Part shown: positions 1 through 41,471 of the stretch, one piece after another
Position numbering within the stretch: position 1 is the stretch's first letter
Layout of the letters: each line of letters opens with the position of its first letter
Assembly (NCBI RefSeq): GCF_029258575.1
Contig: NZ_JARHYI010000026.1
Span: 1 to 41,471, forward strand
Source of the DNA: Brachyspira sp.
GTDB taxonomy: Bacteria > Spirochaetota > Brachyspiria > Brachyspirales > Brachyspiraceae
Direction: 5' to 3'
Length of the DNA: 41,471 nt
The notes under the pieces: generated by a model
Databases searched by the model: none
Told to the model about the DNA's origin: nothing
The model's input: the letters and a program-made list of their open reading frames with translations, nothing else
Position numbers and translations under genes: made by a program

Positions 1-2
1 AA

Positions 3-674
3 ACTTATGCCCAAGCCGTTGAATTGGAAGAAATAGTTAATGAGAAAAATGTTATACTTCAAGTAGGACATGTTGAAAGATTTAATGGTGCCGTTCAAGA
101 ACTTCATCATATAATAGAAAAAGCATATTTAATAGAAGCCAGAAGATTAGCTCCTTTTACTCCTCGTATTACAGATGTAGGAGTGGTATTTGATATAATG
201 ATTCATGATTTAGATATAGTAACATCTTTCGTAAAGAAACCTATTGTAAGATTTTCAGCAAGTGGAAAAAGAATAAGAACTAATAATGAAGATATTGCAA
301 GTGCATTACTTGAATTTGAAGATTCAACGATAGCTACGATAAGTGCAAGCAGAGTAACTCAGGAAAAAATAAGAACATTAGCTATAAGTACAGAAGAGGC
401 ATATTTTATATTAGATTATGCCACTCAGGATATAACTATACATAGACAGGCAGCAAGTCAAAGTAATATAAAAACTTCTGTAGGAATTAATTATAAACAA
501 GAATCTATAATAGAAAGAGTATTTATACATAGAGATAATCCTCTCAAATTGGAAGATGAACATTTTGCAAAATGTATATTAGGTAAGGATAAAAGGTTTG
601 TTTCAATAGAAGATGATGTTAATACTATCAAATTAACCGAATCCATTTTAAAAGAAATAAAAAAAACTTGGTAA
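3..674 (+). CDS. Gfo/Idh/MocA family oxidoreductase, C-terminal part (5' truncated by window edge)
   Basis: The frame is open from base 3, so the gene begins outside the window and the NAD-binding Rossmann half is not visible. The TTG at 24 is only an internal codon. Visible are the segment VGHVERFN and the motif DIMIHDLDIV, which is typical of the central domain of Gfo/Idh/MocA sugar dehydrogenases and carries the His/Asp catalytic region. These enzymes oxidise or reduce sugar hydroxyls with NAD(P). The VGHxERFN wording resembles the MviM/WlbA/GnnA branch, which acts on UDP-amino sugars for cell-envelope glycans. That substrate is an inference. It ends at a TAA just before a hairpin shared with the convergent gene. 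The family is certain; the substrate is not. Confidence 0.85.
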   Translation, partial: TYAQAVELEEIVNEKNVILQVGHVERFNGAVQELHHIIEKAYLIEARRLAPFTPRITDVGVVFDIMIHDLDIVTSFVKKPIVRFSASGKRIRTNNEDIASALLEFEDSTIATISASRVTQEKIRTLAISTEEAYFILDYATQDITIHRQAASQSNIKTSVGINYKQESIIERVFIHRDNPLKLEDEHFAKCILGKDKRFVSIEDDVNTIKLTESILKEIKKTW

Positions 675-691
675 TATTTTAATAAAGTAAA

Positions 692-733
692 TAAAAAACA
701 ATTGCTTAGTAATATTATGTTTACTAAGCAATT
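692..733. terminator. Hairpin terminator between convergent genes
   Basis: A perfect 13-bp inverted repeat (700-712 with 721-733, 8-nt loop) lies between the two convergent stop codons. On the minus strand the stem is followed almost at once by a run of six Ts (bases 693-698), so it should terminate the leftward gene best. On the plus strand the tail is only weakly T-rich. Confidence 0.8.
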
Positions 734-769
734 ATTAACTATTAGGAGAAAGCAACAAACATAATAAAT

Positions 770-1402
770 TTACAAATAATACCTTCCTCCAACGCTTATT
801 CTCCCAAAACCAGCTTTATTTATCTTATCAGAATACCCAAGTTCTTTTCCATTAGGAACTAAATGCAGACCGCCTCCAAACTCTAATACTATTGCTACAT
901 GCTTACTTACATTTATATTGAAACCAGCTCCTCCTCCTACTTCCCAATAATATGGAGAACTAAATAAAAATTTTCCGCTTTTATCAGGATCAAAAGATAA
1001 AAAACCAAAACTAAAAAAAGTAAAACCATATCTAGATATAGTTATCTTTCCTGTATATTCATCTCTATTTCCAAAAGTAAATTTCTGCATAAAACCTAGT
1101 GTATACATTTGAGGGCTTTCATCGTAAATTTTTGAACCGATAATAGAAGTAAAACTTTTCATCTCAAAATTATTAAATTTAAATAATTTAAATCCAAATT
1201 CTACATTGACACTTGTTTTTATAGAGTCAGAACTGCTGTATAATCCTATGGAAAAAAATCTATTATCCAATCCTGAAGATAAACCTTTTTTTTCTATATT
1301 TTCTTTTTTATCTGAATTCTGATTTTCTTCAGAATAAATTTTATTATTAAATAAAGCTAGAAATATAATACAAAATATAAAAACATATTTCAATATTTTC
1401 AT
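770..1402 (-). CDS. Secreted outer-membrane-like protein, unknown function
   Basis: The 210-residue product begins with a signal peptide (Lys at 3 and 5, hydrophobic core about 6-19, likely cleavage near SEE at 24-26). A polar low-complexity linker rich in Lys, Glu and Asn follows (about 25-40). The rest alternates short amphipathic strands with Gly and aromatic residues and ends in Tyr-Tyr-Leu, as expected for a small outer-membrane beta-barrel. The start is supported by GGGAG upstream. It stands alone, ending at the shared terminator. I do not recognise the family. Spirochaetes carry many lineage-specific barrels of this sort, so the outer-membrane location is inferred from composition only. 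Confidence 0.7.
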   Translation of the reverse strand: MKILKYVFIFCIIFLALFNNKIYSEENQNSDKKENIEKKGLSSGLDNRFFSIGLYSSSDSIKTSVNVEFGFKLFKFNNFEMKSFTSIIGSKIYDESPQMYTLGFMQKFTFGNRDEYTGKITISRYGFTFFSFGFLSFDPDKSGKFLFSSPYYWEVGGGAGFNINVSKHVAIVLEFGGGLHLVPNGKELGYSDKINKAGFGRISVGGRYYL

Positions 1403-1471
1403 AAAAATGTTCTCCCATAATTATTATAAAATAATAGTTTATTAATATTATTAAATTGATAATAATTAAAT

Positions 1472-1879
1472 TTATTCTCTATCTTTGATTTTATTAAAAG
1501 TTTCTTTATTGCTTTCATCTTCTTTTATAGTCTTTATTTGAGTAAAGAAATATAAATATTTTCCAATAAATAAAATAACAAGAACAATCCTAGCATGCAA
1601 ATTATTAACAAAAATAAAAGTAATAATTAACATAGCACTAACAGGCAAAAGTATAGTAAGTTTAGATTTTAAAGTCATAGATCTTGACTGAACAAAACTC
1701 TCTAAATGCTTCTTATACAATTTTGTAGACATAAACCAATCATGGAATCTTTTAGAACCCTTAGCAAAAAAGAATGATGCAAGCAAAAGAAAAGGCGTTG
1801 TAGGAAGAATAGGTACAACTATACCAACTGCTCCGATACCTACAAAAAGAAAACCTAAACATATAAACAATATTCTCAT
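1472..1879 (-). CDS. DUF454 (YbaN-like) inner-membrane protein
   Basis: This 135-residue protein has the DUF454 signature. The N-terminal hydrophobic segment contains GxGAVGIVVPILPTTPFLLLA, followed by FFAKGSKRFHDWF and a Tyr-Lys-Lys-His motif, then two closely spaced transmembrane segments (about 75-92 and 95-112). The C-terminus is a charged cytoplasmic tail. The biochemical role of DUF454 proteins is not established. Its ATG overlaps the stop of the upstream YgbA-like gene (ATGA), so the two are translationally coupled and probably form one operon. Confidence 0.85.
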   Translation of the reverse strand: MRILFICLGFLFVGIGAVGIVVPILPTTPFLLLASFFFAKGSKRFHDWFMSTKLYKKHLESFVQSRSMTLKSKLTILLPVSAMLIITFIFVNNLHARIVLVILFIGKYLYFFTQIKTIKEDESNKETFNKIKDRE

Positions 1880-2304
1880 AATACACCATTAAAATTACTT
1901 TTTTTATTTTGCTTATTATTTTTTATATTATGTTTTATCATAACAGCCACATGCTTTAATGCCAAAATAGGCTTATGAAAAAGCATTCTTTTTCCTGAGA
2001 AAGTCATTATTTTTTTTATTTTTTCTTTCATATCCTTTTTGTAGCAATGAGAACTGCAAGCACTGCAAAATGTTTTTGTAGAAATAAATCTGCATTTAGA
2101 AGTTCTTTCACATGCATAATTATAAATATCTTCACATTCCTTACAAATACTTTTATTTCCAAATGTTTTAGTACGATTTTTATGATATTCACTATGTTCA
2201 TATTTGCAATACAATTCAATCATATAAAACACCATTTTTTTTTCATAATCTATTTTTTTATTTATCTTATTATCAGTATTTACAATATCCATATTAAAAG
2301 CCAT
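1876..2304 (-). CDS. YgbA-like protein, nitrous-oxide-stimulated promoter family
   Basis: The 142-residue product matches the small YgbA_NO family. It has MIELYCKYEH, a Cys pair in CKECEDIYNYA, CxxxxxxxTFC, then CSSHCYKKDMKEKI and the diagnostic GKRMLFHKPILALKH segment near the C-terminus. Eight or so cysteines in CxxC-like spacing suggest metal or Fe-S binding. In enterobacteria the gene is induced by nitric oxide through NsrR and supports growth under nitrosative stress; the molecular role is unclear. About 30 residues precede the conserved region and no clear Shine-Dalgarno is seen before the first ATG, so the start may be further downstream. A perfect 13-bp inverted repeat sits 14 bases upstream of the start. 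Confidence 0.8.
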   Translation of the reverse strand: MAFNMDIVNTDNKINKKIDYEKKMVFYMIELYCKYEHSEYHKNRTKTFGNKSICKECEDIYNYACERTSKCRFISTKTFCSACSSHCYKKDMKEKIKKIMTFSGKRMLFHKPILALKHVAVMIKHNIKNNKQNKKSNFNGVL

Positions 2305-2317
2305 ATTTGTTTTTCAT

Positions 2318-2353
2318 ATTGGGTATTTTGATTTATAATACAAAATACCCAAT
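2318..2353. promoter_or_regulatory. Perfect 13-bp inverted repeat upstream of the ygbA-like gene
   Basis: The arms ATTGGGTATTTTG (2318-2330) and its exact complement (2341-2353) flank a 10-nt AT loop. It lies after the stop of the upstream barrel gene and just before the ygbA-like start. It could end transcription from the barrel gene, but no T-run follows on the minus strand. An operator for the nitrosative-stress gene is therefore an equal possibility. Confidence 0.5.
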
Positions 2354-2385
2354 AATATATTTCCCAATATCAATAATTTAGCTAA

Positions 2386-3684
2386 TTAAAATTTCCAAGT
2401 AACACCTGTACTTCCATTGAATGCAAGTCCGTTATCAGCACTGTTTCCAATTGCATCAATAGTAGTAGCACCTCCAATCTGAGCTTCAAAGTACCATTCC
2501 AAATTTGGAAGAGGGCTTATTGTTAATTCCCCGTAAACTAAATAGCCAACAGAATAGAATACAGGAGGCATTCTAACAGGCTTTGAAGTTGTAACATATT
2601 TATTTATACCACCTGTAAGCATCGAAAAAGAAATTGCAGGCTCTAAATAAAGAGATATAAAGTCATTTTCAGCAGTAAAACCTACAGGAACAGATACACC
2701 AATAAATTGCGGTTTTGTTATATAATATTCTGTTCCGCCTATTTTTACAGAAGCTCCTTCCATTGTAGAAATGATATTATGTGCAGTAAAATCATACCAA
2801 GGGGGCAATGGCGAACTACCTTGACCACTGCCAAGTTCAAAAGCTCCATAAGGATTTGATGCATCTATATTATAAGAACCAAAACTAACATTTCCTTCTT
2901 TTGTTCCTTTTCCTCCGGGTATATTAACTTTGTATCCTGTACCTTTAAAATCTTGTACAGAACCTTGATATAATACTCTTATTTGGGGCTCTATCAATAT
3001 AGGATCTGTTGCAGCTATAAAATACCCTCTAACATCTATTCCTATAGACTGTCCCATTGTATCTTTAGTAAATCCATAATTTGGTTCCTGAAACTGAACG
3101 ATAGGAGGCATACCTTTTATAGCTGTATATCTGCTCTCATTAGCTTTCATAGAATACATACCATATTTTAAATTAACTCTTAATCTACTGAATATACTAT
3201 TTCCAGTATAATATTCTAATCTTATATCTGTTGATACTGCAATATCTCCGTCATTAACTTCTCCGCTTCCTACACCTATTGTAACAGGTATATTAATTCT
3301 TAGATTATCATTTAATGCAGTTGCTGTAATTATAGGTGTATGTGCCTGCCAACTTCCTGATACATATTTAAATTGATATCCAACTCCAATACCAAAACTA
3401 TCATTTTTATATCCTATTCCTACTATTGCAGCAGGTCTGAATTTACTTATTCCACCCTTAATTCCATCATCAACATTATCAAATAATACACCAGCGGTTT
3501 CTCCCGTAACACCAATCATAAATCTTACATTAGAAGAGCCTGCTAAAACTCCAAATCTATCTAATCTAACTCTTAATTGATTTTCATCAACTAAAAAATC
3601 ATTAAAATCTTCTAGAACAGTATAAGAAAATGCAGCATATACACTCAATACTAAAGCTGCTAGAATATAATATAAACGTCTCAT
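2386..3684 (-). CDS. Outer-membrane beta-barrel / surface protein candidate
   Basis: The 432-residue product starts with a signal peptide (MRRLYYILAALVLSVYAAFS, cleavage likely near residue 20). The mature part is rich in Gly, Ser, Tyr and alternating amphipathic strands, and it closes with TGVTWKF, a C-terminal aromatic residue typical of the BAM recognition signal. Long Gly/Pro/Ser-rich stretches in the middle (about 250-310) look like surface loops. A good AAGGA site precedes the ATG. The general look is that of spirochaetal variable or integral surface proteins, but I cannot assign it to a named family. It is a single-gene unit. The surface location is inferred. Confidence 0.7.
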   Translation of the reverse strand: MRRLYYILAALVLSVYAAFSYTVLEDFNDFLVDENQLRVRLDRFGVLAGSSNVRFMIGVTGETAGVLFDNVDDGIKGGISKFRPAAIVGIGYKNDSFGIGVGYQFKYVSGSWQAHTPIITATALNDNLRINIPVTIGVGSGEVNDGDIAVSTDIRLEYYTGNSIFSRLRVNLKYGMYSMKANESRYTAIKGMPPIVQFQEPNYGFTKDTMGQSIGIDVRGYFIAATDPILIEPQIRVLYQGSVQDFKGTGYKVNIPGGKGTKEGNVSFGSYNIDASNPYGAFELGSGQGSSPLPPWYDFTAHNIISTMEGASVKIGGTEYYITKPQFIGVSVPVGFTAENDFISLYLEPAISFSMLTGGINKYVTTSKPVRMPPVFYSVGYLVYGELTISPLPNLEWYFEAQIGGATTIDAIGNSADNGLAFNGSTGVTWKF

Positions 3685-3794
3685 ATTTTTATCCTTACTT
3701 TATTTTTATATTTTTTTAACAACTTTACAATTTTAATTAAAACAAAAATATTTTATACAACCCTACTCAATTAAATCTTATTCTTTAGAAACTC

Positions 3795-4463
3795 TTATAA
3801 TGATTTGTTTTTATTATTATTTCTCTCTAATGCCTCCTTTAGTAATTCTCCGTTAGGATATATATTTTTACTCATTTCAATATATTTTTTATAATTTTCA
3901 TCATCTTTCATCTTAAAATAGTATTGAGATAGCCAAACATATGATAAATACTTTTGATACTGCTCTTTAGAATTGCCCAATGCTTTATTAAAATATTCAA
4001 ATGACTTTTTAATACTTCCGCCTGCTATCGCTGGAGTATGCATATACCCTATAGCCGTTCCTAAAAGAGCAAAAAAATTAGATTCATCTTTTTCTAAAAT
4101 TTTATTATATATCTCTTTACTTTTTGAACCAAATTTTATTATTTCAGGTACTTTAGAATAATAAATAATATAATTCATAAGTTCACTTACACTTATTAAA
4201 TAATCAATATCATTAGATTTTATATAATCTTTATTCTGATCTATAGCTTCTTTTAGATAATTGTATTTATCTTTTTCATCTTTTATAGATTTTGATTTTA
4301 TTAGATTAACTATATTTTTATATGTCTGAGAATTATTTTTTTCTATTTCTCCTATATTATAACTAGATGAGTAATATCTGTTATAAAAATTATTTATATC
4401 TTTTGAAGTATAAGAATAAATAACACTAGCTACTAAAATATATATAACTATTATATATCTCAT
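3795..4463 (-). CDS. Secreted TPR-like protein, unknown function
   Basis: The product is 222 residues with an N-terminal hydrophobic export segment (about 1-19, no lipobox Cys). The body is helical, Lys/Asn/Tyr-rich, and contains TPR-like repeats in the second half: FFALLGTAIGYM, GGSIKKSFEYFNKAL, and YVWLSQYYFKMKDDENYKKYIEMSK. The AIAGGSxKKxxEYFxKAL wording recalls periplasmic TatT-type TPR proteins that partner TRAP transporters in treponemes, but no transporter genes are nearby. That link is only a suggestion. An AGAGGG site supports the start. It is divergent from glyA. Confidence 0.6.
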   Translation of the reverse strand: MRYIIVIYILVASVIYSYTSKDINNFYNRYYSSSYNIGEIEKNNSQTYKNIVNLIKSKSIKDEKDKYNYLKEAIDQNKDYIKSNDIDYLISVSELMNYIIYYSKVPEIIKFGSKSKEIYNKILEKDESNFFALLGTAIGYMHTPAIAGGSIKKSFEYFNKALGNSKEQYQKYLSYVWLSQYYFKMKDDENYKKYIEMSKNIYPNGELLKEALERNNNKNKSL

Positions 4464-4633
4464 TTCAACCCTCTAAAAGTTAATAACATGACTTAATTTG
4501 TTAGTATATTCTAACATTTTAGAAAAAAAAATCAATAGCTGAAAAAGAAAATATTTTATTTTTATAAATATCAAAATACAAAAAATATTTTTATCAAAAA
4601 AATCTAAAATTATATATAATACAATTTTAACAA

Positions 4634-4660
4634 TTGAAAAAAAAACTATATTGGTATATC
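4634..4660 (+). promoter_or_regulatory. Candidate glyA promoter
   Basis: TTGAAA (4634-4639) and TATATC (4655-4660) are separated by 15 bp, with TG at the extended -10 position. This is about 50 bp before the glyA start. The short spacer makes it tentative. Confidence 0.4.
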
Positions 4661-4708
4661 ATTATTCAAATAAAAATTTGATTAAATAATAAATCTTATG
4701 GAGGAAAT

Positions 4709-6118
4709 ATGGCTGTATCTAAGAAAAAAGTAGCAGATAAATCTTCGTTAAAAAAGGTTTCCAAATCTGCTAAGAAGACAGTTGTTACAAAAAAAGCAGC
4801 ATCTAAAAAAACAGTAAAAGCTGCAGAAAAAAAAGTAGCTGCACCTAAATATTATGTATCAGAAGCTCCTTTAAAGAGTGCTGATAAAGAAATTTTTGCC
4901 GCAATGAAAAATGAGTATAAAAGAGAAGTTAATGGTTTAGAGCTTATAGCTAGTGAAAATATAGTTTCACGTGCAGTTATGGAAGCACAAGGTTCTATAT
5001 TCACAAACAAATATGCTGAAGGCTATCCATCAAAAAGATATTATGGAGGATGCAGCGAAGTAGATGTTGTAGAAGATTTAGCTAGAGAAAGAGCTAAAAA
5101 ATTATTCAAAGCGCCTTTCATAAATGTACAGCCACATTCTGGTTCCCAAGCTAATATGGGAGTTTATATGGCTATTCTTAAACCGGGAGACACTTGTTTA
5201 GGATTATCTTTAGATTCAGGTGGACATTTAACACATGGTAAGAATGTTAATTTCTCTGGAAAAATATATAATTTTGAGCATTATAATGTAAGAAAAGATA
5301 CAATGCAAATTGATTATGATGAAGTTAGAGATATAGCAAAAAGAGTTAATCCTAGATTAATAGTAGCAGGCGGAAGTGCCTATCCTAGATTTATTGACTT
5401 CAAAAAATTCAGAGAGATAGCTGATGAAGTTGGTGCTTATTTAATGGTTGATATGGCTCATATTGCAGGATTAGTTGCTGCAGGTGTTCACCCTAGCCCA
5501 GTACCTTATGCTCATTTTGTTACAGGTACTACTCATAAAACTTTGAGAGGTCCTAGAGGTGGATACATTATCTCTACAGAAGAAGAGTTAGCTAAAAAAA
5601 TAGATAAAACTATATTTCCTGGAATACAGGGCGGTCCTTTAATGCATGTTATAGCTGCTAAGGCTGTATGTTTTAAAGAGGCTTTAGACCCTAAATTTGT
5701 TAAATATCAGGAGCAGGTTGTAAAAAATGCTGAAGCTATGACTAATATGTTCCTTGCAAAAGGTTATGAATTAGTTTCAGGCGGTACTGATACTCATTTA
5801 GTATTAGTTGATGTAAAAAAATCTAAAAATATAACAGGACAGCTTGCAGAAACTGTTTTAGATAAAGCTCATATAACTATAAATAAAAATGGAATACCAT
5901 ATGATACTGAATCTCCAATGGTTACAAGCGGAATAAGACTTGGAACACCTGCTATAACTACAAGAGGATTAAAAGAAAAAGATGTTATGGAATTAACTCA
6001 GTACATAGATGAAGTTTTAAGTAATAGCAATGATGAAAAGATGATTAATGCTATTGCTAAAAAAGTAGCTACTTTATGCAAAAAATTCCCTATGTATAAA
6101 TTCATAGCTGATATGTAA
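4709..6118 (+). CDS. glyA: Serine hydroxymethyltransferase with basic N-terminal extension
   Basis: This PLP enzyme interconverts serine and glycine while charging tetrahydrofolate with a one-carbon unit. The core is intact: [46 protein letters not shown], and [12 protein letters not shown] with the PLP lysine at 277. The core aligns with E. coli GlyA with an offset of about 48 residues. The extra N-terminus (about 1-48) is unusual: 17 Lys, many Ala/Ser/Thr/Val, and only two acidic residues, like a histone H1 tail. The first ATG has an excellent GGAGG site five bases upstream and no other start precedes the core closely, so the extension is probably translated. It is a single gene ended by a hairpin terminator. 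Confidence 0.97.
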
Positions 6119-6131
6119 AATTTTAACAAAT

Positions 6132-6170
6132 AAAGGGAGCATCATATTAATGAAGCCCCCTTTCTTTTTA
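6132..6170 (+). terminator. Rho-independent terminator after glyA
   Basis: The stem AAAGGGAGC (6132-6140) pairs with GCCCCCTTT (6155-6163) with one mismatch, followed by CTTTTTAT. It lies between convergent glyA and the EIIA gene. Confidence 0.8.
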
Positions 6171-6173
6171 TAA

Positions 6174-6608
6174 TTAATTAAATAAATTCAAAATCTCTTC
6201 TTCTGTTAAATCTTCTTCTATCATACTTTTTAATAAATCTTCATTATCGAGAAAAGTTGCAAGCTCAGCTATTGAATCTTGATGACTGTCAAAATCTTCA
6301 GCGGCAAATGCAAAAAATAAATATACTTTTTTGTCAGTTTGATAAAAATTAACCCCTTCCTTAACCTTTAATAAACTTATAGAAGTTTTTATAACACCAT
6401 TTTTAGGGCTTGAATGAGCAATAGCTACACCATCAGTTATAACTATATAAGGACCGTTTTTATAAACATCATTTATAATAGAATCTACATATCTAGGTTC
6501 TATATTTTTAGCATCTAAAAGAGGTTGAGAAGCAATTCTTAAAACTTCTTCCCAATCTTCTATACTATCTTTAATTTGTATTTTTCCATATAACATATCT
6601 CTCAGCAT
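6174..6608 (-). CDS. PTS EIIA-type phosphocarrier (fructose/ascorbate EIIA fold)
   Basis: The 144-residue protein has the PTS EIIA type-2 layout. The motif GVAIAHSSP places the phospho-accepting His at residue 65, followed by the ISLLKVKEGVNF and FFAFAAEDFDSH segments and a C-terminal helix ending in EEEILNLFN. Such proteins take phosphate from HPr and pass it to EIIB, or act in regulation. No EIIB, EIIC or HPr gene is in the window, so its partner is elsewhere or it is regulatory (PtsN/UlaC-like). An AGGA site precedes the ATG. It is 12 bp downstream of a HAD phosphatase gene on the same strand, and the two are probably co-transcribed. Confidence 0.85.
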   Translation of the reverse strand: MLRDMLYGKIQIKDSIEDWEEVLRIASQPLLDAKNIEPRYVDSIINDVYKNGPYIVITDGVAIAHSSPKNGVIKTSISLLKVKEGVNFYQTDKKVYLFFAFAAEDFDSHQDSIAELATFLDNEDLLKSMIEEDLTEEEILNLFN

Positions 6609-6620
6609 AATTAATCCTAT

Positions 6621-7277
6621 CTATATTTCTATATAATTAAATATTTCATCTATTTTATCTAAAACTATAGAAGCCCCTTTTTCTAGTAACTTTTCTCTGC
6701 TGTAAGTATTAGTAATAGCAACAGATTTTATACCAGCCATTTCAGCAGCTTCAATACCAGCCAAACTATCTTCAAATATTAATACATCATCTTTTTTTAA
6801 TTCATTATTGTAATTTTTTAAAAGTTCAAATGCATACAAAAATAAATCAGGTTCAGGTTTCGCTTTTAATTTTTCATTATGACATGAATAGCCTTTTATA
6901 TATTTTGATATACCCTTTTTATCAGAGATATTAGTAACATAATCTATATTGCTATTGGATGCTATAACAATATCAATATCTTTTAATCTTTCCAATGATT
7001 CCATAACACCGTCAAAAGTTTCTAAATCTGTATCTAAGATTTTATAAAAATAAATTTCAGCCTCTTTGAAAAAATTATCAGGGATATAATGCCCTTGACT
7101 TCTTAATATATTATCAATATCTTTAGTTTGATAGCCAGCCAAAGAATTAAAATCAACATTTTTAAGAGCATTCATCTCATTAGAAACATGAATCAATGCT
7201 CTAGTATATAAACTCTCACTATCAACCAAAGTACCGTCAAAATCAAATATTATACTTTTAGGTTTTATAATATCCAT
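6621..7277 (-). CDS. HAD-superfamily sugar-phosphatase / beta-phosphoglucomutase-like
   Basis: The 218-residue HAD subfamily I hydrolase has motif I FDFDGTLVDSES (nucleophile Asp12, acid/base Asp14), a helical cap (about 18-85), motif II VIASNSN, the conserved Lys in KAKPEPDLF, and motif IV IFEDSLAGIEAAEMAG. The EDSxxGxxAAxxAG wording is typical of the beta-phosphoglucomutase and sugar-phosphate phosphatase group (YcjU, YniC-like). The substrate cannot be read from sequence. AAGGAT precedes the start. It is the first gene of a two-gene unit with the EIIA, suggesting handling of a phosphorylated sugar. It is divergent from nagB. Confidence 0.85.
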   Translation of the reverse strand: MDIIKPKSIIFDFDGTLVDSESLYTRALIHVSNEMNALKNVDFNSLAGYQTKDIDNILRSQGHYIPDNFFKEAEIYFYKILDTDLETFDGVMESLERLKDIDIVIASNSNIDYVTNISDKKGISKYIKGYSCHNEKLKAKPEPDLFLYAFELLKNYNNELKKDDVLIFEDSLAGIEAAEMAGIKSVAITNTYSREKLLEKGASIVLDKIDEIFNYIEI

Positions 7278-7432
7278 ACAATTATCCTTATTTTATCAAT
7301 AGATGCAGATATGATATAATAAGGATATTTAAATTTCAAGAATATTTTATTACATAAAATTTTTTAATATGTAAATATCTATGAAATATATAGTAAATAT
7401 CATGATAAAAAAATAAATAAAAATTATTATAT

Positions 7433-7461
7433 TTGATAATAAATAATACATATGTTATAAT
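7433..7461 (+). promoter_or_regulatory. Strong sigma-70-type promoter for nagB
   Basis: TTGATA (7433-7438), a 17-bp spacer and TATAAT (7456-7461) are seen, with TG at the extended -10. The predicted start of transcription is about 45 bp before the nagB ATG. Confidence 0.75.
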
Positions 7462-7512
7462 TGTAAATAAGAGAATTATGAAAAAACACAAATAAAAAAG
7501 GAGTATATGATT

Positions 7513-8271
7513 ATGGGATTAAAATTAATCATTGCCAAAGATGCTAATGGAGTTGGAAAAAAAACAGCGGCAGAAATTATTAATTTATTAAAAGTAAAAA
7601 AAGATGCTACTTTAGGGCTTGCTACAGGAGGTACTGCTGAAGCTGTATATCCTCACTTAATAAAAGCCTATGAAAAAAAAGAAATAGATTTTAAGAATGT
7701 TAAGTCCGTTAATTTAGATGAATATAAAGGATTGGATCCTAAAAATGATCAAAGCTACAGATACTTTATGAATAAAAATTTATTTGATCATATTAATATA
7801 GATAAAAAAAATACTTTCGTACCTAAAGGCATAGGAGATAAAGATAAAATATTAAAAGAATTTAATGATAAAATAAACAAATTGCCTAGAGATTTGCAGT
7901 TATTAGGGGTAGGACCTAATGGACATATAGCTTTTAATGAACCTAATGAGGCTTTACATGCAGATGCATTATGTGTAAAACTTGATGAAAAAACTATTAA
8001 AGCTAATTCTAGATTCTTCACTTCAGAAAAAGATGTACCTAGAGAAGCATTCAGTATGGGTATGGGAGGAATATTAAAGGCGAAAAAAATAGTTATAGCT
8101 GCTATAGGTAAAGGTAAAGCTGCTGCTATGAAAGAACTTCTTACAAATGATAAAGTTACAACAAAATGCCCTGTTACTTTCCTTAAACTTCATGATGATG
8201 TTGTTGTTGTTATAGATCAGGAATTGGCTGATGCTATAGGTTTGGAAAAGAAAAAAGGATGTAAAAAATAA
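7513..8271 (+). CDS. nagB: Glucosamine-6-phosphate deaminase
   Basis: This enzyme converts glucosamine-6-phosphate to fructose-6-phosphate and ammonia, feeding amino sugars (for example host mucin GlcNAc) into glycolysis. The family motifs are clear: LGLATGGTAEAVYPHL, VNLDEYKGL with the catalytic Asp, and GVGPNGHIAFNEP with the His and Glu of the ring-opening site. Asn replaces the Asp of the E. coli enzyme, as I recall also for Gram-positive NagB. Two ATGs are available at 7507 and 7513. AGGAG at 7499-7503 is 3 bases from the first and 9 from the second, so I prefer 7513. The C-terminus is short and Lys-rich, lacking the longer allosteric tail of E. coli. No nagA is in the window. Confidence 0.95.
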   Translation: MGLKLIIAKDANGVGKKTAAEIINLLKVKKDATLGLATGGTAEAVYPHLIKAYEKKEIDFKNVKSVNLDEYKGLDPKNDQSYRYFMNKNLFDHINIDKKNTFVPKGIGDKDKILKEFNDKINKLPRDLQLLGVGPNGHIAFNEPNEALHADALCVKLDEKTIKANSRFFTSEKDVPREAFSMGMGGILKAKKIVIAAIGKGKAAAMKELLTNDKVTTKCPVTFLKLHDDVVVVIDQELADAIGLEKKKGCKK

Positions 8272-8312
8272 TAATAAATAACTTTGAATATTACTTTTAT
8301 TATTTATAAATA

Positions 8313-8343
8313 GGGATAGTTTTAATACTGTCCCATTTTTTTA
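8313..8343 (+). terminator. Rho-independent terminator after nagB
   Basis: GGGATAGT (8313-8320) pairs with ACTGTCCC (8327-8334) with one G-U pair and a 6-nt loop, followed by A and a run of seven Ts. Confidence 0.9.
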
Positions 8344-8489
8344 TATTGCTTTTATTTCATATGCTAATCTTTTTTTATTGATTACTAATAAAAAAACATA
8401 TCCGCACAAGTTTTTATTAGATATAATATTTTATTTTATTAATATCAAATGGTTAATTATAATATAAATATAAAAATTAGGATAATCAA

Positions 8490-9650
8490 ATGAATAAAAA
8501 GAAAGCAGTTTTAATAGTAGTTGATAGTTGCGGTGTAGGAGCATTACCAGATGCTGAATCATTTGGGGATAAAGGAGTCAATACACTTGCTAATTTGGCA
8601 AAAGTTAATGGCGGAATAAATATCCCAAATATGGAAAAAATGGGTATTGGAAATATAATAGATATAGAAGGCGTATCAAAAAACGATAATTCTATAGGCT
8701 ATTATGGTAAGGCTATAGAAACCTCTAAAGCAAAAGATACAACTACAGGACATTGGGAAATAGCGGGGCTTGTATCAGATAAACCTTTTAATACATATCC
8801 GAATGGTTTTCCAGAAATCACTATAAAAAAAATAGAAGAGTTTTCTGGAAGGAAAGTAGTATGTAACAAGCCCTATTCTGGTACAGAAGTCATAGATGAT
8901 TATGCAGATGAGCAGTTAAAAAATGGTTCTTTAATAGTATACACTTCTGCCGATTCGGTACTTCAAATAGCAGCACATGAAGAAATAATACCTATAGATG
9001 AACTCTATAGAATATGTAAAAAATCTCTTGAAATATGTAATGAATACTCTCCAGTTGCAAGAGTTATAGCACGTCCATATATAGGAAGTAAGGGAAATTA
9101 TAAAAGAACTGAAAGAAGACATGATTATTCTGTTCCTCCAAGCGGTGAAACTATACTTGACAGACTAAAAAATAATAATCTTCCCGTTGTAGGAATAGGA
9201 AAAACAAGTGATATATTTGCAGGTGTAGGTATCACCGATAATAGACAAACAAATAAAAACAATCTTGATGGTATAGAAAAAACGATTAATGCTATTAAGG
9301 AAATTGATGAAGGATTAATATTCACAAATTTAGTTGATTTTGATATGCTCTATGGACATAGAAGAGATCCTAAAGGATATAAAAATGCCCTGGAGGAATT
9401 CGATAAATATATACCAGAAATGTTAGAAAATCTAAATGATGATGATCTATTTATCATAACGGCAGATCATGGATGCGATCCAACATACAAAGGAAGTGAT
9501 CATACAAGAGAGTATATACCAATACTTGCTTATGGTAAAAATCTAAGAAAAAATGTGAATATAGGTGTAATGGAGTCTTTCGTTTCAATAGCTGCTACTA
9601 TAGAAAAGCATTTACTTGGTAATACTAAACTTAAAGGAAGTTTCATATAA
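8490..9650 (+). CDS. deoB: Phosphopentomutase
   Basis: The 386-residue, full-length DeoB belongs to the alkaline phosphatase superfamily. It interconverts (deoxy)ribose-1- and -5-phosphate in nucleoside salvage. The metal-site motifs are in order: VVDSCGVGALPDA at the N-terminus, KDTTTGHWEI with the phosphorylated Thr, NLVDFDMLYGHRRDP, and TADHGCDPTYKGSDHTRE. The cap domain lies between the second and third blocks. AGGA lies upstream of the ATG. It appears to be a single gene; no nucleoside phosphorylase or deoC is adjacent. I see no clear terminator immediately after it; the large inverted repeat at 9769-9810 is more likely part of the adhE control region. Confidence 0.96.
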   Translation: MNKKKAVLIVVDSCGVGALPDAESFGDKGVNTLANLAKVNGGINIPNMEKMGIGNIIDIEGVSKNDNSIGYYGKAIETSKAKDTTTGHWEIAGLVSDKPFNTYPNGFPEITIKKIEEFSGRKVVCNKPYSGTEVIDDYADEQLKNGSLIVYTSADSVLQIAAHEEIIPIDELYRICKKSLEICNEYSPVARVIARPYIGSKGNYKRTERRHDYSVPPSGETILDRLKNNNLPVVGIGKTSDIFAGVGITDNRQTNKNNLDGIEKTINAIKEIDEGLIFTNLVDFDMLYGHRRDPKGYKNALEEFDKYIPEMLENLNDDDLFIITADHGCDPTYKGSDHTREYIPILAYGKNLRKNVNIGVMESFVSIAATIEKHLLGNTKLKGSFI

Positions 9651-9768
9651 GTATCATATGTAGTTTTTGTATTATATATGATTCATCTATACTTATAAAA
9701 CAATATTTTATAAAAAATACTACATGTTCAACAATATAATAAAAAACATAATAACATTTACAGAAAAT

Positions 9769-9810
9769 TATAAATACCCTATATTTTTTTGTATATATAG
9801 AGTATTTATA
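9769..9810. promoter_or_regulatory. Large inverted repeat upstream of the adhE promoter
   Basis: TATAAATAC (9769-9777) and CTATAT (9779-9784) pair with ATATAG (9795-9800) and GTATTTATA (9802-9810). This makes 15 paired bases with one mismatch around a 10-nt T-rich loop. It ends 12 bp before the adhE -35 and has no T-run after it, so an upstream protein-binding site or cruciform is more likely than a terminator. Confidence 0.5.
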
Positions 9811-9822
9811 ACAACTATAGTA

Positions 9823-9850
9823 TTGACTTTATGTTAATATATGCTACTAT
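9823..9850 (+). promoter_or_regulatory. Candidate adhE promoter
   Basis: TTGACT (9823-9828), a 16-bp spacer and TACTAT (9845-9850), with TG at the extended -10 position. An alternative -10 is TATATA at 9848. The adhE ribosome site lies about 30 bp downstream. Confidence 0.5.
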
Positions 9851-9853
9851 ATA

Positions 9854-9867
9854 TGATAAGCTTATCA
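9854..9867. promoter_or_regulatory. Perfect 14-bp palindrome at the adhE transcription start (operator candidate)
   Basis: TGATAAGCTTATCA is a perfect palindrome placed where transcription from the 9823-9850 promoter would begin, a classic repressor position. The right side continues as TCACAA, which recalls a Rex half-site, but the half-sites are 8 rather than 6 bp apart. Confidence 0.45.
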
Positions 9868-9890
9868 CAATTTATATTAAGGAGATAAAG

Positions 9891-12494
9891 ATGAATAAAG
9901 AATCAAAGGGAAAAAGCGGCAATTCAGTACTTGATGATTTAATAGCAAAGGCTAAAAAAGCACAGGCTGTATATGCTGGTTTTACTCAGGAACAGGTAGA
10001 TGCTATATTCAAAGCATGTGCGATAGCTATTAATAGTAGAAGAATACCTCTAGCTAAAATGGCTTGTGAAGAAACAGGTATGGGTATAGTAGAAGACAAA
10101 GTTATAAAAAATCATTTTGCTTCAGAATATATTTATAATAAATATAAAGATACAAAAACCTGCGGTATTATAACTGAAGATATAGCAATGGGAATGAAAA
10201 GAGTTGCTGAGCCTATTGGTATTATAGCTGGAGTAGTACCTACTACAAACCCTACATCAACAGCAGCATTCAAAGCATTGATAACTTTAAAAACAAGAAA
10301 CGCTATAGTATTCTCACCTCACCCAAGAGCAAAAAAATGTACTGCAGAAGTTTGTAAAATAATCAATCAAGTAGCTGTAGAACATGGTGCTCCAGATGGA
10401 TTAATCAACTGTATTGAAGAACCTACTGTAGAACTTTCAGCAGGATTAATGAGTCACCCTGAAATAGATTTAATTCTAGCTACAGGCGGACCTGGTATGG
10501 TTAAAGCTGCATATTCAAGCGGAAAACCTGCTTTAGGCGTAGGTGCTGGAAACACTCCTGCTATTATAGATGAAACTGCTAATATAAAAATGGCTGTTAA
10601 CTCTGTTATTTTAAGTAAAACTTTTGATAATGGTATGATATGTGCAAGTGAACAAACTGTAGTTGTTGTAAAAAGTGTTTATGAAGAAGTAAAAAAAGAG
10701 TTTGTTTACAGAGGAGCTTATCTTTTAAATAAAGAAGAAAAAGCAAAATTAAGTAAAGTAATAATAATAGATCGAGCTTTAAATGCTAAAATAGTAGGTC
10801 AGCCTGCTCATGTTATAGCAAAAATGGCTGGAATTACTGTTCCTGAAGAAACTAAAATACTTATAGGAGAAGCTAGTTCTATAAGTAAAGATGAAGCTTT
10901 CTCTTATGAAAAATTATCACCTGTACTTGGCATGTATAAAGCTGAAGATTATGAAGATGCTTTGAATAAGGCACATAGTTTAATAGTATTCGGAGGACTT
11001 GGACATACTTCTGTATTATACACTGATGAAGATAATCAAAAAGAAAGAATAGCTAAATTCTATGAAAGAATGCCTACAGGAAGAATACTTATAAATATGC
11101 CTTCTTCTCAGGGAGCTATAGGAGATGTTTATAACTTCAGATTAGAGCCTTCTTTGACATTAGGATGTGGAAGTTGGGGTGGAAACTCTACTAGTGAAAA
11201 TGTAGGTGTTAAACATCTTTTAAATATCAAGTCTGTAGCTTCAAGGAGAGAAAACATGTTATGGTATAGAGTACCAGAAAAAATATATCTAAAAAGAGGT
11301 TCTTTAGATGTTGCTTTAAGAGAATATGCTAATAAGAAAAGAGCATTAATCATAACAGATGGACCTCTTTATAAATTGGGTGTTACTGATAATGTTACTA
11401 AAGTATTGGATGATATAGGAGTTAAATATACTGTATTTTCTGATGTAAAACCAGATCCTACTTTAAGTACGGTAAGAGATATAGTAAAAACTGCTAATGC
11501 TTTTGAACCTGATGTAATTATATCATTGGGAGGAGGTTCTCCTATAGATGCTGGAAAAATTGCTTGGTTATTATACGAAAATCCTCAAGTTAAATTTGAA
11601 GATATAGCTATGGTATTTATGGATATAAGAAAAAGAATATGCGATGCTGGAGAATTAGGAAAGAAAGCTCAATTTGTTGCTATACCTACAACATCTGGTA
11701 CAGGTTCTGAAACTACTCCATTTGCCGTTATAACAGATGATGCTACTCATATTAAATATCCTATCACTGATTATTCTTTAACTCCTGATATGGCTATATT
11801 AGATGCTAATTTAGTTATGAGCATGCCTAAAAGCTTATGTGCTGCAAGTGGTATTGACTCTTTAACTCATGCTCTTGAGGCTTATGCTTCTATATGTGCT
11901 ACAGAATTTTCTAATTGTAATGCTGAAAAAGCTATTAGACTTATATTCAAATACTTACCTTCTTCATATAAGGAAGGTGCTGAAAATCCTGAAGCTAGAG
12001 AGTATATGCATTATGCCGCTTCTTTAGCTGGTATGGCTTTTGCTAATGCATTTTTAGGTATTTGTCACTCTATGGCTCATAAATTGGGTGCTGCTTTCAA
12101 TATACCTCATGGTTTTGCTAATGCTCTTCTTATATGTCAGGTTGTAAAATATAATTCTAATGAAAAGCCTAGCAAACAAGGTTTATTCCCTCAATATAAA
12201 TATCCTCATGTAAGAGCAAGATACGCTTCTGTAGCTGATATACTTGAACTTGGCGGTAAAAACGATACTGAGAAAGTAGCTAATTTGATAAAGGCTATAA
12301 ATGGACTTAAAAAAGAATTGGATATACCTTTGTCTATTAAAGAATATGGTATAGCTGAAAAAGACTTCATGGCTAAACTTGATGAAATAGTAGAACAGGC
12401 ATTTAATGATCAATGTACTGGTGCTAACCCTGTTTATCCACTTATGAAAGAATTAAAACAGATTTATTTAGATGCTTATAATGGAGTTTATTAA
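9891..12494 (+). CDS. adhE: Bifunctional aldehyde-alcohol dehydrogenase
   Basis: This fermentative enzyme reduces acetyl-CoA to acetaldehyde and then ethanol, regenerating two NAD+. The N-terminal CoA-acylating aldehyde dehydrogenase half has [14 protein letters not shown] and [11 protein letters not shown] (catalytic Cys251). The C-terminal half is an iron alcohol dehydrogenase with [25 protein letters not shown], and the metal-binding [19 protein letters not shown]. The length of 867 residues is normal. An in-frame ATG exists at 9831, but it lies inside the promoter region. AAGGAG at 9879-9884 is ideally spaced for the ATG at 9891, which I take as the start. The two palindromes upstream suggest redox or fermentation control. 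A terminator follows. Confidence 0.97.
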
Positions 12495-12518
12495 TAAAAA
12501 AATAGTTTTATAATTTCT

Positions 12519-12552
12519 AGGCTGGCATTAATATTTGATGTCAGCCTTTATT
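12519..12552 (+). terminator. Rho-independent terminator after adhE
   Basis: AGGCTGGCAT (12519-12528) pairs with ATGTCAGCCT (12538-12547) with one G-U pair, followed by TTATTATT. It lies between convergent genes; the minus side lacks an immediate T-run. Confidence 0.8.
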
Positions 12553-12564
12553 ATTATGAAAATA

Positions 12565-13095
12565 TCACTTAATAATATCGTTTTTCTTGTCTAAAAATAA
12601 TATCATAGTGATAATACCTACAATACTTCCAGTAATAAGTGATAATATAAATACAGGGACTATTAAAAAACTAATATCAGGAAGTTTAAATAAATATTTA
12701 GATAGAAATGCCTGAGATAAATTACTTATTAAAGCTCCTATTAAACTTATTCCAAAAATAGAAAAAGCATTCTTAAAATAACTCATTAATTTCATAACTA
12801 TAATAGATGTTATACCTCCGCATAATCCCAAATAAAAAGGAGGAGTCAATATATAAGCGAATACCAAAGCGACGGATACATTCTTTATTAATATTAATAA
12901 TAATAATTCTTTAAAGCTGAATACATCTATAACCATCAATACAACAATAAAAGAAAAACCTATTCTAAAATATGGTATAGGTCTTGGAAACATATTTTCT
13001 ACTGCCGCGATAAATGATGATATAAAGGCAAAAAATATTACATCATATATTCTTCTTTTACCAGAATGAAATTTTATACTTTCTAAAAATACCAT
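12565..13095 (-). CDS. Gx transporter family membrane protein (formerly heptaprenyl diphosphate synthase component I)
   Basis: The 176-residue integral membrane protein has about five hydrophobic segments. The N-terminal block IAAVENMFPRPIPYFRIGF and the LGLCGGITSIIVMKL segment match the Gx-type small transporter family, historically annotated as heptaprenyl diphosphate synthase component I. The fold resembles ECF-type S components; the cargo is unknown. It lies 9 bp after the NusG-domain-II gene, a pairing that is common in Firmicutes and spirochaetes and often near flavin or quinone-related genes. AGGAA precedes the ATG. No ECF energising module is in the window. The family call is good; transport function is inferred. 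Confidence 0.8.
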   Translation of the reverse strand: MVFLESIKFHSGKRRIYDVIFFAFISSFIAAVENMFPRPIPYFRIGFSFIVVLMVIDVFSFKELLLLILIKNVSVALVFAYILTPPFYLGLCGGITSIIVMKLMSYFKNAFSIFGISLIGALISNLSQAFLSKYLFKLPDISFLIVPVFILSLITGSIVGIITMILFLDKKNDIIK

Positions 13096-13104
13096 AAATA
13101 ATTC

Positions 13105-13467
13105 CTATTGAACTACAGAGTCTATTTCAATATCATTCTCTACATTTTTTTCAAATCTTATAGATATACCATTGGGCATACATATTATAGGGGAATTTTT
13201 AAGTATTCCAGATTTAATGCATAATTTATCTCTACAAGGTGAAGAATTAAACATAACCTGTCCATTACTTATAATTATTTTAGATTCTCCTAACAATCCA
13301 TTGACTATAATTTCTCTATCGGTATTCAAATCATATCTAAAAGACTTATCATAAGAATCTATAATTATTTTACTGCTTTTATTTGATATTAAATTCCTAG
13401 CATAAAAAATAGAAAAAATAATTATAAATAAAAATATTATCATATCACCATATTTTAATTTGTACAT
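13105..13467 (-). CDS. NusG domain II-containing membrane-anchored protein
   Basis: The 120-residue product has one N-terminal membrane anchor (about 8-24). An extracytoplasmic NusG-domain-II-like beta domain follows, including the conserved SPCRDKLCIKSG with two cysteines and the IICMPNGISIRFE segment. In the family this domain is found alone, without the transcription-factor part of NusG, usually beside a Gx transporter gene, and its function is not known. The paired cysteines in CxxxxC suggest disulfide or cofactor attachment, which is only an inference. It is in tight order with the YbbR gene (23 bp) and the Gx gene (9 bp), so these are probably one transcript. Confidence 0.82.
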   Translation of the reverse strand: MYKLKYGDMIIFLFIIIFSIFYARNLISNKSSKIIIDSYDKSFRYDLNTDREIIVNGLLGESKIIISNGQVMFNSSPCRDKLCIKSGILKNSPIICMPNGISIRFEKNVENDIEIDSVVQ

Positions 13468-13490
13468 TATTTGATTAATTTACCTATTAT

Positions 13491-14474
13491 TTAATTATCG
13501 TTAGAAATTTCTCTCTTTGTTATCTCAACATCAAAAAATGAAGGTTCTATCTCTACAAGTTTTGTATGAACAGGTATATTAGCCTCAACAGATACATTTG
13601 AATATATGCCATTATTAGTCATATCTTTTAAATCAATGGATAATATAATATCATCAATAGATATATTGGTAAGCAAAGTTTTATTAGCCTCTAAAACCAA
13701 TCTATTAATAACAAAAGCCTTATCAGAATTAACATTAAATTTACTATTTAGATTATCTATATTAATGGCAATATTATTAAACTCTATTTTGTCTACATCT
13801 TTATTAAAAATCACATTAACATTAACCCTAGAAACATCAGATTTTATATTAGTAGGTAAATTTATTCTTGATATAGTAGAATAATCCAAATATTTATCAG
13901 TCAAATCTACATTATATGTTTTAACTTCATCTATAGAAGATATTAAAGTTTTAGGACCTGATATTATAGTATTAGAAGGATTAACTATTATATTATCAAC
14001 CTCCAAACCAAAAGAAACAACTCCATTTGTTGATACAATTATAGGAACTGTTTTATAAGCAAGATCATCCAAAACAATAGGTATTTTATTTGGATTTACT
14101 GTAATATTCATCTTTGAATAATCTATATCTCCAGCCAAATATACATCATACATATTACTTCCTATTGAGGCATTTGTAAGATCAATATAAGTTCTCAATT
14201 CTGTTGGAAGTTCATATACATTATCTTTGAAACCTTTTAAAGTTATGATAATATTTTCAGGTATACGATTTGCTATTAATAATCTTGAAGGTATATTTTT
14301 TATTTCAACTTTTGTAATATAATCTTTTGTATATTCCTTTTGATATCTTACAAATAAAAATAATATAAAAGACATTAAAAGACATAATAATTTTATCCAA
14401 AATCTATTAGTTATGCTGGCTAACATTCTTTTGAAAGTAAATTTACTTAAATCTGATTTTTTATTATCTTTCAT
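13491..14474 (-). CDS. cdaR: YbbR-domain protein (CdaR-like regulator of diadenylate cyclase)
   Basis: The 327-residue protein has a basic cytoplasmic N-terminus, one transmembrane helix (about 28-43, with LCLLMSFILFLFVRY) and a long extracytoplasmic beta-rich part made of repeated YbbR modules. These modules show the recurrent pattern of P-x-x-I/V-x-V near each start, for example KTVPIIV and a final PVHTKLVEIEPSFFDVEI. In Firmicutes CdaR binds and modulates the membrane cyclase CdaA. The ATG overlaps the cdaA stop by 4 bp here, which strongly supports the partnership. The degree of sequence similarity to Bacillus CdaR cannot be judged by eye, so the gene symbol is by context. Confidence 0.85.
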   Translation of the reverse strand: MKDNKKSDLSKFTFKRMLASITNRFWIKLLCLLMSFILFLFVRYQKEYTKDYITKVEIKNIPSRLLIANRIPENIIITLKGFKDNVYELPTELRTYIDLTNASIGSNMYDVYLAGDIDYSKMNITVNPNKIPIVLDDLAYKTVPIIVSTNGVVSFGLEVDNIIVNPSNTIISGPKTLISSIDEVKTYNVDLTDKYLDYSTISRINLPTNIKSDVSRVNVNVIFNKDVDKIEFNNIAINIDNLNSKFNVNSDKAFVINRLVLEANKTLLTNISIDDIILSIDLKDMTNNGIYSNVSVEANIPVHTKLVEIEPSFFDVEITKREISNDN

Positions 14475-15253
14475 TTTTTTATCTCTAAAAGCTCTCCAAG
14501 TCTTTTATCTAGCTCTTCTCTAGTTAAATTATATTCCAATATTCCATTATGAACAATTGATACACATTGAGTTTCTTCTGAAACAACAACTACTACCGCA
14601 TCTGTTTGTTCTGATACCCCAAGTGCCGCTCTATGTCTTGTACCAAGCCTCCTATTTTTTATTTTTGGTTCTATTTCTGTAAGAGGTAAATATGCACTGG
14701 CTGCCGCTATTCTATTTTCCATTATTATAGCAGCACCATCATGAATAGGATTGTTTTTAAAGAATATTGATTCAATAAGCTCCATGGATATATCTGCATT
14801 AATCTTTACAGCCCTATCCACTAAAGAATGTAATGATATATTCCTTTGAAAAACAATTAAAGCGCCATAGCCTTTATATGACAAATTAAAAGTGGCGCTT
14901 AATATCTTCTGTATCTGATCTTCATCATATCTAAATGAATTCTTAAGAAAAGCCCTTCCTCCCAATATTATAAGAGCATGCTTAATTTCCGCCTGAAAAA
15001 GCACTACTATAGTTATAAGTCCTACTTGAAAAAATTGGTCAAATATCCATGATAATGTAGAAAGACCGAACACTTTTGCTATTAAAGTTATAAAAAATAG
15101 TATTATAAAACCTATTGCTATGCTATATGCTCTTGTATTATGCATTAGCATATAAATTATATAAAATAATACTGCAACTAATGATATATCAAGAGCGTAA
15201 AACAAATACCTCCAATTTGTAGTTGATATAAAATTATTTATAACATAAAGCAT
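14471..15253 (-). CDS. cdaA: Membrane diadenylate cyclase (c-di-AMP synthase)
   Basis: CdaA/DacA makes cyclic di-AMP from two ATP. The 260-residue protein has three N-terminal transmembrane helices (about 20-37, 42-60, 66-86) and a DAC domain from about 100. The domain shows IHDGAAIIM (Asp172-Gly-Ala) and LGTRHRAALG (Arg206-His-Arg), both required for catalysis, so the enzyme looks active. It is the first gene of a run followed by the YbbR gene. No strong Shine-Dalgarno is seen before the ATG. c-di-AMP usually governs potassium and osmolyte transport and envelope homeostasis. The glmM gene that often follows cdaR is absent, being replaced by the NusG-II and Gx genes. Confidence 0.95.
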   Translation of the reverse strand: MLYVINNFISTTNWRYLFYALDISLVAVLFYIIYMLMHNTRAYSIAIGFIILFFITLIAKVFGLSTLSWIFDQFFQVGLITIVVLFQAEIKHALIILGGRAFLKNSFRYDEDQIQKILSATFNLSYKGYGALIVFQRNISLHSLVDRAVKINADISMELIESIFFKNNPIHDGAAIIMENRIAAASAYLPLTEIEPKIKNRRLGTRHRAALGVSEQTDAVVVVVSEETQCVSIVHNGILEYNLTREELDKRLGELLEIKK

Positions 15254-15320
15254 AGTTTTTATATTATATCATAATATAAATATTTGTAAATATAACTTTA
15301 TTAACAGAGTAATATTAAAA

Positions 15321-17015
15321 TTATATAGCGGAATCATTCAAATATAATGTTTTTCCTTCTTTAATGGTTTCTAATACCTTTATATCTTTTATACTCATAG
15401 GGTTGCATGTAATAGGATTATCACTTAATATAACCAAATCAGCTAATTTTCCCTCTTCTATAGTACCTTTTGAATTTTCTTCTTTGTTTTGATAAGCTGC
15501 ATTAATTGTTATAGCTTTCAAAGCGTCATAAGGGCTAACTTTCTGATTTTCTCCTAATAATACACCATTTTTTGTAACTCTATTTACTGCACACCAAATA
15601 GTTTCAAGCATATCTGGTTTTCTTACAGGAGTATCCTGATGATATGTGAAAGCCAAATTATTATCTAATGCAGTTTTTGAAGCACTTATTTGAGAAGCTC
15701 TTTCCATACCCAAATTAATCAAATGAGTATCTCCCCAATGATATATATGTGCTACAAATATAGAAGGTATAATATTAAGATTAGACATAGAAGTATATTG
15801 ATCTTCCCTTATTATTTGGCTATGTACCAAAACCGCTCTGTAATTATTAGTTGTATTTCTTTTTATCATAACATTGCTGAATGCATTAATATACTGCTCT
15901 GCTGCGGCATCTCCATTACAATGTGCCTGAAGCTGCATTTGATCATCTAAAGCTCTTTCTACAAATTTTTCTACTGATGCATCATCGTATGTAGCATATC
16001 CTCTATATCTTACAGGTCCGCTTATATAAGGCTGTCCTAACCATGCTGTTTTTGCTTGAGGAGAACCGTCTAAAAATATTTTGTATCCACCTATTTTGAA
16101 TTTATTTTTATAAACTCCTATCATTTCTTTATTAGTTTCTGCTATAGATGCTGAATTTTTCAAATCTACAAATCCTATTATATCAATTTTGAATCTTTTA
16201 TTATCTATCATCTTCTTTATAAGCGGAAATTCTGCTGTTGAAATCAAAGCATCTTGTGCTGTTGTAATACCATATCCTAAATAAACATCTTCTGCCTTAT
16301 TAATAAAGTCCATTAATTTTTCTTCTGTAACTCCAAAATTAATTTGTGAAGAATAATGCATAAAGGCTGTTTCTTCCATATATCCTGTAGGTTTTCTGCT
16401 GTTAGGATATCTTTCTATTAAACCACCGTCAATATCAGGAGTGTTTTCATCTATACCAAACATTTCTAATGCTTTTGAATTCATAACACCAACATGTCCT
16501 GAAGTATGAGTTAGAAATATAGGGTGAGTAGTAGAAATTTTATCTAAATCATCTCTATTAGGATTTTTTTTATCTGGAAGTAAATTATTATCATATCCAA
16601 ACCCTATTATCCAAGTATCATCTTCCAATTTGTTTACTTTCATATAATTTGTAATGCTATTAGCCATTTCAGCTAAATTGGTAACCTCTGTTAAATCTAC
16701 AGTTGTAAGTGCCTGAGCCAATCTCACTATATGACTATGAGAATCTATGAATGAAGGCATTAATGTTTTTCCATCTAAATCTATTACTTCAGCATATACA
16801 TTATCAATTAAATTCTTTTCATCTTCCTCAGTGTAAGCAACTTTCATTATTGTATTATCTCTAACCTCTATAGCCCTTGCATAAGAAGGTTCATTTCCTT
16901 TCATAGTAAGTATATTACCATTATGATAAACTTTAATTTTATGAGTGATTTTATCATGGCAGGAATTAAAAAATAAAGATAAAACTATCAATAATATAAA
17001 ATATAATTTTTTCAT
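15321..17015 (-). CDS. Lipoprotein amidohydrolase (YtcJ-like)
   Basis: The 564-residue protein carries a lipoprotein signal peptide with lipobox LFFNSC (Cys19). An amidohydrolase-3 / YtcJ-type domain follows: NGNILTM start, DLDGKTLMPSFIDSHSHIV with the metal-binding HxH, QAHCNGDAAAEQYI, a late VHSQIIREDQ, FTYHQDTPV, and a C-terminal EGKLADLVILSDNPI that closes the small beta domain. The family hydrolyses amide or related bonds using one or two metals. Substrates of most members, including this one, are unknown. The lipid anchor places it outside the cytoplasmic membrane, unusual for this mostly cytosolic family but seen in some bacteria. Confidence 0.88.
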   Translation of the reverse strand: MKKLYFILLIVLSLFFNSCHDKITHKIKVYHNGNILTMKGNEPSYARAIEVRDNTIMKVAYTEEDEKNLIDNVYAEVIDLDGKTLMPSFIDSHSHIVRLAQALTTVDLTEVTNLAEMANSITNYMKVNKLEDDTWIIGFGYDNNLLPDKKNPNRDDLDKISTTHPIFLTHTSGHVGVMNSKALEMFGIDENTPDIDGGLIERYPNSRKPTGYMEETAFMHYSSQINFGVTEEKLMDFINKAEDVYLGYGITTAQDALISTAEFPLIKKMIDNKRFKIDIIGFVDLKNSASIAETNKEMIGVYKNKFKIGGYKIFLDGSPQAKTAWLGQPYISGPVRYRGYATYDDASVEKFVERALDDQMQLQAHCNGDAAAEQYINAFSNVMIKRNTTNNYRAVLVHSQIIREDQYTSMSNLNIIPSIFVAHIYHWGDTHLINLGMERASQISASKTALDNNLAFTYHQDTPVRKPDMLETIWCAVNRVTKNGVLLGENQKVSPYDALKAITINAAYQNKEENSKGTIEEGKLADLVILSDNPITCNPMSIKDIKVLETIKEGKTLYLNDSAI

Positions 17016-17030
17016 TTTAGTACCTCTTTT

Positions 17031-17410
17031 TTATATAGTTATTTTTATTTTATTGTTTTCATTATCAAATATCATGCTCTTATAATATCTGTCACCTATA
17101 GTTATAGGATATGATGCGATTTTAAATACGTCTTTTTTCTAATTCTTTTGTAAGTAAATCAATTTCATCCTTTCTTTCTACAGATATTCAATATGAGCAA
17201 ATCTGTATAATTCATAATTTTTATTTTTTCTTTAATATCTTTTATAGTAATTAATTCAAATCTACAATTATCTTCAAATGTAAGAAAATATGATTCAAAA
17301 CCTTTTTACTCATTAAGATATTTATCATTAGATTAGCAATTAAAATATTTAATATAAAAATTTTTAGTTCTTCCAAATCTTTTATCTAAACTGCAATATT
17401 TTCATTTTAT
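17031..17410 (-). pseudogene. Decayed VOC/glyoxalase-family gene
   Basis: Reading the minus strand in three frames recovers consecutive blocks of a vicinal-oxygen-chelate (glyoxalase/bleomycin-resistance-like) protein: KNFYIKYFNC, KGFESYFLTFEDNCRFELI, YRFAHIEYL, KDEIDLLTKELEK, then FKIASYPITIGDRYYKSMIF to a TAA at 17031. Two in-frame stops interrupt the first block and at least three frame changes are needed, so no functional protein is possible. The C-terminal GDRYYKSMIFDNENNKI resembles the usual GDGYYES-x-x-x-DPEGN-x-I ending. The N-terminal boundary is approximate, since the expected metal-ligand start (HIAI) is not cleanly seen. This explains most of the otherwise empty stretch between the amidohydrolase and purL. 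Confidence 0.8.
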
Positions 17411-17580
17411 TATCCAATTATAATCTTATATGACATAAAAATGAACGATATTATAACATTAACAAAAAAAATAAAAAAAGACTAAATAACCATTTATATA
17501 TAGAATTATTAAAAAAATAATGAACTATAGTAAAAATTCTTCAATTTACTTATGATAAAAAATCATTTTATAAAAACTAT

Positions 17581-17589
17581 TGATATAAT
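17581..17589 (+). promoter_or_regulatory. Extended -10 promoter element for purL
   Basis: TGATATAAT (17581-17589) is an extended -10 identical to that of the pyrB promoter, 54 bp before the purL ATG. No convincing -35 is visible. Nothing else recognisable lies between 17411 and the start codon apart from a short ATGAT-A5-ATCAT repeat at 17552-17566; no riboswitch fold was seen. Confidence 0.45.
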
Positions 17590-17642
17590 AAACATTGCAT
17601 ATATAATCATTATATTAAAAATTTAACTTAGGAAATAATATA

Positions 17643-20600
17643 ATGAACTATCGTATCTTTATAGAAAAAAAAGAAGGTTTTAATTTAGAAGCCAAAAGAT
17701 TAGAAAATCAATTAAAAGAAAATTTCAAAATAAAATCCTCCGTAAGACTTCTTAATGTTTATGATATATTTGATATAGAAGAAAGCGAGCTGAATAATTC
17801 TATTAAAGTAATATTTTCAGAGCCTCCTACTGATAAAATAGTTGAAAAAAAAGATTTTGAGAGTTTAAAACATTTTGCTGTTGAATATTTACCAGGACAA
17901 TTTGACCAAAGAGCAGATTCAGCATTACAATGTTTGAAGCTCATTTATAATGATATTAAAGATGTTTCTATAGTAAGTGGAAAAGTAATAGTTTTTGAAG
18001 GCGATATTGATGACAGTACTATAGAAAAAATAAAAAAGTTCTATATAAACCCAGTAGAAAGCAGAGAAAAAGATTTAAAAAAACTGGAAGTGGAAGAATC
18101 TCAGAAAGCTGATGATATTAAAAATATTGAAAATTTTATTAATCTTAATATAGAAGAACTTCATAAATTCAGAGATAATCTTGATTTGGCTATGACTTAT
18201 AAGGATATAGAGTTCGTACAAAATTATTTTAAAAATGAAGAGAAAAGAAATCCTACAGAAACAGAGATAAAAGTTCTTGATACATATTGGTCGGATCATT
18301 GCCGTCATACGACATTCATGACAAAGATTAATGATGTAAAATTAGAAAATGATAATAGTAATTTTTCAAAAATTGTACTAAATACCATTAACAGATATTA
18401 TGATATTAGAAAAGAGCTTTACGGAGAAGATGCTGATAGTAAAAGAGATATTAATTTAATGGATATGGCTACAGTATCAGCTAAATATATAAAGAAGAAA
18501 GGAAAGCTTGAAGATTTAGAAATATCAGATGAAATAAATGCATGCTCTATTTATATAAATGTTGATGCTGTTGATGAGAATGGAAAAAACAAAACAGAAA
18601 AATATTTATTGATGTTTAAAAATGAAACTCATAATCATCCTACAGAGATAGAACCTTTTGGAGGAGCATCTACTTGTTTGGGAGGAGCTATAAGAGATCC
18701 TCTCTCTGGAAGAAGCTATGTATATCAGGCTATAAGAGTTACAGGAAGTGCTAACCCTTTAGAAAAGCTTGAAGATACTTTGGATGGAAAACTACCTCAA
18801 AAGAAAATAACTACTACTGCGGCAAGTGGTTATTCATCATACGGTAATCAAATAGGACTTACAACTTGTTTGGTTAATGAAATATATGATGAAGGATATA
18901 AAGCAAAAAGACTTGAAGTGGGTGCTGTTGTAGGTGCTGTTCCTTCTGATTATGTACGAAGAGAAAAGCCTAAAGCAGGAGATATAGTTATAGTACTTGG
19001 AGGAAGAACAGGAAGAGATGGATGCGGTGGTGCTACAGGTTCATCAAAAAGTCATACCAATAAATCTTTAAGATTATGTGGTGCTGAAGTACAAAAGGGT
19101 AATGCCCCAGAAGAGAGAAAGATTCAGCGATTATTCAGAAATAAAGAAGTTGCTAAATTAATAAAAAAATGTAATGATTTCGGTGCGGGAGGTGTGTCTG
19201 TAGCTATTGGAGAATTATCCGAAGGAATAGATATCAATCTTGATGTACTTCCAGTTAAATATTTGGGGTTAAATGGTACTGAACTTGCTATATCAGAATC
19301 TCAGGAGAGAATGGCTGTTGTTGTTGAAAATAAAGATGCGGATAAATTTATAAAATTAGCTAATGAAGAAAATATTGAAGCTACAAAAGTTGCTGTAATA
19401 ACTGATACTAACAGACTTGTAATGTTTTTAAAAGGCAAAAAAATTGTAAATATAAACCGTAATTTTTTAGACACTAACGGAGCTAAACAGGAAACTAATG
19501 CGGTATTAAAAGATATTAATTTTGAAAATAATCCTTTCAGTACAAAGAATGCATGTTCTCTAAAATCACATTGGTTTAATATGATAGAAGATTTAAATGT
19601 TGCTTCTCAAAAGGGACTAGTTGAAATGTTCGACTCATCTATAGGTGCAACAACTGTATTAATGCCTTTTGGAGGAAAATATCAAATGACTCCAAGCGAT
19701 GTAAGTATTCAGAAAATACCAATATTTGATAATAATGCAAAAGAAATAAATACTGCTTCTGCTATATCTTGGGGGTATAATCCTTCTATAATGAAATGGT
19801 CTGAGTTTCATGGAGGTATATACTCTGTTATAGAATCTATGTCAAAACTTGTTTCTATTGGTGCAAATTATAAAAATATAAGATTATCATTTCAAGAATA
19901 TTTTGAAAAATTAGGACAAGATGCTAAAAAATGGGGAAAAGTTTATTCGGCATTGCTCGGTACTATATATGCACAAACTGAATTTGATATACCTGCAATA
20001 GGAGGAAAAGATTCAATGAGCGGTACTTTCAATAATATATCAGTGCCTTCTACATTAATATCATTTGCAGTGTCGGCTGTTGATAGTAATGATGTTATAT
20101 CTCCAGAGTTTAAATCAGTTAATAATTATGTTTACTTAATAAAGCATGATATGCTTGAACATTATATGCCTAATATTGCTGAAATAAAAAATAATTTTGA
20201 GTTTATACATGAAAATATAAAGAATAAAAAAATATTATCTGCATACACTATTAAATTCGGAGGCATTGCCGAAGCTGTAACAAAAATGTCTTTCGGAAAT
20301 AAAATAGGTATTGATATAAAAGATGAGCTTTATTTCTTTAATTTGATGCCTGCCTCATTTATAATCGAAACTAAAGAAGAATTAAATTATAAAAATGCCG
20401 TACTAATAGGAAAAACTATTAATGAATATGAAATAAAAGTATGTGGAGAAGTAATAGATTTAGAAGCAATAGAAAAATCATGGCTTGATAAATTATCATC
20501 AGTATTCGCTTACAAAACTTATGAAGATATAGAAACTTATTCATTAGCCGAGTATAAAAGAGAGACCCCGTTTATATGCAAAAATAAAAAGGCTAAACCT

Positions 20601-21389
20601 AATGTTTTAATAGCGGCATTCTTGGGTACTAACTGCGAATATGATACTCAAAAAGCGTTTTCTGATGCAGGAGCTGATACTGATATTTTTGTATTTAGAA
20701 ATATAAAGCCTGAATACATAAAAGAATCAATAGATAAGATGTCTAAAAAAATAGATAATTCTCAAATATTCATGATTCCGGGTGGATTCAGTGCTGCTGA
20801 TGAGCCTGACGGTTCTGGAAAATTTATTTCTGCAATACTTACAAATGAAAAGATAAAGAATTCAATACATAAATTATTAGAAAGAGATGGACTAGTTTTG
20901 GGTATATGTAATGGATTTCAGGCATTGATAAAATCAGGGCTTCTTCCTTATGGTAAAATAGGAAATATTACTGAAAAATCTCCAACTCTTACATTCAATA
21001 AAATAGGAAGACATATTTCTCAAATGGTAACAACGAAGGTAGTATCAAATAATTCGCCTTGGCTTTACAATATACCTTTAGGAAGCGAATTAGTAGTTCC
21101 TGTTTCTCATGGAGAGGGAAGATTCTTTGCTGATGAAGATATAATAAAAGAACTAATCAAAAAAGGACAAATTGCAACACAATATGTTAACTTTGAATCT
21201 AAACCTACTAATGAGTTCAGATTTAATCCTAATGGTTCCGCTTATGCTATAGAGGGTATACTTTCAGAGGATGGAAAAGTGTTCGGTAAGATGGGACATA
21301 GTGAGAGATATGCAAATAATTTATATAAAAATATTATCACAAAAGATATTTATAATATTTTTGAAAATGGTGTTAATTATTTTAAGTAA
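17643..21389 (+). CDS. purL: Phosphoribosylformylglycinamidine synthase, single-chain form
   Basis: This is the fourth step of purine synthesis, converting FGAR plus glutamine and ATP to FGAM. The 1248-residue chain is the large form in which PurS-like, synthetase and glutaminase parts are fused. An N-terminal PurS-like region (about 1-150) is followed by the linker with LDTYWSDHCRHTTF. The synthetase halves have FKNETHNHPTEIEPFGGA, GGRTGRDGCGGATGSS and FGAGGVSVAIGEL, then PAIGGKDSMSGTF. The C-terminal class-I glutaminase has GICNGFQAL (Cys1089) and GHSERY (His1219, Glu1221). All catalytic residues are present. AGGAA precedes the ATG. It is a single gene with its own terminator; no other pur genes are adjacent. 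Confidence 0.97.
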   Translation: MNYRIFIEKKEGFNLEAKRLENQLKENFKIKSSVRLLNVYDIFDIEESELNNSIKVIFSEPPTDKIVEKKDFESLKHFAVEYLPGQFDQRADSALQCLKLIYNDIKDVSIVSGKVIVFEGDIDDSTIEKIKKFYINPVESREKDLKKLEVEESQKADDIKNIENFINLNIEELHKFRDNLDLAMTYKDIEFVQNYFKNEEKRNPTETEIKVLDTYWSDHCRHTTFMTKINDVKLENDNSNFSKIVLNTINRYYDIRKELYGEDADSKRDINLMDMATVSAKYIKKKGKLEDLEISDEINACSIYINVDAVDENGKNKTEKYLLMFKNETHNHPTEIEPFGGASTCLGGAIRDPLSGRSYVYQAIRVTGSANPLEKLEDTLDGKLPQKKITTTAASGYSSYGNQIGLTTCLVNEIYDEGYKAKRLEVGAVVGAVPSDYVRREKPKAGDIVIVLGGRTGRDGCGGATGSSKSHTNKSLRLCGAEVQKGNAPEERKIQRLFRNKEVAKLIKKCNDFGAGGVSVAIGELSEGIDINLDVLPVKYLGLNGTELAISESQERMAVVVENKDADKFIKLANEENIEATKVAVITDTNRLVMFLKGKKIVNINRNFLDTNGAKQETNAVLKDINFENNPFSTKNACSLKSHWFNMIEDLNVASQKGLVEMFDSSIGATTVLMPFGGKYQMTPSDVSIQKIPIFDNNAKEINTASAISWGYNPSIMKWSEFHGGIYSVIESMSKLVSIGANYKNIRLSFQEYFEKLGQDAKKWGKVYSALLGTIYAQTEFDIPAIGGKDSMSGTFNNISVPSTLISFAVSAVDSNDVISPEFKSVNNYVYLIKHDMLEHYMPNIAEIKNNFEFIHENIKNKKILSAYTIKFGGIAEAVTKMSFGNKIGIDIKDELYFFNLMPASFIIETKEELNYKNAVLIGKTINEYEIKVCGEVIDLEAIEKSWLDKLSSVFAYKTYEDIETYSLAEYKRETPFICKNKKAKPNVLIAAFLGTNCEYDTQKAFSDAGADTDIFVFRNIKPEYIKESIDKMSKKIDNSQIFMIPGGFSAADEPDGSGKFISAILTNEKIKNSIHKLLERDGLVLGICNGFQALIKSGLLPYGKIGNITEKSPTLTFNKIGRHISQMVTTKVVSNNSPWLYNIPLGSELVVPVSHGEGRFFADEDIIKELIKKGQIATQYVNFESKPTNEFRFNPNGSAYAIEGILSEDGKVFGKMGHSERYANNLYKNIITKDIYNIFENGVNYFK

Positions 21390-21416
21390 TACATTATTAA
21401 ACTCTATATAAAAAAT

Positions 21417-21455
21417 AAAGCTGCAGTCTTTATTTGAGAATGCAGCTTTTATTTA
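21417..21455 (+). terminator. Rho-independent terminator after purL
   Basis: AAAGCTGCA (21417-21425) pairs perfectly with TGCAGCTTT (21441-21449), followed by TATTTATT. Confidence 0.85.
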
Positions 21456-21561
21456 TTATTTAAAACTATATTTAATTTTTCTACTATTTTTTATATCAAT
21501 TTTAATTCTATGAAATTTGGTTATAATATTCTCACATTTTTTGAAATTATTATAATTTGAA

Positions 21562-22416
21562 TTATATAATATTATATATATCATCTATTTTTACGACTTT
21601 TTCTAAATTTTCTATATCATAAACTTCAGTCTGTATCAATAAAGTTTTAAGATAAGGTATTTTAACAATATCAGTATCCCTATCACCTATCATAAAAGAA
21701 TTAGATAAATCTATATTATATTTCTTTGAAGCAAGTAAATGCATTCCAGCCTCAGGTTTCCTAAGCATAGAAATTATATTATAAGGCTCTACATGCCCTT
21801 TTATATGATAAGGACAATAATAAAAATCATCTATAACCGCATCATGTTTTTTATATTCATTGTAAATATAATTATGAACATTATGAACATCTTCATTTGT
21901 ATAGTAATTGTATGATACCCCAGCCTGATTTGTAGTTACTATTGTAATATATCCTTTACTGTTTGCATATTTTACTATATCTATAAAATCATTTTTTATC
22001 TTTACCCTATCTATAGTGCCTATATATCCCACATCTTCCATTAATACTCCGTCCCTATCCAAAAATAATGCTTTATTTATTTTTCTACTATTATTAACAA
22101 AATATGAAGGAATACCATATAATTTATTTTCATTGAATGCATCATCTATCAATTCATTTATATAGTTTATATTTTCATTAATCTTTTCTTTACTATAAAA
22201 TTGATTATTATAAATTAATAAATTATTATTGAATGAATAACCTGATAAAATATTTGTTATATCATTTTTTGTTATTTTATAATTTTTATCTATAGTGTAT
22301 AATTTAAAATTCTTTGAAGATAAGTTATCTGTATTAAAATCTAATGCTATTAATACAGAATCTTTTTCAAGACATTTATAAAACTCAAAAAAATAATTTT
22401 CTATACTGCAATTCAT
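21562..22416 (-). CDS. GmhB/HisB-N-like HAD-IIIA phosphatase with N-terminal extension
   Basis: Residues from about 113 form a HAD-IIIA phosphatase closely patterned on heptose-bisphosphate phosphatase GmhB: ALFLDRDGVLMEDVGYIG (Asp120 and Asp122), VTTNQAGVSY, YYCPYHIKG, LRKPEAGMHLLA, and MIGDRDTDI. GmhB normally holds a structural zinc with CxH and CxC. Here CPYH remains, but the CDC motif is replaced by Ser-Met-Leu, so the zinc site is incomplete. The first 112 residues are Asn/Tyr/Lys-rich and match nothing I recognise. The substrate may be a sugar bisphosphate for surface polysaccharide, but this is inferred. AGAGG precedes the start. It is divergent from the membrane protein gene at 22541. 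Confidence 0.8.
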   Translation of the reverse strand: MNCSIENYFFEFYKCLEKDSVLIALDFNTDNLSSKNFKLYTIDKNYKITKNDITNILSGYSFNNNLLIYNNQFYSKEKINENINYINELIDDAFNENKLYGIPSYFVNNSRKINKALFLDRDGVLMEDVGYIGTIDRVKIKNDFIDIVKYANSKGYITIVTTNQAGVSYNYYTNEDVHNVHNYIYNEYKKHDAVIDDFYYCPYHIKGHVEPYNIISMLRKPEAGMHLLASKKYNIDLSNSFMIGDRDTDIVKIPYLKTLLIQTEVYDIENLEKVVKIDDIYNII

Positions 22417-22540
22417 AGTAAAACCTCTATATGATATTTAAGTTTAATATAAAAAAACTTTTTTATCAATAAAGGAATGATATTATTAGAATTGATTTTT
22501 TTTATTTATAATATATCATTATTCCACTATGGAGGCTGAT

Positions 22541-23713
22541 ATGAATAATGATTTAACTGTTAAAGAAAATAAGTATATAAAAATATTAAAATATTTATTA
22601 ATAACGGCAATATCAACATTACCCATATGCATTTATATACTCACATTAAGAGATATAAATGAAAGTTATATATTTCCAATATTTTTAAATAGCCATTTTT
22701 TTATCAGCTTTTATATATTTTGTTTTACTATAATTTTTCATATTAATAATTTTAATAAAAAAATTGTTTTAATTACATTTTTATCTTTTCTGCTTATAAG
22801 TCTTATATCCAGTTTTTCAAATATTTTTTTCAATTATGTTTATATGCCTCCCATAGATACACCTGATTTTCAAATACTTATAAATAGAAGTATATTCTTA
22901 ATGATTATATTATTTATTATAATGATGCTTTCATATAATTCTTTTAATGTTTTAGATAAAGAGGGAATATCAGATTTTCTCACTGTATTTGGAGATGCTT
23001 TTATATGGTTTTTAATAATAAATACAGCAAGCAGTACATTGTTTACTATATTATCATATGGTATGATTATATTTGGTTTTTCAATAGCCGCATTATTTAA
23101 TTCTTCAAATGAAATAGTATTTATAATATCAAAATTAGCTATATGTATCATTATATTTACATACAGTTTTATACCATTTATATCATACTATATATCAATA
23201 AAAACAAAATCTACAATATCTATATATATTTCAAGATTTTTATTAATAATAAATTTATTTTCTATGTTTGTAATGATGTTCACTATGCTTACATATGAAT
23301 CAAGACCATATAATAATAGAGTAGTTTACATAATATATAATATTATTTTATCAATTACAATTATAAATTTAATGTTTGTTAGAATGGATAAAAAATCTAA
23401 TATATTTACAAAATCAATGTATTTAATAGTACCAATATTTGCATTTCTTTTTGATTTATTAACTATCACAGTATCTATATATAGAATAGTTAATTACGGA
23501 CTTACACCGAATAAATTAACATTAATTATTTTAAATATTATATTTCTTGTACATTTAATAATTATAAGCATAAATACTATAGTATCTTTCAAAAATAGAG
23601 AAGATAATAATCCATCAAATTTATTGATAGACAGTAAGCCTAATATATTTATTTATGTGTATTTATTATTTTCTTTTATAGTATGTTTTATAATACCTTT
23701 ATTATATATATAA
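22541..23713 (+). CDS. Polytopic membrane protein, unknown (possibly DUF4153-like)
   Basis: The product of about 390 residues has roughly ten transmembrane segments separated by short, mostly polar loops. The C-terminal half has LTYESRPYNNR, then SIYRIVNYGLTPNKLTLIILNIIFL. This pattern (YRI-x-x-YGLTPN-R/K) recalls DUF4153 proteins, but I cannot confirm that. No catalytic motif is visible. An ATG at 22529 overlaps GGAGG at 22531-22535. The ATG at 22541 is five bases past that site and is the better start. Its stop lies 6 bp from the end of the decayed gene on the opposite strand. Confidence 0.65.
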   Translation: MNNDLTVKENKYIKILKYLLITAISTLPICIYILTLRDINESYIFPIFLNSHFFISFYIFCFTIIFHINNFNKKIVLITFLSFLLISLISSFSNIFFNYVYMPPIDTPDFQILINRSIFLMIILFIIMMLSYNSFNVLDKEGISDFLTVFGDAFIWFLIINTASSTLFTILSYGMIIFGFSIAALFNSSNEIVFIISKLAICIIIFTYSFIPFISYYISIKTKSTISIYISRFLLIINLFSMFVMMFTMLTYESRPYNNRVVYIIYNIILSITIINLMFVRMDKKSNIFTKSMYLIVPIFAFLFDLLTITVSIYRIVNYGLTPNKLTLIILNIIFLVHLIIISINTIVSFKNREDNNPSNLLIDSKPNIFIYVYLLFSFIVCFIIPLLYI

Positions 23714-23719
23714 ATTAAA

Positions 23720-24355
23720 TTACAAATACTTAGAAAATATTTTATGAGCATTATATTTATTATAGGAATCTCCCTCCTCCAATGCATTAATTTTTTCTGA
23801 TAATTCAGTATCTCTGTATTCTCTTTATCTTTTGACTCTAAAATATTCAAATATGCAAGTATTTCTAGAAATATAATTCTTTCATATTTTGATGATGGGA
23901 AAATATTTTTTAGTACTTTTTGCATTTTATTTGCAGAATCATTTTTTATATTGTATAAATCTATTGTTTTTAATATATTATTGAAAATCTTTATATCTTC
24001 TATTTTGGGATTGAATTTAAAATTATCAAAATAAATTACTTTTATTAAAGCCGATACATTTTTGATAAGTTCATCATATCCAATAACTTCATTATGAAAA
24101 TTAAACATCAATACATTTTCTTTTGCATATAAAAAATCTTCCTTTCTATATGCATTTTATTATCATCTATCCAGCCGTTTTTCAAGAAATAATTAAATAA
24201 TATTTTAATTGTATAGATTATCTTTATTATAATATAAAAACATTAATATATACACTGTGATGATGTTAATTTATGTTTATCCAAAAATCTATCAATCTAT
24301 TATACAAAGCAGTATGCAGTTCTTTAATTAATTTACCTATAAAAAAGTCTTCCAT
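23720..24355 (-). pseudogene. Decayed gene of unknown family
   Basis: A good AAGGA site and ATG at 24355 open a frame reading MEDFFIGKLIKELHTALYN that stops after 29 codons. Further coding-like pieces follow in other frames: LFNYFLKNGWIDDNK, RKEDFLYAKENVLMFNFHNE running into an open block to about 23845 that ends NILESKDKENTE, then after one more frame change LSEKINALEEGDSYNKYNAH to a TAA at 23720. The 152-residue open frame (23653-24111) covers the middle, but its C-terminal part reads across the true ending and overlaps the neighbouring membrane gene. I take the whole as one gene broken by several frameshifts or stops. The original was helical; no domain is recognised. Confidence 0.65.
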
Positions 24356-24416
24356 ATTATATTTCCTTAATCAGTAATATATAAAAATAAGAACTGATTA
24401 ACAGCCTTAAATTATA

Positions 24417-26021
24417 TTATTTCTTTACATATGAATATGAAAATTTATATTGAGCAAATGGTATATAAAATACATCTTTTAAATTTGGACTTTTCAATAC
24501 AGCAGGCTCAAAATATGCTATAGGTATTATAACAGCCTCATCTTCTATCAATATCTTCTCGGCTTTATGTAATTCTCTCATTCTTATATTTTGATCCGAA
24601 GTTTTAGATGCTATACTCAAAGCTTCATCAAACTTTGCATTTGTAAATAATGAATGATTTTTATAAGAATAGCTTACAAACATACCTAAAAAAGTAGTAG
24701 GATCATTATAACTGCCTGTCCAGCTTGCCGCAGCCATAGTATAATTTCTCTCTGTTCTAAAAGCATGAATAAAAGGAGCAAATTCCATTTGAGTAAGTTT
24801 CACATCTATACCCAAATTAACCTTCCACATATTCTGCACAGCTTCAAACATAGGTATATCATTGCTGAAAGTAACAAAAAATTCTAATACAGGAAAACCA
24901 TCTCCATTAGGATATCCAGCTTCAGACATTAACCTTTTAGCTTCTTCTACATTTTTTTGATAATCTTCTTTATTAGTGCTTATATATTCGCCAGCATTAT
25001 CTCTAAAATATCCCTGAACATCTGTAACTCCCCAAGGTACTAATGCACCAGCAGGTTTTCCAGATTTGATTACATTTTCTACTATATAATTTCTATCTAT
25101 AGCAAGAGATAAAGCCTTTCTAACCTTTTTATCTTTTAAAGTTTCATTAGTGGTATTTAACGCATAGTATTGCGTTCCTATTCTAGTTGCAATATCAATA
25201 TAACCTTCCTCTTTTAAAGTTTCTATATCCTGATATGGAAATTGATCCGAAAAATGAAGAGAACCTTCTTTAACTCCTGCAACTGCTGAATTAGGATTAT
25301 CCATAAGAACAAATTTAATTCTCTCAGCAACTATAGTATCAGATGCCCAATAATTAGTGTTTTTTACTACCGTAATACTTTGATCAGGCTTTCTCTCTTT
25401 CAAAACAAAAGCCCCATTTCCTACACAAGTTTTAGGATTTCTAGTCCAATTATCAGGGTCTTTCTCCACCATATCTTTTCTTACAGGAGAGAAAACTGGT
25501 AAATTTACAAGCTCTAAGAAATAAGCAGTAGGATATTCCAATTTTACCTCTAAAGTAAAATCATCTAAAGCCTTTATACCAAATTCATCAACAGGCATAT
25601 ATCCCCCATTAACATTAGAGAAATTTAGTATAGGCTCAAATAAATAACTAGGTTCGCTTGCCGTATCAGGATCAACTACTCTTTTCCAAGAATATTCAAA
25701 ATCTTGTGCTGTCAATGTTTTTCCGTCAGACCATTTTCCATTTGTTCTTAAATGAAATATATATGTAAGTCCGTCTTCGGATATTTCCCAACTTTCTGCT
25801 GCTCCGGGCTGAATTGCTATATCTTTATATTTTGTAGTAAGACATTCAAATAAATGTGTTACATATGTAGAGCCTTGCAATGTGATATTTAAAGCAGGGT
25901 CTATAGTTTTAGGTTCTGCCCCCAAATTAACATATACTGTATCAGTTTCTGCTGTATTATTATTTGAACATGAAATAAAAAATGCAAAAACAATCATAAT
26001 TATTAGATAAAACTTTTTCAT
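24417..26021 (-). CDS. oppA: Oligopeptide ABC transporter substrate-binding lipoprotein
   Basis: The 534-residue lipoprotein has lipobox FFISC (Cys18). It has the family-5 extracellular solute-binding fold: LGAEPKTIDPALN at the mature N-terminus, LFECLTTKY, AESWEISEDGLTYIFHLR, WSDGKTLTAQDFEYSWKRVVDP, VGNGAFVLKER, NTTNETLKDKKVRKALSLAIDR, and AAASWTGSYNDPTTFL. These identify an OppA-type peptide binder that delivers oligopeptides to an Opp/Dpp permease. The permease and ATPase genes are not in the window, so it is an orphan binding protein working with a remote transporter. Peptide specificity cannot be read. Confidence 0.92.
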   Translation of the reverse strand: MKKFYLIIMIVFAFFISCSNNNTAETDTVYVNLGAEPKTIDPALNITLQGSTYVTHLFECLTTKYKDIAIQPGAAESWEISEDGLTYIFHLRTNGKWSDGKTLTAQDFEYSWKRVVDPDTASEPSYLFEPILNFSNVNGGYMPVDEFGIKALDDFTLEVKLEYPTAYFLELVNLPVFSPVRKDMVEKDPDNWTRNPKTCVGNGAFVLKERKPDQSITVVKNTNYWASDTIVAERIKFVLMDNPNSAVAGVKEGSLHFSDQFPYQDIETLKEEGYIDIATRIGTQYYALNTTNETLKDKKVRKALSLAIDRNYIVENVIKSGKPAGALVPWGVTDVQGYFRDNAGEYISTNKEDYQKNVEEAKRLMSEAGYPNGDGFPVLEFFVTFSNDIPMFEAVQNMWKVNLGIDVKLTQMEFAPFIHAFRTERNYTMAAASWTGSYNDPTTFLGMFVSYSYKNHSLFTNAKFDEALSIASKTSDQNIRMRELHKAEKILIEDEAVIIPIAYFEPAVLKSPNLKDVFYIPFAQYKFSYSYVKK

Positions 26022-26063
26022 TGACCTAACCTTCGTATAGTTTTACATATGTTAAATTATATT

Positions 26064-26367
26064 TCATAATGTAATATTGTCAATTCTTTCATCAATAAAG
26101 GTTATATTATTTCCATATAAATTTATTTCTTTAAGATTTTCTAAACTATAAATAAAATCAGGTATTTAATCAAAATCATTATACATAAGCCAAATTTTTT
26201 TTAATGATTTTAATTTGGAAATATTATCTAAAAATAAATTACAAGGCAAACCATACAAATCAAGCTTTTCAATATTTTCTAATTCTTCTTTAAGTAGTTG
26301 GAAAATTTTTTATTTTTAATACCGAAGCCCAAGAAATAATTTTATTAAAATCTTTATCTGACAGCAT
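26064..26367 (-). pseudogene. Decayed leucine-rich-repeat gene
   Basis: The minus strand reads MLSDKDFNKIISWASVLKI, then after a frame change LLKEELENIEKLDLYGLPCN, ISKLKSLKKIWLMYNDFD, an in-frame TAA, IPDFIYSLENLKEINLYGNN, and ITFIDERIDNITL to a TGA at 26064. The 22-24-residue spacing of L-x-x-L-x-x-I/L-x-L-x-x-N marks leucine-rich repeats of the bacterial IPxxI type. One frameshift in an A/T run and one nonsense codon (probably from GAA) break it. It starts 9 bases after the SNF2 gene stop and probably was the next gene of that unit. It accounts for the gap between the SNF2 and peptide-binding genes. Confidence 0.8.
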
Positions 26368-26375
26368 AAAATAAA

Positions 26376-29300
26376 TTAATTGATGAGATTTTTTACTTCG
26401 TCCCAGCTTAATTTATTTATATCTCCCATAGAATCGCCTACTACAGTATCAATTAAAAGACGCTTTTTATTTTGAAGTTCTAGTATTTTCTCTTCTATAG
26501 TCCCTCTTGTAATGAGCTTATAATTAGTTACAACTCTTTTCTGCCCTATTCTGTATGCTCTGTCAGTGGCTTGATCTTCAACGGCTGGATTCCACCATAA
26601 ATCATAATGCATTACAGTATCCGCCTGTGTTAATGTAAGTCCTGTACCTGCCGCCTTTAAGCTAAGTAAGAATATAGGTGCTTCTCCTGCATTGAATCTA
26701 TGAACTAAATCCATTCTGTCCTTTGTAGCTCCATCCAAATAGAAATAATCTATTCCTAATTTCTTGAAAGCTCCTCTCATAAGATTAAGCATTCTTGTAA
26801 ATGAACTGAATACCAATACACTATGTCCGCCTGAAACAGCCTCTCTAATCATCTCTATAAACATATTGAATTTACCGCTTGTATGACTTTCTCCGCGTAA
26901 ATCATCATGCATAAGTCTTGGGTGACAGCAAACCTGTCTTAATCTCGTTAATGCTGAAAATATCTCTATATGCGACTGGGCAAAACCTTTACGCTTAACA
27001 GTTTCAAATATCTCTATTCTGGCAGCCTCAAGTATAGACATATAAAGTTCTTTCTGATCTTTTGTCAAATCGCAGTAGCTTACAACGGTATGTTTAGGAG
27101 GCAAATCAGTAAGTACATCTGTTTTTAATCTTCTTAATATGAAAGGAGCTATTCTAGTTTTTAAATTATCCAAAGCCTCACTTGAACTGTCCAAACCTGC
27201 AAGTATAGGAGCCTCATAATCTTCAACAAAATCCTTATGCTTGCCCAAAAATCCCGGCATAAGAAAATCGAACATAGACCACATCTCACTTATGCTGTTT
27301 TCTATAGGAGTACCGCTCAATGCAAGTCTTTTCAATGATTTCAAACTTTTAACCATTTTTGCATTCTGAGTATTTGCATTCTTTATATGCTGAGCCTCAT
27401 CTAATATAAGATAATTAAATTCATTCTCACTCAATGCCTTTACATCTCGTCTTAATGTAGAATAAGATATTACAGCAACATCATAATTACTTACTGCCTT
27501 AATTTTTTTCATTCTAGTTTTTAAATTACCAGATAAAACTATAACCTCAAGAGAAGGAGCAAATTTTTTAATCTCGCATTCCCAGTTGGCAACACAAGAA
27601 GTAGGAGCAACAACTAAAGAAGTAAGTTTGTTTCCATTCTCTTTTTCTTTTAATATAGTAGCTATAGTTTGAAAACTCTTACCAAGCCCCATATCATCGG
27701 CAAGTATTCCATTCAAAGACATATCAGCCAATTTTCTAAGCCATTTATAACCTATAAGTTGATAACTCCTGAACTCGCCTACTATATCTTTAGGAGGAGT
27801 TTCATCGTATTCTACTCTTTTTATATTGGCTATTGTATCTATTGCATTATCATCTAAATCCAATTCTATACCACTATGTTTTTCAAGCATATCAGCGAAA
27901 TAAGGTGCACTGAACATAGGAAGCAAATATCTGTTATCCTCTTTATGTTCTATAGGATTCTCTTTAAACATCTTCGCTATATAATCAATCACTTCCAAAT
28001 CTATAGGAACAAATGAACCATTCTGAAGTCTTATATATTCCTTATTTTCTACCTTTACAGCTCTTACTATTTCTGATAAATCATGAAGCTCTTTAACTCC
28101 TTCAAAAGAAAAATTAATCTCAAAGAAGTTAATATCTTTAGTTAAAGAAACTCTCATTTTAAGAGGTTTAACATTCAATTTTAATGATTTAAAAGATTCA
28201 CTATAATAACAAGTCCAACCCCTATCCTGAAGTGAAGGAAGTATCTTATAGCATAAATAAAATATCTTCTCATCATCAGAAGTAGCAAAAGTATAATCTC
28301 CCACCTTCTCCAAATATTTTGATAAAGTTCTGCAGAAATATTCTTCCTTTTCAGTATCCCTGTAAATCTCTGTAACTTCATTATCAAACATATTACTGCT
28401 TGTGAACTTTCCAGAATAAGGATCAATAGTAAAAGAACCATATTTAAACTTTATAGTAGAAAACACATTAGTACCATCATAATCCAAAAATACCAATGCC
28501 TGAGCAGGAAATGCCAATATATCATTCTCTTTAATATCTTCTGGAAGTTCTATATTATCAAAATCTTTTTTTAAATTTGGAAGCACCCTTGAACAGAAAT
28601 CTTTTATATAATCTTTTTTTACTGTTATACTATCTCTAAAAATATTCTTTTTTATTTTAGGGTATGAAGGATTAGTTTCATAGAATATGTCTTTATAAAG
28701 TACAAAATCACAATTCTCACCGAATGTATATACTCTATTCAAATCAACATCTTTGATACTTAAATTAAGAACTAAATCTTTATCTTCATTATAGTAGCTT
28801 TCTAATTGTAAATTGAGAATTTCATCACTGAAAGTTATAACCCTGCTTTCTAGTCTTATATTAGAGACATCTTTTAATAAGAGTAAGCATTGATAAACTT
28901 CATAATCTTTAAACCACAATTTACCGTTTTCCTGTATTTGCTTTGCTTCAGCATATAAATTATTCAAAAATCTTATTAATTTAGCCTCAGCCTTACTGAA
29001 ATCTTCAAGCTCTATTATTTTTTCATCATCTTCTATATTCTGCTTATCACCAATAACACATGAAAATAAAAAACTTTCAAGCTCTCCTACTCTATACTCT
29101 TTTTTATTCTCTAAATCTATTAATTTTAGGGAAAGTCCCAAAGTTCTTTCATTATTACTGTCGCCTCTCACAGATAATAATACGGATAAACTATAATATT
29201 CTCTATAAAGATTATCTCTATAATTATCCATTAAAGGAGATCTAGTATAATAAAGCCATTCTTTGCGTGAAGGATCTATTATTTCTGCCGATTCTTCCTT

Positions 29301-29471
29301 TTTACTTCTGTCTATTCTTTTATTATCACTTTCTGTAATTATAACGCTGTTTGCTATAGTCTTTATAGAAGCCGTTGCAAGTTCATCATTTTCTTTAGCA
29401 TTAGCATTCAAATTTAAAAAAGGATTATCATTTTCCTTGATTTTCTTTTTAGACTTACCCCTAGTATTCAT
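26376..29471 (-). CDS. SNF2-family DNA-dependent ATPase/helicase
   Basis: This protein of about 1031 residues has a long N-terminal region of bacterial SNF2-associated type. The ATPase follows: motif I ILADDMGLGKSFQT (about residue 590), motif II LILDEAQHIKN, motif III ALSGTPIENS, then VFSSFTRMLNLM, SLKAAGTGLTLTQADTV and DQATDRAYRIGQ of the C-terminal RecA lobe. Such Swi2/Snf2 proteins (RapA/HepA relatives) translocate on double-stranded DNA and may remodel RNA polymerase or other complexes; the role of the bacterial group is uncertain. A GTG at 29498 is also possible. AAGG at 29480-29483 is 8 bases before the ATG at 29471, so I prefer that start. No SWIM zinc motif was seen. Confidence 0.93.
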   Translation of the reverse strand: MNTRGKSKKKIKENDNPFLNLNANAKENDELATASIKTIANSVIITESDNKRIDRSKKEESAEIIDPSRKEWLYYTRSPLMDNYRDNLYREYYSLSVLLSVRGDSNNERTLGLSLKLIDLENKKEYRVGELESFLFSCVIGDKQNIEDDEKIIELEDFSKAEAKLIRFLNNLYAEAKQIQENGKLWFKDYEVYQCLLLLKDVSNIRLESRVITFSDEILNLQLESYYNEDKDLVLNLSIKDVDLNRVYTFGENCDFVLYKDIFYETNPSYPKIKKNIFRDSITVKKDYIKDFCSRVLPNLKKDFDNIELPEDIKENDILAFPAQALVFLDYDGTNVFSTIKFKYGSFTIDPYSGKFTSSNMFDNEVTEIYRDTEKEEYFCRTLSKYLEKVGDYTFATSDDEKIFYLCYKILPSLQDRGWTCYYSESFKSLKLNVKPLKMRVSLTKDINFFEINFSFEGVKELHDLSEIVRAVKVENKEYIRLQNGSFVPIDLEVIDYIAKMFKENPIEHKEDNRYLLPMFSAPYFADMLEKHSGIELDLDDNAIDTIANIKRVEYDETPPKDIVGEFRSYQLIGYKWLRKLADMSLNGILADDMGLGKSFQTIATILKEKENGNKLTSLVVAPTSCVANWECEIKKFAPSLEVIVLSGNLKTRMKKIKAVSNYDVAVISYSTLRRDVKALSENEFNYLILDEAQHIKNANTQNAKMVKSLKSLKRLALSGTPIENSISEMWSMFDFLMPGFLGKHKDFVEDYEAPILAGLDSSSEALDNLKTRIAPFILRRLKTDVLTDLPPKHTVVSYCDLTKDQKELYMSILEAARIEIFETVKRKGFAQSHIEIFSALTRLRQVCCHPRLMHDDLRGESHTSGKFNMFIEMIREAVSGGHSVLVFSSFTRMLNLMRGAFKKLGIDYFYLDGATKDRMDLVHRFNAGEAPIFLLSLKAAGTGLTLTQADTVMHYDLWWNPAVEDQATDRAYRIGQKRVVTNYKLITRGTIEEKILELQNKKRLLIDTVVGDSMGDINKLSWDEVKNLIN

Positions 29472-29713
29472 TCCCATAACCTTACTATATTTATACACAT
29501 TATTTTAAACGCCTTTTATAATAATAGAATTATCAAAAAAGTCAATATTATATATTGTATAAAAAAACATGATTTTTGATAATATGTAAAAAGGAATAGT
29601 TTTTAATATATTATGATAACTAAATTATGTTAATTAGATAATTATATTTGTGTATTAAAACAATAATAAAAATATAAAAATGTTTATTTAAAATAAATGA
29701 AAGATTTTGGCAT

Positions 29714-29739
29714 AAAAAAACCGCACTATCACAGTGCGG
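29714..29739 (-). terminator. Terminator of the tRNA-Lys/tRNA-Glu unit
   Basis: CCGCACT (29721-29727) pairs perfectly with AGTGCGG (29733-29739), 5-nt loop, followed on the minus strand by seven Ts. Confidence 0.92.
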
Positions 29740-29747
29740 AATCAATG

Positions 29748-29821
29748 AACCGGTGACGGGTTTCGAACCCGCGAATGCAGGAATGAAAATCCTGTGTGTT
29801 AAACCTCTTCACCACACCGGC
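29748..29821 (-). tRNA. tRNA-Glu (anticodon UUC)
   Basis: The minus strand folds as a 74-nt cloverleaf. The acceptor GCCGGTG pairs with CACCGGT (G1-U72 wobble). The anticodon stem CAGGA/TCCTG encloses loop TTTTCAT with anticodon TTC. The T arm is GCGGG-TTCGAAA-CCCGT. CCA is not encoded. It follows tRNA-Lys by 26 bp and shares its promoter and the terminator at 29714. Confidence 0.95.
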
Positions 29822-29847
29822 ATATATAAAAGAACTTTAAATTTATG

Positions 29848-29920
29848 TGAGCCAAGAAGGGTTCGAACCTTCGACAACCGCCTTAAAAGGGCGATGCTCT
29901 ACCGACTGAGCTATTGGCCC
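29848..29920 (-). tRNA. tRNA-Lys (anticodon UUU)
   Basis: A 73-nt cloverleaf on the minus strand. The acceptor GGGCCAA pairs with TTGGCTC and discriminator A. The D arm is AGCTC...GAGC. The anticodon stem TCGCC/GGCGG encloses CTTTTAA with anticodon TTT. The T arm is GAAGG-TTCGAAC-CCTTC. CCA is not encoded. It is the first gene of a two-tRNA unit. Confidence 0.96.
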
Positions 29921-29952
29921 GTTTGTTTTTACTCTTAATTAAATGTTTGTAT

Positions 29953-29981
29953 ATAATACAATATTATTATTTTTTTGTCAA
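29953..29981 (-). promoter_or_regulatory. Promoter of the tRNA-Lys/tRNA-Glu unit
   Basis: On the minus strand TTGACA (29981-29976), a 17-bp AT-rich spacer and TATTAT (29958-29953) lie 33 bp before tRNA-Lys. Confidence 0.8.
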
Positions 29982-30007
29982 GTACTAAATTTACTTTTTT
30001 TTAAACT

Positions 30008-30721
30008 TTATAAAAATATATTCCAAGGATTATAAGAAGGAAGTTCCGCTTCAACATAAATCTCTTCATCTCTAGTAGGATGAGGAAATCTTAAACTTTT
30101 AGCAAATAATGCCAAAGGAACATCATCTCTATCATATTTTATATAACTACCGTACTTTCTATCTCCATATATAGCATGTCCTATATTCGAAAGCTGTACC
30201 CTTATTTGATGAAATCTGCCTGTTTCTAATTCTATCTTTAATAAACTCATATTTTTTATCACATCTTCTTTTAAAACAGTGTATTTCAATTTAGCTATTT
30301 TAGCATTCTTTGTATTTTCAAAAACTACCTGAGCAATATTACCTAATTTATTTTTCTTTTTTATAAGATAATTTTCAAGTTTTGATTCTTTCTCTAAAAG
30401 TATACCATTAACTACAGCATAATAATTTTTTTCAAATTTTCTATCTCTTATAGATTCGCTTAATCTTGCCGCCGCCTTTGAAGTCTTGGCAAATACTATT
30501 ATTCCAGATACAGGTCTATCAAGTCTATGCACTAATCCCAAAAAAACATTTCCTTTTTTATTGCATTTTATTTTTATATAATCTTTTATATTCTCAAAAA
30601 AAGACACATCGCCTGTTATATCACCTTGAACTGGTATATTAGGAGGTTTTACTGCTACTATTATATGATTATCTTCATAGATAGGATTTATATAATTATT
30701 AAGTTCTTTTTCGATATTCAT
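30008..30721 (-). CDS. RluA-family RNA pseudouridine synthase
   Basis: This 237-residue enzyme isomerises uridine to pseudouridine in rRNA or tRNA. The catalytic motif is LVHRLDRPVSG with Asp68. Other family blocks are IYEDNHIIVAVKPPNIPVQG, the KNYYAVVNG segment, LKIELETGRFHQIRVQLS, GHAIYGDRKYG and LALFAKSLRFPHP. No N-terminal S4 RNA-binding domain is present, so it belongs to the short RluA/RluC-like group. The target site is not evident. The ATG lies 36 bp after tRNA-Phe on the same strand, with no visible Shine-Dalgarno and no terminator between, so it may be read through from the tRNA promoter. Confidence 0.92.
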   Translation of the reverse strand: MNIEKELNNYINPIYEDNHIIVAVKPPNIPVQGDITGDVSFFENIKDYIKIKCNKKGNVFLGLVHRLDRPVSGIIVFAKTSKAAARLSESIRDRKFEKNYYAVVNGILLEKESKLENYLIKKKNKLGNIAQVVFENTKNAKIAKLKYTVLKEDVIKNMSLLKIELETGRFHQIRVQLSNIGHAIYGDRKYGSYIKYDRDDVPLALFAKSLRFPHPTRDEEIYVEAELPSYNPWNIFL

Positions 30722-30756
30722 ATTATTAATTTTGGGAGTTGAAATATATAGGGATG

Positions 30757-30829
30757 TGCCGAGTCAGGGAATCGAACCCTAGACACAAGGATTTTCAGTC
30801 CTTTGCTCTACCAACTGAGCTAACTCGGC
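30757..30829 (-). tRNA. tRNA-Phe (anticodon GAA)
   Basis: A 73-nt cloverleaf on the minus strand. The acceptor GCCGAGT pairs with ACTCGGC and discriminator A. The D arm is GCTC-AGTTGGTA-GAGC. The anticodon stem AAGGA/TCCTT encloses CTGAAAA with anticodon GAA. The T arm is TAGGG-TTCGATT-CCCTG. CCA is not encoded. It has its own promoter immediately upstream. Confidence 0.96.
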
Positions 30830-30840
30830 AAGTGAAGACT

Positions 30841-30868
30841 ATTATAACACACTGAAAAAAAATGTCAA
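30841..30868 (-). promoter_or_regulatory. Consensus promoter of tRNA-Phe
   Basis: On the minus strand, TTGACA (30868-30863), 16-bp spacer, TATAAT (30846-30841), with an extended -10 TGT. The tRNA starts 12 bp downstream. Confidence 0.9.
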
Positions 30869-30928
30869 CTATTTTTCTATAAAATTATTACAAAAAATAT
30901 ATTTATAGGTTTATACTTCTATATTGTT

Positions 30929-30957
30929 TTGACAAACATTGTTATTAAATATATAAT
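30929..30957 (+). promoter_or_regulatory. Perfect consensus promoter of the gldG-like gene
   Basis: TTGACA (30929-30934), exactly 17 bp, TATAAT (30952-30957). Transcription should begin about 20 bp before the start codon at 30985, giving a very short leader. Confidence 0.9.
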
Positions 30958-30984
30958 AAAAATTATTTTTTTAGCAGGTAATAT

Positions 30985-33024
30985 ATGACAAATAAAAAAG
31001 ATAGAATAATAACATTTTCATTAATAGTTGTAATTATAATTTTAATAAATGCAATATTAAGTCAATTCACACCAACAATAGATTTGACTAAAGATAAAAT
31101 TTATTCTTTGAGTAAAGAGAGTAAAAGTTTAGTGAAAAATTTAAAAGAACCTATGAGTGTAAAATTTTTCGTAACTCCTAATCTTCCGCCTCCATTTTCT
31201 ACTTATGAAAGATATATAAAAGACTTATTTGAAGGATATAAGGCGGCAGGCAGTAAAAATATAAGCTTTGAAGTGATAGATGCATCAAAACATTCAGAAT
31301 TAGCAAGCCAATATAGAATAAACCCTACACAAATAAGCGTATTAGAAAAAGATCAAGCTCAAACTAAAGTAGCTTATATGGGACTTTCTTTCATATATGG
31401 AGATTCTATAGAAACTATACCTTTTGTACAGTCAACCGAAGGTTTAGAATATAATATAGATACTGTTATAAGAAAAATGATGGATAAAAATGACAGATTA
31501 GCAAGATTAGAAAATAACTTAAATGTATATTATATATCATCAAAAGAAATATATGATTTACTTCCTATAGGTGCAATAGAACTTATACCAGATTCTATAA
31601 TGCAAGCCGTAGCAGATGCAAATAAAGATTTAATGAATAAAGTAAGATTCATAAGTGTTGATATGTCAAATCCAAGCCCAGAAAATGAGGAATTATTAAA
31701 AAAATTCAATATCAAAAAAATAGAATGGAATGATATAAAAGACAAAGAAGGAAATATTGTAGCACATAAGGGAAGTTCTTATTTTTCATTAGTTTTAGAA
31801 AATGGAGATGATGTAAGAGAGCTTTCAACTTCATATATATTATATGGTGCCTTTGATGAAATAAAAAATGAAATATCAAAAAATATAGATAGTATGCTTG
31901 GACTTAAAGCTACTATAGGTTATATACAAGGACATGAAGAAGCCAATTATATAACTATACCACCTCAATTCGGAGGAAATCCTAATGATGCATATGACAG
32001 TGTAAGTGAATATGTTGCAGAAATAGAGGCAAATTATAATTTTGAACCAGTAGATATTTCATTGAATAATATACCTTCAAATATAGATGCTTTAATAATA
32101 GCAGGAAGTAAAACGGCATTCAGTGATTATGAATTATATAAATTGGATCAATTCATTATGAGCGGAAAGCCTGTATTATTTATGCTTAATGGAGCACAAA
32201 TAAATCAAGATGATCCTAATGCTCAAATGTACGGATATAAACTTATACCTGTTACAAACAGACTTAATGAGATACTTCCTAATTATGGATTTACTGTAGC
32301 AGAAAATATTATATTTGATGATAATGCTTATAAGGGACAATTACAGCAGGGAATGCCTGAACAGAAAATATATTATATACCTGTAATAAATGCAGAAAAT
32401 ATAAATGCTAAAAATGATATAACTAAAAGTATTAATTTAATGTTTACTCCTACTTCATCAGAAATTATAACAAATACAAATAATACTGATATAAAAGTTA
32501 CGCCTCTTATTCATACTAGTGATAAAAGTTGGGTTGAAACAGAAAACTTTGTAACTTCTATGACTGGAATGCCTACAGACAGTAGTAAATTATCAAAAAG
32601 ATTAATATCTGCAGTTTTTGAAGGAAAGATGAATAGTGCATTTCAAGGAAAAGAAATTCCTTTATCAACTAATTCACAGAATAATATTAAAAGTGATATA
32701 AATAGAATTAACTCCACTACAAGCGGTAAAGTTATAGTATTAGGTTCATACGAAATGGCAAAAAATAGTGCTTATAATGTAAATAAAATATTCTTGATGA
32801 ATTTAGTTGATTATATGGCTGGAGATACTGGTCTTATGAGCATAAGAAGAAAAGGAGCTGTATTTAATCCTCCTTATCAAGTGACTGAAACTGTTAAGCT
32901 TTTTGTGAGAATAATAAATATAGTTATGCTTCCTATTGCTATTATAGTATTCGGACTTATGTTATGGAATTCTGATAAAAAAAGAAGAAAAGATATATTT
33001 GAAAAATTTAATTCTAATAATTAA
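30985..33024 (+). CDS. GldG-like ABC-transporter auxiliary protein
   Basis: The 679-residue protein has an N-terminal transmembrane helix (about 8-26), a large extracytoplasmic region and a C-terminal helix (about 647-664) with a basic cytoplasmic tail (SDKKRRKD). The opening IDLTKDKIYSLSKESKSLVKNL, then VKFFVTPNLPPPF and LEYNIDTVIRKM, match the GldG/ABC_transp_aux family, whose members are fused to or sit beside an ABC permease and ATPase (GldA/GldF type). Here no such genes are adjacent: a tRNA lies upstream on the other strand and radA downstream. It either works with a remote transporter or alone. The start is supported by the short leader from a perfect promoter. Confidence 0.85.
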   Translation: MTNKKDRIITFSLIVVIIILINAILSQFTPTIDLTKDKIYSLSKESKSLVKNLKEPMSVKFFVTPNLPPPFSTYERYIKDLFEGYKAAGSKNISFEVIDASKHSELASQYRINPTQISVLEKDQAQTKVAYMGLSFIYGDSIETIPFVQSTEGLEYNIDTVIRKMMDKNDRLARLENNLNVYYISSKEIYDLLPIGAIELIPDSIMQAVADANKDLMNKVRFISVDMSNPSPENEELLKKFNIKKIEWNDIKDKEGNIVAHKGSSYFSLVLENGDDVRELSTSYILYGAFDEIKNEISKNIDSMLGLKATIGYIQGHEEANYITIPPQFGGNPNDAYDSVSEYVAEIEANYNFEPVDISLNNIPSNIDALIIAGSKTAFSDYELYKLDQFIMSGKPVLFMLNGAQINQDDPNAQMYGYKLIPVTNRLNEILPNYGFTVAENIIFDDNAYKGQLQQGMPEQKIYYIPVINAENINAKNDITKSINLMFTPTSSEIITNTNNTDIKVTPLIHTSDKSWVETENFVTSMTGMPTDSSKLSKRLISAVFEGKMNSAFQGKEIPLSTNSQNNIKSDINRINSTTSGKVIVLGSYEMAKNSAYNVNKIFLMNLVDYMAGDTGLMSIRRKGAVFNPPYQVTETVKLFVRIINIVMLPIAIIVFGLMLWNSDKKRRKDIFEKFNSNN

Positions 33025-33094
33025 AAATATTATAATTATTATTTTAGTATTTATATAATAGAATATATCTTTAGAAGTAAATTATATGCTTTAT

Positions 33095-33158
33095 AAAAAA
33101 CTTGAAACATCTTTTACACTTATTACAAAGATAGTAAAACCCACAAGTTTTTTATTAT
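33095..33158 (+). terminator. Probable terminator after the gldG-like gene
   Basis: AAAAAACTTG (33095-33104) pairs with CAAGTTTTTT (33144-33153). An inner ATCTTT/AAAGAT stem is nested in the loop, and a T-rich tail follows. The long loop makes it less certain than the others. Confidence 0.5.
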
Positions 33159-33196
33159 CATATAATAATGAAAAATAATTTATAAAAGATAAAAAT

Positions 33197-34594
33197 ATGG
33201 CAAAGAAAAATAATACTATATTTGTATGCGATAATTGTGGAGAAAGCACTATTAATTGGATGGGTAAATGTCCTTCATGCGGTTCTTGGAATACTTTAAA
33301 ACTTTTTACTGAGCCTACAGAAAATACTAATAAGTCTATAAGGGAAAGAACTTCTTCCTCATCAAGCAGCGATAAAGCAGCGATGACATCTTTAAAAAAA
33401 ATTAAATCTAATGACAGTATAAGAATATCTACGAATATAGATGAACTTAATAGAGTATTAGGAGGAGGAATAGTTCAAGGAAGTGTTATACTTATAGGTG
33501 GTGAACCAGGAATTGGGAAATCTACTCTTCTATTGCAAACGGCATCTAATATTGCTAAAAATGAAAAAGTTTACTATTTCACTGGAGAAGAATCTCTTGA
33601 ACAGATAAAATTAAGAGCGGACAGACTTGCATTAGAAGATACAGACTTTTCAATATCTTCAGAATCCAATTGCGATAATATAATAAACACACTATTAGAT
33701 GATACTCCTTCACTTGCAATAATAGATTCAATACAAACAATATACAGTCCATCAACTAATAGTATAGCAGGGTCTCCAGCACAAATAAAAAACTGTGCAT
33801 GGGCTTTGATGCAAACAGCAAAATTAAAAAATATCACTATATTTCTAGTAGGACATATAACAAAAGAAGGTACTATAGCAGGACCAAAAATACTTGAACA
33901 TATTGTAGACTGTGTATTATATTTTGAGGGAGATGATAAAGGTATATACAGAATATTAAGAGCGGTTAAAAATCGTTATGGGGCTGTTGATGAAGTTGGA
34001 ATATTTGAAATGGCTGAAAAAGGATTAATGGAAGTAAAAGATCCTTCTATGGTTTTTACAAGAGGCATAAATGAATCTGTATTTGCTGGAAATGTTATAA
34101 CTCCTGTCATAGAAGGAAGCAGGGTATTTTGTGTTGAACAAGAAGCTTTGGTTGGAAGCAGTGCATTCGGATATCCTAGAAGACTTACTATAGGATATGA
34201 TCAGTATAGACTGCTTATAATAATAGCTATATTAGAAAAAAGGGCTCATTTAAATCTATCAAATCAAGATGTATATATTAATATAGCAAACGGACTTAAT
34301 GTTAAAGAAACTGCAAGCGATTTAGCAATAGCAATGGCAATAGCTTCAAGTATGTCTGGTATATCCATTCAGAGAACTACCGCATATATAGGAGAATTAG
34401 GGCTTTCTGGTGAGGTAAGACCTGTAAGATTCATAGAAAGACGCATAAAAGAAATGAGAAAATTCTCTGTGAAAGAAATATACATATCAAAAAGGGCTTT
34501 AAAGGAAATAAAAAATATAGATAATATAAAAATCATAGGAATAGATCATATAAGCGAGGCTGTAAAAAAGCTTGGTATAGGTAGTAGCATATGA
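33197..34594 (+). CDS. radA: DNA repair protein RadA
   Basis: RadA is a RecA-related, DnaB-like ATPase that promotes branch migration during recombination. The 465-residue protein is complete: N-terminal zinc finger with Cys11, Cys14, Cys25 and Cys28 (CDNC, CPSC); Walker A GGEPGIGKST (about 101-110); the TGEESLEQ motif; the RadA-specific KNRYG; and a C-terminal Lon-protease-like domain with VKETASDLAIAMAIASS and IGELGLSGEVRPV. Between the finger and the ATPase is a Ser-rich linker. The Shine-Dalgarno is weak. It is followed 71 bp later by the broken HD-GYP gene on the same strand. Confidence 0.97.
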   Translation: MAKKNNTIFVCDNCGESTINWMGKCPSCGSWNTLKLFTEPTENTNKSIRERTSSSSSSDKAAMTSLKKIKSNDSIRISTNIDELNRVLGGGIVQGSVILIGGEPGIGKSTLLLQTASNIAKNEKVYYFTGEESLEQIKLRADRLALEDTDFSISSESNCDNIINTLLDDTPSLAIIDSIQTIYSPSTNSIAGSPAQIKNCAWALMQTAKLKNITIFLVGHITKEGTIAGPKILEHIVDCVLYFEGDDKGIYRILRAVKNRYGAVDEVGIFEMAEKGLMEVKDPSMVFTRGINESVFAGNVITPVIEGSRVFCVEQEALVGSSAFGYPRRLTIGYDQYRLLIIIAILEKRAHLNLSNQDVYINIANGLNVKETASDLAIAMAIASSMSGISIQRTTAYIGELGLSGEVRPVRFIERRIKEMRKFSVKEIYISKRALKEIKNIDNIKIIGIDHISEAVKKLGIGSSI

Positions 34595-34665
34595 TAAAAA
34601 CATTATTTTATGCAATACAATACCGATAATTGTAATATTTAATATGATTTTTAAAAGGGCTGACT

Positions 34666-35805
34666 TTGAGCGATAAAACGATAGAATTTTATAAAAGATT
34701 TAAATATTGTATTCCCTCCAATAAAGAAATAGCAAAAAAAGAAGAAGATATATTAGAAAATATAACAAATATGTCAAATAAAGAATTAATCGCTTATATA
34801 AGGCAATATGTAGCAAAATTAACATACTACAAAAAAAATTTTTTAGACTTAGAAACTTCAAAACTTATATCTCAAATGCTCATAGAAATAGGTTTCATAC
34901 TAAGAATACAATATATAGATTATCTAAAAAATAAAGAAAATGATACATTAAATAGTAATGATGAAGAGATTAACAATTTATCAAAAATGATACAAATTCT
35001 TATACATGAAATGATTATAATTATTTCAAGTAAAGAATATGAAACGGATAATATGTTTGATAATTTGGACGCTTTAAAATCTGACAGCACAATAGGACAT
35101 ACTAATAGAATATTTATAATGATTATAGAAACTATAGCTTTTTTTAATGATAAATTAAATCATGGAGCTGCTAATAAACTTAGAATAGATTTTAAGAAAA
35201 AATATTATAAATTTGCTGAAAGAATATATCAAAGATACAATATAGTTAGCGATTCAAATACTTTAGATTCAAATGTAAAATTAGGTATAAGAAAAATAGA
35301 AAATTACACAATTAATGATGCTGCTATGGGCACTTTAATGCATGATATAAGTTTAGATAAAGATAGAGATTATATACCATTAAGCGATGAAGAAAAAGAT
35401 AATCATTCTATAAAAGATTATGCATTTGCAAAATACTTTATGCGAGGAAATGAAGGAGTAGCATTAACAGTTTCTTTACATCATGAATATTATAGTTATT
35501 GATACGGACTTTTTATAGAATTGTATAAAGCAACTTTAAGAAGAAATCCAAATCATGAAATAGAATATATAATATCATATGATTACAAAGATATATTAAC
35601 ATTACAAAGCTTAACATATTTACCTGCAAAAATTGTAGAGGTAATTGATGTTTATGATACTTTAACCCAAAAAATAGAAAAAAGTCCAAAAGAAGCAATT
35701 CTTTTTATGAAAGAAAATTTCTTGGAAAAAGACATAAAACTAGATCCAATAATAACAGATGTATTTATAGATTATCTAAAAGAAGTAAAAAAAATACGAT
35801 TATAA
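34666..35805 (+). pseudogene. HD-GYP-like phosphodiesterase gene interrupted by an in-frame TGA
   Basis: A single frame runs from TTG 34666 (AGGG site 6 bases upstream) to TAA 35805, broken only by a TGA at 35500-35502. The first part (278 codons) has a helical N-terminus and an HD domain with Met-His226-Asp227, His247 and a His272-His273-Glu. The second part continues YGLFIELYKATLRR and ends with AKIVEVIDVYDTLTQ, the usual closing helix of HD-GYP domains. HD-GYP proteins hydrolyse c-di-GMP. The TGA occupies the place of the Gly in the GY(P) motif after HHE, so it most likely arose from GGA. The conserved frame on both sides suggests a recent or still leaky mutation. Two separate proteins are less likely. 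Confidence 0.75.
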
Positions 35806-35808
35806 TAT

Positions 35809-37662
35809 TCAAAAATAATTTTTTATTATTTCTTTTAATCCTTCTTTATCCAATTTATACATTTTCAAAAGTTCATTTCTACTTGCGGTTTCAAAAAATT
35901 TGTTAGGCAAAGCATGAAGTTTTATTTTTTTATATATTTCATTATCAGAAAGCAATTCTAATAAAGCACTTCCAATTCCACCGCTTTTCACACTCTCTTC
36001 AATAATTAAAATTTTATCAGCATTTTTTATCATATTTAATATAGTTTCTTTATCCAATGGCTTTAAAGTGGATAGATTTAATATAGCAGTATCTAAATTA
36101 ATCTCATCAACAGCATCAGCTATATCTATAAGTGTTTGTCCGTAACTTATTATAAGATTATTACTATTTCCAAAATCCCTTACGATATGAGCCTTACCAA
36201 TCTCAAAATTATCCGATACAAGATTTTCTCTTAATTCTCTTACGGAAGATTTATTATATCTTATAACTGTAGGTCCTTTGTATTCCAATGATTTTTGCAC
36301 CATATCTCTAAAATCTTTCTCACCAACAGGAGCCATAATTGTTATATTAGGGACAATTCTAAGAAAAGATACATCGAATACACCTTGATGAGTATCTCCA
36401 TCTTCAGGTACAAGACCAGCCCTATCTATCATAAGTTTAACATTAGCATTCATAATTCCAATATCATGTATTACCTGATCATATCCTCTTTGCAAGAATG
36501 TAGAATATAAAAATACAAAAGGTATTATGCCACTTTCAGAAAGCCCAACTGAAAAAGTTATAGCATGCTGTTCGGCTATACCTACATCAAAAAATCTGTC
36601 TTTAAAAAGTTTTGCATATTCGCTTAATCCAGTACCCGATTCCATAGCAGCAGTGATAGCTACAACATTTTTATTTTCTTCAGCAATCTTTATAATAGTT
36701 TCTCCTGCAATATTAGAAAAAGTTTTTGAAGAAGATTTATTTTTTAATTCTCCAGTTTCAATATCAAAAGGTGCTATACCATGAAATTTAGCTGGATTTT
36801 CTTCTGCTATTTTATATCCTTTACCTTTAATAGTATTTACTTGAACTAATCTAGGACCTCTTATAGATTGTACTTTTTGAAATATATCTATTAATTCTTC
36901 ATAACTATGACCATCTACAGGACCAAAATACTTAAATCCCATTTCTCTAAATGCAATACCCGGAGCTACAAAAGTTCTAATAGCACCTTTACCCCTATCT
37001 ATAAATTCATTAGCAATATCTCCGAAAGGCAAAGCAGAAACAAATCCTCTCACTTTTTCAGATGCCTCATGAACTAAATTATCATTTAATGTTGTATTAA
37101 GAAATTTAGATACCGCACCAATATTTTTTCCTATAGACATTTCATTATTATTTAAAACTATTATTATATCTCTTTCAGTATGAGCAATATTATTAATAGC
37201 TTCTAATGCCATACCGCCTGTCATAGCACCATCTCCAATTATAGCAATAACATCTCCCATCTCTCCCAAAAGTTCTTTGGAAACAGAAAGACCGTATGCA
37301 AAGGATAATGAAGTAGAAGCATGTCCAGTTTCTTCAATATCATGTTCAGACTCATTTCTCTTTGGAAAGCCTGATAATCCTCCATAAGTTCTTAAAGTAG
37401 AAAATTTATCTTTTCTTCCAGTAATAATTTTATGAGTGTATGCCTGATGACCTACATCAAATATAAAAGCATCTTTAGGAGAATTAAATAAATAATGAAG
37501 TACTAAAGTTAAATCTACTACTCCTAAATTACTTCCTAAATGTCCTCCTGTACTAGATACATTCTTTATCAAAAATTCTCTTATCTCAGAAGATAACAAT
37601 ATTAATTCTTCTACACTTAATTTTTTTAAATCTGATGGATTATTGATATTTTCTAAATACAT
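35809..37662 (-). CDS. dxs: 1-deoxy-D-xylulose-5-phosphate synthase
   Basis: This enzyme catalyses the first step of the MEP isoprenoid pathway, joining pyruvate and glyceraldehyde-3-phosphate with thiamine diphosphate. The 617-residue protein is full length: SSTGGHLGSNLGVVDLTL, HQAYTHKIITGR, the ThDP/Mg motif GDGAMTGGMALEAINN...NNNEMSI, FKYFGPVDGHS, FVDIGIAEQHA-like VGIAEQHAITFSVGL with the catalytic Glu, and DRAGLVPEDGDTHQGVFD. AAGG lies upstream of the ATG. It is a single gene convergent with the broken HD-GYP gene (3 bp apart) and divergent from the pyr operon. Confidence 0.97.
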   Translation of the reverse strand: MYLENINNPSDLKKLSVEELILLSSEIREFLIKNVSSTGGHLGSNLGVVDLTLVLHYLFNSPKDAFIFDVGHQAYTHKIITGRKDKFSTLRTYGGLSGFPKRNESEHDIEETGHASTSLSFAYGLSVSKELLGEMGDVIAIIGDGAMTGGMALEAINNIAHTERDIIIVLNNNEMSIGKNIGAVSKFLNTTLNDNLVHEASEKVRGFVSALPFGDIANEFIDRGKGAIRTFVAPGIAFREMGFKYFGPVDGHSYEELIDIFQKVQSIRGPRLVQVNTIKGKGYKIAEENPAKFHGIAPFDIETGELKNKSSSKTFSNIAGETIIKIAEENKNVVAITAAMESGTGLSEYAKLFKDRFFDVGIAEQHAITFSVGLSESGIIPFVFLYSTFLQRGYDQVIHDIGIMNANVKLMIDRAGLVPEDGDTHQGVFDVSFLRIVPNITIMAPVGEKDFRDMVQKSLEYKGPTVIRYNKSSVRELRENLVSDNFEIGKAHIVRDFGNSNNLIISYGQTLIDIADAVDEINLDTAILNLSTLKPLDKETILNMIKNADKILIIEESVKSGGIGSALLELLSDNEIYKKIKLHALPNKFFETASRNELLKMYKLDKEGLKEIIKNYF

Positions 37663-37755
37663 ATATAACCTTAAAATTAATTTAATGAATTAAAATTATA
37701 ACCATAAAACATTTTATTTCAATACATCAAAAATACACAAATTATAAATTTATAC

Positions 37756-37783
37756 TTGATTTTTTTATCTTATATGATATAAT
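37756..37783 (+). promoter_or_regulatory. pyrBC promoter with extended -10
   Basis: TTGATT (37756-37761), 16-bp spacer, TATAAT (37778-37783) preceded by TGA at the extended -10. The predicted transcript starts near 37790, leaving a leader of about 210 nt before pyrB. Confidence 0.8.
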
Positions 37784-37812
37784 CCATTCAATTTATTATA
37801 ATAGGATAAAGA

Positions 37813-37968
37813 ATGAAAAATATATTTTTTAAATACAAGATTATTTTTTATTTGCTACCCTATTTTGTTTATTTAAATTTTCGAATTTGGAATTTTTTAA
37901 AAATTTTAAGGAATAAAGTTGTTATCTTTAACAATTTTATTCCTTTTTTTTATGCTGAATTTCAATAA
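37813..37968 (+). CDS. Candidate pyrBC leader peptide (51 aa)
   Basis: An ATG with AGGA six bases upstream opens a 51-codon frame that ends in TAA at 37966-37968, 31 bp before pyrB. The peptide is strongly hydrophobic/aromatic (MKNIFFKYKIIFYLLPYF at the start), with Phe and Tyr codons written as TTT and TAT. Its RNA therefore has repeated U runs before the hairpin at 37908-37945, which lies wholly inside the frame. This is the arrangement of the E. coli pyrBI leader: a ribosome closely following RNA polymerase would prevent the hairpin. Whether the peptide itself has a role, or only its translation, cannot be told. It is short and could be chance, but the ribosome site and position argue against that. 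Confidence 0.65.
   Translation: MKNIFFKYKIIFYLLPYFVYLNFRIWNFLKILRNKVVIFNNFIPFFYAEFQ
37908..37951 (+). terminator. Attenuator (intrinsic terminator) in the pyrBC leader
   Basis: Bases 37908-37923 pair with 37930-37945 over 16 bp (one G-U, 6-nt loop ATCTTT), followed by a run of Ts ending at 37951. It lies between the promoter and pyrB on the same strand with no complete upstream gene, so it acts as a premature terminator. Confidence 0.88.
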
Positions 37969-37999
37969 AAACAATTAACTACTTTTTAAGGGAGCAACA

Positions 38000-39079
38000 A
38001 TGAGAAATTTTATATCTGTCAAAGAGTTATCAAAAGAAGAAATTATAGAGGTATTGGACATAGCTAAAAGGTTAGATAACACTGATAATAATGAGAGAAG
38101 AAAAATGATGGATGGAATGATAATGACAAGTATATTTTTTGAACCTTCCACAAGGACTAGATTATCATTCACATCTGCAGCTTATAAAATGGGATGTAAA
38201 GAATTAGGATTTGATAACCCAGATAAAAGCTCCATAAAAAAGGGAGAATCATTAAGAGATACTATTATTATGGTTTCAGCATATTCGGATATTATAGTTA
38301 TGCGTCATAATATAGACGGTGCTGCTAAATTTGCTGAAGAAGTTACAGATTGTCCTATCATAAATGCAGGAGACGGTTCTAATGAACATCCAAGTCAAAC
38401 TTTACTTGATTTATACACATTAAGAGAAGAATTAGGCGGTATAGAAAATAAAAAAGTGGCATTTGTGGGCGATACTAAATATGGAAGAACTGTTCATTCA
38501 TTAGCAAAAGCTTTAAAAAAGTTTAATGGAGCGTTTTATTTTATTTCTCCTGATCTTATACAAATACCTGATTATATATTAAAAGAATTAGATAAGTCTG
38601 GAATCAAATATAAAAAATTAAATAATTATGAAGAAATACTTAAAGATATAGATTGCTTATATATGACAAGAATACAAAAAGAAAGATTTGATGATATTAA
38701 TGAATATAAAAAAGTTAAAAATGCTTTTAATATATCAAGAGCAACCATAGAAGGCAAATGTAAAGATAATATGATAATAATGCACCCTCTTCCAAGAGTA
38801 GATGAAATCAATATAGATTTAGATGATACAAAATATGCTAAATATTTTATACAGGCTAAAAATGGAGTGCCTACTAGAATGGCTATGCTTGCCGTTGCTT
38901 CAGGAGTAATAGAATTAAAGTCCAAAAGAAAAGAAAAACCTTATCCTATAGTAGACAATAAAGAAATGCTTTGTACAAACACAAAATGCGTTACTCACTT
39001 TGAAGAAACAAAAAATAAAGTTATGAAAAGAAGTTACGGAGATTTTTGCTACTACTGTAATAGGGAAATAGGAAAATAA
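38000..39079 (+). CDS. pyrB: Aspartate carbamoyltransferase with C-terminal PyrI-type zinc domain
   Basis: This is the first committed step of pyrimidine synthesis, carbamoyl phosphate plus aspartate to carbamoylaspartate. The catalytic part (about 1-310) has FFEPSTRTRLSF, MRHNIDGAA, NAGDGSNEHPSQTLLDLY and MHPLPRVDEI, all intact. The chain is 359 residues, about 50 longer than a plain PyrB. The extra tail contains Cys325-x4-Cys330 in CTNTKCVTH and Cys350-x2-Cys353 in CYYC, matching the four zinc cysteines of the regulatory chain PyrI (CPNSNCISH...CKYC). The nucleotide-binding domain of PyrI is absent. AAGGGAG precedes the ATG. It is cotranscribed with pyrC (3 bp gap) behind an attenuator. Confidence 0.96.
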   Translation: MRNFISVKELSKEEIIEVLDIAKRLDNTDNNERRKMMDGMIMTSIFFEPSTRTRLSFTSAAYKMGCKELGFDNPDKSSIKKGESLRDTIIMVSAYSDIIVMRHNIDGAAKFAEEVTDCPIINAGDGSNEHPSQTLLDLYTLREELGGIENKKVAFVGDTKYGRTVHSLAKALKKFNGAFYFISPDLIQIPDYILKELDKSGIKYKKLNNYEEILKDIDCLYMTRIQKERFDDINEYKKVKNAFNISRATIEGKCKDNMIIMHPLPRVDEINIDLDDTKYAKYFIQAKNGVPTRMAMLAVASGVIELKSKRKEKPYPIVDNKEMLCTNTKCVTHFEETKNKVMKRSYGDFCYYCNREIGK

Positions 39080-39082
39080 ACT

Positions 39083-40312
39083 ATGATAATAAAAAATGCT
39101 AGAATAGCAAATAATGAAAAAGCAGTTACTATAATAATAGAAGATGAAAAAATAAAAAAAATAGATGAAGAAAATAATTTTGAAAAATATTTATCTTATG
39201 ATAATAATATAATAGATGCTAATTATAATTATGTTCTTGCTGGAATAATAGACCCTCATGTTCATATGAGAGATCCAGGACTTACACATAAAGAAGATTT
39301 TAGTTCTGGAAGCAAAGCATGTGTAAGAGGAGGTGTTACAGTATTTTTGGATATGCCTAATACTATACCGAATACTATTTCAAAAGAAAATCTAATTGAA
39401 AAAAAATCTATGATGATTGGAAAATCTTATGCAGATTATGGATTTCATTTCGGAGGAAGTAAGGCGGATAATAGTAATGATATAAAAAATATTGTCAATG
39501 AAGTGGCATCTACTAAAATTTTCTTTAATGCTTCTACAGGAAATATGCTTGTGGAAAATGATAAAATATTAGAAAAATTATTTGAAGTTTCAAAAATAGT
39601 TACTGTTCATGCAGAAGATAAAATGGTTGATAAAGCTATAAAAATTGCTAAAAATACAAATACACCATTATATTTATGTCATTTATCGCTTGAAAGTGAA
39701 ATCAACTCATTAAAAAAAGCAAAAGATTCTGGAATGGTAATTTATGGGGAAGTTACTACTCATCATTTATTTTTAAATATTGAAGATGTAAATAAAAATG
39801 ATAAGAATAAAATGCTGCTTAGAATGAAGCCTGAATTAAGAGAAAAACATAATAATAAAGCTTTATGGAATGCAATATTAGATGGTACAATAGATACTAT
39901 AGGAACAGATCATGCTCCTCATTTAATAAGTGAAAAATTAGAAAAACTTGTATTTGGAATTCCATCTGTTGAGCATTCTCTTGAATTAATGCTTAAAAAA
40001 GTTAAGGATAATACCATAGACTTAAAATTATTAACAAAAATAATGAGTGAAAATACTTCCAAAATATTCGGCATACAAAATAAGGGATTATTAAAAGAAA
40101 ATTATGATGCCGATTTAGTAATAGCAGATTTAAATGATAATTCAGAAATAGAAGAAAAAGATATAATCACTAAAGCAGGCTGGTCGCCTTATATTGGTTT
40201 TCAAAGAGGCGGAAAAGTTTTAACTACTATAGTACGCGGAAATATAGTTTATAATAATGGACAATTTACAGATTATCTTATAGGAAAGGAAATAAAATAT
40301 ATTAATAAATAA
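39083..40312 (+). CDS. pyrC: Dihydroorotase
   Basis: This zinc amidohydrolase cyclises carbamoylaspartate to dihydroorotate, the step after PyrB. The 409-residue type-I form has GIIDPHVHMRDPGLTHKEDF (His59, His61), GGVTVFLDMPNT, a later HAEDK, LCHLSLESE, GEVTTHHLFL and GTDHAPH with the catalytic Asp, and the closing small beta domain near LLKENYDADLVIADL. It is 3 bp downstream of pyrB, so translationally linked. No carAB, pyrD, pyrE or pyrF follow; the operon ends at the convergent methyltransferase gene. No clear terminator is seen in the 5-bp gap. Confidence 0.95.
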   Translation: MIIKNARIANNEKAVTIIIEDEKIKKIDEENNFEKYLSYDNNIIDANYNYVLAGIIDPHVHMRDPGLTHKEDFSSGSKACVRGGVTVFLDMPNTIPNTISKENLIEKKSMMIGKSYADYGFHFGGSKADNSNDIKNIVNEVASTKIFFNASTGNMLVENDKILEKLFEVSKIVTVHAEDKMVDKAIKIAKNTNTPLYLCHLSLESEINSLKKAKDSGMVIYGEVTTHHLFLNIEDVNKNDKNKMLLRMKPELREKHNNKALWNAILDGTIDTIGTDHAPHLISEKLEKLVFGIPSVEHSLELMLKKVKDNTIDLKLLTKIMSENTSKIFGIQNKGLLKENYDADLVIADLNDNSEIEEKDIITKAGWSPYIGFQRGGKVLTTIVRGNIVYNNGQFTDYLIGKEIKYINK

Positions 40313-40317
40313 ATATT

Positions 40318-41471
40318 TTATATTTTAAAAATATTATCATTAATAACCCTAATTTCCTCATCATTCAGCCCATACAAAGAATACACAATCTTATCAATCT
40401 CATCTTCCAAATCAGAAGTATTTTCGTTTTGTTTTTTAAGTTCTATAATTTTATCAGCGAGCTTAACTATTTTGTTTTTAGTTTTTGAATCAACTTCTGG
40501 GATAGGTAATATTACTATATACATAGCTAACATTCTAATAGCAGAACTACCTAGAGCAATATTATTTTTAGTAAAAAACCACCAATATAATTTTGAATTT
40601 AATAAACCTAATAATACTTTTAAATTATAATTTTCACTAGTTATCATATATGCATTATTAGATAAAAAACAGCTTTCTTCATCAAAAGTATATGAAGCTT
40701 CTTTACAAATTTCTTGATATATTATTTTAGGTTTTTCAAAATCCTCTATATATGTACAATTTCTCAAATTATATGGTGTTACACCTTTATCCTGTCTTTT
40801 TTCTAATTGTTTATAATATTTATCTAAATGTTTTTTTATAGCGGGATAATCATTAATATTTATGGGTTTTATGTTTTTTTCTTTTAAACCATTATGAGTA
40901 TTAATAAAATATAAATTACTAAAATTACATAAATATCTATTTATATCTCTACCTCTAACCAATTTTTTTATTAACTTTTTAGAATTTTTATCTTTTTTGA
41001 TAAGTTCATTTTTTGTATTTTCATCAATAATAAATGCATCATTAAGACCTGTTGTAATCCCTCTGTTAATATTAATGTTGTAATCTATTAAAGTTTTATT
41101 ATTTTTTATTTTATTAAAAATGCTCCTCTCTAAAGTGTTCATTATTACCCATTCTTTGCTTACATCACTTACTACTGTATTAAACTTTGCACTATTAAGC
41201 TCTTTCAAATTTCCTGAATAACTTACTCCGTCAAAAGAACGTTCTCCGCGTCTATATTTTTCTTTAGTTTTTGAATATAAAATTATGTTAACATCTACTG
41301 TAGCACTTTCAAATCTGCCAGCCCCTAAATCTATAATACGAAGTACATCGGCATTCTTATAAAAATATTCTCTAGTACTAGCACCATAACCTGCACGCAT
41401 CCATTTATTAGAAGTTATCAAGCTAGATACTCCGTCAGAACTAAGCAAACTCAAACATTTTTCATAGAACA
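40318..41471 (-). CDS. Restriction-modification type N6-adenine methyltransferase, C-terminal part (truncated by window edge)
   Basis: The frame stays open to the last base (FYEKC precedes the TTG at 41454), so the N-terminal and catalytic parts, including any NPPY motif, lie outside. Visible are SSDGVSSLITSNKWMRAGYG, typical of the end of an Eco57I/TaqI-like methyltransferase domain. A TaqI-C-type specificity region follows with LVRGRDINRY, TPYNLRNCTYIEDFEKPKIIYQEI, the SCFLSNNAYMIT block, LLGLLNSKLYWWFF and a C-terminal coiled segment (about 325-378) with LPIPEVDSKTKNKIVKLADKI. Such proteins are type IIG restriction-methylation enzymes or BREX/type-I-like methylases. Which one cannot be decided without the rest. 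Confidence 0.85.
   Translation of the reverse strand, partial: FYEKCLSLLSSDGVSSLITSNKWMRAGYGASTREYFYKNADVLRIIDLGAGRFESATVDVNIILYSKTKEKYRRGERSFDGVSYSGNLKELNSAKFNTVVSDVSKEWVIMNTLERSIFNKIKNNKTLIDYNININRGITTGLNDAFIIDENTKNELIKKDKNSKKLIKKLVRGRDINRYLCNFSNLYFINTHNGLKEKNIKPININDYPAIKKHLDKYYKQLEKRQDKGVTPYNLRNCTYIEDFEKPKIIYQEICKEASYTFDEESCFLSNNAYMITSENYNLKVLLGLLNSKLYWWFFTKNNIALGSSAIRMLAMYIVILPIPEVDSKTKNKIVKLADKIIELKKQNENTSDLEDEIDKIVYSLYGLNDEEIRVINDNIFKI

Follow-up and report, generated by a model that had tools for sequence, protein, structure and literature searches.

A probable pyrBI-type, translation-coupled attenuator upstream of pyrBC in Brachyspira, with counterparts in Fusobacteriota

The pyrBC operon of Brachyspira sp. 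is likely to be controlled by a translation-coupled transcription attenuator of the pyrBI type, with UTP, by analogy with Escherichia coli, as its most probable input. Nucleotide sensing through the spacing of ribosome and RNA polymerase has its textbook example in the pyrBI attenuator, which is known from enteric bacteria. In the window (the whole 41,471-nucleotide stretch of DNA analyzed here), the segment from 37756 to 38000 carries, in order, TTGATT-16-TATAAT, CAATTTA, TAGGA, ATG, an open frame, a hairpin leading into T8, TAA, AAGGGAG, and pyrB (Table 1). The layout was recovered in 24 Brachyspira loci and in dozens of Fusobacteriota genomes, and related leaders were found upstream of two further pyrimidine operons.

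Table 1. Features of the pyrBC leader and operon (positions in the window)
Feature	Position	Strand	Evidence or remark
Promoter, sigma-70 type: -35 TTGATT (37756-37761), -10 TATAAT (37778-37783)	37756..37783	+	hexamers kept in aligned Brachyspira loci
AATTT at predicted transcription start, possible UTP-sensitive slippage site	37790..37794	+	conserved position
Leader ribosome binding site, TAGGA	37802..37806	+	GG kept in nearly all genomes
Leader peptide frame, 51 codons, ATG at 37813, stop TAA at 37966-37968	37813..37968	+	open to hairpin in 24/24 genomes
U-rich stretch just 5' of hairpin, proposed pause region	37863..37907	+	60% T
Intrinsic terminator (attenuator): 17-bp stem (37908-37945), 4-nt loop, T8 tail (37944-37951)	37908..37951	+	z -7.2; covariation
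pyrB ribosome binding site, AAGGGAG	37988..37994	+	seen in sequence; kept in Brachyspira alignment
pyrB, aspartate carbamoyltransferase fused to PyrI-like zinc-binding tail (~residues 307-357)	38000..39079	+	TIGR00670, 364.6 bits
pyrC, dihydroorotase	39083..40312	+	

Architecture and conservation of the pyrB leader

Most of these elements had been named in the original prediction, which was made from the window's letters. The strong promoter it described can be read directly from the -35 and -10 hexamers, separated by a 16-nt spacer and with TG preceding the -10 element; the AATTT motif at the start had gone unmentioned. AGGA with its ATG, the 51-codon U-rich frame, a stop past the hairpin (23 nt beyond the stem), and a separate ribosome site ahead of the pyrB ATG are likewise present. 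The predicted hairpin does end in eight T residues and does lie inside the frame, but its stem has 17 bp rather than 16. It is strongly stable (dG -18.4, z -7.2), none of 200 shuffled sequences being equally so, and when hairpins from Brachyspira and Fusobacteriota are aligned, 12 of 16 pairs, as defined by the RNAalifold structure, show compensatory changes. The upstream neighbor, dxs, is divergent (37662 to 35809, minus strand), and the hairpin therefore cannot be the terminator of that gene.

Conservation was assessed by aligning the 24 Brachyspira pyrB loci for which upstream sequence was available. Promoter, ribosome site, start codon, hairpin, and T tract occur in all 24, with small departures in the most divergent loci. 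The leader frame is open to the stem in every locus, against an expectation of 3-13% per sequence after dinucleotide shuffling, and the two other reading frames are open in 0/24 and 1/24; these loci are related and hence do not amount to 24 independent tests, but the leaders still vary considerably and carry indels. The original prediction had held that ribosome site, frame, and hairpin should persist among relatives while the peptide should not, and that a frame not conserved in relatives would speak against the idea. The frame was kept throughout, as were the ribosome site and hairpin, and the peptide across the hairpin was not. A blind detector, defined as a terminator upstream of a gene plus a frame that is preceded by a ribosome site and runs into that terminator, was run on Brachyspira DNA and reported the layout at all 7 pyrB genes, whereas 72 other genes gave no hit. 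The same detector recovered E. coli pyrL as a positive control.

Upstream of the hairpin, the frame looks translated. Codon-aligned Brachyspira pairs differ at 686, 659, and 1351 first, second, and third codon positions, and omega is roughly estimated at 0.44; it is on this third-position excess and omega that the reading rests. The peptide in this part shows purifying selection, with some conserved residues (IIFYL), a feature for which the pyrBI logic has no need. The frame in which the hairpin itself is read varies from species to species, giving RNKVVIFNNFIPFF in some and GIKLLSLTILFLFF in others. No family match was obtained for the peptide in family searches, and inspection agreed with the earlier remark that it bears no evident likeness to the E. 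coli leader peptide. The start codon lies 95 nt from the stem in this locus and 76-98 nt from it across Brachyspira; the same script gives 88 nt for E. coli pyrL. The stop codon falls past the hairpin in 18 of 24 Brachyspira loci, as it does in E. coli, and inside it in the other 6 and in most Fusobacteriota; in two Brachyspira loci (L005 and L009) it overlaps the pyrB start.

Of the window's 45-nt stretches, 1.2% reach the T content of the 45 nt directly preceding the stem, and the T fraction of the leader as a whole falls in the top 1.8% of the window, which is not extreme. The U-richness of the leader is partly the background of an AT-rich genome.

The proposed switch and competing explanations

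In the proposed mechanism, transcription would start at AATTT, as predicted, and a ribosome would load at TAGGA-ATG and translate the leader frame. When UTP is scarce, RNA polymerase would slow in the U-rich stretch, allowing the ribosome to close up; its footprint would then prevent the hairpin at 37908-37945 from forming, and polymerase would read into pyrBC. When UTP is plentiful, polymerase would run ahead, the hairpin would form, and transcription would end at T8. Masking by the ribosome would be the simplest switch because the terminator lies inside a frame that looks translated and no competing upstream pairing was found: pairing of upstream RNA with the 5' arm of the terminator was at the level of shuffled sequence in 24 of 24 Brachyspira loci. 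The pyrBI terminator likewise lies within its leader gene, and a terminator situated in the first 100 bp of a coding sequence is not repressed by ribosomes unless a pause synchronizes the two machines (PMC4824070).

In promoter, AATTT start, ribosome site, leader frame with an intrinsic terminator inside it, and separate ribosome site for pyrB, the Brachyspira locus matches E. coli pyrBI with its leader gene pyrL (b4246). The two differ in composition and gene content. The E. coli stem is short and GC-rich whereas that of Brachyspira is longer and AT-rich, the Brachyspira leader is much richer in U and A, and Brachyspira pyrB carries a fused zinc tail and is followed by pyrC, whereas E. coli pyrB is followed by pyrI. 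The proposal that pyrBI-like logic operates in this genome is supported, as to architecture and likely switch, by the conserved frame and hairpin and by the lack of an antiterminator and of a PyrR element; its UTP-sensing part is drawn from analogy.

A first alternative, which we regard as unlikely, is a general coupling sensor that responds to any imbalance between the speeds of translation and transcription, or to another nucleotide, and not to UTP in particular. Such a reading would fit a leader with no UTP-specific aptamer, and the shielding of terminators by ribosomes is generic (PMC4824070; PMC5021804). It does not account for an element that precedes de novo pyrimidine operons and was found at none of the 72 other genes tested, nor for the U-richness of the sequence before the stem in Brachyspira, which Fusobacteriota exceed.

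UTP may also act at initiation, through slippage at AATTT as a possible second control step like that of E. coli pyrBI. AATTT[A/G] stands exactly 6 nt after the -10 element in 23 of 24 Brachyspira genomes, amid variable flanking bases, and the most divergent genome has TATTTA at this position. In direct comparison, the E. coli MG1655 pyrBI start region reads TATAATGCCGGACAATTTG, and the reiterative promoters of E. coli pyrBI and carAB share with the Brachyspira promoter an A start (predicted here) followed by TTT just after the -10 element; the spacing from -10 to start is one base shorter here than in pyrBI. UTP-sensitive slippage has been established at the E. coli pyrBI, carAB, codBA, and upp starts, where it needs a run of three T and is favored by an A start (PMC6245113), and the required run of at least three T is present beside the predicted Brachyspira start. 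The pattern is not unique, with about 10 places in the genome against 3 for the reversed control.

That such slippage is the main control, the hairpin being a weak, fixed terminator, has rather little to recommend it. The fixed spacing, the A start, and the T run all favor it, but it would leave the conserved frame and hairpin without a function, and Fusobacteriota keep both in leaders among which no AATTT was found at the start in those examined.

Attenuation of the amino-acid type, as in trp and his, in which a ribosome stalled at codons for a scarce amino acid chooses between antiterminator and terminator, is quite improbable. It shares with the pyrB leader a translated peptide, some of whose residues are conserved, and a terminator. 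However, it depends on an antiterminator and on regulatory codons; the upstream pairing noted above is at shuffled level, and the leader codons are simply those of an AT-rich sequence (F, I, L, Y, K, and N) and form no run related to pyrimidine metabolism. In addition, amino-acid attenuators place their terminators over 20 bp past the leader gene (PMC4824070), whereas this one lies inside the frame.

Very improbable, too, is that PyrR or an undescribed riboswitch governs the terminator. The genome does contain a pyrR-like gene (C7, 189.6 bits, above the cut-off), and Bacillus-type PyrR attenuators (RF00515) also place a terminator before pyr genes, but Brachyspira has a translated leader frame in place of a PyrR-binding element or antiterminator. 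A PyrR-binding element, which the original prediction had named as evidence that would count against it, was sought in the leader and in four genomes and none scored above cut-off; the single weak match in the window's own genome (C38) adjoins unrelated genes and not pyr genes. The leader had no Rfam match even at E = 10 except two chance snoRNA matches, and the structure upstream of the hairpin was no more stable than that of shuffled sequence. As a separate observation, a repeated motif, GTGCAATATCTATGG...CTTAAACA, occurs at L006 51-65, L044 98-112, and L021 2846-2860; in some genomes it precedes pyrB, and in the genome of the window it precedes the pyrR-like gene, but the window itself does not contain it.

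Finally, it is hardly credible that the frame simply encodes an ordinary small protein and has a terminator of its own, with pyrBC served by another promoter. Codon conservation and the omega value would suit this reading, but the coding frame contains the terminator, species differ in the frame used across the hairpin, and the peptide has no family match.

Fusobacteriota and the carAB and pyrKDFE operons

The original prediction placed the translation-coupled attenuator in this spirochaete-like genome; comparison showed that it is not specific to it, the element being common to Fusobacteriota with the same pyrB. The best match outside Brachyspira is Cetobacterium pyrB (58%), with the same C-terminal zinc tail and the same upstream layout. 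Among 69 upstream regions drawn from 98 Fusobacteriota genomes, with a terminator entered by a ribosome-site-preceded frame as criterion, 43 had the layout, including 28 of the 29 closest. T content before the stem is mostly 56-67% in close Fusobacteriota. The fusobacterial leaders at L053-L063 have an A- and Lys-rich first half and very U-rich final 45 nt before the stem, an asymmetry sharper than in Brachyspira.

In other spirochaetes, 2 of 20 pyrB regions were positive by the layout test, and their PyrB proteins are at most 49% identical and without the zinc tail; in sister genera of the Brachyspiraceae, no pyrB was found at 1e-50. A few unrelated spirochaetes (L134, L136, and L139, pyrB upstream regions of other Spirochaetota) have short frames entering a terminator, with the ATG about 8-9 nt after the -10 element in L136 and L139. 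In a tree, the PyrB proteins of Brachyspira and Fusobacteriota form one group (100/99), apart from those of other spirochaetes and of E. coli. The attenuator is thus probably shared by descent with Fusobacteriota, and the simplest reading of the Brachyspira, Fusobacteriota, other spirochaete, and E. coli sequences compared is that Brachyspira acquired pyrB together with its attenuator from a fusobacterial-type source. Convergence with the E. coli element, which the original prediction had raised, is plausible, the alternative being that this element is very old.

The PyrB protein itself has a C-terminal tail (window 38918-39070) that resembles the PyrI zinc-binding domain (CTNTKCVTHFE..FCYYC), with a weak TIGR00240 match at residues 307-357 (E 0.0045), and this zinc-tail form is common to Brachyspira and Fusobacteriota. 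The PyrI nucleotide-binding domain is missing, and for this reason the enzyme may lack classical allosteric feedback.

Leaders of a related kind were found at the remaining de novo operons. Upstream of carAB, a short frame reaches the terminator in 21 of 21 Brachyspira loci, a count biased by the rule for choosing the start, which was the first ATG with a frame running as far as the hairpin; there is no strong ribosome site, and omega is about 0.51. In the window's own genome (C6, L150 at ~1330-1460, upstream of carA), this frame reads MIWKYFKIKTNLRMMQFLIILKKIGD up to its stop and enters a strong terminator, as also in L154-L174. Also conserved in the carAB leader is a mini-hairpin (CTGC...GCAG) with a T run behind it, resembling a pause hairpin.

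Upstream of pyrKDFE, 17 of 24 Brachyspira loci combine a promoter and a terminator with a mini-frame of 9-31 codons whose ATG stands exactly 8 nt downstream of the -10 element; this near-leaderless arrangement was located upstream of pyrK in L179-L198. It is missing in the B. pilosicoli-like group, and the copy in the window's genome is interrupted by the contig end. The pyrK leader is the weakest of the three cases, with omega about 0.85, a weak codon test, and a stop often placed a few bases before the stem. Taken by their sequences, the carAB and pyrKDFE leaders suggest regulon-wide control without a repressor. We put at about even the prospect that the whole de novo pathway (pyrBC, carAB, and pyrKDFE) lies under three separate ribosome-coupled attenuators with no repressor, the pyrKDFE one near-leaderless and the pyrB one shared with Fusobacteriota by descent, together with its gene.

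Implications for pyrimidine control

The comparisons support placing the pyrB attenuator with the known pyrBI kind; notable are its reach into Fusobacteriota and the parallel leaders at carAB and pyrKDFE. No paper describing the layout was found in the open-licence literature searched, from which most subscription journals are missing. Transcription-translation coupling has been little studied in the phyla of Brachyspira and Fusobacteriota, and the leader offers a natural reporter for it. Its presence in 24 Brachyspira loci and dozens of Fusobacteriota genomes extends to distant bacteria a form of control known from E. coli, and coupling close enough to mask a terminator probably serves regulation in two phyla. 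Together with the pyrB element, the carAB and pyrKDFE leaders would make attenuation in Brachyspira pathway-wide.
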